A model generated the notes under the pieces. That model searched no databases and was not told the DNA's origin. It saw only the letters and a list, made by a program, of their open reading frames with translations. DNA of 64,000 nucleotides from Aliiglaciecola sp. LCG003 (GTDB lineage Bacteria > Pseudomonadota > Gammaproteobacteria > Enterobacterales > Alteromonadaceae): contig NZ_CP128185.1 of NCBI RefSeq assembly GCF_030316135.1, forward strand, positions 3,472,001 to 3,536,000. The letters run 5' to 3'. Numbering within the stretch: the first letter of the stretch is position 1; the number at the start of each line of letters is the position of its first letter. Below, piece after piece: positions 1-64,000 of the stretch. The position numbers were made by a program, and so were the translations under genes.

Positions 1-1
1 A

Positions 2-220
2 GATCACATACTAACTGTCAGTGATGATGATGCCATTGAACATGCCCGACTTTTAGCTCAAAAGGAGGGCTTGCCAGTAGGTATATCCTCCGGCGCGGCC
101 TTGTGTGCATCAATTCAAGTTGCACAACAACCCCAAAACCAAGATAAAAGAATTGTCATGCTATTTGCTGATAACGCCGAGCGCTATTTCAGCACTGAAC
201 TATTTTCCCATTGCAACTAA
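2..220 (+). CDS. cysK: Cysteine synthase, C-terminal fragment (gene cut by window start)
   Basis: This is the last 72 codons of a PLP-dependent O-acetylserine (thiol)-lyase, which makes L-cysteine from O-acetylserine and sulfide in the cytoplasm. The visible part carries the family's GISSGAA motif, whose backbone holds the PLP phosphate, and ends with an ERYFST segment like the ERYLST near the CysK C-terminus. The stop is TAA at 218-220. The substrate-binding and PLP-lysine regions lie upstream of the window, so CysK versus CysM cannot be fully separated; the ending resembles CysK more. Downstream is glutathione synthase, which consumes cysteine through gamma-glutamylcysteine, but 149 bases separate the two genes. 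Confidence 0.85.
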   Translation, partial: DHILTVSDDDAIEHARLLAQKEGLPVGISSGAALCASIQVAQQPQNQDKRIVMLFADNAERYFSTELFSHCN

Positions 221-369
221 AAATTCTGACGGGAATTGCTCAAGCGCAGCCAACGGTCAATGTTTTTTGGCTTTAGAATAAAATTAAGCGCTGCGATCAT
301 CTTGAAATTTTTATTCCTAGCACAAGATCTTAGGTATGATGATTAAAACCCATTCCTTAAGGACTCAAC

Positions 370-1320
370 TTGGCTATTAAACTCGGCATCGTGATGGACC
401 CAATCCAATCGATTAACATTAAAAAAGACACCAGTTTTGCCATGTTACTCAAAGCGCAAAGCCGTAAATACGAAATTGTTTATATGGAAATGAACGATTT
501 ATATATCGATAACGGTAAACCCATGGCGCGCATGAGACCTTTGAGTGTTAAGCGAGACGCACAGCAGTGGTTCGAATTGGGCGAGCAAGAGCACCGTTGC
601 TTAGCCGATTTGGATGTAGTTTTGATGCGCAAAGATCCACCTTTTGATAGTGAATTTCTGTATGCCACGCACATTTTTTCTCTGGCAGAGCAGGCTGGCA
701 CTTTAATTGTCAATCGGGCGCAAAGCTTGCGAGACTTTAATGAAAAGTTGTTTACTTCTTGGTTTCCAGCATTGATCCCCGATACTTTGGTCACCCGAGA
801 TTCAGCCTTGATTCGTCAATTCCATCAAAAACATGGCGATATAATTTGTAAGCCTCTGGATGGTATGGGCGGCGCATCAATCTTCAGAGTCACCGCTGAA
901 GGATCTAATCTGGGCGTGATCATTGAAACGTTAACTGAATTAGGGTCGCGTTATGCCATGTTCCAAAGATACATGCCTGAGATAAAAGACGGCGATAAAC
1001 GTATATTAATCGTCGATGGACAAGTTATACCTTACTGTCTTGCCCGTTTACCCACTAAAGGGGAGACACGTGGTAACTTAGCCGCAGGAGGCACTGGCAG
1101 GCCCCAACCACTATCTGAGAGCGACAAGAAAATTGCTGAAACCATCGCGCCATTATTGGTTGAGAAAGGTTTAATTTTCGTTGGCTTAGATGTTATCGGA
1201 GACCGAATAACCGAAATTAATGTTACCAGCCCAACCTGTGTACAAGAAATTGAGGCGGCCTATGATGTGGATATTACTGGTATGTTATTTGATGCTATCG
1301 AGAAGAGGCTAGGTAACTAA
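370..1320 (+). CDS. gshB: Glutathione synthase
   Basis: ATP-grasp ligase that joins gamma-glutamylcysteine and glycine to make glutathione in the cytoplasm. At 316 residues it matches the usual length. The N-terminus IKLGIVMDPI, the ATP-binding segment KPLDGMGGASIFR (about 161-173) and the C-terminal NVTSPTCVQEIE are GshB signatures. The start is TTG at 370, preceded by AAGGA seven bases upstream; the reading frame and family N-terminus support it. Only one base separates its stop from yqgE, and ruvX follows, the same gshB-yqgE-ruvX order as in E. coli, so the three are probably one transcript. Confidence 0.96.
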   Translation: MAIKLGIVMDPIQSINIKKDTSFAMLLKAQSRKYEIVYMEMNDLYIDNGKPMARMRPLSVKRDAQQWFELGEQEHRCLADLDVVLMRKDPPFDSEFLYATHIFSLAEQAGTLIVNRAQSLRDFNEKLFTSWFPALIPDTLVTRDSALIRQFHQKHGDIICKPLDGMGGASIFRVTAEGSNLGVIIETLTELGSRYAMFQRYMPEIKDGDKRILIVDGQVIPYCLARLPTKGETRGNLAAGGTGRPQPLSESDKKIAETIAPLLVEKGLIFVGLDVIGDRITEINVTSPTCVQEIEAAYDVDITGMLFDAIEKRLGN

Positions 1321-1321
1321 T

Positions 1322-1879
1322 ATGCAAAATTTTGAGCACCATTTACTGGTCGCAATGCCAAGTTTGGATGACCCTTTTTTTGCCCGTTCATTAACATACA
1401 TCTGTGAACATAATGAACAAGGGGCCATGGGACTCGTGATCAATCAACCGGTTGGCATGACGCTAAAGGAATTAATCGCCCAAGCAGACAAAGATGCCAT
1501 TGTACTGAAAGAAAAAGAACAAAATATTGTTCTCGCTGGCGGTCCTGTCGGACAAGATCGTGGTTTTATATTGCATACTACCCAACAAGGTTGGAGTTCC
1601 AGTTTGGCGCTAACCTCGGATATTATGATAACTACATCCAAAGATATTCTGTCTGTATTGGGCAATGAAAACGGACCTGAAAAATCTTTAGTAACTTTGG
1701 GATATGCCGGTTGGACGGCGGGCCAATTAGAGCAAGAAGTGCAGGATAATTCATGGCTATTAGTTGAAGCTGACGATGCGCTGTTATTTGACGTACCTAT
1801 CCACAAGAAGTGGGAGGCTGCGGTTCAAAAGCTGGGAATAGATGTTTGGCAACTAGGGCCTGACGCTGGTCATGCTTAA
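1322..1879 (+). CDS. yqgE: YqgE/AlgH family protein
   Basis: A 185-residue member of the UPF0301 (YqgE/AlgH) family. It begins with QNFEHHLLVAMPSLDDPFF, the family's conserved opening, and has MGLVINQP (about 36-43) and GYAGWTAGQLE (about 128-138), also typical. No signal peptide or membrane segment is seen, so it is likely cytosolic. The biochemical role is not established; Pseudomonas AlgH was linked to alginate regulation. The ATG lies one base after the gshB stop, which points to translational coupling with gshB. Confidence 0.93.
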   Translation: MQNFEHHLLVAMPSLDDPFFARSLTYICEHNEQGAMGLVINQPVGMTLKELIAQADKDAIVLKEKEQNIVLAGGPVGQDRGFILHTTQQGWSSSLALTSDIMITTSKDILSVLGNENGPEKSLVTLGYAGWTAGQLEQEVQDNSWLLVEADDALLFDVPIHKKWEAAVQKLGIDVWQLGPDAGHA

Positions 1880-1930
1880 TAGCTGCTATATTGTCAGCGC
1901 AAATTCATTGTTGTTTAAAAGGGTACTAGA

Positions 1931-2350
1931 TTGAGTACATCCGCCAGAACGTTGTTAGGATTTGATTTCGGTACAAAAAGTATTGGAGTTGCTGTGGGTC
2001 AGGAGATTACCGGTACGGCTTCACCATTAGAAGCTATTGCAGCCACTGATGGCATACCTAATTGGGACATTATCGCTAAGCTATACGAGCAATGGAGCCC
2101 CGATTTAATCGTAGTGGGATTGCCGCTTAACATGGACGGCAGTAAACAGCAGGTTACTTTCGCAGCACAAAAATTTGCCAATAGATTACATGCCAAATTT
2201 AAAGTGCCAGTGCAAACCTGTGATGAACGTCTTACTACAGCCGATGCTAAATCTCGTTTGTTTGAGCTTGGCGGCTTCAAAAAGCTCAGTAAAGGCAAAG
2301 TGGATAGTGTCTCTGCCTGCCTGATCCTGGAAAGTTTCATGTGCCAGTAA
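1931..2350 (+). CDS. ruvX: Putative pre-16S rRNA nuclease / Holliday junction resolvase-like protein
   Basis: YqgF/RuvX family protein of 139 residues with an RNase H-like fold, thought to act on the 5' end of pre-16S rRNA. The metal-binding motifs are visible: [14 protein letters not shown] (Asp12), [10 protein letters not shown] in the middle, DERLTT, and [16 protein letters not shown] near the C-terminus. The start is TTG at 1931. It is the third gene of the gshB cluster and is essential in E. coli. Its last 14 bases overlap the 3' end of the DUF2007-like gene on the other strand, so the two transcripts converge there. Confidence 0.93.
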
Positions 2351-2672
2351 CATCTACTTCGGACTCTGCCTTCGCGCTGGAACAGTTCCAGCAGATACTA
2401 AAGTTGCCTTCATTGCTCTCCTGACATTGTGGACATTGCCACGACTGGGTGGACTCTGCCGGCTGATTAAATTCGGCAATCAAACTTCTAGCTTTAGCTT
2501 CCCAACCATCATCGGTTAACCATACTTCAGGCATGATATCCATCGGTGAAAGCTCACCGATGGCACCTATAGCAAACTCATTTTTGATAAAATTCGGGAT
2601 CTGATGATCATCTAGTATTTGCTTGATTTGATAGACCCGAAAACGATCATTGTGCCAATAAATTTTCTGCAC
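2337..2672 (-). CDS. DUF2007-like protein with C-terminal zinc ribbon
   Basis: A 111-residue protein in two parts. Residues 1 to about 65 resemble the DUF2007 'putative signal transducing' domain ([20 protein letters not shown], then a [15 protein letters not shown] segment). Residues 78-95 hold two Cys-x2-Cys pairs (CPQC and CWNC), which look like a zinc ribbon. The start is GTG at 2672, two bases after the pilU stop, so it should be co-transcribed with pilT-pilU. Its stop overlaps the end of ruvX. The function is unknown; a place in the pilus retraction operon suggests, but does not show, a link to twitching motility. Confidence 0.75.
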
Positions 2673-2674
2673 CC

Positions 2675-3787
2675 TCAGTCCATATCTATTGATACGTTAG
2701 ACAGAGAGCCTAACCCAGTGCCCTCTTCCGTATCAAGTTTTATCATTAATCTCAGGTCGTTAGGTGAATCCGCATGATGAATCGCTTGCTCAAGGGAGAT
2801 ACGCTGCTCTTTATAAAGCTCATACAAGGCCATATCAAAGCTTTGCATGCCCATCTCTTTTCCTTTTTTCATCGCTTCTTTGAGGCTGCCTATTTCGTTA
2901 CGCTGGATTAAATCTGTTACCAGTGGCGAGTTTAACAAAATCTCAATTGCTGCTACACGGCCCTTCCCATCAATAGTAGGTACTAACTGCTGTGCGACAA
3001 TCGCCCTCAAATTTAAACTCAAATCAAAGCGCAACTTCGCGTGCTGCTCCTGCGGGGCTAAGTGCATGATACGTTCGATTGCTTGGTTAGCATTATTGGC
3101 ATGTAATGTCGCCACACACAAATGGCCTGTATCGGCGAACGACATAGCATATTCCATGGTTTCCATTGACCGAATTTCACCGATGAGAATTACATCAGGC
3201 GCTTGGCGCAGAGAACTTTTTAAAGCATCATCGAATGAGCGAGTATCAATACCCACTTCCCGCTGAGTGACAACACATCCGGCATGTTCATGCACAAATT
3301 CAATCGGGTCCTCGATAGTTAAAATATGCCCACGGGAATGGTGATTACGATGTCCCATAAGGGCTGCTAAAGAGGTTGACTTACCTGTTCCGGTAGCACC
3401 AACGAATAACAGTAAGCCACGCTTTGCCATTATCACATCTTTTAGGATCTCCGGCAGACCTAAGTCATCGGCTTTGGGAATCTGAGTCACGATCCGGCGC
3501 ACAACCATGCCCGCCATATCACGCTGCCAAAATGCACTGCAACGAAATCGCCCTATGCCATCTCTGGCAATAGCAAAGTTACACTCTTTGCTAGTCTCGA
3601 ATTCGTCCCGTTGTTTATCACTCATTACATTTTGCACCAACGCCAATGCTGCCTCTTCGGTTAAGCATTCATCGGTAATCGGCGTCATTTGACCATTTAT
3701 CTTAGCGCTAATAGGAAAGCCCACAGTGACAAATAGATCCGAAGCCCCCTGCTCGGCCATTTTTCGTAAAAACGGATTTAAGTCCAT
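2675..3787 (-). CDS. pilU: Type IV pilus retraction ATPase PilU
   Basis: A 370-residue PilT-type secretion ATPase that assists PilT in retracting type IV pili at the cytoplasmic face of the inner membrane. Walker A is GATGTGKST (130-138); the Walker B region reads DVILIGEIRS, with HANN-type His-box residues after it. Compared with PilT it has the longer C-terminal tail expected of PilU (acidic, ending SIDMD). AGGAG lies seven bases before the ATG. It follows pilT after nine bases and precedes the DUF2007-like gene after two, giving a pilT-pilU-DUF2007 operon. Confidence 0.95.
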   Translation of the reverse strand: MDLNPFLRKMAEQGASDLFVTVGFPISAKINGQMTPITDECLTEEAALALVQNVMSDKQRDEFETSKECNFAIARDGIGRFRCSAFWQRDMAGMVVRRIVTQIPKADDLGLPEILKDVIMAKRGLLLFVGATGTGKSTSLAALMGHRNHHSRGHILTIEDPIEFVHEHAGCVVTQREVGIDTRSFDDALKSSLRQAPDVILIGEIRSMETMEYAMSFADTGHLCVATLHANNANQAIERIMHLAPQEQHAKLRFDLSLNLRAIVAQQLVPTIDGKGRVAAIEILLNSPLVTDLIQRNEIGSLKEAMKKGKEMGMQSFDMALYELYKEQRISLEQAIHHADSPNDLRLMIKLDTEEGTGLGSLSNVSIDMD

Positions 3788-3796
3788 AAGCTACTC

Positions 3797-4840
3797 CTAA
3801 AAACCAATCTTGGGTTGCTTATCAATGGATTTGGACGCTGCATCTTGGGCACTGATCACCCCTTGAGCGACGAGTTTTTGCAGACATTGATCCATGGTTT
3901 GCATACCATGACTTTGACCGGTCTGGATCACTGAATACATTTGCGGCACCTTGTCCTCACGGATCAAGTTTCGAATCGCCGGAATGCCAATCATGATTTC
4001 ATGAGCAGCCACACGCCCCCCACCGACTTTCTTCAATAAAGTTTGAGAGATAACAGCCCGTAACGACTCGGATAACATTGAACGCACCATCGACTTTTCT
4101 TCTGCGGGGAACACATCAATAATCCGGTCTATGGTTTTGGGGGCGGAATTGGTATGCAAGGTTCCAAACACCAGGTGTCCGGTTTCTGCCGCTGAAATGG
4201 CTAAGCGAATTGTCTCAAGGTCTCGCAATTCACCCACCAGAATAACATCAGGGTCTTCCCGCAACGCAGAGCGCAAGGCATTATTGAAGCTATGGGTATC
4301 CCGATGCACTTCCCGTTGATTCAACACGCACAATTTATTTTGATGGACGAATTCAATCGGGTCTTCAATGGTCAGAATATGTTCGCGCTTGTAGGTATTA
4401 ATGTGATCGACCATAGCTGCCAGCGTAGTACTTTTCCCTGAGCCTGTTGCGCCTGTGACCAGCACAATACCCGTTGGTTGGTTGATGATATCTTTAAAGA
4501 TAGCCGGTGCACCTAAATCGTCCAAGGTTAGTACCTTGCTCGGGATCGTTCTTAATACCGCTGCAGCGCCACGGTTTTGCACGAATGCATTCACCCGGAA
4601 GCGAGATAGATCTTTCACTTCAAACGAAAAATCCACTTCAAGGTTTTCTTCATATTCCTTGCGCTGCCTATCATTCATAATTTCGTAGACCAGCCCATGT
4701 ACTTGTTTGTGGTCTAGCTCAGGCACATTAAGGCGACGCATTTCGCCATCGACTCGAATAATCGGCGGTAAGCCAGCTGAAAGATGTAAATCAGAGGCAT
4801 TATTCTTCACACTGAATGCTAAAAGTTCGGTAATATCCAC
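3797..4840 (-). CDS. pilT: Type IV pilus retraction ATPase PilT
   Basis: A 347-residue hexameric ATPase that depolymerises type IV pili and so powers twitching motility. It starts with MDITELLAFSV and SDLHLSAG, has Walker A GATGSGKST (130-138), Asp-box, Walker B DVILVGELRDLETI and the conserved AIRNLIRE segment near 290. The start is GTG at 4840 with GGAG upstream. It is divergent from yggS with only 30 bases between the start codons, a pairing common in gammaproteobacteria. Confidence 0.97.
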   Translation of the reverse strand: MDITELLAFSVKNNASDLHLSAGLPPIIRVDGEMRRLNVPELDHKQVHGLVYEIMNDRQRKEYEENLEVDFSFEVKDLSRFRVNAFVQNRGAAAVLRTIPSKVLTLDDLGAPAIFKDIINQPTGIVLVTGATGSGKSTTLAAMVDHINTYKREHILTIEDPIEFVHQNKLCVLNQREVHRDTHSFNNALRSALREDPDVILVGELRDLETIRLAISAAETGHLVFGTLHTNSAPKTIDRIIDVFPAEEKSMVRSMLSESLRAVISQTLLKKVGGGRVAAHEIMIGIPAIRNLIREDKVPQMYSVIQTGQSHGMQTMDQCLQKLVAQGVISAQDAASKSIDKQPKIGF

Positions 4841-4870
4841 AACACGATTTCTCCGTCTTTATAAAGGCTT

Positions 4871-5554
4871 ATGGAAACAATAGCAGAACGTCTCAAAAGC
4901 GCACTTGAAAGCCTCAATGAAGCTAGCCAAAAAGCTAATCGTGCGCCAAATTCAGTTCAATTACTAGCGGTAAGTAAAACTAAACCGGTATCCGATATTG
5001 TTCTTGCGTATGAAGCAGGACAACGTTTGTTCGGTGAGAATTATGTGCAAGAAGGTGTAGACAAAGTCAAAGCATTGCAACAACTTAGTGATATTGAATG
5101 GCACTTTATTGGCCCTATTCAATCCAACAAGACTAAGCTGGTGGCTGAGCATTTTGATTGGGTACACAGCGTTGATAGGCGTAAAATTGCCAAACGGCTG
5201 AGTGAACAACGCCATGACAGTTGCGCGCTAAAGGTGCTAATCCAAGTGAATATCAATGAGGAACCCTCTAAGTCAGGTGTGCTCCCAAATGAAATCGACG
5301 AATTGGCCGAACAAATCAGCGAATTACCGAATTTACAACTCAGAGGGCTAATGGCGATCCCGGCAAGCCAACAATCTAGCCATGAATTGTTAGACACATT
5401 CGCAAAAATGCAGCATTTGTGGTTGGATCTACAAAGTAAGTATCAAAACATTGACACCTTATCGATGGGAATGAGTGCAGATATTGAACCTGCAGTGTTG
5501 AAAGGCAGTACAATGGTAAGAGTCGGCACGGCAATCTTTGGTGCCAGAAATTAA
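4871..5554 (+). CDS. yggS: Pyridoxal phosphate homeostasis protein (PLPBP)
   Basis: A 227-residue, fold-type III PLP-binding protein that buffers pyridoxal phosphate and affects amino-acid pools; no catalytic activity is known. The PLP lysine is K36 in LLAVSKTKPV, followed by FGENYVQE and IEWHFIGPIQSNK. Near the C-terminus LSMGMSADIEPAV matches the phosphate-binding loop. It is the first gene of the yggS-proC-yggT-DUF4426 row. AAAGG precedes the ATG. The promoter must share the 30-base gap with pilT or lie inside pilT. Confidence 0.95.
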   Translation: METIAERLKSALESLNEASQKANRAPNSVQLLAVSKTKPVSDIVLAYEAGQRLFGENYVQEGVDKVKALQQLSDIEWHFIGPIQSNKTKLVAEHFDWVHSVDRRKIAKRLSEQRHDSCALKVLIQVNINEEPSKSGVLPNEIDELAEQISELPNLQLRGLMAIPASQQSSHELLDTFAKMQHLWLDLQSKYQNIDTLSMGMSADIEPAVLKGSTMVRVGTAIFGARN

Positions 5555-5572
5555 TAAATTTTGTAGGGATCT

Positions 5573-6394
5573 ATGGAACATAAAAAAATAGCATTTATCG
5601 GCGCAGGCAATATGACAGCGGCAATTATCTCCGGCCTAGTTAAATCGGGATACCCCAGTGACTATATCATTGCCAGCAATCCATCTGTGGGTAAGTTAAA
5701 TGAGCTGCAAAAAAAACACGGTATACAAATCACCCAAGATAACAATCAGGCAGTTTCGCAAGCCGATGTAATTGTATTGGCCGTCAAACCTCAATTGATG
5801 GAGCAGGTTTGCCAACAACTTGCCCAGGCGCAGTCGTTAACCGGTAAAGTATTCGTGTCCATCGCTGCGGGGATCCTCAGCGCTCGCTTGCTTGAAATGC
5901 TTGGCGGTAATTACCCCTTAGTGCGCACTATGCCAAATACCCCTAGCCTATTAGGGAAAGGCATGACCGGATTATACGCCTCTGAGCAAGTAGACAGTAA
6001 AGACCGCGATTTTGTGCAATACATGATGTCTGCGGTAGGTGAAACCGTTTGGGTTGCCAAAGAGAGTGATATTGATTTGGTTATTGCCTGCGCGGGTAGC
6101 AGTCCAGCGTATTTCTTCTTATTCGCCGAAGCCATGCAAAAACATGCCATGGAATTAGGATTGTCTCGTGATACCGCGCGCTTACTGGTTCAGCAAGCCA
6201 TGTTAGGTAGTGCTGAAATGGTGTGTAACAATGATACACTTGAAATTGAACAACTTAGAACCCAAGTTACTTCTAAAGGTGGAACTACCGCACAGGCAGT
6301 AGCCAGTTTTCAATCAGACAACTTGCCAGCAATAGTCGCCAAAGCGATGGATGCTGCCATCGAGCGTGCGCAACAAATGGCTAAACAATTTTAG
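5573..6394 (+). CDS. proC: Pyrroline-5-carboxylate reductase
   Basis: A 273-residue NAD(P)H-dependent enzyme for the last step of proline synthesis, reducing 1-pyrroline-5-carboxylate to proline. The N-terminal Rossmann motif is IAFIGAGNMTAAIISGL (6-22). VRTMPNTPSLLGKGMTGL and the C-terminal TSKGGTTAQAVASF are the dimerisation and active-site signatures of ProC. It starts 18 bases after yggS and ends 15 before yggT. YggS and ProC neighbours are conserved widely. Confidence 0.97.
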   Translation: MEHKKIAFIGAGNMTAAIISGLVKSGYPSDYIIASNPSVGKLNELQKKHGIQITQDNNQAVSQADVIVLAVKPQLMEQVCQQLAQAQSLTGKVFVSIAAGILSARLLEMLGGNYPLVRTMPNTPSLLGKGMTGLYASEQVDSKDRDFVQYMMSAVGETVWVAKESDIDLVIACAGSSPAYFFLFAEAMQKHAMELGLSRDTARLLVQQAMLGSAEMVCNNDTLEIEQLRTQVTSKGGTTAQAVASFQSDNLPAIVAKAMDAAIERAQQMAKQF

Positions 6395-6409
6395 GATAAA
6401 ATACAGACT

Positions 6410-6940
6410 ATGAACGCGATTGTTTTTTTGTTAAACGCCCTATTTACGCTCTACCTTATGGTAGTGCTATTAAGACTGTGGTTGCAGCTTACTCAGGCTG
6501 ATTTTTACAATCCTTTAAGCCAATTTGTGGTAAAGGTAACTCACCCATTGGTAGGGCCATTGCGGCGAGTGGTGCCGTCTATTGGTCGATTTGACACCGC
6601 CACTTTGCTCCTTGCCTTTATAGTTGCCTTACTAAGGACTTGGGCAATAGGTGCAATTCAAGGCTATGTCACCATCAATCCGATTTTATTGCTGATGGGT
6701 TCGGTTTACTTTTTGATTGGCGAAATGCTTCAATTGGTTATTTATGTGCTGATTATCCGTGCAGTATTAAGTTGGGTGAGCCAGGGCAACAACCCGATTG
6801 AGTATTTATTTCATCAACTCACCGAACCATTATTAGCCCCCATTAGACGCATTATTCCACCAATCGGAGGATTAGATTTATCTCCAATGATTGTGATCCT
6901 ATTGGTCTATGCACTGATGATTTTTTTCAGAACCATATAA
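6410..6940 (+). CDS. yggT: YggT family inner-membrane protein
   Basis: A 176-residue integral membrane protein built of two similar halves, each with hydrophobic helices followed by a VTHPLVGPLRRVVPSIG-type loop (about 44-60) and LTEPLLAPIRRIIPPIGG (about 136-153). These paired YGGT repeats define the family. The function is not firmly known; roles in osmotic tolerance and division-site membrane organisation have been reported for relatives. It follows proC after 15 bases and is probably co-transcribed. Confidence 0.92.
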   Translation: MNAIVFLLNALFTLYLMVVLLRLWLQLTQADFYNPLSQFVVKVTHPLVGPLRRVVPSIGRFDTATLLLAFIVALLRTWAIGAIQGYVTINPILLLMGSVYFLIGEMLQLVIYVLIIRAVLSWVSQGNNPIEYLFHQLTEPLLAPIRRIIPPIGGLDLSPMIVILLVYALMIFFRTI

Positions 6941-6971
6941 ATTAACGAAACGATAATAGGACTGGTTAAAC

Positions 6972-7421
6972 ATGAATAGACGCACAACACACAAAGTCGC
7001 TTTATTTAGTCGTACTTTAGCTTTGGCATTTATGATAACCAGTCTTTTCACTCAAGCAGAACAGAAAAAAGTGCTGGGCGATTGGGATGTCCATTATATT
7101 GCTTTCGCCAGCACTATTTTAACCCCAGCAATAGCAAAACAAAATAATATTAGAAGAAGTCCAAACAACACCATCATCAACATCTCGGTTTTAGATCGCA
7201 AAACCCAAAAAGCACAAAAAGTTAACATACAAGGCAGTGCCAGAAACCTACTTGGTAGAGGAATAGAACTAGAATTTTTCCAAGTCATCGAGGGCGATGC
7301 TATATATTATTTGGCCGTCATGCCGTTCGATGACGAAGAGCATTATCGCTTTAAAATCGACCTTAGCCAGGGTAAAAAAAATCAACAACTCATATTCGAG
7401 CAAAAACTCTATCAAGACTAA
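6972..7421 (+). CDS. DUF4426 family periplasmic protein
   Basis: A 149-residue protein with a signal peptide (Arg-rich start, hydrophobic stretch about 10-25, likely cleavage near residue 29) and a mature part of about 120 residues. GDWDVHYIAFASTILTP and the closing F.IDLSQGKK..LIFEQKLYQ pattern match DUF4426, a gammaproteobacterial family usually found next to yggT or proC. No catalytic residues are recognised. The position as the last gene of the yggS-proC-yggT row agrees with family context. An inverted repeat at 7455-7470 (ACGCCC/GGGCGT, loop ATTA) lies downstream but lacks a clean T-run. Confidence 0.8.
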   Translation: MNRRTTHKVALFSRTLALAFMITSLFTQAEQKKVLGDWDVHYIAFASTILTPAIAKQNNIRRSPNNTIINISVLDRKTQKAQKVNIQGSARNLLGRGIELEFFQVIEGDAIYYLAVMPFDDEEHYRFKIDLSQGKKNQQLIFEQKLYQD

Positions 7422-7580
7422 CAGGCTGGTCTATACTGAGTAGAAGCTAGTACAACGCCCATTAGGGCGTACCAGTACTTTTCGCGCGACATTAAGGTAG
7501 CATTTTTATACTAATGGATAATTGTGTGTTAGACAGACTTAAGTTACTGTGTTGTAGTCCGTGGCAATGGTGGTGACCCC

Positions 7581-8864
7581 ATGAAAGTTAACTTAAAAGA
7601 TGTTGATACTAACAAACGACGCACCCTAAAAACCTTAGCAACTTCAACTATAACTGTCGCGGCTATCTGCAACGCACCTTATGTTTTTGCCCGTAAAAAA
7701 CACACTCTGCGGGTTTTAGGAACACACGTCACCTTGCAGGAAAGTATTCGTAAGCAAGCCATGCAAGACCTAGGCATAGACGTACAATTCGAAGCCCGAG
7801 GTAGTGCTGCCGTGTTGCAAAAAGCCTCCGTTGCACCCTCTTCTTTTGATTTGTATGAACAATGGTCAAACAGTATCAATGTGTTATGGCGCGCGAACTC
7901 CATACAAGCCATCGATAAAAAACGTTTAACCTATTGGGATGAAATTAATCCATTAACTAAAACCGGCAAAGTAACCGATTATGCAAAGATTGGCGCTGGA
8001 GATGCCCCTTATAAACTGCTGCATGTGCAAGAAGATAATACCCTTGGTCCGGGACATACCGATAGGATCAGCTTTTTACCCTATGTGCATAATGTCGACT
8101 CATTCGGCTACAATACAAGTGTGATCCCAAAAGGAATCCCCTATGAAACAGAGAGTTGGGGGTGGTTATTGGATCCCAAGCATAGAGGTAAAGTCGGTAT
8201 TGTTAACGCGCCGACAATAGGTTTATTTGATTTAGCCTTAGCCATTCAAGCAAAGGGTATTGTCAACTTTGCCGATATAGGCGCTATTACCAATAACGAA
8301 CTGGACGTGATGTTCGATTATTTAATCGACTTAAAACAAAAAAATCATTTTAGTGGTTTCTGGACTTCAGTGCCTGAGTCCGTTGACTTCATGCGTACCA
8401 AACGTGTGAATATTGAGAGTATGTTTTCCCCAGCGGTTTCAGCGTTGAATGGCCAAAATGTACCCGTTAATTTTGCCGCGCCAAAAGAAGGTTATCGAGG
8501 CTGGCATGGTGTTATGTGCATGTCCTCTGCCATTTCAAATAACGCTAAAGACGCCGCTTATGATTATATGAACTGGTGGCTATCTGGCTGGCCCGGTGCA
8601 TTTATAGCAAGACAGGGCTACTACATTTCTAATGCTCAACGTTCAGCGCAGTATTTAAGCGCTGCAGAGTGGGATTATTGGTATCAAGGCAAAGCCGCAA
8701 CAGTTGATCTGTTAGGTTCGGATGGTAATGTTGCAGTCAAAAAGGGCGATACACGCAGTGGTGGCAGTTATGAAACCCGTTTTAGTAACGTTGCGGTTTG
8801 GAATACAGTTATGCCAAGTTATGAGTATAGTTTACAAAAGTGGTATGAGTTTATTAGCTCTTAA
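7581..8864 (+). CDS. PotD/NspS-like periplasmic substrate-binding protein, paired with a sensor kinase
   Basis: A 427-residue periplasmic binding protein of the spermidine/putrescine (PotD/PotF) type. The N-terminus has KRRTLK (12-17) before a hydrophobic stretch and a VFA site near 37, a possible Tat-like signal. SFDLYEQWSNSINVLWR, FLPYVHNVDSFGYN, ESWGWLLDPKHRGKV and the C-terminal YDYMNWWLSGWPGAFIARQG are consistent with the fold. It is longer than ordinary PotD (about 350). No permease or ATPase gene is near; the next gene, 23 bases on, is a hybrid sensor kinase. I infer a sensory rather than transport role, as for NspS, TorT or LuxP. The ligand is unknown; polyamines are one option. Confidence 0.82.
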   Translation: MKVNLKDVDTNKRRTLKTLATSTITVAAICNAPYVFARKKHTLRVLGTHVTLQESIRKQAMQDLGIDVQFEARGSAAVLQKASVAPSSFDLYEQWSNSINVLWRANSIQAIDKKRLTYWDEINPLTKTGKVTDYAKIGAGDAPYKLLHVQEDNTLGPGHTDRISFLPYVHNVDSFGYNTSVIPKGIPYETESWGWLLDPKHRGKVGIVNAPTIGLFDLALAIQAKGIVNFADIGAITNNELDVMFDYLIDLKQKNHFSGFWTSVPESVDFMRTKRVNIESMFSPAVSALNGQNVPVNFAAPKEGYRGWHGVMCMSSAISNNAKDAAYDYMNWWLSGWPGAFIARQGYYISNAQRSAQYLSAAEWDYWYQGKAATVDLLGSDGNVAVKKGDTRSGGSYETRFSNVAVWNTVMPSYEYSLQKWYEFISS

Positions 8865-8887
8865 AGCGACTTAAGGACAAGGATTAC

Positions 8888-11584
8888 GTGTTTCGTTCAC
8901 TCAAATTTCAGATCTCGCTAGTACTGATAACTTTAATCGGGCTTTTGCTGATACAAGGAGTTATATCCCGGGGCAATAGCACGCGCTTTTTTGAGGATAT
9001 CTCCCGTTCACAACGATCAGTACTAAAAGTTGAATTGGTCCGAGAATTAGAGAAAGACGTAATAGATGTTCAGCGCTACGTATTGATTTACAAGCAAACC
9101 GCAAGTAATTCCGTTTTGGTCCGATTCGAAACGATTTACCAAAAGATTAATAATAATTTAGTCTCACTGGAAAACATTATCCAGCAGGATCAAGACGTCG
9201 ATGCTTATCGCGATTTGATCTCGCGCATGCGTTCGCATTTAATCGATTACAAAGAAAATTTTGAGACGGTTGTAGAAGGCCGAAGTCGCCGTAAAGCCAT
9301 TTTTGATGAGAAGTTATCCGTAGATCTAGACAAGCTAGCCCTATCACTCAAACAGTATGAACAATCCGGCGCTTTGACTGCTGATCAAAAGGCAGCTCTG
9401 AATTCCGCTCGATACCATTTATCCCAAGCACACATGAAAACATTGGAGTACTTGATATCGCCTAGTCCTAGCAACATCGACGCATTTAAACAGGAAATCA
9501 CCGACACTCGACAGTTGTTCAGTGAATCCGACGAGTTAGCACCCATTGCAGAAGATTTAAAGCTATCGTTGAGTAACTTGTCAGCTGATTTTTTGCAATT
9601 AACCCAAATTACTCGGGGTTACCTTTTTTTGATCAATGTGGTTATGGCAGGTTCAGCCAATGAATTTCTGTATTTAGCCAAAGAACTAAGTCAATTGGTG
9701 ACCACCAAACAGGAGCTGATTTATCAGCAAATTGTTCAAAGTGCTGATCAATCGCAGGATAGAAATGAGGCCGTCACTGGGTTTAGTATCGCCTTAGCTT
9801 TTTTTGCAACCCTGTTCTTGGTTTACCGAGTATTGTTACCCATAGCTGCAATTTCAAAAGTATTTAATTTACTGGCAGATGGCCTGAGCATAGGTAAAAT
9901 CCCCCATACCCACCGCAAAGACGAAATTGGCAAATTAGCCTCTGCAGCGCAAGTTTTTCATGAAAAGAACATGCAAACTAGGGAATTGTTAGAACACTCA
10001 AAGTTGCTCAACGTGCAGCAGCAACAATTGAATAAAGAGTTAGCCAGTTCCAGCCTAAAAGCGGAACAAGCGACACAATCGAAAAGTATCTTCTTAGCTA
10101 ATATGAGTCACGAAATACGCACACCCATGAATGGTATTATTGGCTTAGTGGATATTGTACTCAATACCAAATTAGATGAGCAGCAACGGGAATATTTGGA
10201 GAAGGTTGCCTATTCAACCCAAATATTGATGAGCTTAATTAATGACATCCTTGATTTTTCTAAAATCGAAGCCGGAAAATTGGATATTGAAAGTGTCCAA
10301 TTCTGCCCTGATTCGTTGTTTGAAAACCTGCTCTCAAACATCAGCGTCAAAGCACAGGAAAAAAATCTCAACATTCATTTCTATGCTAACCCACATTTAC
10401 CCAATAGCCTTATTGGTGATCCTCTAAGGATTAGTCAGATCCTACTTAATTTATCCACTAATGCTGTAAAATTCACCAATGAGGGGACAATTAGCATAAA
10501 TGTTGATTTTGTAAACAAAGACGACAACACCATCACCCTGATTCTGAATATTACAGATACCGGTATTGGCATGGACGAGGAACAGCTAAAAAGTATTTTT
10601 AACCCTTTCACTCAAGCGGATGGCTCAACCAGTCGCCAATTTGGTGGTACAGGATTGGGCTTATCCATTGTCCATCAACTGGTAGAGCTGATGAATGGTC
10701 AAATATCGGTCGGCTCGGAGCTTAATCAGGGAAGTGAATTCGTTGTCCACATTGACTTACAAGTTAATAGACAGGAGCAAAAAACCGTTGCCTGCGATGC
10801 TGGCCTAAAAGTATATTATTATAGCACGGCTGCAGAGCGACTTACCCCAGAGGCGTATCTGCAATGTTTGGATGAAGATTACATTCAATTAACTGAGCAA
10901 AACTTTTCAATCCAACTGCAAGAACGGGGTGAAGAAGCCTTTTTGTTAATCGAAGTTGAGAATATTATTGCCTATAAAACCGTTCAATCGAAAATTGCAG
11001 AGGCCCAAGCAATGGGCGCAAAAGTAGGGTTAGTTACCAATACCCAGCCCAGCACCTTACCGCACTTGTTAGAGCAAAAGTGGCAATACCCGGTTATTTC
11101 ACAACCCTTCACTACCCAAAGCTTTAGACTGTTTATTGAAAGGATACGTTACGGTGAAGTTATGGCAAAAACATTACATTTGGCTGATGCACAACAAGAG
11201 TTACCACAGTTCAAAGGTCACCTTTTGTTGGTCGAAGACAATCATATTAATCAGCTTGTCGCGGTGGAAATGTTAAAGAAAATGGGCGTAAGCTATGACA
11301 TTGCCGAAGATGGTCAACAAGCGGTAACTAAAATTGTTAACTCCTCCCACTATGATCTGGTGCTAATGGATATTCAAATGCCGGTAATGGACGGCTATAC
11401 CGCAACGAGTATTCTTCGTGATAAAGGTTTTAAAGAGTTAATAATTTGTGGCTTGTCCGCCAATGCGATGAATGAAGATCATGACAAAGCATTGGAAGTG
11501 GGGATGAATAATTATCTAACCAAGCCAATAAAACAAGATGCATTGCAAAAAATGTTAAGCAAATACCTGACAATTAAGGCTTAA
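8888..11584 (+). CDS. Hybrid sensor histidine kinase with large periplasmic domain
   Basis: An 898-residue membrane kinase. Order of parts: TM1 about 8-27; periplasmic region about 28-294, mostly helical; TM2 about 295-317; HAMP-like linker; coiled coil about 370-400; HisKA with ANMSHEIRTPMNG (His408); HATPase with N-box NLSTNAVKF, G1 DTGIGM and GGTGLGLSI; a degenerate receiver-like stretch about 640-760; and a C-terminal receiver with Asp828 in LVLMDIQMPVMDG. GTG start at 8888 with AGGA upstream. There is no HPt domain and no output regulator beside it, so the phosphorelay must finish elsewhere. The likely input is the binding protein encoded just upstream. Confidence 0.9.
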   Translation: MFRSLKFQISLVLITLIGLLLIQGVISRGNSTRFFEDISRSQRSVLKVELVRELEKDVIDVQRYVLIYKQTASNSVLVRFETIYQKINNNLVSLENIIQQDQDVDAYRDLISRMRSHLIDYKENFETVVEGRSRRKAIFDEKLSVDLDKLALSLKQYEQSGALTADQKAALNSARYHLSQAHMKTLEYLISPSPSNIDAFKQEITDTRQLFSESDELAPIAEDLKLSLSNLSADFLQLTQITRGYLFLINVVMAGSANEFLYLAKELSQLVTTKQELIYQQIVQSADQSQDRNEAVTGFSIALAFFATLFLVYRVLLPIAAISKVFNLLADGLSIGKIPHTHRKDEIGKLASAAQVFHEKNMQTRELLEHSKLLNVQQQQLNKELASSSLKAEQATQSKSIFLANMSHEIRTPMNGIIGLVDIVLNTKLDEQQREYLEKVAYSTQILMSLINDILDFSKIEAGKLDIESVQFCPDSLFENLLSNISVKAQEKNLNIHFYANPHLPNSLIGDPLRISQILLNLSTNAVKFTNEGTISINVDFVNKDDNTITLILNITDTGIGMDEEQLKSIFNPFTQADGSTSRQFGGTGLGLSIVHQLVELMNGQISVGSELNQGSEFVVHIDLQVNRQEQKTVACDAGLKVYYYSTAAERLTPEAYLQCLDEDYIQLTEQNFSIQLQERGEEAFLLIEVENIIAYKTVQSKIAEAQAMGAKVGLVTNTQPSTLPHLLEQKWQYPVISQPFTTQSFRLFIERIRYGEVMAKTLHLADAQQELPQFKGHLLLVEDNHINQLVAVEMLKKMGVSYDIAEDGQQAVTKIVNSSHYDLVLMDIQMPVMDGYTATSILRDKGFKELIICGLSANAMNEDHDKALEVGMNNYLTKPIKQDALQKMLSKYLTIKA

Positions 11585-11585
11585 T

Positions 11586-11613
11586 AGAAAGCTCCAATTG
11601 GAGCCTTTCTTAT
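11586..11613. terminator. Probable bidirectional terminator
   Basis: An inverted repeat centred on CTCCAATTGGAG with flanking A/T tracts lies between the convergent hybrid kinase gene and the transglycosylase gene. It covers the last bases of both transcripts. Confidence 0.5.
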
Positions 11614-12860
11614 AATGTCTTTTGCGCTAAGACCTGCTGGAGGGCATCAAACACATGCTCGCCAGGATATCCATCTGCGACTAAATCAACCGACTTCTGA
11701 AAGTTGCGAATACCTCTGCGGGTTGCTGGACCGACAATGCCGTCTGGCTTGCCAACATCGAAGCCAAGTTGGTTAAGGTTCTCCTGCAACACCACCATTT
11801 TGGCGATAGGATAGGTGGGTAAATCAGGCAAGGCCGTTACCCAATCCGACTTTCCAATCAGCTTGTCGGCTAAGTAACCTACCGCGATGGCGTATGATTC
11901 TGAGTTATTCCAACGCATTATCACGTCAAAATTTTTGTAAACTAGAAACGCCGGACCATTGGCACCTGTGGGAACCAATAACGATGCTTGGATATCACTC
12001 TCAGGCAACCTTTTATTATCCGCTTTGTGAATGCCTTTGGTTGACCATTCACTGAGACTAAGACGATTATCTTTTCCAGCGTGGCTGTAATCAAAATTTT
12101 CTGGCAATAACACTTCCCGTCCCCAGATAAAACCCGCTTGCCAACCAAGTTTACTAAGGAAGTTTGCCGCTGAGGTCAGCGCATCTTCTTCACTATCCCA
12201 TAGATCTACAACCCCATCTTCATCGCCATCCATTGCATAATTGATGTAGGCTGAGGGCATAAACTGAGTGTGTCCCATAGCGCCGGCCCAGGAACCTATC
12301 ATTTTCGATTTGGCTAGATTCTCGCGCTCCATCAAGCGCATAGCGGTGATTAGCTCCTCAGTAAAGAAACCACTGCGACGAGGGTCACAAGCCAAAGTAG
12401 CGAGAGAGTCGATTGTCGACATCTTACCTTTTATACCGCCAAAGTTTGTCTCAAGTCCCCAAAAAGCAATTAAATAATGTGCAGGCACGCCAAACCGTTG
12501 TGTTAAATCAGATAGCAAAGTGGCATGTTTTCGCAACATTTGACGACCCTTGTCAATTCGCCACTGGGTTACACGTTTATTCAAATAATTGGGAAACGTT
12601 TGCACAAACTCTGGCTGATTTCGGTCATATTCAAGCGCTTTGTCTATATGTTGCACATCGTCTAACGCGCGCTTAATGAACTCGTCAGCAATTCCTGCTT
12701 GCGTGGCCATTGTCTGTATCCCATTTATACACTGCGCAAAACTAGGTTTTTCCTGACCGGTATTTGCCTCTGCCGGTTCGTTTTGAGCGGCTATTGAAGG
12801 CGCAGTCACCAGGGTGATGCTCGCAATTAAGGCTAGATGAATAGCGCATTTTTCTGACAT
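11610..12860 (-). CDS. Lytic murein transglycosylase, MltB family
   Basis: A 416-residue periplasmic enzyme that cleaves the MurNAc-GlcNAc bond of peptidoglycan with 1,6-anhydro product. It has a signal peptide ending about residue 25 (SIAA), an SLT_2 catalytic domain with Glu137 in FWGLETNFGG, GAMGHTQFMPS further on, and a C-terminal peptidoglycan-binding domain (about 350-412; GFDVGKPDGIVGPATRRG). There is no lipobox, so it should be soluble rather than lipid-anchored, unlike MltB itself; this matches the widespread 'lytic murein transglycosylase' group with a PG-binding tail. The gene is monocistronic. Confidence 0.92.
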   Translation of the reverse strand: MSEKCAIHLALIASITLVTAPSIAAQNEPAEANTGQEKPSFAQCINGIQTMATQAGIADEFIKRALDDVQHIDKALEYDRNQPEFVQTFPNYLNKRVTQWRIDKGRQMLRKHATLLSDLTQRFGVPAHYLIAFWGLETNFGGIKGKMSTIDSLATLACDPRRSGFFTEELITAMRLMERENLAKSKMIGSWAGAMGHTQFMPSAYINYAMDGDEDGVVDLWDSEEDALTSAANFLSKLGWQAGFIWGREVLLPENFDYSHAGKDNRLSLSEWSTKGIHKADNKRLPESDIQASLLVPTGANGPAFLVYKNFDVIMRWNNSESYAIAVGYLADKLIGKSDWVTALPDLPTYPIAKMVVLQENLNQLGFDVGKPDGIVGPATRRGIRNFQKSVDLVADGYPGEHVFDALQQVLAQKTL

Positions 12861-12945
12861 GAATATGTGTAATCCTATTTACCGAATAGCTAATACTACT
12901 AAAATCAGACCGTCGAATCGGTGATTTTATCACTGCTGTTGATAT

Positions 12946-13722
12946 TTATTTTTGCTCTGCACGGGTAAATACAAGTTTGTCAGCGGTACTTTGCTGAGCT
13001 GAATATTGATAACCTTCCAAATCAAAGTGTTTGAGTTGCTCCGGGCTAGTCAACTTATTTTGAATGATAAACCTAGCCATCAAGCCTCTGGCCTTTTTAG
13101 CATAAAAACTAATTATCTTGTATTGCCCATTCTTTTCATCTTTAAAAATTGGCGTGATAACCTGCGCCTGCAAACGTTTTAGCCTGACTGCTTTAAAATA
13201 TTCATTGGAAGCTAAATTGACCAACACGCTATCGCCCTGCTGTTGCAAAGTACTATTGAGTCCTTGACTGATTTTATCACCCCAAAACTGATACAAATCT
13301 GAACCGCGGGGATTATCTAGTTTAGTGCCCATTTCAAGCCGATAAGGTTGCATCAGATCAAGTGGCCGCAACAGGCCATATAATCCAGATAAAATACGCA
13401 AATGCTGTTGGGCAAAGCTAAAATCGTCCTCGCTAAAACTCTGTGCATCCAATCCGGCATAAACGTCGCCATTAAAAGCCAATATCGCCTGCTTTGCATT
13501 GTCTTGGGTAAAAGGCAGTGACCAACTACTGAAACGGGCTGCATTTAGGCCGGCTAACTTATCACTGATTTTCATTAAACTAGACAATTGGCTCGGTGCC
13601 AACTGCTTACACACATCGATAAGTTGTTGTGATTCATCTAAATAATCGGCTTGTGAGTTCTTTGTGGTAGTGGCAGGGTTTTCAAAATCCAAATTTTTGG
13701 CAGGTGACACGACAACTAGCAT
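12946..13722 (-). CDS. yaaA: Peroxide stress protein YaaA (DUF328/UPF0246)
   Basis: A 258-residue YaaA family protein. In E. coli YaaA lowers free intracellular iron and protects DNA under hydrogen peroxide. The start at 13722 gives [14 protein letters not shown], aligning with the E. coli start, and AGGAG sits a few bases upstream; the frame stays open six codons further but that extension is not family-like. [36 protein letters not shown] and [13 protein letters not shown] are the conserved family blocks. It is a single gene, divergent from talB across a 379-base gap. Confidence 0.94.
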
Positions 13723-14101
13723 GGGTTCTCCTTTGAACAATAGGTAATCAATGCCGTAAATATGAGCAATAGCATAGACGTAAAAGCAAACACTAATGGA
13801 CCTGCTTAACTAACGAGATAAGGCTTTTATTGATAGGATCAACTCAATCTCTCAACAAAACTCAAAATATATCGAAACGCAACATCAATAAGGTAAGAAA
13901 ACCAAAGAGTTAAGTGGTTATACTTTTATGTCTTATGATATCACTATTATTTTTGTTTACTCTAGTCCTATATGAGTAGAAACCTGAGTGTAACAGTTAT
14001 ACCCTATAGGGATGATACTAAGCTAACCCCTGATCATTTGAATAACGGCCATAGACACGCTTCTGGGCTGTTCACACTGATCTTTTTCTTTGAGGTAATC
14101 C
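13723..14101. other. Intergenic region between yaaA and talB
   Basis: No open frame of note is seen in these 379 AT-rich bases. They must hold the divergent promoters of yaaA and talB. A 10-bp perfect palindrome CCCTATAGGG sits at 14002-14011 and could be an operator or a promoter-spacer feature; I could not assign confident -35/-10 boxes. GAGGT just before 14102 is the talB ribosome binding site. Confidence 0.4.
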
Positions 14102-15055
14102 ATGACTAACCAATTAGCAGCACTAAGAGATATTACTACCGTAGTAGCAGATACAGGCGACATCGAAGCGATTAAGAAATATCAACCGGTAGATGCCACC
14201 ACTAACCCATCATTACTGCTCAAAGCGTCAGAGATGCCTCAGTATAAGGCGTTGATTGATGAATCTATTGCTTGGGCTAAAAGCCAATCCGAAGATAAGA
14301 CCCAGCAGCTTGAAGATGCCGGTGACAAACTAGCTGTCAGCATTGGCAAAGAAATCGTCAATATCATCCCAGGTCGTATTTCCACTGAAGTGGATGCGCG
14401 CCTATCTTTTGATACTGAAGGAAGTATCGAAAAAGCCAAAAAATTAATCGCACTATATGACCAAGCAGGCATCTCAAAAGAGCGGGTGCTAATTAAACTG
14501 GCTTCCACATGGGAAGGCATTCGTGCTGCTGAAAGACTAGAGCAAGAAGGTATTAATTGTAACCTAACCTTGTTATTTAGTTTTGCTCAAGCAAGAGCCT
14601 GTGCAGAAGCTGGGGTTTTCCTTATTTCTCCTTTTGTTGGTCGTATTCTAGATTGGTACAAAGCCAGCACAGGTAAAGACAGTTATCCAGCCAATGAAGA
14701 TCCGGGTGTGGTGTCCGTCACTAATATTTATCAATACTACAAAGAGCATGGTTACAAAACAGTGGTGATGGGCGCCAGCTTCAGAAACATTGGCGAAATC
14801 ACTGAGTTAGCCGGTTGTGACCGTCTGACTATCAGTCCCAATTTGCTAGAAGAGTTATCCCAGACTGCTGGAGGATTGGAAACCAAATTGGTCGATAAAG
14901 GTGCAAGTAAAACCCCTGGCGCTAAATTGACTGAAAGTCAGTTCCGCTGGGAGCACAACCAGGATCCTATGGCTACAGAAAAATTAGCAGAAGGGATCCG
15001 TAACTTCGCTAAAGACCAAGATAAATTGGAAATCATGCTGAAAAGCCTGCTTTAA
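14102..15055 (+). CDS. talB: Transaldolase
   Basis: A 317-residue class I transaldolase of the non-oxidative pentose phosphate pathway, moving a dihydroxyacetone unit between sedoheptulose-7-phosphate and glyceraldehyde-3-phosphate. The Schiff-base lysine is K132 in [13 protein letters not shown], the same number as in E. coli Tal[13 protein letters not shown] near the start and the [10 protein letters not shown] block are family marks. The ATG at 14102 follows GAGGT. pgi starts 25 bases downstream, so the two form a small sugar-phosphate operon. Confidence 0.97.
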
Positions 15056-15080
15056 TCATCTTTGCATAAAGAGACACACT

Positions 15081-16724
15081 ATGACATTAGCTAATAACAC
15101 TGAGCAGTGGCAAAGGTTAACCCAGCAAGCCGACAATATTGCTGGGCAGCATATGCGCGATTGGTTCGCAGCAGACGCTCAACGGGCTTCACGGTATACG
15201 CTTTCAGCGTGCGGCATCACACTGGATTATTCCAAGAACCTCATCAATGAAGGTATATTGACAGCCTTGTTTGACCTGGCTGATACCATGCAAGTAGGGC
15301 AAAAGCGCGACGCTATGTTTGATGGAAAAATCATTAACAATACGGAACAGCGTGCAGTTTTACATACTGCACTACGTAACTTTTCCGGCAAACCTGTATT
15401 GGTTGATGGTAAAGATGTTATGCCCGAAGTATTAGCCACCCAAGAAAAGCTCAAAGGCTTCGTCGCCTCGATTCACTCTGGGGCACATAAAGGCTATACC
15501 GGTAAAGAAATCAGACACATCGTAAGCATAGGTATTGGTGGCTCATTTCTGGGCCCTAAAATCATGTCTGAAGCCCTAAAGCCGTATTGGCACAAAGGTA
15601 TCAATGTGCATTATGTGGCTAACGTAGACGGCTGCCATATTCAAGATGTGCTAGCCAAACTTGACCACAGTGAAACCTTAGTTGTGATGTCGTCAAAATC
15701 CTTTACTACTCAAGAAACGTTGCAAAATACGTTAACCACAAAACAGTGGTTTTTAGAGCAAGGCGGAACTCAACAGGATATAGCCAAACATTTCGTAGCC
15801 GTCTCTTCCAATGTGAAAGCAGCCGTTAACTTTGGCATGGATGAGAACAACATCTTCCCTATGTGGGACTGGGTAGGAGGTCGTTATTCCCTTTGGTCGG
15901 CAATAGGACTCCCCATTGCTTTGACTGTAGGATATGACAATTACCGTGCCGTGCTTGAAGGTGCATTCGAGATGGATGAACATTTTCAGCAGGCCCCAAT
16001 TGAACAAAACTTGCCAATGTTATTAGGCTTGTTAGGCGTGTGGTACACAAACTTTCACGGGGCCCAAAGCCATGTGCTGTTGCCCTACTACCATTATTTG
16101 CGCGGGTTTCCTGCCTATGTTCAGCAATTGGATATGGAAAGTAATGGTAAATCTGTTGCCAATGCGGACGATCAAATTGACTATGCCACTGGGCCCGTTA
16201 TTTGGGGTAGTGAAGGCACCAATGGTCAACATTCATTCCACCAGCTGATCCATCAGGGCAAACTGCTTATTCCAGCAGATTTTATGTTGCCATTAAATGT
16301 GCACAATCAGAATGACACCCATCATGCCATGTTAGCATCTAACTGTTTCGGTCAAACACAAGCATTGATGCAAGGTAAAACTTTCGATGAATGTTTTGCC
16401 GACCTAGCTGACCAAGGTCTAGATGAAGACACTCAAAGATCACTAGCTACTCATAAAACCATGCCGGGTAATAAACCCAGCAATACGTTTTTGTTTGAGC
16501 AGTTAGATCCGAAAACCCTAGGTGCATTGGTCGCAATGTATGAACATAAAGTCTTCGTACAAGGTGCTATATGGGGAGTAAATTCATTTGACCAATGGGG
16601 AGTTGAATTAGGCAAAGTACTTGGTAATCAAGTGCTAGATAAACTTGTCAATACTCAAGCCCCGCTAGATTTTGATAGTTCGACTAACCACCTTATTAAA
16701 GCATTTCGACAAGCAAATCAATAA
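15081..16724 (+). CDS. pgi: Glucose-6-phosphate isomerase
   Basis: A 547-residue phosphoglucose isomerase interconverting glucose-6-phosphate and fructose-6-phosphate. The conserved blocks are present: [29 protein letters not shown] (phosphate loop), [20 protein letters not shown], and the C-terminal signature with [14 protein letters not shown] holding the catalytic lysine. Length agrees with E. coli Pgi (549). It follows talB and is closed by a strong terminator at 16759-16785. Confidence 0.97.
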
Positions 16725-16758
16725 TTGGGTTTAAAAATTCTCCTGCACCATTGAATTC

Positions 16759-16785
16759 GGGCCGCCTTTTCTGGCGGCCTTTTAT
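16759..16785 (+). terminator. Rho-independent terminator after pgi
   Basis: A 7-bp GGCCGCC/GGCGGCC stem with a 6-base loop is followed by TTTTAT, 35 bases after the pgi stop. Confidence 0.8.
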
Positions 16786-17000
16786 ATACTGCTGTTTAAA
16801 TTATCGGCAAAATAGCGGTAATTCCTTCGATATCAGTTAATTTGTCATCAAATCGTCACCATTTGTTAACAAAAAGTAAAACTATTTGTTTTATTTTAGC
16901 TTGGCCTATGGTACATACTGTTTTGGCAATGCCATTAGTTAGGAAATACTAATTCATTGTCAGCCTGATTTGCGCAAAAAACAAAAAATGGAGACGTAAA

Positions 17001-17171
17001 GTGGATAAAAATGAATTAATGTCGATGATTGACTCAGAATCCCGCCCATCTAAAACAAAAAGTAAAAAGCGTAAGTGGAGAGAAATAGAAGCGATACAAG
17101 ATCGTTATCGGCTAAGAAAAGAACTCGAAGAAATGGATATGTCTTTGGAAGCAGAGCTAGCTAATTTATAA
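17001..17171 (+). CDS. Small basic/acidic protein, DUF3545-like (56 aa)
   Basis: A 56-residue frame with GTG start at 17001, preceded by GGAGAC. The N-terminal third is polar, the middle reads KSKKRKWREIEAIQDRYRL and the end is acidic (KELEEMDMSLEAELANL). The KRKWREIEAI core matches what I recall of DUF3545, a family of small proteins in Vibrio, Shewanella and Alteromonas; the related PA3496 group is an alternative. It is probably one helical, cytosolic protein. No function is known. The coding pattern and a strong terminator eight bases after the stop support it being real. Confidence 0.75.
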   Translation: MDKNELMSMIDSESRPSKTKSKKRKWREIEAIQDRYRLRKELEEMDMSLEAELANL

Positions 17172-17179
17172 ATAACGTT

Positions 17180-17206
17180 AAAGCCCCGAATGTCGGGGCT
17201 TTTTTA
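17180..17206. terminator. Bidirectional terminator
   Basis: The stem AAGCCCCGA/TCGGGGCTT with loop ATG, flanked by an A-run on one side and a T-run on the other, ends the DUF3545-like gene and the convergent thr-ung operon. The ung stop codon lies within the T-run. Confidence 0.85.
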
Positions 17207-17866
17207 TGCTAAAGACCAATCAACTGGAGTATCACCCTGCGCCAGCAGTAACCGATTTGTCTTGGAAAAATGCTGACAACCCAAAAAACCACGATGGGCA
17301 GATAATGGCGAAGGATGGGGCGCGGTGAGTATGTGGTGTTTTTTCTGATCTATTATTTGCCCTTTTTTCTGGGCATGACTTCCCCACAGCATAAATACTA
17401 AGTTCTGCCTATGTTGACTAAGGCGCTGAATTACATGGGCTGTAAAGTCTTCCCAGCCATACCTTGCATGGGAATGAGCCTTACCTTGTTCGACGGTTAA
17501 CACGGTATTCAGCAACAACACTCCCTGCTGCGCCCAACCTTGGAGATTGCCATGGGTTGGCGTGCTAAAACCCGCTATGTCAGTTTCCAATTCTTTAAAG
17601 ATATTGCGTAATGACGGAGGGATCTTGACGCCATTCTTCACCGAAAAGCTCAAACCATGTGCCTGGCCTGAACCGTGATAGGGATCCTGGCCGATAATCA
17701 CTACCTTTACTTGCTCAAAAGGTGTCGAATCAAAAGCATTGAACACTGCATCAGCGGGAGGGAAGATAACCTTCCCTTCTGTACGTTCACGTTCCACTCG
17801 TTGCATCAGTTGTTGAAAATACGGCTGATTCTGCTCAGCCGCTAATTCAGTTTGCCAATCGCTCAC
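17204..17866 (-). CDS. ung: Uracil-DNA glycosylase
   Basis: A 220-residue family 1 UDG that removes uracil from DNA in base-excision repair. The water-activating motif is GQDPYHG (Asp61) and the minor-groove loop is [10 protein letters not shown] (His184). [16 protein letters not shown] is also typical. The start is GTG at 17866, two bases after the thrC stop, so ung appears to be the last gene of the thr operon. The neighbour arrangement would couple a repair gene to amino-acid attenuation unless an internal promoter exists in thrC. Confidence 0.96.
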
Positions 17867-17868
17867 AG

Positions 17869-19155
17869 TCAGCCTTTTAATATACTAAACAAATGAGCTT
17901 TTAATTGTGCATAGTCATTCGGTAGTTCAGTGGATAATATCTCTTTGCCCGCGCAGTCTGCCAAGGGTTGCGGCAAGCTAATTGGCTGCCCTAAAACATT
18001 TTCAACACTTTCTCTAAACTTGGCCGGATGCGCTGTACCCAAGAAAATGCCCGTCTGTTCAGGCTCTAAATGACGAGATAACGAACGGTAGGCAATGGCC
18101 GCATGAGGCTCACTAATGTAGCCTAAATTTGCCAATTGTTTCATAGCCACTTGGGTGTAGTCTTCATCTACCGCATCACCACTTAAAATTGCCTTATCGA
18201 TAAGCCCTTGCTCTATCATCGCCTCTATTCGTGGCCAATTGTTTGGTTGACTTACATCCATCGCATTAGACAAGGTAGCCACTGTGGATTTGGGCTGCCA
18301 CTCTCCCGTTTTCAAATAACGAGGGACAGTGTCATTTGAGTTTGTGGCAGCAATGAAGTGCTTAACCGGTAAACCCATGACTTTTGCAATCATACCTGCG
18401 GTTAAATTGCCAAAGTTACCGCTTGGCACAGAGATGACTAGATCTTGTCTTTGAGCTTCACTGAGCTGAGAAACGGCTTCAAAGTAGTAACAAACTTGTG
18501 CAAGCAGACGACTGATGTTAATTGAATTAGCAGAATTGAGATGTAATCCAACCCGCACATCTTCATCATCAAAAGCTGATTTGACCAATTGCTGACAGGC
18601 ATCAAAATCATCTTCTATGGCAACGGTATGAATATTGTCACCTAGGGTCGTAAACAGCTTTTCCTGTAACAGGCTAATTTTGCCTTTAGGATACAAAATC
18701 ACTACATTGATATTTTCAATACCATGGAAGGCATGCGCTACCGCTGCACCAGTATCCCCGGAGGTCGCGGTTAATATGGTAATCGGCTGGCCTTTGGCAA
18801 TAACCGATAACACCTGAGCCATAAACCGCCCACCAAAGTCTTTGAAGGCTAACGTCGGCCCGTGAAATAACTCAAGACTATAAATATTATCCGCCACTTT
18901 GACTAAGGGTGCTTCAAAGGTAAACGCCCGCTCGACTATCCCTTGGATTTCAGCCTTGGGCAATTCATCGCCAATGAGACGACTTAATATTTCGACTGAG
19001 CGCGCTACGAAAGGGAGTGCAAGTAATTCGTCTATGTTTTCAAACTTGGGAAACTGTTTTGGGAAATATAACCCTTGGTTTTTACCCAGCCCTTTCTTGA
19101 CAGCTTCGGCAAAACTGGCTTTATCACTGTCATCTTTTAAATTGAACAATTCCAC
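17869..19155 (-). CDS. thrC: Threonine synthase
   Basis: A 428-residue PLP enzyme converting O-phosphohomoserine to threonine. The PLP lysine is K105 in [29 protein letters not shown] and [15 protein letters not shown] hold the cofactor phosphate and substrate. Length and sequence fit the E. coli-type (short) ThrC group. The start is GTG at 19155. It follows thrB by 50 bases. Confidence 0.96.
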
Positions 19156-19205
19156 GTACTTATTACCTTAATTTTATGTTTCCGCTTCGTACATTGAAAC
19201 GGCAA

Positions 19206-20153
19206 TTAAGAGGCCTGGGCCCCTTGCGAATCAATCCGACAAATATGGCTAAATCCGGAGTCATTTTGAATATAGTTGTCATTTAACCAATGTTGAATAG
19301 TCTTAGCTTTGCTTAAATCATTGCAAACCGCAAATACAGTAGGGCCGGATCCAGAAATACCAAATGCCAGACCACCATTTTGCATCACAAAATCTCGACT
19401 TTGACCGAAATGGGGCAATAGTGATTTTCGATAAGGCTCAGCCAACACATCTTTCATTACAGCAGCGGCGAGATTTTCATCTTTACGGTAGCAAGCATCA
19501 ACAAAAACCGCCAACTGCTGACCAAAGGTTATGGTATCTGCGATACTAATCTGCTTCGGCAAAATACGACGAGCCTCTGAAGTGGAGACACTGATACCGG
19601 AATAACACACTACCCAATACCAGTTTTCAAATACCGGCAATGAAAGGGCTATTTGATTCGAGGCGTTGTTCATCAAGGTTAGTCCGCCTACGAAGCATGG
19701 TGCGACATTATCATAGTGCACACTGCCGCTGATCTGGCCTTCCAGTTCGCCCATCATCAACAGCAACTCATGCTGTTCAAATGCGCTGTCGAAAAACTCA
19801 TTTAAGCCATGTAATGCAGCCACAATAGAGCTAGCACTTGAGCCTAAGCCGCTGCCAATTGGCAAATTTTTGTATAAGGTCATGGCAACAGGTTGGGCCC
19901 TTTGTCCTTTTGATTTGAGTTTTTCAGCAAACATCTTGTAGCAATCCACCACAATATTGGTATTGGTGTCGGCTGGTAACTTATGCGCAAATGGGCCTTT
20001 CACTCGTAACTCAAAGGATTGGCTTGAGCTAACTTCCACTTCATCGCCTAAGGGAGAACCATCAATGGGAGACAACGCCGCGCCGAGCAAGTCAAAGCCG
20101 AGACTGACATTGCCTATTGACGCTGGCGCGTAGGCCTTCAACATTTTACTCAT
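19206..20153 (-). CDS. thrB: Homoserine kinase
   Basis: A 315-residue GHMP-family kinase that phosphorylates homoserine with ATP. The GHMP ATP-binding motif LPIGSGLGSSASS lies at 97-109; APASIGNVSLGFDLLG at the N-terminus and GISGSGPTVFAVC near the C-terminus complete the family pattern. The ATG is three bases after the thrA stop, indicating coupled translation in thrABC. Confidence 0.97.
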   Translation of the reverse strand: MSKMLKAYAPASIGNVSLGFDLLGAALSPIDGSPLGDEVEVSSSQSFELRVKGPFAHKLPADTNTNIVVDCYKMFAEKLKSKGQRAQPVAMTLYKNLPIGSGLGSSASSIVAALHGLNEFFDSAFEQHELLLMMGELEGQISGSVHYDNVAPCFVGGLTLMNNASNQIALSLPVFENWYWVVCYSGISVSTSEARRILPKQISIADTITFGQQLAVFVDACYRKDENLAAAVMKDVLAEPYRKSLLPHFGQSRDFVMQNGGLAFGISGSGPTVFAVCNDLSKAKTIQHWLNDNYIQNDSGFSHICRIDSQGAQAS

Positions 20154-20156
20154 CAG

Positions 20157-22619
20157 TTAGATATCCTGTTTCCAAGGCATAGTGCGCAGCACATCAGCAA
20201 ATACACCAGCAGCCGTCACTGTTGCACCCGCGCCATATCCTCTAATTACATAAGGGATAGGTTGATAATAATGACTGTGAATTGCAAGGGCATTCTCACC
20301 CTCTTTGACTGCATAGAGAGGATGCTTACTATCTACCGCTTTGAGTGACACTTTACACTGACCATTTTCGATGGCACCCACGTAGCGTAACACCTGACCT
20401 TTTTCTTTGGCCGCAGACACTTGGGTTTTATAGTGCTCATCTAGCTTAGGCAGGTTTTGCATAAATTGCTCAATCGAGCCGCTGGCATCAAATGAATCTG
20501 GTAATACAGATTCTATTTCGATGTCATCTAACTCTAATTCAAGATCTGCTTCTCGGGCCATAATTAATAGCTTACGTGCTACGTCCATACCGGAGAGATC
20601 ATCTCGAGGGTCCGGCTCAGTAAAACCATTGTCGCGGGCAATAGTAGTTGCTTGTGAAATGCTCAGGCCTTCATCAAGTTTGCCAAATACAAATGACAGT
20701 GAACCGGATAAAATACCTTCGAAGCGTTTTAGCTCATCGCCGGCATAAATCAACTTCTGCAAGTTATCTATAACGGGTAACCCCGCCCCTACAGTAGTTT
20801 CATATAAAAATTGGCGGTTAGTTTGCTGAGCGGTGGTCCGCAAGGTTTTATAAAAGGCGATATCTCGGGTATTGGCTTTCTTATTCGGCGTCACCACATG
20901 AAAGCCTGCAAGCATAAACTCTGCATATTGGGCTGCCACAGATTCATTGCTGGTACAATCGACTATGACAGGGTTGACCAGGCTATTTTCCTGCACAAAG
21001 TCAGTAATAGTGATCAATGAAAATTGCTTTGTTGATTCTGCAAGTTGACCAGACCAACCGTTTTTCAAGTCAATACCACCAGCTTGCAATAACAGCTTTC
21101 TACTATTGGCAATACCGTAAACCTTTAAGCTGATGCCTCTTTCCATCAACGTATGCTGCTGGCGTTCCATTTGCTGTAATAATTCTTTTCCTACGTTACC
21201 GCACCCCACCAGGAAAACATCAATGGAGTGGGAGTTTGAGAAAAAATTCTGGTGAACTACCTTCACCGCTTCTTTAGCGCGATGTTTTTCAATGACTGTA
21301 GAGATAGAGCGTTCAGAAGAACCTTGTGCAATGGCCACGTTATTGACTCGTGCTTGAGCCAATGAACTGAAAAATTTCGCGGCCAATCCTTTGGAATGTC
21401 GCATGCCGTCCCCCACTAAGGTAACTATGGCTAAGTCATGCCTGACTTCGATAGGGTCTAGTAAATGATTACTTAATTCTAATGCGAATGCATCTTCTAA
21501 CAAGTTCTGTGCTCGTTCCGCATCTTTACTATGGATACAAAAACTAATGCTGTATTCCGATGAAGACTGAGTAATTAGGCTGATAGATATATTGGCATTG
21601 GACATCACTTCAAAGACGCGACTGGCCATGCCCACCATGCCTTTCATGCCAGGACCTGCCACATTAAACATTGTCATGTCATCAAGGTGAGAAATACCCT
21701 TCACGCTGGTCCAAATATCACTGGACTCTTTACCAATTAAGGTGCCCGGAGCGGCTGGATTAAGGGTGTTGCGAATCAAACAAGGAATATGATGTTGGGC
21801 GATAGGTCCGATGGTTTTGGGATGAAGAACCTTGGCCCCAAAATAGGATAGTTCCATCGCTTCTTGATAGGTAAGCTTATCTAATAGAACCGCACCTTCA
21901 ACTTGATTTGGGTCAGCATTGTAGACTCCATCCACATCTGTCCATATTTCACAGCAATCTGCATCTAAACAAGCAGCCAAAATAGCCGCGGAGTAATCAG
22001 AGCCGTTGCGCCCTAATGTGACTTTTTCCCCTTCTGTATTTACCGCCACAAAACCTGGCATGATGAGTACATCATCAGAACTATATTGCAGTTCAGCAAA
22101 ACGCGCCTTACTTACGGCTACATCAGCAATGCTATCGAGGTAATCCCCTTCAGCAACAATATACTGAACCGGATCGATAATAATATTTTTCTGACCTAGG
22201 GCGGTGAGAATTTCACTAAACAAATTAACACTAACATATTCGCCCATACTGAGAATTTTGGCGACTATTTGGTCCGGAGCACAGCCTAACAGGCGTATAC
22301 CGTCTAGGTGCTGCTTTAGGTTCTGCAAAATGCTTTGAATAAAGCTGTTGATCTTATCGGTTCGATAATTGGGAAGTTGCTTGGCAAGATCATCGGCAAT
22401 ACCATTTAAGGTCATTCCTAACTTTGCATACAACTCTCCGTAGTCTTCACCAGATGTAGCTTGTTCACATAACAATGACAATGCATTGGTAACACCTTTG
22501 GGAGCCGACAGAACTACCGCAGCGCCGTTTTCTTGGTGACTATCGAGACTAATATCTTTAACTCGTAAGTAGCGCTGCGCATCTGCCAGAGATGAGCCAC
22601 CGAATTTCAACACCTTCAT
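20157..22619 (-). CDS. thrA: Bifunctional aspartate kinase I / homoserine dehydrogenase I
   Basis: An 820-residue fusion, the same length as E. coli ThrA. The N-terminal aspartokinase (to about 290) starts KVLKFGGSSLADAQR and has TLGRNGSDYSAA; two ACT-type regulatory segments follow (about 315-450), where threonine feedback would act; the C-terminal homoserine dehydrogenase starts at about 465 with VFLVGCGNVGKELL and contains GILSGSLSFVFGKLDEG. It commits aspartate to threonine, methionine and isoleucine. Expression is likely set by the leader peptide and attenuator upstream, plus possibly a MetJ-like operator. Confidence 0.98.
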   Translation of the reverse strand: MKVLKFGGSSLADAQRYLRVKDISLDSHQENGAAVVLSAPKGVTNALSLLCEQATSGEDYGELYAKLGMTLNGIADDLAKQLPNYRTDKINSFIQSILQNLKQHLDGIRLLGCAPDQIVAKILSMGEYVSVNLFSEILTALGQKNIIIDPVQYIVAEGDYLDSIADVAVSKARFAELQYSSDDVLIMPGFVAVNTEGEKVTLGRNGSDYSAAILAACLDADCCEIWTDVDGVYNADPNQVEGAVLLDKLTYQEAMELSYFGAKVLHPKTIGPIAQHHIPCLIRNTLNPAAPGTLIGKESSDIWTSVKGISHLDDMTMFNVAGPGMKGMVGMASRVFEVMSNANISISLITQSSSEYSISFCIHSKDAERAQNLLEDAFALELSNHLLDPIEVRHDLAIVTLVGDGMRHSKGLAAKFFSSLAQARVNNVAIAQGSSERSISTVIEKHRAKEAVKVVHQNFFSNSHSIDVFLVGCGNVGKELLQQMERQQHTLMERGISLKVYGIANSRKLLLQAGGIDLKNGWSGQLAESTKQFSLITITDFVQENSLVNPVIVDCTSNESVAAQYAEFMLAGFHVVTPNKKANTRDIAFYKTLRTTAQQTNRQFLYETTVGAGLPVIDNLQKLIYAGDELKRFEGILSGSLSFVFGKLDEGLSISQATTIARDNGFTEPDPRDDLSGMDVARKLLIMAREADLELELDDIEIESVLPDSFDASGSIEQFMQNLPKLDEHYKTQVSAAKEKGQVLRYVGAIENGQCKVSLKAVDSKHPLYAVKEGENALAIHSHYYQPIPYVIRGYGAGATVTAAGVFADVLRTMPWKQDI

Positions 22620-22722
22620 TTGTTGCTCCTATTAACTTGTTTCACGCTTATTCTTGTTGCTTTTGTTTGTAAATTCGCCTCTTTCATGGACAGCCAATCA
22701 CAAAATATCAGTTTTAAATAAC

Positions 22723-22756
22723 AAAAAAGCCCGCTGGTTTCGCGGGCTTTTTTTTA
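22723..22756 (-). terminator. Threonine operon attenuator (terminator hairpin)
   Basis: Read on the minus strand, a GCCCGC/GCGGGC stem with a 7-base loop is flanked by A-run and T-run. It lies between the leader peptide stop and thrA, where the E. coli thr attenuator is found. It should end transcription when threonyl- and isoleucyl-tRNAs are plentiful. Confidence 0.85.
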
Positions 22757-22770
22757 AATTTCTTTAAGCA

Positions 22771-22845
22771 CTAGCCAGCGACAGTCCCCGAAGGGCTGGT
22801 AATCATCATCATGCCGGTGGTGCTCATTATTATTATTGCTTTCAT
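22771..22845 (-). CDS. thrL: thr operon leader peptide (24 aa)
   Basis: A 24-codon frame with ATG at 22845 and stop TAG at 22773-22771. It starts MKAIIIMSTTG and continues with MMMIT before a Ser/Pro/Gly/Thr tail, so it holds four Ile and four Thr codons. Its position just before the attenuator hairpin and thrA, and the Ile/Thr content, fit a ribosome-stalling leader as in E. coli thrL, although Met codons are also unusually frequent (five, including the start). GAAGA lies just upstream as a weak ribosome site. Confidence 0.85.
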   Translation of the reverse strand: MKAIIIMSTTGMMMITSPSGTVAG

Positions 22846-22855
22846 GTCTTCAATT

Positions 22856-22880
22856 TGCCGTATAGACGTCTATATGTCAA
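22856..22880 (-). promoter_or_regulatory. Candidate thr promoter element with MetJ-box-like palindrome
   Basis: On the minus strand a perfect -35 hexamer TTGACA (22880-22875) is followed directly by the 14-bp perfect palindrome TATAGACGTCTATA (22874-22861). Its core AGACGTCT (22864-22871) is identical to the 8-bp met-box consensus bound by the methionine repressor MetJ. The neighbouring 8-mers in register, 22856-22863 and 22872-22879, each match five of eight positions, giving three tandem boxes. No good -10 could be placed at standard spacing, so the promoter itself is uncertain. Confidence 0.5.
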
Positions 22881-22938
22881 CCGCCTAAAAAAGAATTATT
22901 GGATTTTATTGCAAATCAAAAGCTCTAACTTATATCAA

Positions 22939-22982
22939 CAGCGCCAAGATCAAGAGAAGATCAAGAGGGTCAGAGTAACTTG
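22939..22982. repeat. Left terminal repeat of the RAYT cassette
   Basis: Bases 22959-22982 (GATCAAGAGGGTCAGAGTAA then CTTG) are an exact 24-bp inverted copy of the repeat on the other side of the RAYT gene. Just outside it, 22939-22952 (CAGCGCCAAGATCA) recurs as a direct repeat at 25144-25157. Together they mark the left edge of a RAYT-associated unit. Confidence 0.85.
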
Positions 22983-22999
22983 CTATCAGCACCTTTAGT

Positions 23000-23692
23000 T
23001 TATCTGCAAGAACGTCTGTCTCCCCCATGCACTTTTGGGGCAAGTGAGAAACCTGTTTCCAGCTCTACTTTTCGCTTAAATTGGCTGTCCCCAAGCACTT
23101 TTCCTTTATTAGTGGCATTTCTAATTGCATCTACGTTAGATTCAGCAATGTGATTTAAAAACAACGCTCGATAGGCTTTTTTTCTCTCTAACTGATTTTG
23201 TCCTAGGGCTAAATAACATGGATGTTGCGTGAGTAGTTTGATGTCTTTATCCAATCCATTGCTATGAAAGCTTGACCATGGATAACTCGCTGGGTGGTCA
23301 ACCATTCTAGCCCTGACTGGATTCATTTCGATGTAGCGACTCACCAGCAAAAAATATTGCTCACTATCGATCAAGGTTGACTTGAATCGTCCTTCCCACA
23401 AAGTCCCAGTGCGCTGATAGGTTTTATTAATGTAGCGTACATAAAATCTTCCGATACCCTGCATCAATTTACTTACTGCCTTGGGAGTGCTTGGTGTCAG
23501 GAGTAGATGTACATGATTCGTCATCAGGACAAATGCATGCACGGCAACAGAATATTTTTTCGCGTAAAGGTACAGTTTGTCTAAATATACTGAATAGTCT
23601 TGCTCACTGTAGAAACAGGCTTGCCGATTATTACCTCTTTGAACAACATGTTGAGGTACATCTACTAGATTGAGTCGAGGTTGTCTTGGCAT
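23000..23692 (-). CDS. REP-associated tyrosine transposase (RAYT, IS200-like Y1 family)
   Basis: A 230-residue single-strand HUH/Y1 transposase. It begins MPRQPRLNLVDVPQHVVQRG, has the HUH motif NHVHLLL (His60, His62) and the catalytic tyrosine region GRFYVRYINK (Tyr84 or Tyr87), then LWEGRFKS and YIEMNPVRARMV, all typical RAYT blocks. The frame is intact. These proteins are usually single-copy, domesticated enzymes that move or maintain short palindromic repeats rather than themselves. It sits between perfect 24-bp inverted repeats and reads toward thrL. Confidence 0.92.
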   Translation of the reverse strand: MPRQPRLNLVDVPQHVVQRGNNRQACFYSEQDYSVYLDKLYLYAKKYSVAVHAFVLMTNHVHLLLTPSTPKAVSKLMQGIGRFYVRYINKTYQRTGTLWEGRFKSTLIDSEQYFLLVSRYIEMNPVRARMVDHPASYPWSSFHSNGLDKDIKLLTQHPCYLALGQNQLERKKAYRALFLNHIAESNVDAIRNATNKGKVLGDSQFKRKVELETGFSLAPKVHGGDRRSCR

Positions 23693-23791
23693 AGCAGCAA
23701 TCCTTTGCTTGAGTGAACCTCATTAGCATAGCTAACTAGGCGACAGCATCAACCGTATAGCTAGAGAACTAGACCTTTAATGCCAAAGATT

Positions 23792-23806
23792 CAAGTTACT
23801 CTGACC
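23792..23806. repeat. Right inverted repeat of the RAYT cassette, first part (split by IS)
   Basis: CAAGTTACTCTGACC is the first 15 bases of the inverted partner of 22959-22982. The remaining nine bases, CTCTTGATC, are at 25135-25143 on the far side of the inserted IS. Removing the IS and one target-duplication copy restores the complete 24-bp repeat. Confidence 0.9.
23798..23806. repeat. Target site duplication, left copy (ACTCTGACC)
   Basis: Nine bases directly before the IS left end, identical to 25126-25134 directly after its right end. Nine bases is the duplication length made by IS10. Confidence 0.95.
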
Positions 23807-23869
23807 CTGAGGTATCCCCACGAAATAAACAGAGAAGTAATTTAAAATAATTTGGAACATTCACGGTAC

Positions 23870-23892
23870 TTGGTGATCAGATCAATCGCCAA
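23870..23892 (+). promoter_or_regulatory. Hairpin with two Dam sites upstream of the IS transposase
   Basis: TTGGTGAT (23870-23877) pairs with ATCGCCAA (23885-23892) with one wobble; two GATC sites lie at 23875 and 23880. In IS10, Dam methylation and an antisense RNA control transposase expression near this place. A similar role here is inference. Confidence 0.35.
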
Positions 23893-23913
23893 ACATCACT
23901 AAAGACCAATACC

Positions 23914-25104
23914 ATGAATGAAGTTGTTATTTTGAAGAAGTTCCTTAGAGCTGTCACGCCCAAAATGCATAAAGTTAGACGAGCGTCATTAACGAGTTGT
24001 GTGAGCAGTTTGCTAAATGGAGCTAAAGCCAGTGTTACCAGCATGGGACGCGGTATTTCATCTTCAGCATATGAAAAACATCGCATTAAACAAGCGGACC
24101 GCTTGTTGTCTAATAAACACATTATTAATGAACAATTACCTATCTATCAAGCCATCTATACGCAATATACGAATGCTTCATCACGCCCTATTATTCTGAT
24201 TGACTGGTCTGACTTAGATACGCATAAAGGCTGTTTTTTGCTAAGGGCTTCGGTAGCTTTTAATGGCCGAGGAGTGGCTATTTATCAAGAAGTTCATGAT
24301 ATGAGCACGAAAGAAAAACGGTGCACGCACAAGGCGTTTTTAGCAAAATTAAAGACGATTATCGATGACGATGCTAAACCGATAATTGTGACAGATGCTG
24401 GCTATAAAACCCCTTGGTTTAAAGAGGTCATTGCTCTGGGGTGGGACTTTGCAGGAAGAGTCCGCAAGCCTATGATGTATGTTAATCAAAAAGAAGACTG
24501 GGAGCATACCTCTGAGTTATATAAGCGAGCTACCAGTCAACCTATAGGGTTTACTAGCCATATTTGCCGCAGCCAACCTTTAGCATGTACCTTGGTGTTA
24601 TTTAAAGGAAAAAGCAAAGGCCGACATAGCTTAACGCAACATAACATTGCCCGCCAATCTAAGTGTTCCAAGGTCCATGCAAGAGGTGCTACAGACCCTT
24701 GGTTAATTGCCACATCACTTCCTCGCACCAAAAGTTTAGGTAAAAAAATAGTCGCTATTTATCGACTGCGTATGCAAATTGAAGAAGAGTTTAGAGATAT
24801 CAAAAGCAGTTTATTTGGATTGGGTTTTGAACACCATAAAAGCCGATATATACACCGCATTGCAGTACTCATCCTTATCGCTACACTTGCCAGTATTCTG
24901 GCCAACATTATAGGTCTAGCAATGTTCACGGCTGGTTTACACCGTCGCTATCAAGCGAACACAGTTAAGGTTAGACGAGTATTATCGTTTCACTATTTAG
25001 GATTGAGAGGCTTCGTAGATAAGCATTTCAAATTGCTCAGCGAGCAATTTGAAACTGCGGTATTAAATATCAGAACTATGATAGCAGACAATTTTAATGA
25101 TTGA
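23914..25104 (+). CDS. IS4-family (IS10-like) transposase
   Basis: A 396-residue DDE transposase. The three acidic residues fall at Asp97 (PIILIDWSD), Asp161 (IVTDAGYKTPW) and Glu292 (RMQIEEEFRDIKS), the same numbers I recall for IS10 transposase. LRASVAFNGRGVAIYQE, DPWLIATSLP and the YREK-type RLRMQIEEEF segment agree with the IS4 group. The start is ATG at 23914; an earlier in-frame start is not evident. The frame is full length, so the element may be mobile. Confidence 0.96.
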   Translation: MNEVVILKKFLRAVTPKMHKVRRASLTSCVSSLLNGAKASVTSMGRGISSSAYEKHRIKQADRLLSNKHIINEQLPIYQAIYTQYTNASSRPIILIDWSDLDTHKGCFLLRASVAFNGRGVAIYQEVHDMSTKEKRCTHKAFLAKLKTIIDDDAKPIIVTDAGYKTPWFKEVIALGWDFAGRVRKPMMYVNQKEDWEHTSELYKRATSQPIGFTSHICRSQPLACTLVLFKGKSKGRHSLTQHNIARQSKCSKVHARGATDPWLIATSLPRTKSLGKKIVAIYRLRMQIEEEFRDIKSSLFGLGFEHHKSRYIHRIAVLILIATLASILANIIGLAMFTAGLHRRYQANTVKVRRVLSFHYLGLRGFVDKHFKLLSEQFETAVLNIRTMIADNFND

Positions 25105-25125
25105 ATATTCGTGGGGATCCCTCAG

Positions 25126-25134
25126 ACTCTGACC
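25126..25134. repeat. Target site duplication, right copy (ACTCTGACC)
   Basis: Identical to 23798-23806; immediately follows the IS right end. Confidence 0.95.
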
Positions 25135-25175
25135 CTCTTGATCCAGCGCCAAGATCAGGGGAGTCAAATCAAGAG
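25135..25175. repeat. Right end of the RAYT cassette: end of inverted repeat plus direct repeat
   Basis: 25135-25143 completes the split inverted repeat. 25144-25157 (CAGCGCCAAGATCA) copies 22939-22952 in direct orientation, and the following AATCAAGAGG also resembles the left side. The unit ends one or two bases before the stop of the receiver gene at 25177. Confidence 0.75.
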
Positions 25176-25176
25176 G

Positions 25177-25542
25177 TTAATGCAGGCCGAATCGGTTTAG
25201 AATTTTGAGTAGTTTGTCGGCATCGACTGGCTTTTCAATAAAGTCCAATGCGCCAAGTTGTGCCACGCGCTTTTTCATTTCAGGTTGAATATCCCCAGAG
25301 ACCACAATAACGAACACTTCAATACTATGCCTTTTGATTTCCTCAAGCACCCCTATACCGTCCAGTTGGGGCATGGTCAAATCTAACAGCATCAATGCAA
25401 AGTGTCTTTCTTGCAGTTTAGCCAGCGCTTCATGGCCGTTGCAGGCAAGATGCACCTCGCTGGCAAAATCATCAGGTAAGCTGCGCTTTGCCATTTTGCG
25501 TGCAATTGCTGAGTCATCACAAATTAATACAGGGAAACTCAC
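25177..25542 (-). CDS. Stand-alone response regulator receiver protein
   Basis: A 121-residue CheY-like receiver with no output domain. The acidic pocket is Asp9-Asp10 (LICDDSA), the phospho-acceptor is Asp54 (LMLLDLTMP), and the switch residues are S80-region VVSGD and Lys104-region IEKPV. Such single receivers act in chemotaxis-like or phosphorelay steps. No kinase gene adjoins it. Its stop codon abuts the RAYT repeat, so any former downstream partner in the same operon would now lie beyond the mobile region or be lost. aceK is divergent, 89 bases away. Confidence 0.88.
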   Translation of the reverse strand: MSFPVLICDDSAIARKMAKRSLPDDFASEVHLACNGHEALAKLQERHFALMLLDLTMPQLDGIGVLEEIKRHSIEVFVIVVSGDIQPEMKKRVAQLGALDFIEKPVDADKLLKILNRFGLH

Positions 25543-25631
25543 TGGTACTCCTTTTTACCTTGTCACACATGTTGTGTTGTTTTATGGTGCAAAATATATT
25601 GTCCTGTAACCTCGGTAGCTGACAAAACCTT

Positions 25632-27350
25632 ATGCCCGAAATTCAACAACGCGTTGCTTATCTAATTCTCACTGGCTTTGAAAAAAATTACCGCTGGTTT
25701 TGCCGCATTACCTCCGGAGCAAAATCCCGCTTTGAACAGGCTCAATGGCAAGCAGCCCAGTTTGCTGTCAAAGAGCGCATCTCAATTTATGAACAAAGCC
25801 TGTCTGATACTGTCGCTGAGCTTTACACATTAGTCAATCCACATCAACAGGTGCTGGAGTTTTGGCAGGATGTAAAACGCCACTTCGCTGCACAACTAGA
25901 GCAACACCCCCAATACGAGCTCGCAGAGACGTTTTACAATTCAGTTATTGGTCGAGTGTATAAACACAATAAAATTGACGATGACATCATGTTCATCTTG
26001 CCCAGTCGCTGTTACATCGCAGGTCAGGACCGCAGTAAAATAGTCAACAGCTTTGATACCGGCGGCACTGTGGGGTCAATGATGACCTCCATTTTATCTA
26101 TCTATCGCTTTTCCCTTGAGTTTGAAAATAAAGCCTTAGATTTAGAAAACTTAGACCAAGCCTTACGTAGACGGTTAAATACTCAGCAACTGGCTATGGT
26201 GCACACAGTCGAGATTCTCAAACCAGTATTTTACCGCGGAAAGGCCGCCTATCTGATTGGCCGTATCTGTATGCCAGATGAGACAATGCCTTTTGTTATT
26301 GCATTATTGGTTAACGCAGATAATCAACTGCAAGTAGATGCACTGCTAACAGAACGCAAAGATTTGAGCGTGATTTTTGGCTTCGCCCGGGCCTATTTCA
26401 TGGCTGACACTCTTTATCCAGCAGAAATTGTCGCCTTCCTACAAGAACTGATGCCGAATAAAAAAAATTTCGAGCTGTACATGGCAATCGGTCACTACAA
26501 GCACGGTAAAACCGTCTTTTACCGTAACTTCTTGCAACATATGGATAACAGCGACGACAAATTCACTATTGCACCAGGTGTGCGAGGGCTGGTGATGGCG
26601 GTCTTCCATCTTCCCTCATACGGAGTGGTGTTCAAAATCATCAAAGATGAATTTCCCGAGAGTAAGAGTGTCACCCGCGAACAAGTAAAAGAATGCTATC
26701 GATTGGTCAAAATGACCGACCGCGTGGGACGCATGGCCGATACCCATGAATATGTAAACTTCCGCTTGCCCCTAGCGCGAGTTGAACCTGAACTTCTCAA
26801 AGAGCTACAGGAAGTGGCTAGTAAAAATATTGAAGTGGTGAATGATGAATTAATCATTAAGCATCTTTATATAGAACGAAAAATGACACCGCTCAATTTA
26901 TTTTTACAAAACGAAACTGACCCACAAAAAATTCATAATGCCATCGATGATTTAGGCTTGTGTATCAAACAAATTGCCGCAGCGAATATCTTCCCCGGCG
27001 ATATGCTACATAAAAATTTTGGGGTGACTCGTCATGGTCGGGTGATATTTTACGATTACGACGAAATCTGTTGGATGCATCAACGGACATTTCGTAAATT
27101 GCCACAATCAGATGACCCCTTTGCTATAGATACCTTGTCAGTCTCGCCGGAGGACGTTTTCCCAGAGCAGTTCGAGCATTTTATTGTCGGCAAGCGCGTA
27201 CTTAAAGATTTACTCAAAGAGCTTCATCCTGACCTGATGACAGCCGAATATTGGATAGCGGCTCAAAAACGCGCCGCCAGGGGTGAAGTGCTGCATTTTT
27301 CACCCTACTCAGAAAGTAAACGTTTTATTCGCTCCACAGTGGAGGCTTAA
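25632..27350 (+). CDS. aceK: Isocitrate dehydrogenase kinase/phosphatase
   Basis: A 572-residue bifunctional enzyme that phosphorylates and dephosphorylates isocitrate dehydrogenase, switching carbon between the TCA cycle and the glyoxylate bypass. Length is close to E. coli AceK (578). RFEQAQWQAAQFAVKERI near the start, FKIIKDEFPESK with the ATP-binding lysine, and FGVTRHGRVIFYDYDEICWM in the kinase domain are the family blocks. Unlike enteric bacteria it is not next to aceA/aceB here. The ribosome binding site is weak. The following PLP gene starts four bases after its stop. Confidence 0.97.
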   Translation: MPEIQQRVAYLILTGFEKNYRWFCRITSGAKSRFEQAQWQAAQFAVKERISIYEQSLSDTVAELYTLVNPHQQVLEFWQDVKRHFAAQLEQHPQYELAETFYNSVIGRVYKHNKIDDDIMFILPSRCYIAGQDRSKIVNSFDTGGTVGSMMTSILSIYRFSLEFENKALDLENLDQALRRRLNTQQLAMVHTVEILKPVFYRGKAAYLIGRICMPDETMPFVIALLVNADNQLQVDALLTERKDLSVIFGFARAYFMADTLYPAEIVAFLQELMPNKKNFELYMAIGHYKHGKTVFYRNFLQHMDNSDDKFTIAPGVRGLVMAVFHLPSYGVVFKIIKDEFPESKSVTREQVKECYRLVKMTDRVGRMADTHEYVNFRLPLARVEPELLKELQEVASKNIEVVNDELIIKHLYIERKMTPLNLFLQNETDPQKIHNAIDDLGLCIKQIAAANIFPGDMLHKNFGVTRHGRVIFYDYDEICWMHQRTFRKLPQSDDPFAIDTLSVSPEDVFPEQFEHFIVGKRVLKDLLKELHPDLMTAEYWIAAQKRAARGEVLHFSPYSESKRFIRSTVEA

Positions 27351-27354
27351 TCAC

Positions 27355-28290
27355 TTGTCAACTGGCGAGCTAAGCAGATTGCAGCGCACCTTAGGGATCA
27401 GTCTTCCCTCCGCAGAAGTGGCGATTTCACCAGCGTGGCACAATGAGCAACACGTCAGGTTATGGGTAAAGCGGGATGATTTAATCCATCCAATTATTTC
27501 TGGCAATAAATGGCGAAAACTCGGTTTAGCGTTACAGCAAATAATGCAGCAAAAACCCTGTCAGATTATCAGTTTTGGTGGTGGATACTCCAATCACCTG
27601 CATGCACTAGCCTATTGTTGTCAGCAACTTCAACTGCCGCTGCGTTGCATAGTCCGAGGAGATTACTCAAAAAATATGACTCCTATGCTGACAGACATCC
27701 AACAATGGGGGGCAAAAATTGAATTTGTCGACAAGCTAACCTACTCAAAACGCAATGATGAGGATTATTTAAACCGTATTAAACAGCAGTTTGACAACCC
27801 CGTGATTATCCCAGAAGGCGGCTCCCAGCAGCAGGCTTTGCATGGCAGTGCAGAAATCATCAATGAGCTACAACAAAGCTACGATTACATAGTCACGCCG
27901 GTGGCAAGTGGCGGCACCATGGCTGGATTGGTCCATGGCATAGATCTAATTGCACAAGTAAGCAGTAAAATTCTGGGTATCGCTGTACTCAAAGGCCAAG
28001 ATTACCTAGAACACCTAGTAAAGGACTTATTGCCTGAAGCGCAAAACAGATCCTTGTCAGCCCAATGGCAGATTTTACATGATTACCATTGTGGTGGTTA
28101 CGCCAAGAAAACACCTGAGTTAATCAGTTTCTGTGAGGATTTTTATCAAGACACCCATATAAAAGTTGAACCTGTCTATTCAGGTAAACTCTTTTTCGCT
28201 TTAAAGCAGATGATTGAACAGGGATACTTCCCGGCCAACAGCAAAATTTTAGCCATACACACAGGTGGAATGCAGGGGAATCGAAACTGA
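27355..28290 (+). CDS. PLP-dependent D-cysteine desulfhydrase / ACC deaminase family enzyme
   Basis: A 311-residue fold-type II PLP enzyme. I place the start at TTG 27355 because GGAGG lies nine bases upstream and the extra 24 codons further upstream overlap aceK and look unlike the family. The PLP lysine is K52 in SGNKWRKL; FGGGYSNHLHALA (substrate loop) and VASGGTMAGLV (phosphate loop) are present. Family members cleave D-cysteine or 1-aminocyclopropane-1-carboxylate; which substrate applies cannot be read from sequence. It probably shares a transcript with aceK. Confidence 0.85.
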   Translation: MSTGELSRLQRTLGISLPSAEVAISPAWHNEQHVRLWVKRDDLIHPIISGNKWRKLGLALQQIMQQKPCQIISFGGGYSNHLHALAYCCQQLQLPLRCIVRGDYSKNMTPMLTDIQQWGAKIEFVDKLTYSKRNDEDYLNRIKQQFDNPVIIPEGGSQQQALHGSAEIINELQQSYDYIVTPVASGGTMAGLVHGIDLIAQVSSKILGIAVLKGQDYLEHLVKDLLPEAQNRSLSAQWQILHDYHCGGYAKKTPELISFCEDFYQDTHIKVEPVYSGKLFFALKQMIEQGYFPANSKILAIHTGGMQGNRN

Positions 28291-28408
28291 GCAAGCATCG
28301 TTCTGCAAGACTCCGAATGTACGTAAGCCTTGATATTTACAACTAGGTTTGTAACAGTCTGAATAATAAAGAATAAAATATCAGCCAAGGGGTTTAGGTG
28401 GACATACA

Positions 28409-29026
28409 ATGAATTGGTCAGAATGGTTAGCTGGGTTTGCTGGTGCTTCACCAGTAGAGTGGCTAGCCACAGTGTGCGGTTTTATTTGTGTTTACTTGCT
28501 GATAAAGCGCAATATTTGGTGTTTCCTGTTTGGTCTCATTCAGGTCAGTTTATACAGTTGGATATTTTACGGTGTAAAACTGTATTCGGACATGCTTTTA
28601 CATCTGGTTTATGTTGGATTCCAAATTTATGGCTACCTAATCTGGTCACGAAACTTGGATCAGGGCGGTCAAGTGATAGTGGACAAAGGCAAGGCCAAGC
28701 ATTATGCCTTTTTCATTGTGTTGGCGTTGTTCAGCACTGGCGTTCTGGGTTGGTTAATGAATACCTATACTGACGCCAGTCTTGCTTATTTTGATGCCTT
28801 TACCACCTGCACCAGTCTAGTTGCCCAATGGTTGTTGTCCCATAAAAAATTATTCAATTGGAGTTTTTGGATAGTGGTCGATATCGTGGCAATTTGGATT
28901 TATTGGCAAAAAGGCCTTTATCCCACTTCCGCATTGTATTTATGCTTTTTAGTAATGGCCTGCATTGGCCAGTGGCAATGGTACAATAGTTACCAGAAAA
29001 CCGCTGGGAAAGCTGCCCTTGACTGA
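28409..29026 (+). CDS. pnuC: Nicotinamide riboside transporter PnuC
   Basis: A 205-residue inner-membrane protein with about seven hydrophobic helices. WLATVCGFICVYLLIKRNIWCF, LFGLIQVSLYSWIFYGVKLYSD and YVGFQIYGYLIW match PnuC, which lets nicotinamide riboside in by facilitated diffusion, driven by its phosphorylation inside. The C-terminus overlaps the start of the NadR-like gene by eight bases, so uptake and trapping are translated together. Confidence 0.93.
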   Translation: MNWSEWLAGFAGASPVEWLATVCGFICVYLLIKRNIWCFLFGLIQVSLYSWIFYGVKLYSDMLLHLVYVGFQIYGYLIWSRNLDQGGQVIVDKGKAKHYAFFIVLALFSTGVLGWLMNTYTDASLAYFDAFTTCTSLVAQWLLSHKKLFNWSFWIVVDIVAIWIYWQKGLYPTSALYLCFLVMACIGQWQWYNSYQKTAGKAALD

Positions 29027-30035
29027 TGTTGGTTTTACCTTAGGCAAATTCGCACCTTTTCACAAAGGTCATGAATATTTGATCCGAACAGCCCTTGAAC
29101 ATGTTAAACAGTTGATTGTTGTGATTTATCCCTGTAAAGAGCTTGCGCACATTAGCCTTAATCATCGCGCTAATTGGATCCGGGCTTTGTTTCCCCAAGT
29201 GACGGTTATAGAGGCCAAAAATGGCCCCCAAGTGCAAGGTTATACACAGCAGATAATGGATATTCAAAACCGTTTTTTGTCGAGCCTGCTAAAAGATTAT
29301 AAGTTTGATTACTTTTTCAGTAGTGAGCCTTATGGAGAACATGTTTCCAAAGCGCTCAACTGCCAAGACTTTCGAGTAGACATGCACAGAGAGCATGTCC
29401 CTATTAGTGCAACTCAGATTCGACAGAATATTATTCAACACAAACATTTCTTATCTACCGAGGTTTATGTGGATTTATTTAAAAAAGTCGTTTTACTCGG
29501 TGCGCCGTCGACAGGAAAGTCAACTTTGGCGGCGGCACTGGCGAAGCGATATGAGACCCAGTGGGTAGAAGAATACGGACGTGAATACTGGCTTGAGCAT
29601 CAAGTCGATAGGCGCCTGTCTCCAGAACAATTATTACATATCGCTCAAATGCAAAATCAATGGGAAGATGAACAGCTAAAGCATGCGAATCAATTTTTGA
29701 TATGCGATACCAATGCTTTTACTACTTGGCACTTTGCCCTGCATTATCACGGCAAAGCTTTGCCTGAATTGGAAGCATTAGCCCAACAAAGTTGGCAACG
29801 TTATGATTTGGTCGTATTGTGTGACGATTCGATTCCTTATGATGATACTTGGGAGCGTTCAGGCGATGCGAATCGCAAAGAATTCCAGCAGTTTTTAATC
29901 GATTATATGCACAAGCACAATAAGCCATACATATTGGCCAAAGGTGATTTGCAGCAACGTTTAAAAATCGTCAGTAAGGCGTTAGAGCACCTTGAAAATC
30001 AACACCAAGGTCAAACTGAAACGGATTGGAATTAA
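29019..30035 (+). CDS. nadR: NadR-like NMN adenylyltransferase / ribosylnicotinamide kinase
   Basis: A 338-residue two-domain enzyme that phosphorylates nicotinamide riboside and adenylylates NMN to NAD. The start is set at TTG 29019, overlapping the pnuC stop, because the nucleotidyltransferase motif begins at once: LGKFAPFHKGH (HxGH His15-His18), then ISATQIR near 130. The kinase domain has Walker A GAPSTGKST (161-169). An upstream in-frame TTG at 28965 is possible. E. coli NadR has an N-terminal DNA-binding domain; that is absent here, so this form should not be a repressor. Confidence 0.9.
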   Translation: MTDVGFTLGKFAPFHKGHEYLIRTALEHVKQLIVVIYPCKELAHISLNHRANWIRALFPQVTVIEAKNGPQVQGYTQQIMDIQNRFLSSLLKDYKFDYFFSSEPYGEHVSKALNCQDFRVDMHREHVPISATQIRQNIIQHKHFLSTEVYVDLFKKVVLLGAPSTGKSTLAAALAKRYETQWVEEYGREYWLEHQVDRRLSPEQLLHIAQMQNQWEDEQLKHANQFLICDTNAFTTWHFALHYHGKALPELEALAQQSWQRYDLVVLCDDSIPYDDTWERSGDANRKEFQQFLIDYMHKHNKPYILAKGDLQQRLKIVSKALEHLENQHQGQTETDWN

Positions 30036-30136
30036 TCGACTTTAACGACTATTTTTTAAGTCCAGTCTTGCGTATGAAATTATCAGTGATAGCATGCGCG
30101 AAATTTTATACTTTTATCAATTAATAGGAACCGAAT

Positions 30137-31339
30137 ATGTCTCGTGTTTTGATCATTGGTGCTGGCGGCGTCGCAGCCGTAACGGTAAAGAAATGTGCGC
30201 GCTTACCTGAGCATTTTGACGAAATCTATCTGGCCAGCAGAACTGTCTCCAAATGTGAGGCATTGCAGGCTGAAGTAGGTGCGGATCGCGTAAAAGGTGT
30301 GTTTGCTATAGATGCAGACAATGCCAGTGAAGTTGAAGCATTGATCAACAAGGTTAAACCAGACTTATTGGTTAACTTAGCACTACCCTATCAAGATTTG
30401 CCGATTATGGATGCCTGCTTGGCAACCGGCACAGATTACTTGGATACGGCTAACTACGAACCTAAAGATGAAGCTAAGTTCGAATACTCTTGGCAGTGGG
30501 CATATCAGGAACGTTTTAAGCAAAAAGGTATTATGGCTCTGCTCGGCAGTGGTTTTGATCCCGGTGTAACTAACGTGTATACCGCTTATGCGGCGAAGCA
30601 TTACTTTGATGAAATCCATTATTTGGATATCGTTGATTGTAATGGCGGTGATCACGGACAAGCATTTGCGACCAATTTCAATCCAGAAATCAACATCCGT
30701 GAAATTACCCAACGTGGACGCTTCTGGGAAGATGGCCAATGGAAAGAAACTGATCCCTTGTCAGTACGTGAAGATCTTGATTACCAAAATATCGGCGTGC
30801 GCGCATCTTACTTGATGTTCCACGAAGAATTGGAATCTATTGTCAAACACTTCCCTACACTTAAACGTGCCAGATTCTGGATGACCTTTGGCGATGCTTA
30901 CCTTAACCATTTGCGTGTGTTAGAAGGTATTGGCATGACTAGCATTGCGCCGATAGATTTCCAAGGACAGCAAATAGTGCCGCTGGAATTCCTTAAAGCA
31001 GTGTTGCCCAACCCAGGCTCTCTGGCAGAAGGTTATACCGGTCAAACATGTATCGGAACCTACATCACAGGTATTAAAGATGGCAAAGAGAAAACCATCT
31101 TTATCTACAATAATTGTAGCCATGCTGCATGTTATGAAGAAGTGGGCGCGCAAGCGGTTTCCTACACGACTGGCGTTCCAGCGATGATAGGCGCAGCCTT
31201 GATGCTTAACGGCACCTGGAAGAAGGAAGGTGTTTGGAACATGGAACAGTTTGATCCTGATCCGTTCATGGATATGCTTAACAAACATGGTTTGCCATGG
31301 CATGTAATAGAATGTGACCAGAGTCCGTTTAAAAAGTAA
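30137..31339 (+). CDS. Carboxynorspermidine/carboxyspermidine dehydrogenase (saccharopine dehydrogenase-like)
   Basis: A 400-residue NADPH-dependent enzyme that condenses aspartate semialdehyde with diaminopropane or putrescine to form carboxynorspermidine or carboxyspermidine. The Rossmann motif is VLIIGAGGVA (4-13), followed by LASRT for NADPH; LLGSGFDPGVTNV and FGDAYLNHLRVLEGIGM are typical of this CANSDH/Lys1-like group. It precedes the matching decarboxylase by 36 bases, the conserved polyamine gene pair of Vibrio and relatives. No aminotransferase/decarboxylase for diaminopropane is seen in the window, so the product (norspermidine or spermidine) is undecided. Confidence 0.93.
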   Translation: MSRVLIIGAGGVAAVTVKKCARLPEHFDEIYLASRTVSKCEALQAEVGADRVKGVFAIDADNASEVEALINKVKPDLLVNLALPYQDLPIMDACLATGTDYLDTANYEPKDEAKFEYSWQWAYQERFKQKGIMALLGSGFDPGVTNVYTAYAAKHYFDEIHYLDIVDCNGGDHGQAFATNFNPEINIREITQRGRFWEDGQWKETDPLSVREDLDYQNIGVRASYLMFHEELESIVKHFPTLKRARFWMTFGDAYLNHLRVLEGIGMTSIAPIDFQGQQIVPLEFLKAVLPNPGSLAEGYTGQTCIGTYITGIKDGKEKTIFIYNNCSHAACYEEVGAQAVSYTTGVPAMIGAALMLNGTWKKEGVWNMEQFDPDPFMDMLNKHGLPWHVIECDQSPFKK

Positions 31340-31375
31340 TTTATCCAATTTTAAGCCACAGGCAGGAGTAACCAC

Positions 31376-32515
31376 TTGAGTGACCCGATGTTAAATCCAA
31401 ACATTCCTTCACCCTGTTATGTATGTGAAGAACAGAAGCTGGAAAACAATTTGCAGTTAATGCAGCGCGTGCAAAATGAAGCAGGCGTTGACATTATTCT
31501 GGCCTTGAAAGGATTTTCCATGTGGTCAACGTTCGATTTGGTTGGCCAATATCTCAAGGGTTGCACCGCCAGCTCAGTATGGGAAGCTAAATTAGCCAAG
31601 TATGAGATGGGCAAGGAAGTCCACGCTTATTCTCCGGCTTATAAACAATCAGACATGGATGAATTGCTGAGGTTAGTTAACCATATTTCATTCAATAGCC
31701 TGAGCCAATGGCAGCGCTATAAGCAGCAAGTATTAGATAGCGGTATTTCTGCTGGCTTGAGAATTAATCCTGAGCACCGAGAAGCAGAAACCGAATTGTA
31801 TGATCCAAGTGCACCGGGCTCTCGCTTAGGTGTTTTGGTTAAAGATTTACAAGATGCAGACTTGAGCGGCATTGAAGGGTTTCACGTACACAATTTGTGT
31901 GAATGTGACTCCTATGCCACTCAGCGCACCTTAGATGCGGTGGAAAAACGCTTTGCAAAATGGTTACCCCAGCTTAAGTGGTTAAACTTGGGCGGTGGTC
32001 ATCTGATGACTAAGCAGGGTTACAATGTTGAGCATTTAATTGCCACCTTAAAAGGGTTCAAACAGCGTTATCCCAATTTGCAGATCATTATGGAGCCGGG
32101 CTCGGCTGTGGCGTGGCAAACGGGTACTTTGGTATCAGAGGTTGTCGATATTGTTGAGAATGAAGGCAAAATCGCAATTTTGGATATCTCCGCCACCGGC
32201 CATATGCCCGATGTGTTAGAGATGCCTTATCGCCCCGAAGTACGTAATGCCGGTCCGGCCAATGCAACAGAATTTACCTATAAATTGGGTGGCAACTCTT
32301 GCCTCGCCGGTGATGTGATTGATACTTATAGTTTTGATCATCCCCTGAAACAAGGGGACCGGATCATATTCGAAGATATGATTCACTATACCATGGTCAA
32401 AACGACATTTTTTAACGGAGTTGAACACCCGTCAATTGGTATCCTGCGCAAAAACGGGGAGTTTGAATTGATTAGGCAATTTAATTACGAAGACTTTAAA
32501 AGCCGATTATCTTAA
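31376..32515 (+). CDS. nspC: Carboxynorspermidine decarboxylase
   Basis: A 379-residue fold-type III PLP decarboxylase that turns carboxy(nor)spermidine into (nor)spermidine. The start is TTG at 31376 with AGGAG upstream. The PLP lysine is K45 in LALKGFSMW; HVHNLCECDSYA, LNLGGGHLMT and EPGSAVAWQTG are the conserved blocks of NspC. In Vibrio cholerae NspC affects norspermidine level and biofilm. It ends at a hairpin terminator that overlaps the stop codon. Confidence 0.95.
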   Translation: MSDPMLNPNIPSPCYVCEEQKLENNLQLMQRVQNEAGVDIILALKGFSMWSTFDLVGQYLKGCTASSVWEAKLAKYEMGKEVHAYSPAYKQSDMDELLRLVNHISFNSLSQWQRYKQQVLDSGISAGLRINPEHREAETELYDPSAPGSRLGVLVKDLQDADLSGIEGFHVHNLCECDSYATQRTLDAVEKRFAKWLPQLKWLNLGGGHLMTKQGYNVEHLIATLKGFKQRYPNLQIIMEPGSAVAWQTGTLVSEVVDIVENEGKIAILDISATGHMPDVLEMPYRPEVRNAGPANATEFTYKLGGNSCLAGDVIDTYSFDHPLKQGDRIIFEDMIHYTMVKTTFFNGVEHPSIGILRKNGEFELIRQFNYEDFKSRLS

Positions 32516-32526
32516 TCGGCTTTTTT
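32498..32526 (+). terminator. Terminator overlapping the nspC stop
   Basis: AAAGCCGATTA pairs with TAATCGGCTTT around a TCT loop, followed by T's; the nspC stop codon TAA lies in the stem. Confidence 0.85.
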
Positions 32527-32816
32527 ACGCCACATCTGGCCATCGAATCAAGCCTGCACTCCCCGCTGTGTGTATTCTATCTGTTACTATCGAGCACTAT
32601 TTTTTCTGCAATAATCCGTTTGAAATATGCTACAGTTTTCGCTCGCTAGTCAAAGCTAATGTTTGATATAACGAATGAATAAGTCTGGAATAAACCTAAA
32701 ATCCAAAATGACATTGTTGTGCGACAATCCAGTGAACCCTAGTCAAGTTCATTCACCACTGGTCAAAACAATGCATCGTACAAATTGACTCACTCAAACT
32801 ATGGAAAGAAAATAAT
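32516..32816. other. Intergenic region before the membrane protein gene
   Basis: After the nspC terminator no open frame of note is seen. The stretch should hold the promoter of the following membrane protein gene; AAGAAAATAAT precedes its ATG as a weak ribosome site. No confident -35/-10 pair was identified. Confidence 0.35.
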
Positions 32817-34688
32817 ATGGCCTATGATTTTGGCTCACAAACATTAGGAATTAAAAACCCTTTTAAGACCGAAGGTAAATTTCGAGTAGCGACCGGTGTG
32901 TTACTTGCTATTTCGGGAATTATCCCATTACTTAATGTCGCATCGACTCTCAAAGAACAGCCGATTTACAGCTATACCTATGCCATCCTCGGCTTTATCT
33001 TACTTGCCAGTGGTGTGCGGCATACGGGTATCGGCATCTTTCAGCTATTTAGATATTTTGTCGGCCGTTCCGTTCCCACCTCGTTAGCCTATAATTATTC
33101 TAGATCAGAGCAAGATACCGCCAAAGCGGAAAAAAATGCATTGCTTTACAATGATGCAAAACTTCATTCGATGTTAATGGGGCGCAAGAATACAACCTTT
33201 GCTGAGCCAATTGGCTGGATTTCTCGCTTGATCCATTCGCTCTCCCCTAACCTTACTTTTTTGCCTAATCCATTGCGACACTTAGCGCAAGAATTAGGCG
33301 CCCTTACTCTGAATTTTTTGACTGCATTCGTGTCATTTTTAGTAGTATTTTTCGTGGTCAGTACTGGCTTGGCTGGCGAGACAGCGAAACAAGTTACGAT
33401 GCCTGTGTTGTCGATACTATTGTTCTTTTACTTGATTATGATGTGGCGCAGCACAGCTAACTCCATTACCAATCAAGCTAACAAAACCTCCAATGCCAGC
33501 GGAGGTGTTTCATTTGGAGCGGTGATCGCATTAAGCATCATAGTACCGGTGTTTATGGGTTTTGCCCTTGACGAATTAACCGGTTGGACATCTGCTCAAG
33601 TACAGAACTTTACTGAAACAGTGCCTATTTTCAGTGCTTGGGGAAATTTTGCCTTATTGTTAGTTGCCATCCTGTTTGTGATTATTGGCGTGGTGCCGAA
33701 TCTAAACACTAGATTGAAAGCCGTGACACCACAAACTGAAGTCAGCGAGTATCGGGATAACATGCAAGAAAGCGTGCACCCGAATGAAATATTTATCAAT
33801 ATTGAAAATATCGTACTGGCGAATAGACGCTACAAAGAAATTCCTAACCGCATATACCGTGAATTCGATCCTGCTTTGAAAGAACAAGCCGAGGGTAAAG
33901 GGAGTTTTGCGGGAGAACTTTTGGTCGAAACCCAGCCGATTTTAGCCGATGAAAACAAAGTAAACTACAAAACTGCGAATAAGGTCTTATCCACTGCGTT
34001 AGCGCAACTTAGTGTGCTAGTCGCATTCGCCTTTTTTGCTTATTTCACCCTTAACTTGGCTGACGCATTAGTGTTCTTGAATGCGATAGATGGTGATTTA
34101 TCCAGTTCGTCTGCTGTCACTCAGTTTGCGGGCTTCATTAACACTGGGTTATTCAGCCTATTTGGTTGGCTATCTTTTCAAGCTACCGGCAAAATATTAA
34201 ACAATGCTTCGCATTTATTTTGGGGTGAAATTCATTTCACATCATTATTGATGTTCCTTAAGACAGAAGGCACCTATACTGAATCGCGAATTTCTACCGG
34301 TATGGCAATTCACGACTCTACCCGTTCTGAGAACGTCGTAGTGCGAAGCTCAATTACCCCTTGGATTATCACCTCGCGGTTAAATACTTCTATTTTTGCC
34401 ACCAGTGGCTCGGGCAATCTTGAGTCTTCTCGTTACATTATGGGTATGTCTAAGAACAATGATGAACTAGATACCATAGTTAAAGAGATTAAAGACTTCC
34501 TCAAAGGCAGAGAATCGATTGCTTCCATAACCAATGAAGCCGACTTACAAAATGCCAGCACCATTCATCAAGTTAATCAACAAAGCCGATTTTTACCCGA
34601 AGATAAAAGCAATGAAAAGCTGGAATCTAAAGATGATGAAGCGGCGGGTTACTTACGTAACGATGCTGATAAGGATGTTAAGCAGTAA
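32817..34688 (+). CDS. Unrecognised multi-pass inner-membrane protein (623 aa)
   Basis: I do not recognise a family. About eight hydrophobic helices are visible: residues 24-44, 52-70, 162-184, 193-210, 230-250, 275-296, 391-414 and 437-456. Between helices 6 and 7 is a soluble stretch of about 95 residues (NEIFINIENIVLANRRYKEI then YREFDPALKEQAEG), and after the last helix a soluble C-terminal domain of about 165 residues that ends strongly acidic (DDEAAGYLRNDADKD). There is no signal peptide. It stands alone with its own promoter region and a downstream terminator. Similarity to transporters or secretion ATPases was not seen. Confidence 0.8.
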   Translation: MAYDFGSQTLGIKNPFKTEGKFRVATGVLLAISGIIPLLNVASTLKEQPIYSYTYAILGFILLASGVRHTGIGIFQLFRYFVGRSVPTSLAYNYSRSEQDTAKAEKNALLYNDAKLHSMLMGRKNTTFAEPIGWISRLIHSLSPNLTFLPNPLRHLAQELGALTLNFLTAFVSFLVVFFVVSTGLAGETAKQVTMPVLSILLFFYLIMMWRSTANSITNQANKTSNASGGVSFGAVIALSIIVPVFMGFALDELTGWTSAQVQNFTETVPIFSAWGNFALLLVAILFVIIGVVPNLNTRLKAVTPQTEVSEYRDNMQESVHPNEIFINIENIVLANRRYKEIPNRIYREFDPALKEQAEGKGSFAGELLVETQPILADENKVNYKTANKVLSTALAQLSVLVAFAFFAYFTLNLADALVFLNAIDGDLSSSSAVTQFAGFINTGLFSLFGWLSFQATGKILNNASHLFWGEIHFTSLLMFLKTEGTYTESRISTGMAIHDSTRSENVVVRSSITPWIITSRLNTSIFATSGSGNLESSRYIMGMSKNNDELDTIVKEIKDFLKGRESIASITNEADLQNASTIHQVNQQSRFLPEDKSNEKLESKDDEAAGYLRNDADKDVKQ

Positions 34689-34720
34689 TTGCGCGGCGCA
34701 TATGCTCCCAGAAGGGTTTT

Positions 34721-34764
34721 AAAGGCGCTGACTATCTCATAGGCTTGTCAGCCGCCTTTTAACT
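34721..34764 (+). terminator. Probable terminator after the membrane protein gene
   Basis: AAAGGCGCTGAC pairs with GTCAGCCGCCTTTT, with one bulged base and a 13-base loop. Confidence 0.55.
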
Positions 34765-34898
34765 TGCAGGCGGCTTTACAGCAAGCGGTTGCATTCCAAA
34801 GTGTAGGGGCTAATAAATACCTGACGTAAAGTCAAGTATGTTAGTAGTTGCGCTGAGTACAAGTGCCGCGCTGTGATTAGGGCCTAATGTCAAATAAG

Positions 34899-37800
34899 CT
34901 ACTTAATCCAATACATCATTTGCGATGTTGACAGCATAAACTCTAATTTTTGATTAGAGCCCATTCTTACTTTCAACCCATATGAACTAGGTTCCCCGAC
35001 TAAGCCAGGGCTACTCCAAATGACATTGCCCTGCGATGTCATTTTTTTAATTTGATACAGGTTATCGTAGTTATCATAGAGACGGTCCCGCTTAGAAGTA
35101 GTGACAAACAAGTTTTGATTTTCATCGGTACTAGGATCAGCAACTAAATCATAAATATAGCTATTTGCTAAGTTACGAGCAACTTCAGTAAAAGTGTTAT
35201 TGTTCAATTCATACACAACTAACGTTTGCGAAGACGATGAATATTGATCGACTTCAAGACATGCAAGTTCTAATTGGGCATCATTGTCAAAGTTGAATAA
35301 CGCCATGCGTCTACAAGATTTTTCAATAAAGGACTTTTCGGAGAATACCGCTCCATTTCTGATCAAAAAAGATAACTTATTAGCAAAAGACACCAACACA
35401 ACTGCAGTGTTGTTGATCCTTGTTGAAGCAAAATCATTTATGTAATTATCAAAGGTATAATTGGCTATTATTGTCTGGTTTTCTATATCAATTGCATTAA
35501 GAACACGCCCATCAGCATATAACGCATCATCATAACCATCTGCATTTAAATCATTGGCTTGAATCACTCCAATGGTAGAATCATAATCACCGGTAACCTG
35601 CCAAATAGTGCTGTTATCGTATAGCTGGATAACGGAGAATGCACCATCATAAAGATCTGTGCTCGGTACAAAAATATCGCCAAAACCATCGTTATTAAAG
35701 TCAGTTGTGACTGCGTGTCTACTACCATCCCAGTTTGAAGAAATCTCATCGCTGAGTGAATATGACCCATCTTCATCCAATGTGACTATGCGGCTTCCTT
35801 GATATCCACTTTGAGTTGATGGAATAAAAAACACTGCCTTTTCATTATTTTCTGTAATATTTGACCAACCAGCACTGCTATAATTATCTAACTGAACAGC
35901 GTTAGAGCTATCTTTGATAGTTGCACTATCAATTTCAATATCAGCGGCAATAAAACTATCCTTTCCTGACGAACTAACACCTGTCCCCCAATGCAATTCC
36001 AATTTTCCATCGTTATCTGAATCGCCACTCATTAAAGACGTAGAGCCGTGATCTTGCATGTTTACTGCCCACAATACAGCTAGCTGGTTGCCTTGCAGAT
36101 TATAAGCGGTGATGTTGCCCCATTGGCAATCACCGACGATAAGTTCATCCGTACCATCATTGTTCAAATCTTCACTAAGTAGGGTACAGGTATTGAAATT
36201 ACTAAAACTACTCAATTGAGATTTGTCTACTGCTGAATAGATGCTAACGTCTCCCCAACGATCTGCACCGGCAATTTCTGCAATGCCGTCACCGTTGAAG
36301 TCACCTAAAGCAATATTAGCATCGCCAAACTCAGTGCCGCTAAACCACTGATTTTCCCATGTAACGGCATCATAAACTCGACCATTATTTACCACTAATT
36401 CCAAATTGTTATCGTCATCGACATTTGCAAATTCAACTTGTTTCGCAGAACCAACATTGGTAGTGAACAGCTCCAATTCAGGTGCATTTAAAGACACTAC
36501 ATGCAACTCATAACCATCAGAATATGTCTCTGGAGAACTGAGGAAAGCCATTTCAGGGATCCCATCATTATCAATATCTTTTAAGGTAGCAAATGTGATG
36601 TATTCCGTGGTCTCAAATAAAGCAGTCGCTTGCTTATCCAACCCATCAATAACATTGACACCGTTTTCGGTGACTACGACGATTTCTTGTTGAGCATCTT
36701 CATCCAGATTTGCCTTTAGTACTTGAACTATCCGTCCTTTGGTGGGAAGTTTAAACGGATATACCCATTTCTGTTGATATTTGTCATCTTTGAATTCAAG
36801 TAGGAAAACGCTACTTGTACTATTGGTAGACAATACTTCATTAATGCCATCACCATCAAAATCGCCCACATGCATGGATTTATTATTGGCAGGAACCGTG
36901 ATACCCGAACGTGTTATTGGCATAGCCACATCAGATTCGACCTCAATGGGTACCACTATTTTTTCAGCGTCGCCGTCTCCTTCATTAGGTAAAGAAAAGG
37001 TAAAATCATATATCTGAAATGGAAATAGAAATTCTGTTGGCACATTCCAAGTAACCCAGCCATACCCATCAATTACCGCACCTTCTGGCCCAGCGACTAA
37101 TGTGCCCGCAGCTTCATCCATATCAATATCAGGATCATATGAGGTCACACGAAATTGTACGACATCACCAGATTTCATAACCTCAGGAATGTCGCTGATT
37201 TTTATTTCTGCGGGTGCATCCTGTAGATAAATATACAAGGATGGGCTTTCTGTACTATTGATGCCATCAGATACAACAACCGCTGCTCTCACACTATCTC
37301 CGTAAACGGCAAGATATGGAGGTAAAGTATTGCTTGATTGATTGCTCACCAATTGATCATTAATGTACCAACGATAACTAACCACTAGTTCATCATTACT
37401 ATTATCCGGATCGCTATAGTAACCAGCCTCAACGCCAATTGCTGTGGTTGTATTTATATCGCCGTAATTTGAAAGGTACGGGCTGCCAACTGATGGTGGA
37501 ATCGACATTTGAGCAAGAGCTACCAGTTGTTTGGTTGAAACAGAACCATTCAACAGTTCGTATATATCAACGAAGTAAGCGCCTACATCATAATTACCAT
37601 CGCCATCGTTATCTTCAAGATAGCGAATAAAATCAGAATTGGAATCCGTTGCTGAACCAAAATCAAAAGTAACTTGTTTATCTGCACTCAACAATACATT
37701 GCCGCTACTGATGTAAGGGGGGAAACCTTCGACATCTTCTAGACTAAAAGCAACCTTGCCTTTTTCACCGATAAAAAGCTCGCCAGTTAAATTAACCGAA

Positions 37801-38525
37801 TCCTGATAATCTATAGTGGTAATGTCTAATTCGGCGTCAAGGAGTAACTGTTGATCATCTATGCTAAACAAGACATATTGATTATTTTCTACAGCATAAT
37901 TGTCACTATAGGTGTAACCCGTAGAGATAAAATCTGAATACCCGGTTAATTTGATAAATTGGTCATCATATGTCCAACCAAGATTATCAAAATAATAGGT
38001 TAAATTGACCGACGTTTCTGTCAGTGTATTAATCGTTAGGGCAACACTTCCAGTGATTGGAAAACCGTTATCAGCTTGCGCACAATTGGAATAAGTAATC
38101 GCAAGATTACCTTGGAAAGCGCCATTAAGTTTACCTTTATACCTAACAGTACCTTGGTAATAACACGAAAACGCAATATCTATATTGCCATTGCTATCCA
38201 CTTGGTCAGTGAAATTTTCGCCGGCAACATATGGAGTTTCAGTTGCCGCATCATCGAATAAGTATTTGAACACTTGCTGAGAAAGGTCAACATCTAAACT
38301 TGCAGTGGTTTTTTTACCTGTATAGCGAGTATCAATTAATCGCGTTGCAGCGCGCTTTAGCTCTGTAATTGAATAGTCTTGAGCATTCGCAATGATTTGA
38401 CTAGGGGTCGGATTATTCCCAGTGGGTCCGCCATCGTCCCCTGAGCTTGAAGAACCACCTCCACCGCAAGCAGAAACGATGAGGGAACACACTAACATAC
38501 ACAGCGAGCGCGATAATACCGCCAT
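34899..38525 (-). CDS. FG-GAP/VCBS repeat lipoprotein (1208 aa)
   Basis: A very large predicted lipoprotein. The signal peptide ends in the lipobox VSAC (Cys20), followed by a Gly/Ser linker. Residues about 340-530 look like Ig/cadherin-type domains (YRWYINDQLVSNQ; FRVTSYDPDIDMDEAAG). From about 540 to the end come roughly ten repeats each carrying a calcium-type loop such as DFDGDGINE, DIDNDGIPE, DFNGDGIAE, DLNNDGTDE, DFNNDGFGD and DLNADGYDD: an integrin-like FG-GAP beta-propeller. Such proteins sit on the outer membrane surface and bind polymers or cells; the exact role is unknown. It is monocistronic. Confidence 0.85.
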   Translation of the reverse strand: MAVLSRSLCMLVCSLIVSACGGGGSSSSGDDGGPTGNNPTPSQIIANAQDYSITELKRAATRLIDTRYTGKKTTASLDVDLSQQVFKYLFDDAATETPYVAGENFTDQVDSNGNIDIAFSCYYQGTVRYKGKLNGAFQGNLAITYSNCAQADNGFPITGSVALTINTLTETSVNLTYYFDNLGWTYDDQFIKLTGYSDFISTGYTYSDNYAVENNQYVLFSIDDQQLLLDAELDITTIDYQDSVNLTGELFIGEKGKVAFSLEDVEGFPPYISSGNVLLSADKQVTFDFGSATDSNSDFIRYLEDNDGDGNYDVGAYFVDIYELLNGSVSTKQLVALAQMSIPPSVGSPYLSNYGDINTTTAIGVEAGYYSDPDNSNDELVVSYRWYINDQLVSNQSSNTLPPYLAVYGDSVRAAVVVSDGINSTESPSLYIYLQDAPAEIKISDIPEVMKSGDVVQFRVTSYDPDIDMDEAAGTLVAGPEGAVIDGYGWVTWNVPTEFLFPFQIYDFTFSLPNEGDGDAEKIVVPIEVESDVAMPITRSGITVPANNKSMHVGDFDGDGINEVLSTNSTSSVFLLEFKDDKYQQKWVYPFKLPTKGRIVQVLKANLDEDAQQEIVVVTENGVNVIDGLDKQATALFETTEYITFATLKDIDNDGIPEMAFLSSPETYSDGYELHVVSLNAPELELFTTNVGSAKQVEFANVDDDNNLELVVNNGRVYDAVTWENQWFSGTEFGDANIALGDFNGDGIAEIAGADRWGDVSIYSAVDKSQLSSFSNFNTCTLLSEDLNNDGTDELIVGDCQWGNITAYNLQGNQLAVLWAVNMQDHGSTSLMSGDSDNDGKLELHWGTGVSSSGKDSFIAADIEIDSATIKDSSNAVQLDNYSSAGWSNITENNEKAVFFIPSTQSGYQGSRIVTLDEDGSYSLSDEISSNWDGSRHAVTTDFNNDGFGDIFVPSTDLYDGAFSVIQLYDNSTIWQVTGDYDSTIGVIQANDLNADGYDDALYADGRVLNAIDIENQTIIANYTFDNYINDFASTRINNTAVVLVSFANKLSFLIRNGAVFSEKSFIEKSCRRMALFNFDNDAQLELACLEVDQYSSSSQTLVVYELNNNTFTEVARNLANSYIYDLVADPSTDENQNLFVTTSKRDRLYDNYDNLYQIKKMTSQGNVIWSSPGLVGEPSSYGLKVRMGSNQKLEFMLSTSQMMYWIK

Positions 38526-38782
38526 AAATAATCCTTAAATGTACTGCAGATAGCGATAAATAATGAATTTGCAGCAAGCAATCCTTTACATTTACGCTGA
38601 AAAAATTACTCAAAAATAGTAAAACATTAAAAGATTAAAGACTAGCACTTATTGACTGGGCGCTATTTTTCCGTGCTAATCAGCATTAATGATTACTCAA
38701 ACATGCACACCTGATAGCCAACATATGGGATAAGCAGCTATATTTTAGGCTTAGGTTCCAATTCGCACCTATAAAACTCTGG

Positions 38783-39676
38783 CTATTTTGCACAGCCTTG
38801 TGACTGTGGATCGGTTTTTTTAGCCGCCCAATTCAGCATGTTTTTCAATAGAAGTAATGTTTCTTCAGTCTCATAGGATTCATAACGATGTCCCATAGCA
38901 TTGAAAACAACACGTGCTTGCATGTCCCCAATGCATCGAGACCAAATAATTGGATGATCAACAGGTTTAGGCCCCATACGCAAATCAGAACGATCGCCAT
39001 AAACGGTATTGACAGGGCTATAAGTACTTTCATCTAACCCGGCAAGAACAATGAAATCATCACTCGGTGGAGCGTCAAAGGTATACCACTCATCAATTGC
39101 CATAAAGTCCTTTGGCATACCAGCCATAACTGGATGAGTGGGCTGCAATATTTCAACCCGTGCCGGTTGAAATTGAGGAGCCATAGGGTGGCTGACGAAA
39201 GTCGCGCCCAACAATTCATTGTGGTAAAAACTCCAATCTTGATGGGAGTCGTCCCCTGCTCCATGCAATAAAACCGTACCCTTGCCCTTAGACTGCCATT
39301 TGGCAAAGGCTAGTTCTTGTTCTGGCGTCAGCGCATCGCCAGTCATGTTATTAAATACAATAACATCAAAACGCGCTAAGTCCTTTTCGTTAAAAATACC
39401 ACTATGTTCTGTCGTGAAATAACCATGCCCCATTTCCTTTGCTGCCTTCATGATAGCTAGGTTCGCCCCGGCTATTCCTTCTTCATGTCGCCAATCTCGC
39501 GTTTCTGAGAAAATCAAAATAGAAGGTGAAGGTACATAAGCGAAATAGCGTCCCGTTGAGGTCACAGGCTCATCAATAAATGTCTCAGTAGCTGTCGCCT
39601 CCGATAATATTGCTTTAGGTGCCTGTGAAGAACAAGCGGTCAAAAATAGCATTGGCAGCAGATATAGTAATTTCAT
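38783..39676 (-). CDS. ThuA-like domain lipoprotein
   Basis: A 297-residue protein with a signal peptide and lipobox LTAC (Cys15), then a ThuA-like, class I glutamine amidotransferase-like domain (from about 50). Blocks ILIFSETRDWRHE, FDVIVFNNMTGDALTPEQE, GTVLLHGAGDD and HPVMAGMPKDFMAIDEWYTF are the family pattern. ThuA-type proteins are tied to sugar (trehalose and glycoside) use, but no enzymatic role is proven. The lipid anchor puts it in the periplasm. Divergent from a broken GntR-type regulator, a class that often controls sugar-acid genes. Confidence 0.87.
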   Translation of the reverse strand: MKLLYLLPMLFLTACSSQAPKAILSEATATETFIDEPVTSTGRYFAYVPSPSILIFSETRDWRHEEGIAGANLAIMKAAKEMGHGYFTTEHSGIFNEKDLARFDVIVFNNMTGDALTPEQELAFAKWQSKGKGTVLLHGAGDDSHQDWSFYHNELLGATFVSHPMAPQFQPARVEILQPTHPVMAGMPKDFMAIDEWYTFDAPPSDDFIVLAGLDESTYSPVNTVYGDRSDLRMGPKPVDHPIIWSRCIGDMQARVVFNAMGHRYESYETEETLLLLKNMLNWAAKKTDPQSQGCAK

Positions 39677-40210
39677 AAAAAAGTATCACTAAATTAGATT
39701 TAGAATAAGTATAGAGAGGTTTACACCTAGGTTGCAATCAATCAAGACAACTAGCTCAACACCTCTATATCTAGCTCGCTTATCGTTTTACTTAGGAATG
39801 GTTATTTTCAGTCTAGCAACTATGTGGTTTAGGCCACTGGGGAATTTTTTGCTAATACATAATGTAGAACGTGCTAGTAATTTAGCCCATATTGAAATCC
39901 CCAATTAAAAAATAATAGCTATATTTTGACACACCCCCGCCACACACTTACCAATTCCAAGAAGTGGTTATTACCGAGTCAGCATATTATTGGTAAGAAA
40001 AATTAGAATAAATGGTTTTAACATCGCCTTTTCACAATCTATCACTTTACAAAACATGCCAAAAAAACCTTATAAAACATACAATAAAATAACATCACCG
40101 GTAGTAATCATATAAAATTTCCCGAAAACTGGTGCAGCCTAACACTATGAGAAATATTGATAAAACCGACTTCAACCCATAACGATAACAAACCAATATA
40201 AACTTATTGG
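39677..40210. other. Gene-free AT-rich stretch with two inverted repeats
   Basis: No coding frame is seen in 534 bases. Two spaced inverted repeats share the same half-sites: TTACCAAT (39948-39955) with ATTGGTAA (39989-39996), and AACCAAT (40191-40197) with ATTGGTT (40206-40212). The second runs into the first codons of the truncated regulator. ACCAA/TTGGT half-sites are typical of FadR/GntR-type operators, so these could be leftover operator sites of the regulator. The stretch probably also contains the decayed N-terminal part of that gene. Confidence 0.45.
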
Positions 40211-40720
40211 TTGACAAATTGGAAAGATAAAATTAGTGCCTTCGAGCTGACTCAAGCCCGTGCACTGGTCGAAGGCGAGGCAGCAGCGTTAGCATCGGTG
40301 TCTATCACAGAAGTCGAACTTGAATCCCTAAAGAAAACACTCGATGCAATGGAATCTGGTGTCGAAGCAGAGAAAGCGGACCGCGAATTCCATCTCATTA
40401 TTTCCAAAGCAACTAGGAATAATGCGATCCTACTTGCGGTCAAAAATTTCTGGGCGCTTCGAGATTCCCAACCGCAAATTAAGCAGGCCTGCGCCGGTGT
40501 CTGTAGTCAGTCCAATCGTGACCGCTTGGAAGAACACAAGGCTATTTATCAAGCCCTTAAAGATAGAAATTCACAAGCAGCCAGATCGGCCATGCATGCG
40601 CACTTCAATCGGTTGATTAACGCTTTGTTTGTAGTGAGTGAGGCTGCTGCACTTGAAGAAGTTCGTAAAAAAACAAGTCAAACACGTGACTTATACTCAT
40701 TGAGTCACCTAGTAAACTAA
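40211..40720 (+). pseudogene. GntR/FadR-type regulator, FCD ligand domain only (N-terminally truncated)
   Basis: The 169 codons encode the FCD ligand-binding domain of a FadR-subfamily regulator: ELTQARALVEGEAAALAS, DREFHLIISKATRNNAI and EEHKAIYQALKDRNSQAARSAMHAHF hold the conserved His/Asp metal-site pattern. The winged-helix DNA-binding domain of about 75 residues that should come first is absent; upstream bases are AT-rich with stops in all frames. The nominal TTG start lies inside an inverted repeat and has no ribosome site. It is best read as a remnant, closest in style to UxuR/ExuR-like hexuronate regulators. A free-standing FCD protein is possible but less likely. Confidence 0.75.
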
Positions 40721-40784
40721 GAGCAAGGGCGACTGATATTTTTCGCCCAACCCTCATTTTTAAAAGCCATTTAGGCTGAAAAAC

Positions 40785-41507
40785 TCACAGTTTAAACAGG
40801 GTTTTGAATTCCACGCTTTGTCGGCGTGAAACATTCACTTTCGTGCCATTTTTTAAGCTTAGCTCTAAACTCTCGTTTAAAAGTGGCTCAACGTTGACTA
40901 CGTCTCGCATATTAACCAATTGCTGCCGATTCGCTCTAAAGAAAATACCCGGCGCTAACCGCGCTTGTATTTTACTCAGTGCTTTATAAATCATAGGCTT
41001 ATTGTTAGCAAAATATAACCGACTGTAATTGCCAACAGATTCAATTAAAGATACCTCCCCCAACTTTACCAGCCAACAATTATCGCCATCTTTAACAAAA
41101 AACTGACTGTCCGGCGTTAGTAATGGATCACTATCATCTTGTGCGTTTCGGACCTTTAACTTGTCTCTGACCTTTTCTAAAGCTTGCTCAAGTCGTGGGG
41201 CAGTTACAGGCTTTAACACGTAATCTAACGCATTGTACTCAAATGATTTGATGGCATACTGGTCATAGGCCGTTGTGAAAATCACTTCAGGTACACTTGT
41301 CAGTTCAGTCAATAAATCAAAGCCATCTTTTTCCGGCATGTTGATATCAAGCAAGACAAGATCAGGACGGGTTTGATCAATAAGCGCTTTGGCATTATCA
41401 ACGTTTTCGGCCTCACCGAGAATATCTATATCTGCGATTTGCCCAAGTAAATTAACCAGCTCGACTCGGGCAAGTCGCGAATCATCAACGATTACGACTG
41501 TCAACAT
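40785..41507 (-). CDS. LytTR-family response regulator
   Basis: A 240-residue regulator: receiver domain (1 to about 120; Asp54 in LVLLDINMP, Lys99 in VLKPV) and LytTR DNA-binding domain (about 140-240; FFRANRQQLVN, NGTKVNVSRRQ). It overlaps the kinase gene upstream by 23 bases, so the pair is translationally coupled. Likely activated by that LytS-type kinase. LytTR regulators bind direct repeats; targets cannot be read here. Confidence 0.94.
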   Translation of the reverse strand: MLTVVIVDDSRLARVELVNLLGQIADIDILGEAENVDNAKALIDQTRPDLVLLDINMPEKDGFDLLTELTSVPEVIFTTAYDQYAIKSFEYNALDYVLKPVTAPRLEQALEKVRDKLKVRNAQDDSDPLLTPDSQFFVKDGDNCWLVKLGEVSLIESVGNYSRLYFANNKPMIYKALSKIQARLAPGIFFRANRQQLVNMRDVVNVEPLLNESLELSLKNGTKVNVSRRQSVEFKTLFKL

Positions 41508-42549
41508 CAGTTGTGCTCCAGGGTATTAAAATGCTTACCACCACTTGGGAATGTTCGTTTTTCATGGTTATCGATGCCTTGTCGGCATAGAGTAAATCTA
41601 AACGTTGTTTGATATTTTTCAATCCTAGCCCAGTGCTATCCTGTTTTTGAGCTTGTATACTGCCGCTGTTGCGCACCTGCAAAAATAAATGGTCTTTGTC
41701 TCGCTTGGCAATTAAAACCAGTTTTCCGCCGGATTTTTTAGTGGCTATGCCATATTTAATCGCATTTTCAACTAACAATTGCAGCATCATGCGCGGCAGC
41801 AATGCCGCTTTGCTTTGTGTCTCAACCTCAAATTCTGTTTGTAATCGCCCCTCTAACTGAATATCCATCAAGGCTAAATAGTCATCAATCATAGTTAACT
41901 CTTCGGCTAAAGTGACTAAGTGATTTTCTTGACTATTGAGGGTATAACGATACATGTCGGCAAGATGACTCAGCATGTCTCTGGCTTTATGGGTATCCTC
42001 TAGTATCAGTGCTCTAATGTTATTAATTGTATTGAACATAAAGTGTGGGTTGAGCTGACTGATCAATGACTCTAAACTGACTTGTTTTAACGCGGCATCC
42101 AGCTGTTGTTTATCTGCTTTCATTTGTTCGTACTTATGATAGCGCTTGATCACAAAATATAGACTTGACCAAATCAGCATTACCAAACTCAAGTTGATAA
42201 TATTCGACACCAGCGACACAGTAGTAAAAATCGTTTCAGTGTCATACAGCGTGCTAGCAAATGGTTCTAAGGCCACAAATATCAACAGGGTACAAAGCAC
42301 GCCCGCCACTAGACTTGCCAGAATCACCGAAGAAACTAGCGCAATGAGTGACACTTGCGAGGTGATTGAGCGTCGGTAAAAACGGCGCAAACCGCTCGAC
42401 ACTGCCCAAGCGATGACAACTAATACACTGGTTGAGACAAACTCTGACCAAAGTACTCCCTGCATGGCGGCACGACTAAAGAAATTGATGGCGCCGAACA
42501 GCAACCATCCTATAGTTTGAAAAAATGTAAATGAACGACCTTTCATCAT
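41485..42549 (-). CDS. LytS-type sensor histidine kinase
   Basis: A 354-residue kinase of the His_kinase (PF06580) type: four membrane helices (about 10-28, 38-55, 68-92, 110-134), then the phospho-acceptor block SQLNPHFMFNTINNIRALI (His169) and an HATPase with LLVENAIKYG and GLGLKNIKQRL. There is no periplasmic sensor domain of size, so the signal is probably sensed in the membrane. The start is set at ATG 42549, sharing one base with the hydrolase stop (TAATG); an earlier in-frame ATG at 42570 lies inside the hydrolase gene. Partner: the LytTR regulator downstream. Confidence 0.9.
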   Translation of the reverse strand: MMKGRSFTFFQTIGWLLFGAINFFSRAAMQGVLWSEFVSTSVLVVIAWAVSSGLRRFYRRSITSQVSLIALVSSVILASLVAGVLCTLLIFVALEPFASTLYDTETIFTTVSLVSNIINLSLVMLIWSSLYFVIKRYHKYEQMKADKQQLDAALKQVSLESLISQLNPHFMFNTINNIRALILEDTHKARDMLSHLADMYRYTLNSQENHLVTLAEELTMIDDYLALMDIQLEGRLQTEFEVETQSKAALLPRMMLQLLVENAIKYGIATKKSGGKLVLIAKRDKDHLFLQVRNSGSIQAQKQDSTGLGLKNIKQRLDLLYADKASITMKNEHSQVVVSILIPWSTTDVDSRNR

Positions 42550-43916
42550 TATGTTCTTGCGTTTATCCATTCAGCCATCAATTTTAGGACGGCTATATCC
42601 ATCGTATTTTCGATAGTAGCATACTCATTTGGTAAGCCGGTTTCAGCTTGTTGAAATAAATGATTAAGACCTGGTAGTGAATGAACAACAAAATCAGGAT
42701 GATTGCTCTGGGTTAAAATCTGCTCAATAGCGGCTAGGTTTTCAGATGCAGCGACTTGTAGATCTTTACTGCCATTGATGGCTAGCAATGGGCATTTTAC
42801 TTGTGCCAAATATTGCTTAGGTTGATAGCTAAGGAAAAAGCGCATCCAAGCAGAGCTCATTTGTTGCGCTTTGCTAGTTGCATCCGCTTCGTTAAGACCC
42901 TGTTGATTGATGAGAAATTGACGAATGTCATCGGTCGACATGCCTTGGGCTATTTGTTTGAACAATTGGGTGTCCTGTTGGCGCTCTTTTATCAGCGCAC
43001 CTTCATCTACTCCCATGCGTTTTTGTATATCAAACGACTGTTGAGTCAATAAAGTCACACCGTCTACCCCTAAGCCAGCCATCATCACAACAAAGGCAAT
43101 TTGCTTATTCTGACTTGCTACCATAGGTGCAATCATTCCACCTTCACTGTGCCCAATAAGGCCAATATTCCTAGGGTCAATATCAGCTCTGGTTGTCAAA
43201 AAATCAAACGCCGCTTGCACATCACTGGCAAAGTCTTCGCTGGTCGCATTGGCAAAGTCACCCTGGGACTGAGCCGTCCCCCTGTCATCAAAGCGCAGAA
43301 CGGCTAGGCCACTTTTTGTTAAGTAATCAGCAATAACGGCAAAGGGTTTGTGGCCAAACAATGTTTCATCACGGTCTTGTGGTCCTGAGCCTGAGATTAA
43401 GATTACCGCGGCAAATTGTTCGTTGCCTTGAGGTTTAGTCAATGTGCCAGCAAGAGTGATGTTCGCGCTGGTATTATCAAAGGTTACCTCTTCACTTACA
43501 TAATCAAAGGGAGCCACCGGTGTTTGTGGGCGGTTTAACGCTTGTCGTGCGTCATGGCTACGGATTAACACTAACGGCAATTTAGCACTGCCTTGGGAAA
43601 AGGTACCCGTTATGGTGTCCGGCTGCGTTAGCTTGCCGACGAACGACATGCCAATCGCGTTGACGCTAAAGCTAATGTTATCGCTTACCACAACATCATC
43701 TACAGGTATGTCGGCTGCGCCTTGTGCAGGGCTGTCCATGGTGGCTGTAATTTTGTCATTTTCGATAGTGAAATGCATTATCAAAGGTAACTTAGTGGTT
43801 CCACCTATGGCTAATTCGCCCTTCCATGAACCTGCAATATCAGCATATGCAAATGAAAAGGCAGATAAGTACATTACAATCATTAGTAGTGGTGTGATTA
43901 CAATTTTCTTAAACAT
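42549..43916 (-). CDS. Secreted alpha/beta hydrolase
   Basis: A 455-residue protein with a signal peptide (about 1-25, ending AYA). Residues 26-120 form a beta-rich N-terminal domain (IAGSWKGELAIGG), and 140-455 an alpha/beta hydrolase with triad candidates Ser257 (GHSEGG), Asp385 (NGSKDLQV) and His419 (LPGLNHLF). ISGSGPQDRDETL is typical of this bacterial peptidase/esterase-like group. The start at 43916 is chosen for the signal peptide; the frame runs 48 codons further but that part is not protein-like. First gene of a hydrolase-kinase-regulator operon with overlapping frames. Confidence 0.88.
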   Translation of the reverse strand: MFKKIVITPLLMIVMYLSAFSFAYADIAGSWKGELAIGGTTKLPLIMHFTIENDKITATMDSPAQGAADIPVDDVVVSDNISFSVNAIGMSFVGKLTQPDTITGTFSQGSAKLPLVLIRSHDARQALNRPQTPVAPFDYVSEEVTFDNTSANITLAGTLTKPQGNEQFAAVILISGSGPQDRDETLFGHKPFAVIADYLTKSGLAVLRFDDRGTAQSQGDFANATSEDFASDVQAAFDFLTTRADIDPRNIGLIGHSEGGMIAPMVASQNKQIAFVVMMAGLGVDGVTLLTQQSFDIQKRMGVDEGALIKERQQDTQLFKQIAQGMSTDDIRQFLINQQGLNEADATSKAQQMSSAWMRFFLSYQPKQYLAQVKCPLLAINGSKDLQVAASENLAAIEQILTQSNHPDFVVHSLPGLNHLFQQAETGLPNEYATIENTMDIAVLKLMAEWINART

Positions 43917-44157
43917 TATTATGTCCGTTTGATTATTAAGTGGTAACCAGCATAGCGACAACAAATGTTGGATTGTGGAATATATGATTAACGGTAAATA
44001 ACGCGGATGACTGGTAAACCCAACGATAAAATACCGGCAAGACAATATAGGTGAGTGCAAATATCAAAGAAGTGCTAGCCTTGATATAAAAAAGCTGCCG
44101 TACAATTGTGTTTATTCTATGTTCGCCAAGTTTAGCCTGTTAGATGAACGGAAAACG

Positions 44158-45036
44158 CTACACTTTCAACTGGCGCATACCAAATAGCACTAAGAGTAAG
44201 CCCAATAAATGCAACCACGAAACCGGCTCACCTAATAGTTGGTTGGATAGAATAATGGTAAATAACGGTCCAACTGTACCAACAATACCGGCTTTACTGG
44301 CACCTATGAGTTTGACCCCAACACTGATCATAAAGGATGGGATCAGTGTCATAAATATGGCTATCACCGCCACTCCAGCATAATGACTCGAGGTATATTG
44401 AGTCAAATCTTCAACCCCCACGATAGCGGAATGGATCAATAATGTAATACAGGCAGATATCATCGCCAGACACACAAAACGCTGACTGCCAATTTGACGG
44501 GAGTAACGCTGGTTTGCCACCATATACCAAGCGGTAAAAATACTGGCAACAAACACCAAGAAACTGCCCCAATAGATTTCATCGCCTGCAAAGGATAAGT
44601 CCGCATAAAAGAACACTACAATGCCTGCATAAGACATCAATAGTGCAATCCACAATCTGGGCATGGGCTTTTCTTTTAAAAATAACCAACTAAATAAAAT
44701 CGCAATGGCCGGATAACAAAACAGAATGATCCGTTCCAAACCAGCGGTAATATACTGTAAGCCGAGCAAGTCCAAATAGCTGGCAATATGATAACAAGCA
44801 ATACCGGCCAAAATGCAGCCCAATAACTCTTTGGCACTCAAGGTGCCCCACCCTGACTTTTTCAGCGACCACAATAAAATCGCAGTGTAAAAGGGTAAAA
44901 CAAATAACATGCGCAGCGTTTGCAATTCGAGGGAGCCGATGCCTAATTGATAAAGATATTTGACCATAATCGCTTTACTGGAAAACAGGATCGTTCCCAA
45001 TACCACTAAAATGGTACCTTTGTTTAAACTAAACAT
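44158..45036 (-). CDS. EamA/DMT superfamily transporter
   Basis: A 292-residue inner-membrane protein with about ten hydrophobic helices in two EamA repeats. It starts KGTILVVLGTILFSSKAIMVKYLY; the second repeat contains FMISVGVKLIGASKAGIVGTVGPLFTII and a following LLGEPVSWLHLLGLLLVLFG, typical of drug/metabolite exporters. The substrate cannot be told. It follows apbE by seven bases, in a likely rsmI-apbE-eamA operon. Confidence 0.9.
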   Translation of the reverse strand: MFSLNKGTILVVLGTILFSSKAIMVKYLYQLGIGSLELQTLRMLFVLPFYTAILLWSLKKSGWGTLSAKELLGCILAGIACYHIASYLDLLGLQYITAGLERIILFCYPAIAILFSWLFLKEKPMPRLWIALLMSYAGIVVFFYADLSFAGDEIYWGSFLVFVASIFTAWYMVANQRYSRQIGSQRFVCLAMISACITLLIHSAIVGVEDLTQYTSSHYAGVAVIAIFMTLIPSFMISVGVKLIGASKAGIVGTVGPLFTIILSNQLLGEPVSWLHLLGLLLVLFGMRQLKV

Positions 45037-45043
45037 GTCGCCC

Positions 45044-46057
45044 TTAGTGTGAAGTTAGGGTGTAGAAGTCTTTGGAATGATGTAAACGACGTTGGTTATC
45101 CACAATCAGCACATCATAACCTGGCGTTCGATTGATTAGATCAATGCCTTGTTGTACCCCCATCACAAATACTGCTGTGGAAAGCGCATCATTCAAAGTG
45201 CTGTCTGGACCAATGATAGTCACACTTTGCACTTCGTAAACTGACTTACCACTTTTGGGGGATAGAATGTGATGATAACGCTGGCCATCTTGCTCAAAAT
45301 ATCGCTCATAATCTCCTGAGGTAGACATGGCGATGTTTTCCAAAGGCAAAATAACCGCTTGTTTGTCTTTGTTACGTGGGTCTCTAATGCCCACTGTCCA
45401 TGGTCTTCCGCGCCTGTCGCCTAGCAACCCAGTGTCTCCGCCCGCAGTGACTAGCGCATGCTCGATTCCCATGCTCTTCAATATGGATAAAGCATTGTCA
45501 ACCCCATGACCTTTGGCAATACCCCCTAAATCAATTTTCACTTTGGGATGGGAAAAATAGATAGTCTGATTGGCAGTATCTAAGCGTATGTGGCAATAAT
45601 TAACGGCTTCAAGAAGCTGATTGATAGTTTCTTGGTCTGGTTTCTGATTTTGCCGATAATCGTACAAGTAGCCTACACTGGCAAAGGTAATATCAAAGGC
45701 ACCTTGCGTTTCTTCAGACAAACCAACCGACAATGTGACTAAATCGAACATCTCTTTTGAAACTTTCACTGGAGAGGCACTAGCCTGACGATTTAATTTG
45801 GATAGTTCACTTTGCTCTATGTATGGACTCATCAATTGATTAATACGCTCCATCTCGTCCATTACGGCCGCAACAGCTTGTTCACCAAGCTTGGGATCAT
45901 CAGACCAAATTTCGGTATGAATATTGGTGCCCATGATGCCTTGGCTATCGGTGTACCATTTAGCCTGAACTTTGACACTCAGCATAATAAATAGGGCACA
46001 CAATATTGCAAAGCTCGTAAAGGATAGATTTTTGGATCGCGAACTAACCCTAGTCAT
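45044..46057 (-). CDS. apbE: FAD:protein FMN transferase (ApbE family)
   Basis: A 337-residue periplasmic flavin transferase that attaches FMN to Thr/Ser of proteins such as NqrB/NqrC or RnfD/G, using FAD and Mg2+. The hydrophobic signal (about 13-32) has no clear lipobox cysteine, unlike many ApbE lipoproteins. MGTNIHTEIW, LGGIAKGHGVDNAL, ALVTAGGDTGLLG and the metal-site region STAVFVMG are family marks. The start overlaps the rsmI stop by eight bases. Confidence 0.92.
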   Translation of the reverse strand: MTRVSSRSKNLSFTSFAILCALFIMLSVKVQAKWYTDSQGIMGTNIHTEIWSDDPKLGEQAVAAVMDEMERINQLMSPYIEQSELSKLNRQASASPVKVSKEMFDLVTLSVGLSEETQGAFDITFASVGYLYDYRQNQKPDQETINQLLEAVNYCHIRLDTANQTIYFSHPKVKIDLGGIAKGHGVDNALSILKSMGIEHALVTAGGDTGLLGDRRGRPWTVGIRDPRNKDKQAVILPLENIAMSTSGDYERYFEQDGQRYHHILSPKSGKSVYEVQSVTIIGPDSTLNDALSTAVFVMGVQQGIDLINRTPGYDVLIVDNQRRLHHSKDFYTLTSH

Positions 46058-46889
46058 TCAAACTCAAACCGTATTGGTACAGGGCATTTTTCTTTAACCC
46101 ATAATGCTCAGCGGTAATGGCAGCCGCTTTTTTCAAGGGCAATTCTTTGATTAAACTTTCGAGTAGGCTTAACGCTTCTTGAGGTAAATCCTCGCCATCA
46201 ATTTTCACCCCAGCGACCATCAATACGAACTCGCCCCGTTGATGATTCGGATCGTCCAATAACCAAGCCAAAGCATTCTCAGCAGTGTCCGCATAAAAGG
46301 TTTCAAATGCCTTGGTAATTTCTTTGGCAATGACAACTTTGCGTTCAGGACCAAGCACCGCAATGATTGCTTCGAGGGTATTCACGATACGACGCGGCGA
46401 CTCATAGAATACGGTGGTGGCAATTTCAGCTTTCAACAAACCCAAGGTTTGTTGCTTCGCCATTTGTTTAACCGGTAAAAAACCATTGAAGCGAAATTGA
46501 TCCGTTGCCATACCGGAAGCGCTCATTGCCGCGATGGCTGCGCATGCTCCAGGCACGGGCACAACTGTCACCCCAGCCTGTCGGCATTGGTTAACTAAGC
46601 TGTATCCTGGATCACTAATTAAGGGCGTCCCTGCATCAGAAATCAACGCCACATTTGAACCTTTAAGTAAATGTTCAATCAATTGTTTAGCCCGTTGAGA
46701 TTCATTATGATCATGTAACGATGTCATTCTCGTTTTGATATCATAGTGCTGCAGCAGTTTTTGACTGTGCCTAGTATCTTCAGCAGCGACGATATCAACT
46801 TGGTTGAGAATGCTAATTGCACGCAGGGTTATGTCGTCTAAATGACCAATTGGGGTTGCAACGATAAATAATGTACCAGTTTCTGTCAC
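46050..46889 (-). CDS. rsmI: 16S rRNA (cytidine-1402-2'-O)-methyltransferase
   Basis: A 279-residue SAM-dependent methyltransferase of the SIRT/tetrapyrrole methylase fold that modifies C1402 in the decoding centre of 16S rRNA. LFIVATPIGHLDDITLRA at the start, EDTRHSQKLLQHYDI, LISDAGTPLISDPGYSLV and FYESPRRIVNTLEA are the conserved blocks. It is divergent from lpoA, the same arrangement as in E. coli. Confidence 0.97.
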   Translation of the reverse strand: MTETGTLFIVATPIGHLDDITLRAISILNQVDIVAAEDTRHSQKLLQHYDIKTRMTSLHDHNESQRAKQLIEHLLKGSNVALISDAGTPLISDPGYSLVNQCRQAGVTVVPVPGACAAIAAMSASGMATDQFRFNGFLPVKQMAKQQTLGLLKAEIATTVFYESPRRIVNTLEAIIAVLGPERKVVIAKEITKAFETFYADTAENALAWLLDDPNHQRGEFVLMVAGVKIDGEDLPQEALSLLESLIKELPLKKAAAITAEHYGLKKNALYQYGLSLND

Positions 46890-46973
46890 TTAGGGTCAGC
46901 CTTTGATTGTTTTACTGCATAAGGCATTTTAAACTACCTGAAAGCAAATAGGTTGGAATTTTTGAGAACATAC

Positions 46974-48908
46974 ATGCATAAGTTGAAGTGGAGCGTAATT
47001 TGTTTATCGTCGATACTGATAGTAGGTTGTGGCTCTACCCCGAAGAAAACCAGCCAAGAAGTAGTCATCGACAACCAGCCTTCGCAAACTGACAATCTGC
47101 AGCCGGAATCAATTAACGATCCCGACTACTATTTACAACAAGCTGAACTTGCCGATCGCAATGAAGGCGATAAACACCGTCGCAATCAATATATATTGCA
47201 AGCTGCTGAGGCATACCAACAACTTGGTGCATGCCAGCAAACAACTAAAATCGTGCAATTGGCAGAGCCCCAAATACAAGATGTCGAGTTACATAACTTG
47301 GCCTATGTACTGCTAGCTGAGTGCCTATTAGAAGCACCGAAAGTAGATTATAAAACCCTTGGAATTTACCTGCCTCAGATCAACCCTGAATTGGGTCAGA
47401 CGCAACGGGTGATCGATATTCAAAGTCGTTATTATATTCACACCAAACAGTGGTTGAGCGCCGCAAAAAGTAAAGTCCGCTATTTTAACAATACACCAGA
47501 AGACTCTGAAACCATTTGGTACCTGCTGCAAAATTTGTCTGAAGCCGAACTTGAAACCGCTCGCTTACGAGCACCTGAGCTTACCCCTTGGGTGCAACTT
47601 AGTCTGATAGTGCAACGCTACGGCTTACAGGCAGACAAACTACAAATCGCGGTGCAAGAATGGCAACAACGTTTTGCTGGACATCCGCTGTCTGAACATT
47701 TGCCAGAGGAAATTTCTGTGGCCATGCAAACCCTTGCTCTAAAACAACAAAAAATTGCAGTTTTATTGCCGCTAAGTGGTCGCTTTGTACAGCAGGGTCT
47801 GGCTATTAAAGAAGGGGTTATAGCCGCTTATTTAGCCCAGACAAAGCAACTAGAAATGAATGCAGATGTACCCTACCCAGCAGTGCGATTTTTTGACTCT
47901 CAGAGCATCGAGATCAATGAATTAGTTGCACAGACGGCTGATTTTGATGTGGTTATCGGCCCTCTTATGAAGGATAAACTAAGTGAGTTCAGTGCTCTGG
48001 CTGACAAAGGCTTGAACATTGTAGGGCTGAATCGATTAGATATTGAAGACACGCCGCCAGTGGAGCTTTCGTCTGCACTGCCATCATCGTCTGAGCTTTT
48101 GCCGAACCCGCCCCAGCCAATAAAACCTGGCTTGCGTGTTTATTTCGCCTTGTCACCAGAAGATGAAGCGGTGCAAATCGCACTAAAAGTATTTAACAGT
48201 GGTGCCAGGCACCCTATTGTTATTTCTCAAGAAAATGGCGCTGGCCGTAGAATGGCAGACACTTTCTTACAAAGTTGGTTGTCCTTATCTAGTGATAATT
48301 CGCCAGCTAATCTTGCGACCTTTAATGACAATAAAAGTATGCGAACCAGTTTGACTGGACTATTAGATGTAGCACAAAGCAAAGATCGAATCGATCAAAT
48401 AGAGGGCCTCACCAGTCACCAAATCTATGCGGTACCTAGAAATCGCCGCGACGTTGATGCCATTATATTATTTTCCACTCCTGAACAAACAGAGTTACTA
48501 AATCCTATTGTGGAAGCTAGTTTAAGTCCCTTCAATGATAAAAGCGTGCCCGTTTATGCGTCATCACGTAGTTTTAGCCAAAACTTTAGCAACAACAGCT
48601 TGCGAGACTTACGCAATATGATTTTTTCAGATATGCCATGGATGTTACCCAGCAATAACAATCTTGCACTACATCAAGAAGTAGAGCAGATCTGGCCACA
48701 ACGAGATGACACATTAAAGAGATTGTTTGCGTTAGGGTACGATTCATTAAATATCTTACCTGAGTTGGCAGCTTTAAGTGTCCTGCCGCAGGTCAGCCAA
48801 AAGGGCCTGACAGGCTCATTATCAGTGGATTCTAAGGGCAATATTTTGCGCCAACTTCCTTTTGGTAAAATTACAGAAAACGAGGTTATTCTGCTTGCAA
48901 TGGATTAA
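46974..48908 (+). CDS. lpoA: Penicillin-binding protein activator LpoA
   Basis: A 644-residue outer-membrane lipoprotein that activates the peptidoglycan synthase PBP1a. The lipobox is IVGCGS (Cys19 with the ATG start at 46974; an in-frame TTG at 46953 would add seven residues). Residues 20 to about 250 are TPR-like helical; from about 260 a periplasmic binding protein-like domain follows (KIAVLLPLSGRFVQQGLAIKEG split by shorter motifs: VVIGPLMKDKL, GLNRLD). Length and domain order fit LpoA. It overlaps yraN. Confidence 0.93.
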   Translation: MHKLKWSVICLSSILIVGCGSTPKKTSQEVVIDNQPSQTDNLQPESINDPDYYLQQAELADRNEGDKHRRNQYILQAAEAYQQLGACQQTTKIVQLAEPQIQDVELHNLAYVLLAECLLEAPKVDYKTLGIYLPQINPELGQTQRVIDIQSRYYIHTKQWLSAAKSKVRYFNNTPEDSETIWYLLQNLSEAELETARLRAPELTPWVQLSLIVQRYGLQADKLQIAVQEWQQRFAGHPLSEHLPEEISVAMQTLALKQQKIAVLLPLSGRFVQQGLAIKEGVIAAYLAQTKQLEMNADVPYPAVRFFDSQSIEINELVAQTADFDVVIGPLMKDKLSEFSALADKGLNIVGLNRLDIEDTPPVELSSALPSSSELLPNPPQPIKPGLRVYFALSPEDEAVQIALKVFNSGARHPIVISQENGAGRRMADTFLQSWLSLSSDNSPANLATFNDNKSMRTSLTGLLDVAQSKDRIDQIEGLTSHQIYAVPRNRRDVDAIILFSTPEQTELLNPIVEASLSPFNDKSVPVYASSRSFSQNFSNNSLRDLRNMIFSDMPWMLPSNNNLALHQEVEQIWPQRDDTLKRLFALGYDSLNILPELAALSVLPQVSQKGLTGSLSVDSKGNILRQLPFGKITENEVILLAMD

Positions 48909-49254
48909 GCAAAGCCTATCACGGGTAACTGGGCAACAAGCTGAAAATCGCGCTCGGCAATACCTGATGGAACATGGTTTGCTATTCCATTCCAGCAATT
49001 ATCAATGCCGAACAGGTGAGATTGATCTAATAATGAAAAATGGTTCTGAATGGGTTTTTGTCGAGGTAAAATACCGCAAAAATACTGAGCATGGTCATGC
49101 GGCTGAATATTTTCATGCTGCAAAAAGAAAAAAATTCACTTTGGCGATGAAACATTTTATGCATAATCACGATCTTAACCCAGCAATGGTGGCACACCGA
49201 ATCGACTTGGTTGCTATAGATGGTGATGACATTCAATGGTATAAGAGTGTGTAA
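48895..49254 (+). CDS. yraN: YraN family (UPF0102) putative endonuclease-like protein
   Basis: A 119-residue protein with an endonuclease-like core: GQQAENRARQYLMEHG, RTGEIDLIMKNG and VFVEVKYRKN carry the E...D...ExK pattern of restriction-endonuclease folds. The start is set at TTG 48895, overlapping the lpoA stop by 14 bases, with GAGG nine bases upstream; a further TTG at 48862 is possible. The activity is not established. Order lpoA-yraN-diaA-dolP is the conserved one. Confidence 0.9.
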   Translation: MQWIKQSLSRVTGQQAENRARQYLMEHGLLFHSSNYQCRTGEIDLIMKNGSEWVFVEVKYRKNTEHGHAAEYFHAAKRKKFTLAMKHFMHNHDLNPAMVAHRIDLVAIDGDDIQWYKSV

Positions 49255-49264
49255 ATCACGCTAA

Positions 49265-49903
<639 letters not shown>

Positions 49904-49909
49904 CAAATA

Positions 49910-50485
49910 ATGTTCCAGCTCAAACGCCACTATGTAATTATCATTGTAACGCTATTATGCGTGCTACAAGGTTGCGCTGCACTAGTGGTCGGGGCTGGCG
50001 TAGGGGCTGCATCTGCGGCCCACGATAGGCGTACATTAGGCACTCAGGTGGATGACAAAACAGCGGCAGCGCGGCTATCTAACGCAATCACCAAGAATAC
50101 GAAATTAGAGAAAGCCAATATTAACATTACCGTTTTTAACGGGGTAGCATTATTAGTTGGCCAAGCGCCTGAGCAAGCTATGTTAACTGAGATTTCAACA
50201 ACCGCTCAGGGTGTGAAAAATTTAGTTAAAGTACATAATCAAGTCCGCATCGGTAATGTCATTCCTGCCAGTGTTTCGGCAAATGATCTGTGGGTAGAAG
50301 GTAAGGTTAAGACTGCCTTAATTGGCGACAAGCGTATAGACGGATTACACATCAAAGTTGTAGTAGAAGACTCCGAGGTCTTTTTAATGGGCTTAGTAAA
50401 AAATAATGAGGCGGATATTGCCGTAGACATTGCCCGAAATGTCAGCGGAGTTGCCCGTGTCATCAAAGTATTCGAATCACTTTAA
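49910..50485 (+). CDS. dolP: Outer-membrane BON-domain lipoprotein DolP (YraP)
   Basis: A 191-residue lipoprotein: signal with lipobox LQGCAA (Cys22), a Gly/Ala-rich stretch (VVGAGVGAASAAHDRRT), then two BON domains (about 45-115 and 120-190; the second with VKTALIGDKRIDGLHIKV). DolP binds anionic lipid at division sites and supports outer-membrane integrity in E. coli. It starts six bases after the diaA stop. Confidence 0.94.
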   Translation: MFQLKRHYVIIIVTLLCVLQGCAALVVGAGVGAASAAHDRRTLGTQVDDKTAAARLSNAITKNTKLEKANINITVFNGVALLVGQAPEQAMLTEISTTAQGVKNLVKVHNQVRIGNVIPASVSANDLWVEGKVKTALIGDKRIDGLHIKVVVEDSEVFLMGLVKNNEADIAVDIARNVSGVARVIKVFESL

Positions 50486-50548
50486 GATTGAAGTAGCCTA
50501 ACCTAGTTTGCGCTCTTTTATAGCCTTAGTAGCAAAAGAAGAAGAATT

Positions 50549-52366
50549 TTGGCCCTAGCAAGTCGTTCTATATTTACCTACTGGCGCAATTTATTTATTA
50601 CTGCGGTGACTATCCCATTTATGTTAGTTACTGTGGTTTTAGTCAGCCAAATCGCTGAAGTAAGCTCTCAAGCAAAATTAGATTTGCTGCAGGAAAAAGC
50701 TCGGAGCAACCTACATAAAGCCGAAAGCGTGTTGTTGCAGTTCATCAACATCGCCTATCAGGCCGCGGACATCGTCTCACACAGCCAACTAGATACCAGT
50801 CAATACTCAGGACTGCTCCCTCGACTCGAGGCATTGCGCACACGTTTTAATGTCATAGATAGTATTATTCTGTTAGCGCCAAATTCGAAACCTCAGCCCC
50901 TATTAACGTCCACGACAAATTTAAAGCAACTGATACACCATTTAAACCCTATAAACCCTATAAACCCAGAAAAAGCCTCACTGCTCACAGTTGAACAGCA
51001 AACATTCATTCTGATTAATGTTGCCGCTGATTTACACTCTGATGCAACCAAGGGCGACAATGCTCAATTACTGATTATTATCCCGTTGCAAGCACTTGTT
51101 GACCATCTGGTTGTTGCAGAAGGTGAACATGTAAGCATAGTGAATGAAGGAGTTTTAACCCGATCGTCTATACAACCGCCTACAGATGATGAGTGGCAAC
51201 ATGTTAGCTTACCTTTGGGAGAATTAGGTCCGTCTATCAACATTGTCTATTCGTTACATATGGCAGAAAGTGCGGTCCCTTTAAATACAGCTTTGTCATC
51301 CGTACTAGTGCTGATGATTGCCATTTTAATCCCATCGATAATAATTGCCGTTTTAATGTCGAGTAAGATTGTTAAACCCTTACGTTCTCTCAATTATCTA
51401 GTCAAGCAGTATGCCAACGGTGTATTTGATGCCCATATACAGCCAACTCAGTTTAATGAGCTGAATGATTTAACTCGTTTCTTGCTAGATATGGCTCGCA
51501 AAGTTGAGAAAGCCAACCTTACTTTGCAGCAGCGAGTGAAGACTCGTACTCACGAATTAGAACAAGCAAATACTGAATTGCGCACTGCCTTAGAAACCCT
51601 TAGTGAGATGCAACAACACGCCATTGAAAGTGAAAAAATGTCTTCGCTAGGAAGATTGGTGGCTGGGATTGCTCATGAAATAAACACCCCACTTGGGGTG
51701 GCGGTCACCGCCAGTACTAGCTTAGAGAGGTTTGTGAATCAACTTGCCACTAAGTTTAAGGAAAACTCACTCACCCGCTCTTATATGCAAAGACACATGC
51801 AGGATACCAGCGAGTCATGTACCATTTTGATTGCTAATCTGCAACGGGCAGCAGAGATGATTCATAACTTTAAGGAAGTGGCGGTAGATCAAAGCTCAGA
51901 GGGTTTAAGGGATTTTAATTTAGCCTTTTACGTTGAAGAAGTGCTGATGACGGTGAAACCTAAATTTGTCGGGTATAACCTAACATGTACCCAAAGCATT
52001 GATGAGAATATCGATATCCACGGATACCCAGGCGCGATTGCACAAATCATTACCAATCTAGTGGAAAATAGCTTACTACATGGTTTTGAGCGAAATAAGC
52101 AACATTCTATACAACTTAATGCAACCTTAAATAAACAGCAGTCAATAGTGTTGACCTATCGTGATAATGGTAAAGGGCTAAGTGATCAAGTTCGTGAGAA
52201 TATATTCGAACCCTTTTTCACCACTACCCGGTCAGAAGGTGGGTCGGGCTTGGGGATGCACATAGTGTTTAATTTGGTTACGCAAAAGCTCAAAGGAAGC
52301 ATAGTCATCGGCAAGCCTGAAGAGGGTGTAGAGTTTATCATGACGTTTCCCACCCAGCAGGATTAA
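50549..52366 (+). CDS. Sensor histidine kinase with periplasmic domain
   Basis: A 605-residue kinase: TM1 about 14-33, periplasmic domain about 35-248 (possibly dCache-like), TM2 about 250-272, HAMP about 272-325, coiled coil about 325-365, HisKA-type His376 in VAGIAHEINTPLG, N-box NLVENSLLHG, G1 DNGKGL and GGSGLGMHIV. There is no receiver domain. TTG start at 50549. Residues near 130 include a short LNPINPINP repeat coded by tandem 9-base copies. No regulator gene adjoins, so it is an orphan kinase. Resembles kinases that have GIAHEINTPLG and pair with unlinked regulators. Confidence 0.88.
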   Translation: MALASRSIFTYWRNLFITAVTIPFMLVTVVLVSQIAEVSSQAKLDLLQEKARSNLHKAESVLLQFINIAYQAADIVSHSQLDTSQYSGLLPRLEALRTRFNVIDSIILLAPNSKPQPLLTSTTNLKQLIHHLNPINPINPEKASLLTVEQQTFILINVAADLHSDATKGDNAQLLIIIPLQALVDHLVVAEGEHVSIVNEGVLTRSSIQPPTDDEWQHVSLPLGELGPSINIVYSLHMAESAVPLNTALSSVLVLMIAILIPSIIIAVLMSSKIVKPLRSLNYLVKQYANGVFDAHIQPTQFNELNDLTRFLLDMARKVEKANLTLQQRVKTRTHELEQANTELRTALETLSEMQQHAIESEKMSSLGRLVAGIAHEINTPLGVAVTASTSLERFVNQLATKFKENSLTRSYMQRHMQDTSESCTILIANLQRAAEMIHNFKEVAVDQSSEGLRDFNLAFYVEEVLMTVKPKFVGYNLTCTQSIDENIDIHGYPGAIAQIITNLVENSLLHGFERNKQHSIQLNATLNKQQSIVLTYRDNGKGLSDQVRENIFEPFFTTTRSEGGSGLGMHIVFNLVTQKLKGSIVIGKPEEGVEFIMTFPTQQD

Positions 52367-52577
52367 GCCTAGTTCGCTATTGCTTACTATTTAACAGTAC
52401 CGGCTAAGAATAGTAGTTACTATTATAGTGGGCAGTTATTCCAAAGCCTTTATTAGGTTGATTTACGCACCTAATATCGACTTTCCTGCTATTTTGTCGA
52501 TACCCTTTATAGCCTTCACCGCAGATCGTGATTACCGACCTCATTCTCAATTCACTAATGTGTTAACCCACCTATCA

Positions 52578-53399
52578 CTAAATCAGTTGTTTGGGGAATG
52601 AGCTCATATCTTTATTTAGCCATTTGGCGTCGAACAAGAGTTCATCAACTTTAGATTGTGCTGCGCTTATCTGACTTGTAGACATCTTTTCAAACAACCT
52701 GAAATAATTTGCGTTGATGTGGGCTTTTTCCTCATCCAGCGCACTGTATAGTCCTTGCCAAACTGCCGCTTTTATCAAATCGTTTTTGGCCAAATAATAA
52801 CCCACATAAAATTCATAAACTGACGGTTGGATGTCGGCTATGACCGAGGCTTTTTGTAGAGCCAAACGAGCAAACTCTAGCCCTTTTTCCATATCATTTT
52901 CGGCAGCATCGGCCATCAAGGCGACGTAAATGTCTACGTGGACTTCTTTCGCGTCTTGAAAACCATTTTCCATTGACTCCCAATTATCTTGCCGCTGGGA
53001 GTGACTCCATAACCATAAATTCACTTCAGGGCGAGACATTTTTACCGTGCTATTGACTAGCTTTTTCTGTAATGCCGGTATTTGTTGGATAGTGGTGACC
53101 TGCGATTGCTTGTCTGATTTGTTGCGCACAGACTGAGAAATGTGCGCATCCTCAAGACAGGTTTTATAGCTATCTAAAGATCTTAAAGCTAGATAGGTAT
53201 TTATGGAGGTAAGCTGTTCTCTTTGCTTCGCCAAGTCGCGTATAACATCATTACGAGGAATTGAGCACAACGCCCCCGAATGGGTAAAGTCACATATATC
53301 TTGATAACGATCACAGATTTTCCAAATCGAATCATCTGCCACATTTTGTTCTTCACAACCGACTAAAACTAATGTTAAGAGGCACAGCCAAGATCGCAT
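52578..53399 (-). CDS. DUF2989-like lipoprotein
   Basis: A 273-residue lipoprotein: lipobox VGCEE (Cys15), a Cys-containing N-terminal stretch (KICDRYQDICDFTHSGALC) and a helical C-terminal part (about 140-260) that reads like TPR-type repeats (EKGLEFARLALQKASVI, YYLAKNDLIKAAVWQGLY). I recall DUF2989 proteins next to sspB in Vibrio and Alteromonadales, which fits here, as it follows sspB on the same strand after a terminator. No function is known. Confidence 0.72.
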   Translation of the reverse strand: MRSWLCLLTLVLVGCEEQNVADDSIWKICDRYQDICDFTHSGALCSIPRNDVIRDLAKQREQLTSINTYLALRSLDSYKTCLEDAHISQSVRNKSDKQSQVTTIQQIPALQKKLVNSTVKMSRPEVNLWLWSHSQRQDNWESMENGFQDAKEVHVDIYVALMADAAENDMEKGLEFARLALQKASVIADIQPSVYEFYVGYYLAKNDLIKAAVWQGLYSALDEEKAHINANYFRLFEKMSTSQISAAQSKVDELLFDAKWLNKDMSSFPKQLI

Positions 53400-53450
53400 A
53401 GATTTTTCCTAATTAACTAAATTCACTTTACCAAGTTAATTTAACAAATA

Positions 53451-53475
53451 AAAAAGGCGCTGTGCAGCGCCTTTT
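53451..53475 (-). terminator. Terminator after sspB
   Basis: AAAAGGCGCTG pairs with CAGCGCCTTTT in a tight stem, just below the sspB stop, and ends in T's on the minus strand. Confidence 0.85.
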
Positions 53476-53477
53476 CA

Positions 53478-53882
53478 TTATTTAACAACCGTAAGGTTGG
53501 GTGGCCCCTTCTTATTCGGTTTTTTCGGAGACTCAACACTGGGTGTTTCGCCTTCCACTTCCGATAATTCATCTTCTATTGTGAAGACGGTTCCGGCTCC
53601 ATTTTCTTTGGCATAAATCGCTAATACCGCTAAACAGGGAACCACTAACTTCCGTGGCACTCCGCCAAAACGTGCATCAAACGAAATCTCTTCAATGCCT
53701 AACTTCAAGTTTGTACAAGCGTCTGGGGAAACGTTAAGTACGATTTGCCCATCTTTCACAAACTCTTGTGGCACTGAAGTACCCGGCACAGTTGCATCAA
53801 CGACTAGATATGGCGTGAGATAATTGTCTACTAACCAATCATAGTAAGCTTTGATGATATAAGGCTGCTGAGATGTCATCAT
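53478..53882 (-). CDS. sspB: ClpXP protease specificity-enhancing factor SspB
   Basis: A 134-residue adaptor that tethers ssrA-tagged proteins to ClpXP. The folded substrate-binding part is residues 1 to about 105 (YIIKAYYDWLVDNYLTPYLVVD, ARFGGVPRKLVVP, AVLAIYAKENG). An acidic linker and the ClpX-binding tail (LTVVK) follow. Compared with E. coli SspB (165) the linker is much shorter. It starts 17 bases after sspA in the usual operon. Confidence 0.95.
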   Translation of the reverse strand: MMTSQQPYIIKAYYDWLVDNYLTPYLVVDATVPGTSVPQEFVKDGQIVLNVSPDACTNLKLGIEEISFDARFGGVPRKLVVPCLAVLAIYAKENGAGTVFTIEDELSEVEGETPSVESPKKPNKKGPPNLTVVK

Positions 53883-53899
53883 TTTAAAACATGCTCCAC

Positions 53900-54532
53900 T
53901 TAAAGTGGATCGTGTATTTCCCGTTCTTGATCCGTTAACGAGGCTTTGAATGAACTACGGTCAAAAATGCGCTTCATATAAGCATGCACTTCTTTGCTGC
54001 CTGTACCGGTAAGTTGAATATTTAAAGCCGGCAATCTCCACAGTAATGGAGCAAGATAACAATCTACCAAACTAAACTCTTCACTCATAAAGAACGGTGT
54101 TTCTGCAAACAACGGCGCTAAACTCAACAAGGCTTCACGCAATTCATTACGTAATGCATCTAAATCGCCTTTACCAGACATAATGCTATCCGCAATTGAA
54201 TACCAATCTTGCTCAATTCTGTGCATCATCAAACGGCTTTGTCCCCGTGAAACCGGGTAAACAGGCATTAATGGCGGATGCGGAAAACGCTCATCCAAAT
54301 ATTCCATAATGATGTGTGATTTGTACAATACTAATTCGCGATCTACTAAAGTGGGAACCGTTCCATATGGATTCAAATCTAGCAAATCTTCTGGTAAGTT
54401 GGTTGGTTCAGTATAGCTGATTTCAACCCCTACCCCTTTTTCTGCAAGCACAATGCGTACTTGGTGACTGTAAATATCACTCGTGTCAGAGAACAACGTC
54501 ATTATTGAACGTTTATTCGCGGCTACAGCCAT
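53900..54532 (-). CDS. sspA: Stringent starvation protein A
   Basis: A 210-residue GST-fold protein without GST activity that binds RNA polymerase and helps cells through stationary phase. The N-terminal thioredoxin-like part reads MTLFSDTSDIYSHQVRIVLAEKG, then NPYGTVPTLVDREL, and the C-terminal helical domain has FSLVDCYLAPLLWRLP. GGAGG precedes the ATG. Operon with sspB; petC lies upstream with a terminator between. Confidence 0.96.
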   Translation of the reverse strand: MAVAANKRSIMTLFSDTSDIYSHQVRIVLAEKGVGVEISYTEPTNLPEDLLDLNPYGTVPTLVDRELVLYKSHIIMEYLDERFPHPPLMPVYPVSRGQSRLMMHRIEQDWYSIADSIMSGKGDLDALRNELREALLSLAPLFAETPFFMSEEFSLVDCYLAPLLWRLPALNIQLTGTGSKEVHAYMKRIFDRSSFKASLTDQEREIHDPL

Positions 54533-54631
54533 TAACTATCCTCCAGAATCAACAATATAGAACAACCAAATTAGTCTGTTTGTAACTTAAGATGATTGAA
54601 TGCTCGTAACATTAAATATTACCAGCCGATT

Positions 54632-54660
54632 AAAAAAAGGGGCAGATTCGCCCCTTTTCG
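54632..54660 (-). terminator. Terminator after petC
   Basis: AAAAGGGGC pairs with GCCCCTTTT (minus strand), then T's; it ends the petABC transcript about 25 bases past petC. Confidence 0.85.
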
Positions 54661-54684
54661 GATTATACCTGATTTTTTGGCGAA

Positions 54685-55422
54685 TTAGTGCACATCACGC
54701 CAATATTCTTTTTTCAGTAAGTAAACGAAAATGAATAACACCACAATAAAGGCTAAAACCCATTTGCCAATGGCTTCCAATTTCAACCGACCAGGCTCAC
54801 CTACATAAACTAAGTAGTTAACCAAGTCGAGTACCGCTGCATCATATTCTTCAGGACTTAACTCACCTTTTCCGTCAGTTTTAATGCCTACGTATACTTG
54901 CTTCATTTCACCATCGATCATACGCTCTTCATGGGTCTCTCTTGGAGTCCCTTGCAGTTCCTGCAACACATGAGGCATACCAACGTTAGGAAAACGCTTG
55001 TTGTTCACTCCAAAGGTTTTACTCTCATCTACGTAAAAGGTACGCAAGTAAGTATATAACCAATCAGCGCCACGAACACGGGACACTAAGGTTAGATCAG
55101 GTGGCGGTGCACCGAACCAAGTTGCAGCACTCGTTGCCGGGATTGCACTTTGGATATGATCTGAAACTTTTTCACCGGTGAATTGCAGGTGTTTTTGTCC
55201 TAGCTCCAACGGAATGTCCAAGTCAACAAAACTGCGCTGATAGCGCTGATACTGCATGTTATGACAACCTAAGCAGTAATTGTTGAACATCTTAGCGCCG
55301 TTTTGCAGGGAAGCTTTATCGGTTAAATCGATGTTAGCCTTATCGTTCGGAAAATCTTCCCCCCCGGCTGCAAAAACAGAGCTTGAAAACAGGAAGCATA
55401 AAATAAACGTTAACTTCTTCAT
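54685..55422 (-). CDS. petC: Ubiquinol-cytochrome c reductase, cytochrome c1 subunit
   Basis: A 245-residue periplasmic-facing haem protein of the bc1 complex. Signal peptide 1-19 (FAA), haem c site CLGCH (Cys50, Cys53, His54), and a C-terminal membrane anchor at about 222-240 (WVLAFIVVLFIFVYLL). It passes electrons from the Rieske protein to cytochrome c. The start overlaps the petB stop (ATGA). Confidence 0.96.
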   Translation of the reverse strand: MKKLTFILCFLFSSSVFAAGGEDFPNDKANIDLTDKASLQNGAKMFNNYCLGCHNMQYQRYQRSFVDLDIPLELGQKHLQFTGEKVSDHIQSAIPATSAATWFGAPPPDLTLVSRVRGADWLYTYLRTFYVDESKTFGVNNKRFPNVGMPHVLQELQGTPRETHEERMIDGEMKQVYVGIKTDGKGELSPEEYDAAVLDLVNYLVYVGEPGRLKLEAIGKWVLAFIVVLFIFVYLLKKEYWRDVH

Positions 55423-56687
55423 TTTGTGATCCTCTCTGGAACAGGCTTAGTCTTTTCATTTTTACTGTAAATAAACAATAGAACAAAGAAACCAAAGTAC
55501 ATGATAGTAGCGATTTGTGACGCAACAATTTTCCAGTTTTCCTGTGGTGTACCACCTAGATACCCTAAGAAAATAAACACCACTGAAAATATAATCAGGT
55601 TCCATCTGTGGAAGCCACAACGATAGCGCCATGATTTAACTCTGCCACGGTCAATCCAAGGTAGTAAGAACAACGCAACAATAGCTGCAAACATCATAAT
55701 TACGCCACCCAATTTATCGGGTATGGCTTTCAAAATCGCGTAAAACGGTGTGAAGTACCACACAGGAAAAATGTGCGCAGGTGTCTTCAATGGATTAGCC
55801 ACTTCGAAGTTTGGTCCTTCCAAGAAATATCCGCCCATTGCTGGCGCAAAGAACATTACATAGCTGAACAACGCAAGGAATACACAGAAGGCAACTAAAT
55901 CTTTCAGCACTATGTGCGGGAAGAAAGGTACAACGTCATCGATAATGTCGTACTTGTCGGTGTAATACTCATGCATTTTAAACTTGGTTTTTTGCTCTTC
56001 TGTCAATGAACCTTTTTTACGTTTCACTTCCACGCCATCAGGGTTATTTGAACCAACTTCATGCAAAGCAACTATGTGTAAAAACACTAGTATGACTATC
56101 ACTAAAGGCAAAGCGATTACGTGCAAAGCAAAAAATCTGTTTAAGGTCGCACCCGAGATAACATAGTCACCTTGGATCCATTCAACTAGATCTGGGCCTA
56201 TGACTGGAATAGCACTGAATAGAGATACAATTACTTGTGCGCCCCAATAAGACATTTGCCCCCAAGGTAACACATAGCCCATAAAGGCTTCAGCCATCAA
56301 GGCTAAGTAGATAAACATACCGAACAACCACAGTAACTCGCGTGGTTTTTGGTAAGAGCCGTACATCATGCCGCGGAACATATGCAGATACACAACGATA
56401 AAGAACGCCGATGCGCCTGTGGAATGCATGTAGCGCAGTATATCGCCATAAGGTACATCTCGCATGATGTATTCAACTGAAGCAAAGGCGCCTTCAGCGG
56501 TAGGGACAAAGTTCATGGTTAACCAAACACCAGTCACTATTTGGTTAATTAAAACGATAGTCGCCAAAAAACCAAATATGTACCAGAAGTTCATGTTCTT
56601 CGGCGCGGGGTACTGGATGGCGTGCATATTAGCAACGCGCATCATTGGAATACGATATTCGATCCAATCTAATAGATTTTTAAACAT
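55419..56687 (-). CDS. petB: Ubiquinol-cytochrome c reductase, cytochrome b subunit
   Basis: A 422-residue membrane protein of the bc1 complex. The start at 56687 gives MFKNLLDWIEYRIP, one base after the petA stop; the frame remains open 17 codons further inside petA. Haem-ligand histidines lie in MHSTGASAFFIVVYLHMFRG and HVIALPLVIVILVFLHIVALH. PVWYFTPFYAILKAIP and the PEWY-like region mark the quinol site. Quinol oxidation at Qo and reduction at Qi drive proton translocation. Confidence 0.97.
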   Translation of the reverse strand: MFKNLLDWIEYRIPMMRVANMHAIQYPAPKNMNFWYIFGFLATIVLINQIVTGVWLTMNFVPTAEGAFASVEYIMRDVPYGDILRYMHSTGASAFFIVVYLHMFRGMMYGSYQKPRELLWLFGMFIYLALMAEAFMGYVLPWGQMSYWGAQVIVSLFSAIPVIGPDLVEWIQGDYVISGATLNRFFALHVIALPLVIVILVFLHIVALHEVGSNNPDGVEVKRKKGSLTEEQKTKFKMHEYYTDKYDIIDDVVPFFPHIVLKDLVAFCVFLALFSYVMFFAPAMGGYFLEGPNFEVANPLKTPAHIFPVWYFTPFYAILKAIPDKLGGVIMMFAAIVALFLLPWIDRGRVKSWRYRCGFHRWNLIIFSVVFIFLGYLGGTPQENWKIVASQIATIMYFGFFVLLFIYSKNEKTKPVPERITK

Positions 56688-56688
56688 C

Positions 56689-57327
56689 TTAAGCTGTCTC
56701 CCCTTCGCCCAACGAACCGATGATAACAGTGCCATCATCTACAAAGAAATAAGGTGGTACTTGCAAATTCAGTGGTGCTGGGACATTTTCAAAAACCCGG
56801 CCAGCCATATCAAATTTGGAACCATGACATGGGCAGAAGAAGCCCTCTGGCACGCCTTCAACGTACTTAGCGAAATCCCCATCGGCTAAATGCTGCGGTG
56901 AACAGCCTAAGTGGGTACAGATTCCGACCAAAATCAGATATTCTTCTTTTAATGAGCGGTAATAGTTTTTCGCAAATGGAGGTTGTTGTTCAGTTTCTGA
57001 GTTCGGATCTTTTAACTGGTCATCATGATTTTTCAACGAAGCCAACAATTCTGGAGTTCGTCTACTTACCCACACAGGCTTACTTCGCCAGATAACACGG
57101 ATCAGCTGTCCAGGCTCGATTTTACTAATATCAATTTCGACATCAGCACCAGCAGCCTTAGCTTTTTCGCTTGGGTTCCATGAACCTATAAAAGGTATTG
57201 CGACACCAACAACACCAGCCGCACCAACAACTGACGTAGCTACCGTCAAAAAACGGCGCCTAGGGTTGTCTTGAGGTTGGTTACCATTCAAAGACGAATC
57301 ATTCGCATCATCTGACACATTGCTCAT
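56689..57327 (-). CDS. petA: Ubiquinol-cytochrome c reductase, Rieske iron-sulfur subunit
   Basis: A 212-residue Rieske protein. The start at 57327 is chosen for GGAG nine bases upstream and for a compact Tat-type N-terminus with RRRFLT (23-28) before the membrane helix (about 30-50). The 2Fe-2S site is CTHLGC (Cys137, His139) and CPCHGS (Cys165, His168), with a disulfide between Cys142 and Cys167 expected. First gene of petABC, 293 bases below rpsI on the same strand. Confidence 0.96.
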   Translation of the reverse strand: MSNVSDDANDSSLNGNQPQDNPRRRFLTVATSVVGAAGVVGVAIPFIGSWNPSEKAKAAGADVEIDISKIEPGQLIRVIWRSKPVWVSRRTPELLASLKNHDDQLKDPNSETEQQPPFAKNYYRSLKEEYLILVGICTHLGCSPQHLADGDFAKYVEGVPEGFFCPCHGSKFDMAGRVFENVPAPLNLQVPPYFFVDDGTVIIGSLGEGETA

Positions 57328-57569
57328 CCACTTTTCTCCAAGTTCGGATTTAGTGATACTTCTTGAGCGTAACAAGTCGCTTTGATAGAGATTCTCTATC
57401 GGCAAACTAGCACAAGAAATGACGGTTTTCTAATAACACGAAATGATAAAAGAAAACCCCTATTAAAGACAAGGATTTACACAAATAAAGCGTGGTTTTA
57501 TAAGAATAATTTTAAATCCATAGGATTTAGACGGTAAAGCACCATTATTGCGGATAAATGTTAAGCAAT

Positions 57570-57595
57570 AAAAAACCCGGACAAGCCGGGTTTTT
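57570..57595 (-). terminator. Terminator after rpsI
   Basis: AAACCCGG pairs with CCGGGTTT around a 5-base loop, then T's on the minus strand; ends the rplM-rpsI transcript. Confidence 0.85.
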
Positions 57596-57619
57596 GAAAT
57601 AGATTGGTAACGCCAACAA

Positions 57620-58012
57620 TTAACGTTTTGAGAATTGAGGACGCTTACGTGCTTTATGAAGACCAACTTTCTTACGCTCAACTTTACGTGCATCACGAGT
57701 TACAAACCCGGCTTTACGTAATGCTGGACGAAGTGTCTCGTCATATTCCATCAAAGCACGTGTAATGCCGTGACGAATTGCACCAGCTTGACCACTGATA
57801 CCACCACCAGCGACGGTGACGTATAGGTCAAACTTTTCAGTCAATTCAACAAGCTCTAGCGGTTGACGCACGATCATACGTGCAGTCTCGCGACCAAAAA
57901 ACTCGTCTAGAGGACGTTTGTTAACAACAATGTTACCACTACCAGGGCGAAGAAAAACGCGAGCGGTAGAGCTTTTGCGACGGCCAGTGCCGTAGTATTG
58001 AGTATCTGCCAT
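57620..58012 (-). CDS. rpsI: 30S ribosomal protein S9
   Basis: A 130-residue ribosomal protein. It starts [20 protein letters not shown] and ends with the basic tail [11 protein letters not shown], which reaches the P-site t[24 protein letters not shown] is the family block. It follows rplM by 11 bases, the usual operon. Confidence 0.98.
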
Positions 58013-58023
58013 TTTCTCGCTCC

Positions 58024-58452
58024 TTAAATGTCTAGAACTTGAGGCTGTTGAGCAGCATGTGAATGCTCAGTACCAGCGTACACTTTCATTTTGCGGAACA
58101 TAGCACGTCCAAGAGGACCTTTAGGCAACATACCTTTTACCGCTTTCTCTATGATCAGTTCAGGCTTATGTGCTTGAAGCTTCTCAAACGTTGTTTCTTT
58201 CAAACCACCAACATAACCGGTGTAAGAATAATATTTTTTATCCTTAGCTTTACGGCCTGTCACAGTGATTTTCTCAGCGTTTATAACGATGATGTAATCA
58301 CCAGTATCAACGTGAGGTGTATATTCTGGCTTATGCTTACCACGCAAACGAAGCGCAATTTCAGTGGCCAAACGACCAAGTGTTTTGTCTGCAGCGTCAA
58401 CTACATACCAGTCGCGTTTTACCGTCTCTGGCTTTGCAACAAAAGTTTTCAT
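58024..58452 (-). CDS. rplM: 50S ribosomal protein L13
   Basis: A 142-residue ribosomal protein of early 50S assembly. [32 protein letters not shown] and [20 protein letters not shown] are conserved. Length equals E. coli L13. A leader of about 165 bases lies between the putative promoter and the start, in keeping with leader-based autocontrol known for some rplM operons. Confidence 0.98.
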
Positions 58453-58628
58453 TATTAAATACCCGATATCTCGAAATTGTTACCTATTGTCTTCTGCTTG
58501 GTCAAGTACGCTAAAAACGACTGTATCCCATTCCAGAAAACCTCTAAAATCAAACCTATGACCCCTTCGAGTCGAATGATTCTTCCACTTTCCCAAAGTG
58601 GGCGTAACTGGGCAGGGCGCGAATTATA
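58453..58628 (-). promoter_or_regulatory. rplM promoter and long leader
   Basis: On the minus strand a perfect -10 TATAAT (58628-58623) is followed by a GC-rich discriminator (TCGCGCCC), as in stringently controlled promoters; the -35 is poor. The predicted transcript has a leader of about 165 bases with a 7-bp hairpin (CCACTTT/AAAGTGG, 58585-58601) that could serve L13 binding. The remaining part up to 58824, upstream of the protease gene, shows no gene. Confidence 0.5.
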
Positions 58629-58824
58629 CAGAAGTTTGGATAAAACGCGAGAGCAAAATTAAAAATTCAGCTTATTTGTAGCACCTTTTTTAGCCACTCT
58701 CGTACTAAAGGGGTATTTAATAATTTTAATTGCTTATAGTTTATCTCGTCAGCACCTTGTATATTTACTCAATCTTTAGCTATTAGTTAGCTCAACATCA
58801 ACTTTAAACCAGTGGAATAGGCCT

Positions 58825-60918
58825 GTGTATTATATTCGTTTTTCATTAATTATGTTGCTCGTCATTCATAGTCATTTAGCTCATGCTGAAACCTTAAGAG
58901 CACAAGAACAACAACGTATTAAGCAGGCTGTGTCTGTTGCCCAAGCAAATGGCGAAGCCCGTATTATCGGCGGATCTGATGCCCAGCTCGGTGACTACCC
59001 ATTTATGTCTGCACTGGTTTCTGTTGGTCAACAAGTGACTACCACAGCAAGGGTTAACGAACAGACTTACAGTTCAACTGATTTTTTATTTTCGCCCTTA
59101 GGCGAAGTGGAAGGACTGCTTAGTTCCTGCGGGCTTGCGGGTGAGATTTGTACTAACGTGCAGGGCCGGATCTGTCTCATCGAGCGAGGGACTTTCACCT
59201 TTGCAGAAAAAGCCCTAAATTGTCAAGCCGGTGGTGGAATTGGCGCTATCATTTACAATAATGTTGCGGGTGAAATCACCAGTGGCACCTTAGGAAATGA
59301 CTTCGACGGCACTATCCCAGTTGTTGGCGTATCGCAACTAAGTGGTGAAGCGCTGATTCAACTTTCTTCTCCATCAGCTTCAATAAGTGTCCAGTTGGCT
59401 GGAGGTTCAACCCAAAACGCCTCATGTGGAGCTACCTTCTTAGGTGATAAATGGGTACTCACCGCCGCGCACTGTGTTGACTCCCCTTTTGCAGATCAAT
59501 TGCGGGTTAACGTCGGCGAATATGATTTAAGCAATGGCGCCGATGACGCGGTCACCATTAAGCGGATTTACACACATCCTAATTATGATGAAAATACTTT
59601 CGATAGTGATGTGGCACTCATCGAACTTACTCGCAGTGTTGACGCTCCAGCAATACAGTTAGCTGACGCGCAAACCACCATTCAATTTGCTAATAATAAC
59701 ACAGTTGCAAAATCAATTGGCTGGGGTGGGCGAATTGCCTATGCACCCGATGAAGGTCCGACTGGCGACTTCCCTGATATTTTGCAAGAAGTCGAGTTAC
59801 CCATACTTAGCAATAACCAATGCCGACAGGCGTTTTCTCAGTCGCAGAACATATCTGCTAGCGCCACTGGCATAACCGACAATATGATTTGTGCTGCAGT
59901 TGATTTGGGTGGCAGAAGTGCCTGCCAAGGAGATAGTGGTGGCCCGCTATTTGTTGAGTCTAACAGCGGCCCTTTGCAAGTGGGTATTACAAGTTGGGGA
60001 ATTGGTTGTGCAGCCTCTGGTTACCCTGGTGTCTACGCTCGCGTAGGCGAATTGTTGGGTTTTATTAATGCAACCCGTTTTGGGATGGGCATAAATGGCC
60101 AGGCTAATTTTAATAATTCCCCAGTGAATAAGGCCCATACCCAGACCTATAAGGTGACGAATAACTCTTCTTCTATCATTTCACCTACTTTTAGCTTAAG
60201 CAACACCGCAGATTTCAGCCTAGACAATAGCAATTGCCTAACCTTAGCAACTGAGCAAAGTTGCGACCTGTTAGTGACCTTGCTAACAAGCACTGCGGGT
60301 CTAAAGCAAACACGAATTAACTTAACCTCTGATGTGTCTGACATACCCACCAATGGCATAGACATCTCCGCCTTTGCACTTCCTAGTGCAAGCTCACTGG
60401 CAAGCGCAGCAGGAAGCATTAATACTGCAGTAGAATATTTTAGTGGCGGGGACAGTGTTTGGCGTGTCAACACCGGTGGCGGAGTGCGCAGTGGCATTAT
60501 AGGTGGCTCCCAGTCCAGTATTTTACTCGCATCTATACAGGGTGAAGGAAGCCTAAGTTTTGAATGGTCAGTTTCATCAGAAGAAAATGTTGACGAACCC
60601 ACAGAGCCTTTCGACGCCCTCTATTTAATCGTTAACGGAGAAGAAATTGACTTCATCTCTGGGGAAGTGGCCTTTGCCAGAAAAACTGTTGAGTTGCCAG
60701 AGGGCGATAACTTAGTCGAATGGACATATCGCAAAGATCAAAATACAACGGCTGGAGATGACCAAGCACTAGTGAGAAACATAAGCTTCACAGGGGTAAA
60801 TCAAACCGACCCAGTCATGCTCCCGACACCAATTGAATCATCATCTGGTGGTGGCTCAAGTATTTGGATAATGTTTTTGTGTATGTTGATAGTGCCATTT
60901 AGAAAAAGCTTCGATTAG
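58825..60918 (+). CDS. Secreted S1 serine protease with inserted PA domain and GlyGly-CTERM tail
   Basis: A 697-residue exported protease. Signal peptide to about 21 (AHA). The trypsin-fold domain begins at the activation site R46-IIGG, is broken by a protease-associated (PA) domain at about 72-192, resumes at CGATFLGDKWVLTAAHC (His216), with Asp262 (DSDVALIEL) and Ser371 (CQGDSGGP). The residue six before Ser371 is Ser365, as in chymotrypsin, not Asp as in trypsin. Then a beta-rich region (about 420-660), and C-terminal SSSGGGSS, a hydrophobic helix and FRKSFD: a GlyGly-CTERM sorting signal. GTG start at 58825. Probably a type II secretion substrate. Confidence 0.9.
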   Translation: MYYIRFSLIMLLVIHSHLAHAETLRAQEQQRIKQAVSVAQANGEARIIGGSDAQLGDYPFMSALVSVGQQVTTTARVNEQTYSSTDFLFSPLGEVEGLLSSCGLAGEICTNVQGRICLIERGTFTFAEKALNCQAGGGIGAIIYNNVAGEITSGTLGNDFDGTIPVVGVSQLSGEALIQLSSPSASISVQLAGGSTQNASCGATFLGDKWVLTAAHCVDSPFADQLRVNVGEYDLSNGADDAVTIKRIYTHPNYDENTFDSDVALIELTRSVDAPAIQLADAQTTIQFANNNTVAKSIGWGGRIAYAPDEGPTGDFPDILQEVELPILSNNQCRQAFSQSQNISASATGITDNMICAAVDLGGRSACQGDSGGPLFVESNSGPLQVGITSWGIGCAASGYPGVYARVGELLGFINATRFGMGINGQANFNNSPVNKAHTQTYKVTNNSSSIISPTFSLSNTADFSLDNSNCLTLATEQSCDLLVTLLTSTAGLKQTRINLTSDVSDIPTNGIDISAFALPSASSLASAAGSINTAVEYFSGGDSVWRVNTGGGVRSGIIGGSQSSILLASIQGEGSLSFEWSVSSEENVDEPTEPFDALYLIVNGEEIDFISGEVAFARKTVELPEGDNLVEWTYRKDQNTTAGDDQALVRNISFTGVNQTDPVMLPTPIESSSGGGSSIWIMFLCMLIVPFRKSFD

Positions 60919-60928
60919 CATGACTATC

Positions 60929-60983
60929 AGACCTGTGTAGCTCTATGCCTTAGCAGCGCTGATAACACGGGTCTGGCTTTTTT
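60929..60983 (+). terminator. Possible terminator after the protease gene
   Basis: AGACCTGTG pairs with CACGGGTCT (one wobble) across a long loop, with TTTTTT a few bases after. The large loop makes it uncertain. Confidence 0.4.
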
Positions 60984-61031
60984 AACCACCTCAGCTAATA
61001 CACCACACGAGTTAAGCATGGCTTGATGCGA

Positions 61032-61424
61032 TTAGGCTTTCGACGCTGAATATTCTAATAAACGTCGAATGCGCTGCTGTAAATTGCTGCTTTTGAAAGG
61101 CTTTGCCACTACATCATCGATACCAACGTTTTTAGCATACTCCAGCACCTCTGAGTTTATTTCAGAGGTAACCAGCAAAAAAGGTATTTCTTTGAAAAGC
61201 TTGCGAAAATGAGTGTATAACTCCAGACCATTAATCAGGGGCATTTTCCAATCACAGATTACAACATCAATTTCGGTAGATTTTATATTTTGAAGGTAGG
61301 TGTAAGCGTCAACCCCATTTGCAAAGGTAGTGCAACTTATACTGTCCATATCCGTCACTACATTGAGTAGCAGTTCTAGACTAATAGGGTCGTCATCAAT
61401 TATTAACCCATGGTATTTTGACAT
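61032..61424 (-). CDS. Stand-alone response regulator receiver protein
   Basis: A 130-residue CheY-like receiver. Acidic pocket Asp10-Asp12 (LIIDDDP), phospho-acceptor Asp58 (VVICDWKMP), VTSE and VAKPF switch motifs are visible. There is no output domain and no kinase gene next to it; the pair of flanking genes (protease, mazG) does not suggest a pathway. It could serve as a phosphorelay intermediate, as could the similar protein at 25177-25542. Confidence 0.88.
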   Translation of the reverse strand: MSKYHGLIIDDDPISLELLLNVVTDMDSISCTTFANGVDAYTYLQNIKSTEIDVVICDWKMPLINGLELYTHFRKLFKEIPFLLVTSEINSEVLEYAKNVGIDDVVAKPFKSSNLQQRIRRLLEYSASKA

Positions 61425-61574
61425 TTTATAATCTTAACGATGATATAGGAAGGCAACTATACTGTTGTAAAACAAGGGGGAACGCAACTGAAACAATGTA
61501 TTACAAGACTAAAGTATAACGCTATCGTTTGTGCTGATAGCGGATAGAATTGTGGTCGAGTGCCACTGTTTAGA

Positions 61575-62381
61575 CTAATTATTTTTAAGCTTTTGCCATT
61601 CACTTTCCATTTGTTCAAGAGAAGCGTCATTCAACGTAATTGTTGAATTAGCAAAGGCTTGCTCTATTTTGCGAAAACGGCTTTCGAACTTTACATTGGC
61701 TTTACGCAAAGCCGTTTCTGCGTCCACGCCCGCGTGGCGGGCAAAATTCACTACTGCAAAAAGTAAATCGCCGACTTCCTCTTCAATACGATTAGGATCA
61801 TGAACGTGTTGATTAACCTCTTCCATCACTTCGTCAATTTCTTCATGAATTTTGTCAATCACAGGGGAGATTTCAGGCCAATCGAAACCCACTTTTGCAC
61901 ATTGTTTTTGCAGTTTTTGCGCTTTGATCAGCGGTGCCATGCCCTGGGTCAAGTTGGCGAGGATACTATCATCAACTTTTTTGCCCGCTGCCGCTCGTTC
62001 TTGCTGCTTGATGGCATCCCAATTTTGCGCGACCTGCTCTACACTCACCTTGGATTGTTGAGCAAAAACGTGTGGGTGACGGCGAATCAGTTTATCCGCA
62101 ACGGTTTGTGCTATGGCTTCAAAATCAAAATGCTGCTGCTCCTTACCCAATTGTGCATAAAACACAATTTGAAACAACAGATCACCAAGTTCATCTTTCA
62201 CCTCGTGCATATTACCATTTTCGATAGCATCCGCTACCTCGTAGGCCTCTTCGATGGTGTGCGGCACTATAGATGAAAAGGTCTGCTGCAAATCCCATGG
62301 GCAGCCTGTCTCGGGATCACGCAGTTGTTCCATAACCCAGAGTAACCGCTCTGTTTGAATAAAGTTGTTGTTAGGCTGCAT
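61575..62381 (-). CDS. mazG: Nucleoside triphosphate pyrophosphohydrolase MazG
   Basis: A 268-residue enzyme that hydrolyses NTPs and dNTPs to monophosphates and can lower ppGpp. It has two MazG folds; the N-terminal one reads TIEEAYEVADAIENG then EVKDELGDLLFQIVFYA, with the ExxE...ExxD metal-binding pattern, and the C-terminal one RIEEEVGDLLFAVVNFARH. It starts one base after the relA stop, a conserved pair that links ppGpp synthesis and removal. Confidence 0.96.
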   Translation of the reverse strand: MQPNNNFIQTERLLWVMEQLRDPETGCPWDLQQTFSSIVPHTIEEAYEVADAIENGNMHEVKDELGDLLFQIVFYAQLGKEQQHFDFEAIAQTVADKLIRRHPHVFAQQSKVSVEQVAQNWDAIKQQERAAAGKKVDDSILANLTQGMAPLIKAQKLQKQCAKVGFDWPEISPVIDKIHEEIDEVMEEVNQHVHDPNRIEEEVGDLLFAVVNFARHAGVDAETALRKANVKFESRFRKIEQAFANSTITLNDASLEQMESEWQKLKNN

Positions 62382-62382
62382 A

Positions 62383-64000
62383 TTAACGATCCAACCGCTT
62401 CACATCAGACACACCCTTTATCTGTAATAATTTAGCGGTAGTACGAGAAAGGGTATTTAGGTCTTTCATTTCCAGTGAAAGCTTAATCTTAGCCGTATGA
62501 TCACTAGTGTCACTGATACTATTGACGCCCAGCAAGGCAACTTTTTCGTTGGCCAGTATGGTCGTAATATCACGCAGGATCCCGTCTCTATCGGCGGTAT
62601 AAACATCCAATTCAGTTTGAAAACTGCCAGCCACTTCACTGGCCCAATTAACATCTATTTCCCGTTCGGGGTGTTGATCGAGCAAATGACTCAATTGCTC
62701 GCAACTTGCTCTATGCACGCTAACCCCCCGGCCCATAGTGATATAACCTTGGATGGGATCCCCTGGCAATGGCTGACAACATTTTGCGATCTGGCTCATC
62801 AAGTTGCCTACCCCTTCAACCACAATACTATCCTTATTTCCTTTGCGGGGCTTGGCCTTGGTCGTTTTTACCCTAGGGTCAATAGTTGGAGGCGGAGCAT
62901 CAAGCTGATGTAGGTAGTTGACTACTTGCATGATCCTGATATCGCCACCGCCAACGGCGGCGTATAAATCTTCAACTTGGTTAACGTTAAATCGCTCACA
63001 GGCTTTGGTTACCTGTTTCAACGCTAACCCTACCTTGCTGAGCTCTCGTTCCAGTAATTCCTTGCCAGCCTGTTGATTTTTCTCTTTATCTTGCTTTTTG
63101 AACCAGGTATGGATTTTGGCTCTGGCGCGAGAAGAATGAACATAGCCTAACCCTGGGTGCATCCAGTCACGACTCGGATTCGGATTTTTACCGGTCAATA
63201 CTTCCACTTGATCACCGGTTTCTAGCTGATAGGTGAACGGTACGATGCGCCCGCCAATTTTGGCCCCGATGCAGCGATGACCCACATTACTATGGATATA
63301 ATAAGCAAAATCGAGCGGCGTTGAGCCAAGCGGTAAATCAACAACGTCACCTTTGGGAGTGAATACATATACGCGATCATCAAATACTTGGCTGCGCAAC
63401 TCTTCTACGATATCGCCTGACTCAGCCACTTCTTCTTGCCACAAGAGTATTTTACGTAACCAATTAATTTTTTCTTCATAAGAAGAGCGTTCAGTACTGA
63501 CTCCTTCCTTATATTTCCAATGCGCTGCCACCCCTAACTCAGCATCTTGATGCATTTGATGGGTACGAATTTGGATTTCGATCGAGCGGCCTTGAGGGCC
63601 AACTACTACACTGTGGATAGATTGGTATCCATTGGGTTTTGGCGTGGCAATATAGTCGTCAAATTCGTTGGGAATATGTTTAAACATCGAATGAACTATA
63701 CCCAAGGCACTGTAGCAATCTTGTAATCGCTCAGCGATAATTCGCACCGCACGGATATCAAATAATTGTTCGAAGGTTAGGTTCTTTTTCTGCATCTTTT
63801 TCCAGATGCTATAAATGTGTTTGGGTCGTCCCTGTACTTGAGCTTTTATCCCGGCATCATCTAACTCTTTTTGCAAGTTAGTCACAAAATCAGCGATGTA
63901 CTGCTCACGATCGGCACGGCGCTCATCAAGTAGTTGGGCGATTTGTTTGTAGGTTGTAGGATGCAGATAGCGAAAGGATAAATCTTCCAGCTCCCATTTC
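62383..64000 (-). CDS. relA: GTP pyrophosphokinase RelA, C-terminal 538 residues (cut by window end)
   Basis: The ribosome-linked (p)ppGpp synthetase of the stringent response. The frame runs open off the window edge, beginning KWELEDLSFRYLHPTTYKQI. The synthetase domain has GRPKHIYSIWKKMQKKN, FDDYIATPKPNGYQSIHSVV and EIQIRTHQMHQDAELGVAAHW; then a TGS domain (VYVFTPKGDVVDLPLGSTPLDFAY), the helical and zinc-finger-like segments (CCQPLPGD) and an ACT domain at the end (ELDVYTADRDGILRDIT). An internal ATG at 63885 is not the real start. mazG follows. Confidence 0.97.
   Translation of the reverse strand, partial: KWELEDLSFRYLHPTTYKQIAQLLDERRADREQYIADFVTNLQKELDDAGIKAQVQGRPKHIYSIWKKMQKKNLTFEQLFDIRAVRIIAERLQDCYSALGIVHSMFKHIPNEFDDYIATPKPNGYQSIHSVVVGPQGRSIEIQIRTHQMHQDAELGVAAHWKYKEGVSTERSSYEEKINWLRKILLWQEEVAESGDIVEELRSQVFDDRVYVFTPKGDVVDLPLGSTPLDFAYYIHSNVGHRCIGAKIGGRIVPFTYQLETGDQVEVLTGKNPNPSRDWMHPGLGYVHSSRARAKIHTWFKKQDKEKNQQAGKELLERELSKVGLALKQVTKACERFNVNQVEDLYAAVGGGDIRIMQVVNYLHQLDAPPPTIDPRVKTTKAKPRKGNKDSIVVEGVGNLMSQIAKCCQPLPGDPIQGYITMGRGVSVHRASCEQLSHLLDQHPEREIDVNWASEVAGSFQTELDVYTADRDGILRDITTILANEKVALLGVNSISDTSDHTAKIKLSLEMKDLNTLSRTTAKLLQIKGVSDVKRLDR

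Follow-up and report, generated by a model that had tools for sequence, protein, structure and literature searches.

In the TorT-TorS system a binding protein serves a hybrid kinase with a stacked helical periplasmic domain, in LuxP-LuxQ a binding protein likewise feeds a hybrid kinase, and in NspS-MbaA a PotD-fold protein without a linked transporter is encoded beside the gene of its membrane receptor, a GGDEF-EAL protein. TorT belongs to another class of solute-binding protein (SBP) than the PotD/YdcS-type protein considered here. About ten couples of a binding protein and a kinase have been characterised, according to the available portions of PMC9602780 and PMC11113362. A periplasmic SBP of 318 aa and a histidine kinase of 771 aa with consecutive locus tags are also found in PahP-PahK of Cycloclasticus, beside the outer-membrane receptor PahS (compared here by its description in the available part of PMC8547461). 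SBP genes likewise lie near kinase genes in Pseudomonas aeruginosa, where an ABC operon lies next to the Agt genes; the tested pairs did not interact, in that PA0602, AgtB and PA4985 did not bind the neighbouring kinases AgtS and AruS, and adjacency of genes can thus mislead as a sign of a functional link (PMC11113362, available part).

The pair presented here was found in a window of 64,000 nucleotides (the whole stretch of DNA that was analysed), and no paper describing it was found among the titles and abstract openings of the open-access literature. Judged by its anatomy, it would work like TorT-TorS, with a binding protein of the PotD/YdcS type. In comparison with the curated families, the kinase presents 338.6 bits against a cut-off of 676.5 for TorS and 320.4 against 1200 for LuxQ. 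The predicted sensor has TorS among its best solved matches and shows the same two-tier helical arrangement, yet the window kinase lacks an HPt domain. The LuxQ periplasmic region is a double PDC (PMC8534201, available part), whereas the window sensor is all-helical in its predicted model. Unlike MbaA, the partner in the window is a HisKA-HATPase-REC protein, and the acidic polyamine ligands are missing from the pocket. These features and cut-offs place the pair outside TorTS, NspS-MbaA and LuxPQ. We read it as a dedicated two-component ligand sensor, with a probability of about 0.82 for the whole explanation.

Composition of the locus

The initial annotation had described a binding protein gene followed after 23 bases by a hybrid kinase with a periplasmic region of about 265 residues and a terminal receiver without HPt, and the open reading frames, Pfam and hydropathy agree with this description (Table 1). 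The 427-aa protein matches SBP_bac_6 with 31.6 bits against a cut-off of 24.6, is present as a single copy in its own genome, and has an N-terminus of twin-arginine (Tat) type with RR at residues 13-14; in 87 of 116 clade members, the matched part carries RR among its first 30 residues. A sequence search against solved chains yielded PotF at E 2e-6. The predicted model (pLDDT 77.8, pTM 0.77) has YdcS, PotF, VcPotD1 and PotD as its best Foldseek matches, with query TM-scores of about 0.57-0.60.

The 898-aa kinase contains HisKA, HATPase_c and Response_reg domains, no Hpt by Pfam scan, and a stretch between HATPase and receiver (residues ~640-770) without a Pfam match. Its hydropathy peaks fall at residues 1-30 and 294-333. 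The architecture, the pairing, the lack of a linked transporter and the fold class rest on sequence and prediction.

Table 1. Features of the binding protein and kinase genes, in window coordinates.
Feature	Coordinates	Strand	Details
Binding protein ORF	7581..8864	+	ATG start, 427 aa
Periplasmic solute-binding protein, PotD/YdcS fold, SBP_bac_6, twin-arginine signal (predicted)	7581..8864	+	
Hybrid kinase ORF	8888..11584	+	GTG start, 898 aa
Kinase layout: TM1, helical periplasmic domain, TM2, weak HAMP, HisKA, HATPase_c, stretch, receiver	8888..11584	+	
All-helical HBM/TorS-type periplasmic sensor domain (predicted)	8963..9787	+	folded segment, HK residues 26-300
Most conserved part of the sensor	9614..9676	+	HK residues 243-263, around V251, V252, G255, E259
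Phospho-acceptor H408 (MSHEIRTP)	10109..10111	+	
C-terminal receiver domain	11225..11557	+	residues 780-890, Pfam

Upstream of the pair lie a DUF4426 gene and neighbours that we take to be YggS, ProC and YggT, and downstream an SLT_2 transglycosylase gene converges on it. In agreement with the initial annotation, the search detected neither a permease nor an ATPase within 6.5 kb of the window pair. Promoter-like and terminator-like sites are as numerous as in shuffled sequences; one terminator-like site, at 11591-11604, follows the kinase stop. No Rfam family matched in the window or in five loci of the sister clade.

Conservation of the pair and its genomic context

A scan of genome contigs yielded 174 relatives of the binding protein, of which the best 80 were kept. 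These are mainly Gammaproteobacteria (for example Alteromonadaceae, Pseudoalteromonas and Colwellia); Micavibrio and Phycisphaerae are among the few exceptions. The next ORF on the same strand resembles the sensor region of the window kinase in 80/80 of these best 80 of 174 loci, and because the pair recurs in all of them, the pairing is not due to chance. In the clade set of 116 distinct members, an ORF lies at -110 to +120 bases downstream in 115, the exception being L110, whose kinase region is divided between two ORFs. BLAST finds sensor similarity downstream in 115 of 116 members, and in the remaining one (L107, genome G676) the sensor profile matches immediately downstream. The catalytic part of the kinase is present in 109 members; the other seven have less than 1.5 kb of downstream DNA.

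Since adjacency did not imply interaction in P. aeruginosa (PMC11113362, available part), it is the co-occurrence genome by genome that carries the weight. In the order sample of 295 genomes, the binding protein scores at least 700 bits in 17 and the sensor exceeds 100 bits in the identical 17; an eighteenth (G097) has only a second-tier protein (434 bits) and no sensor. Among the 398 genomes of the phylum sample, which shares seven genomes with the order sample, the binding protein reaches at least 500 bits in 31 and the sensor exceeds 90 bits in the identical 31, one of which (G785) is a partial match; some match at E<=1e-30 occurs in 71. Binding-protein matches occur in 11 of the 369 genomes of the class sample, four of them in this clade. 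These counts come from related genomes, not from independent events, and from a limited number of candidates scored per genome. Weaker sensor matches occur elsewhere, up to 66.6 bits, and the three that were scanned are chemoreceptors.

Scores against the clade profile fall into three groups: at least 678 bits (116 kept), 434-476 (5) and 308-371 (18). Transporter genes were searched by BLAST with three queries from L124 at E<=1e-6. Matches to ABC permeases or ATPases within 6.5 kb were found in 0/116 clade members, 77 of whose loci hold at least 6 kb on both sides; the linked permease and ATPase expected of an ABC importer binding protein were thus not found. In the third group, a sister clade, permease matches lie within 6.5 kb in 18/18 loci and ATPase matches in 16/18. 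A FastTree phylogeny rooted on PotF/PotD recovers all three groups as monophyletic (support 0.915, 0.986 and 0.933), with the first two as sisters (0.992). A single change from a transport context to a kinase context would explain the clade.

The binding protein might instead be the transport part of an unlinked ABC transporter, with the kinase as its regulator or a bystander. Its fold and its sister clade are those of transport proteins, and some SBP genes do not lie near transporter genes (PMC9602780, available part); however, no linked permease was detected in the 116 members, and in each of the two samples the protein is present in exactly the genomes that have the sensor domain, which makes this explanation unlikely. 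The initial annotation had named an adjacent transporter in relatives and a lack of co-occurrence as evidence against its sensor pair. Neither appeared: no linked transporter was detected in the clade, and protein and sensor occupy the same genomes. Its third piece of counter-evidence, a pocket lacking acidic polyamine ligands, did appear, and bears on the polyamine reading. The sensor-pair proposal is strongly supported by co-occurrence without exception in the sampled genomes, by adjacency, by the absence of a detected transporter, and by the helical sensor of TorS/HBM type.

Sensor domain and binding pocket

The AlphaFold model of the sensor has six helices, is all-helical, and presents a pLDDT of 94.7. 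Its best Foldseek match is the McpS-type HBM domain (McpS-LBD, PF16591; E 2.9e-5), followed by TorS (3i9y; E no better than 4.3e-3, although the probability is 1.00) and PilJ; chains of TorS taken from TorS-TorT complexes rank close behind. An HBM chemoreceptor (L174) is a remote sequence relative; the PF16591 profile does not match the window kinase, and 2 of 49 members match it at E<=0.1. Against solved chains, the sensor sequence profile finds mainly HAMP domains.

One motif of the sensor is strongly kept. Conservation peaks over the fifteen columns 248-262, where it averages 0.77 compared with 0.35 for the whole domain; V251 is conserved in 96%, V252 in 98%, G255 in 94% and E259 in 97% of members; Q62, in the first helix, is kept in 96%. 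We propose that HK residues 243-263 form a docking or signal-transfer layer, as their sequence conservation suggests. In a covariation analysis of binding protein and sensor, the top inter-protein pair scores 0.41 against at most 0.19 in five full permutations, but the columns concerned (69, 128, 256 and 258) also dominate the within-sensor list, so that it reads as clade signal and was set aside.

The closest solved structures, McpS-LBD with malate or succinate, are what favours a kinase whose helical domain senses a small ligand by itself, in the manner of HBM chemoreceptors, the adjacent protein being only a modulator. Over 6111 pairs from 114 members, however, the median pairwise identity is 0.22 for the sensor against 0.68 for the binding protein (0.51 for the HAMP-linker region), and one ligand shared by such sensors predicts the opposite, so this arrangement is quite unlikely.

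The pocket was compared with PotD contacts, which we take to be E36, W34, D168, E171, W229, W255 and D257 in its numbering; the letters used agree with the aligned E. coli PotD. In the alignment, PotD E36 and D257 correspond to V50 and G310, and PotF D247 to A285. W34 becomes T48 and W229 becomes F282, whereas W255 is kept as an aromatic, W308. PotD D168/E171 correspond to A210/I213 when placed by helix start or to L218/A221 by MAFFT, which seems to misplace this segment; hence both registers are given. Within the clade, column 50 is V in 115 members and A in one, column 213 is I in 116/116, column 285 is A in 98 and G in 18, and column 310 is G in 116/116. None of the mapped PotD/PotF ligand positions holds a conserved acid across the 116 members, although position 210, to which PotD D168 corresponds in one of the two registers, carries an acid in 37/116 (A in the window). 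The polyamine contacts of NspS include D236 and D263 (PMC9993111, available part), which by our own mapping of the residues given there fall on the PotF D247 and PotD D257 positions, both lost here.

The label PotD/NspS-like given to the protein in the initial annotation is thus right as to the PotD-type fold but not supported as to NspS, since the acidic polyamine ligands are missing from the pocket. The norspermidine-type genes that it placed some 20 kb away lie at 30137-32515, 18.5 kb from the pair and not linked to it; nspC is over its cut-off (543.8 against 409), but the carboxynorspermidine synthase falls far short of the required score (416.5 against 800). A sensor of norspermidine or spermidine, in which an NspS-like protein feeds the kinase, was rejected on these pocket positions and is very unlikely, despite the retained W308, the occasional acid at position 210, the nspC-type genes and nearest folds that include VcPotD1 with spermidine or norspermidine.

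Other residues are kept throughout the clade: H49 and Q94 (114/116 each), and W95, H170, N171, R306 and W308 (116/116 each). Because the polyamine acids are lost and this set is kept, the sequences suggest a ligand that is not a polycation. Our guess is an anionic or amide-bearing small molecule, helped by the surroundings of the sister clade, which include an Asp/Glu/hydantoin racemase in L124 and an amidase in L119 and L120.

Proposed signal relay and output

Physical docking, the ligand, the direction of regulation and the output in this organism are what we infer. The Tat-exported binding protein would capture a small periplasmic solute, probably not a polyamine, and would dock on the neighbouring kinase at its periplasmic domain, which is elongated, helical and of HBM/TorS type. 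Docking would alter kinase activity across TM1, TM2 and HAMP, and phosphate would pass from H408 to the kinase's own receiver. Since the window kinase has no HPt, the relay would then probably proceed to an HPt protein and an output regulator encoded elsewhere. The genome has ten Hpt matches, nine over the cut-off, and any of these proteins could be the relay partner. By a rough BLAST call, 92 complete kinases of the clade divide into 67 HK+REC, 14 HK+REC+HPt and 11 without a detected receiver.

One PotD-superfamily branch may have left transport altogether and turned into a ligand sensor of the periplasm that is dedicated to a helical kinase, its sister branch standing, without a signal peptide, beside catabolic genes; one conserved input module would serve lineage-specific outputs, repeatedly c-di-GMP enzymes, and would amount to NspS-MbaA in phosphorelay form. 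We hold this view tentatively, at somewhat less than even odds. With a pairing without exception in the sampled genomes, a strongly conserved binding protein and a sister clade that keeps its transporter, the pair is a clean system for finding the ligand and for studying the transition from transport protein to sensor.

The turnover of c-di-GMP is a possible output in some relatives, and in some lineages its genes adjoin the pair, as in NspS-MbaA. No c-di-GMP enzyme gene adjoins the pair in the window or in the near relatives L002-L004. Across the clade, 19 of 84 adjacent co-oriented genes encode c-di-GMP enzymes, compared with 16 of the 774 genes that lie farther away in these loci. A Fisher p-value for this difference overstates the case because most instances are from Pseudoalteromonas: 13 of the 19, of which eleven represent one arrangement and two more (L075 and L080) are P. 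lipolytica, against 6 of 67 outside that genus. Counts over the whole +/-6.5 kb (GGDEF in 28 and EAL in 17 of 116 loci) were set aside, since such genes are common in these genomes. Domain scans found REC-PAS-GGDEF-EAL proteins downstream in L025 and upstream in L075, a REC-GGDEF protein as the second gene downstream in L081, and also PAS-GGDEF (L149), HAMP-PAS-GGDEF (L139) and REC-DUF3369-HD (L151).

Table. Coordinates of the features discussed; L-numbers denote loci of relatives in other genomes, in local coordinates.
Feature	Location	Coordinates
Norspermidine-type synthesis genes	window	30137-32515
HATPase-receiver interval of the kinase	window	10805-11197
Asp/Glu/hydantoin racemase family gene, in a sister-clade transporter operon	L124	3385-4140
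Tier-2 binding-protein relative	L116	6039-7214
Tier-2 binding-protein relative	L119	6042-7238
Tier-2 binding-protein relative	L120	about 7488-8744
HBM-type chemoreceptor, upstream of the pair	L142	723-2798
Two 671-aa frames side by side	L174	4611-8678

Ligand class and polyamine genes

The racemase family gene in the L124 operon may point to the kind of ligand bound. Such a gene seems to be present at L123 and L125 too, judging from N-terminal sequence. Within the window, the "carboxynorspermidine synthase" scored well under its own family cut-off and NspC scored over its cut-off; ordinary spermidine synthesis via the same route is as likely for these genes.

Tier-2 sister branch

The tier-2 proteins at L116 and L119 have no signal peptide, their sequences beginning right at the mature region: a binding-protein fold in apparently cytoplasmic proteins. 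A CobW GTPase is close by in all three loci; L119 and L120 also have an amidase, and L119 has a short-chain dehydrogenase as well.

Kinase interval and chemoreceptors

The Pfam search returned no match for kinase residues about 640-770, possibly a decayed receiver. Besides the kinase, the binding protein at L142 might also feed chemotaxis. At L174, the one frame scanned for domains is an HBM (helical sensor domain) chemoreceptor, whose sensor weakly matches the profile of the pair's sensor.
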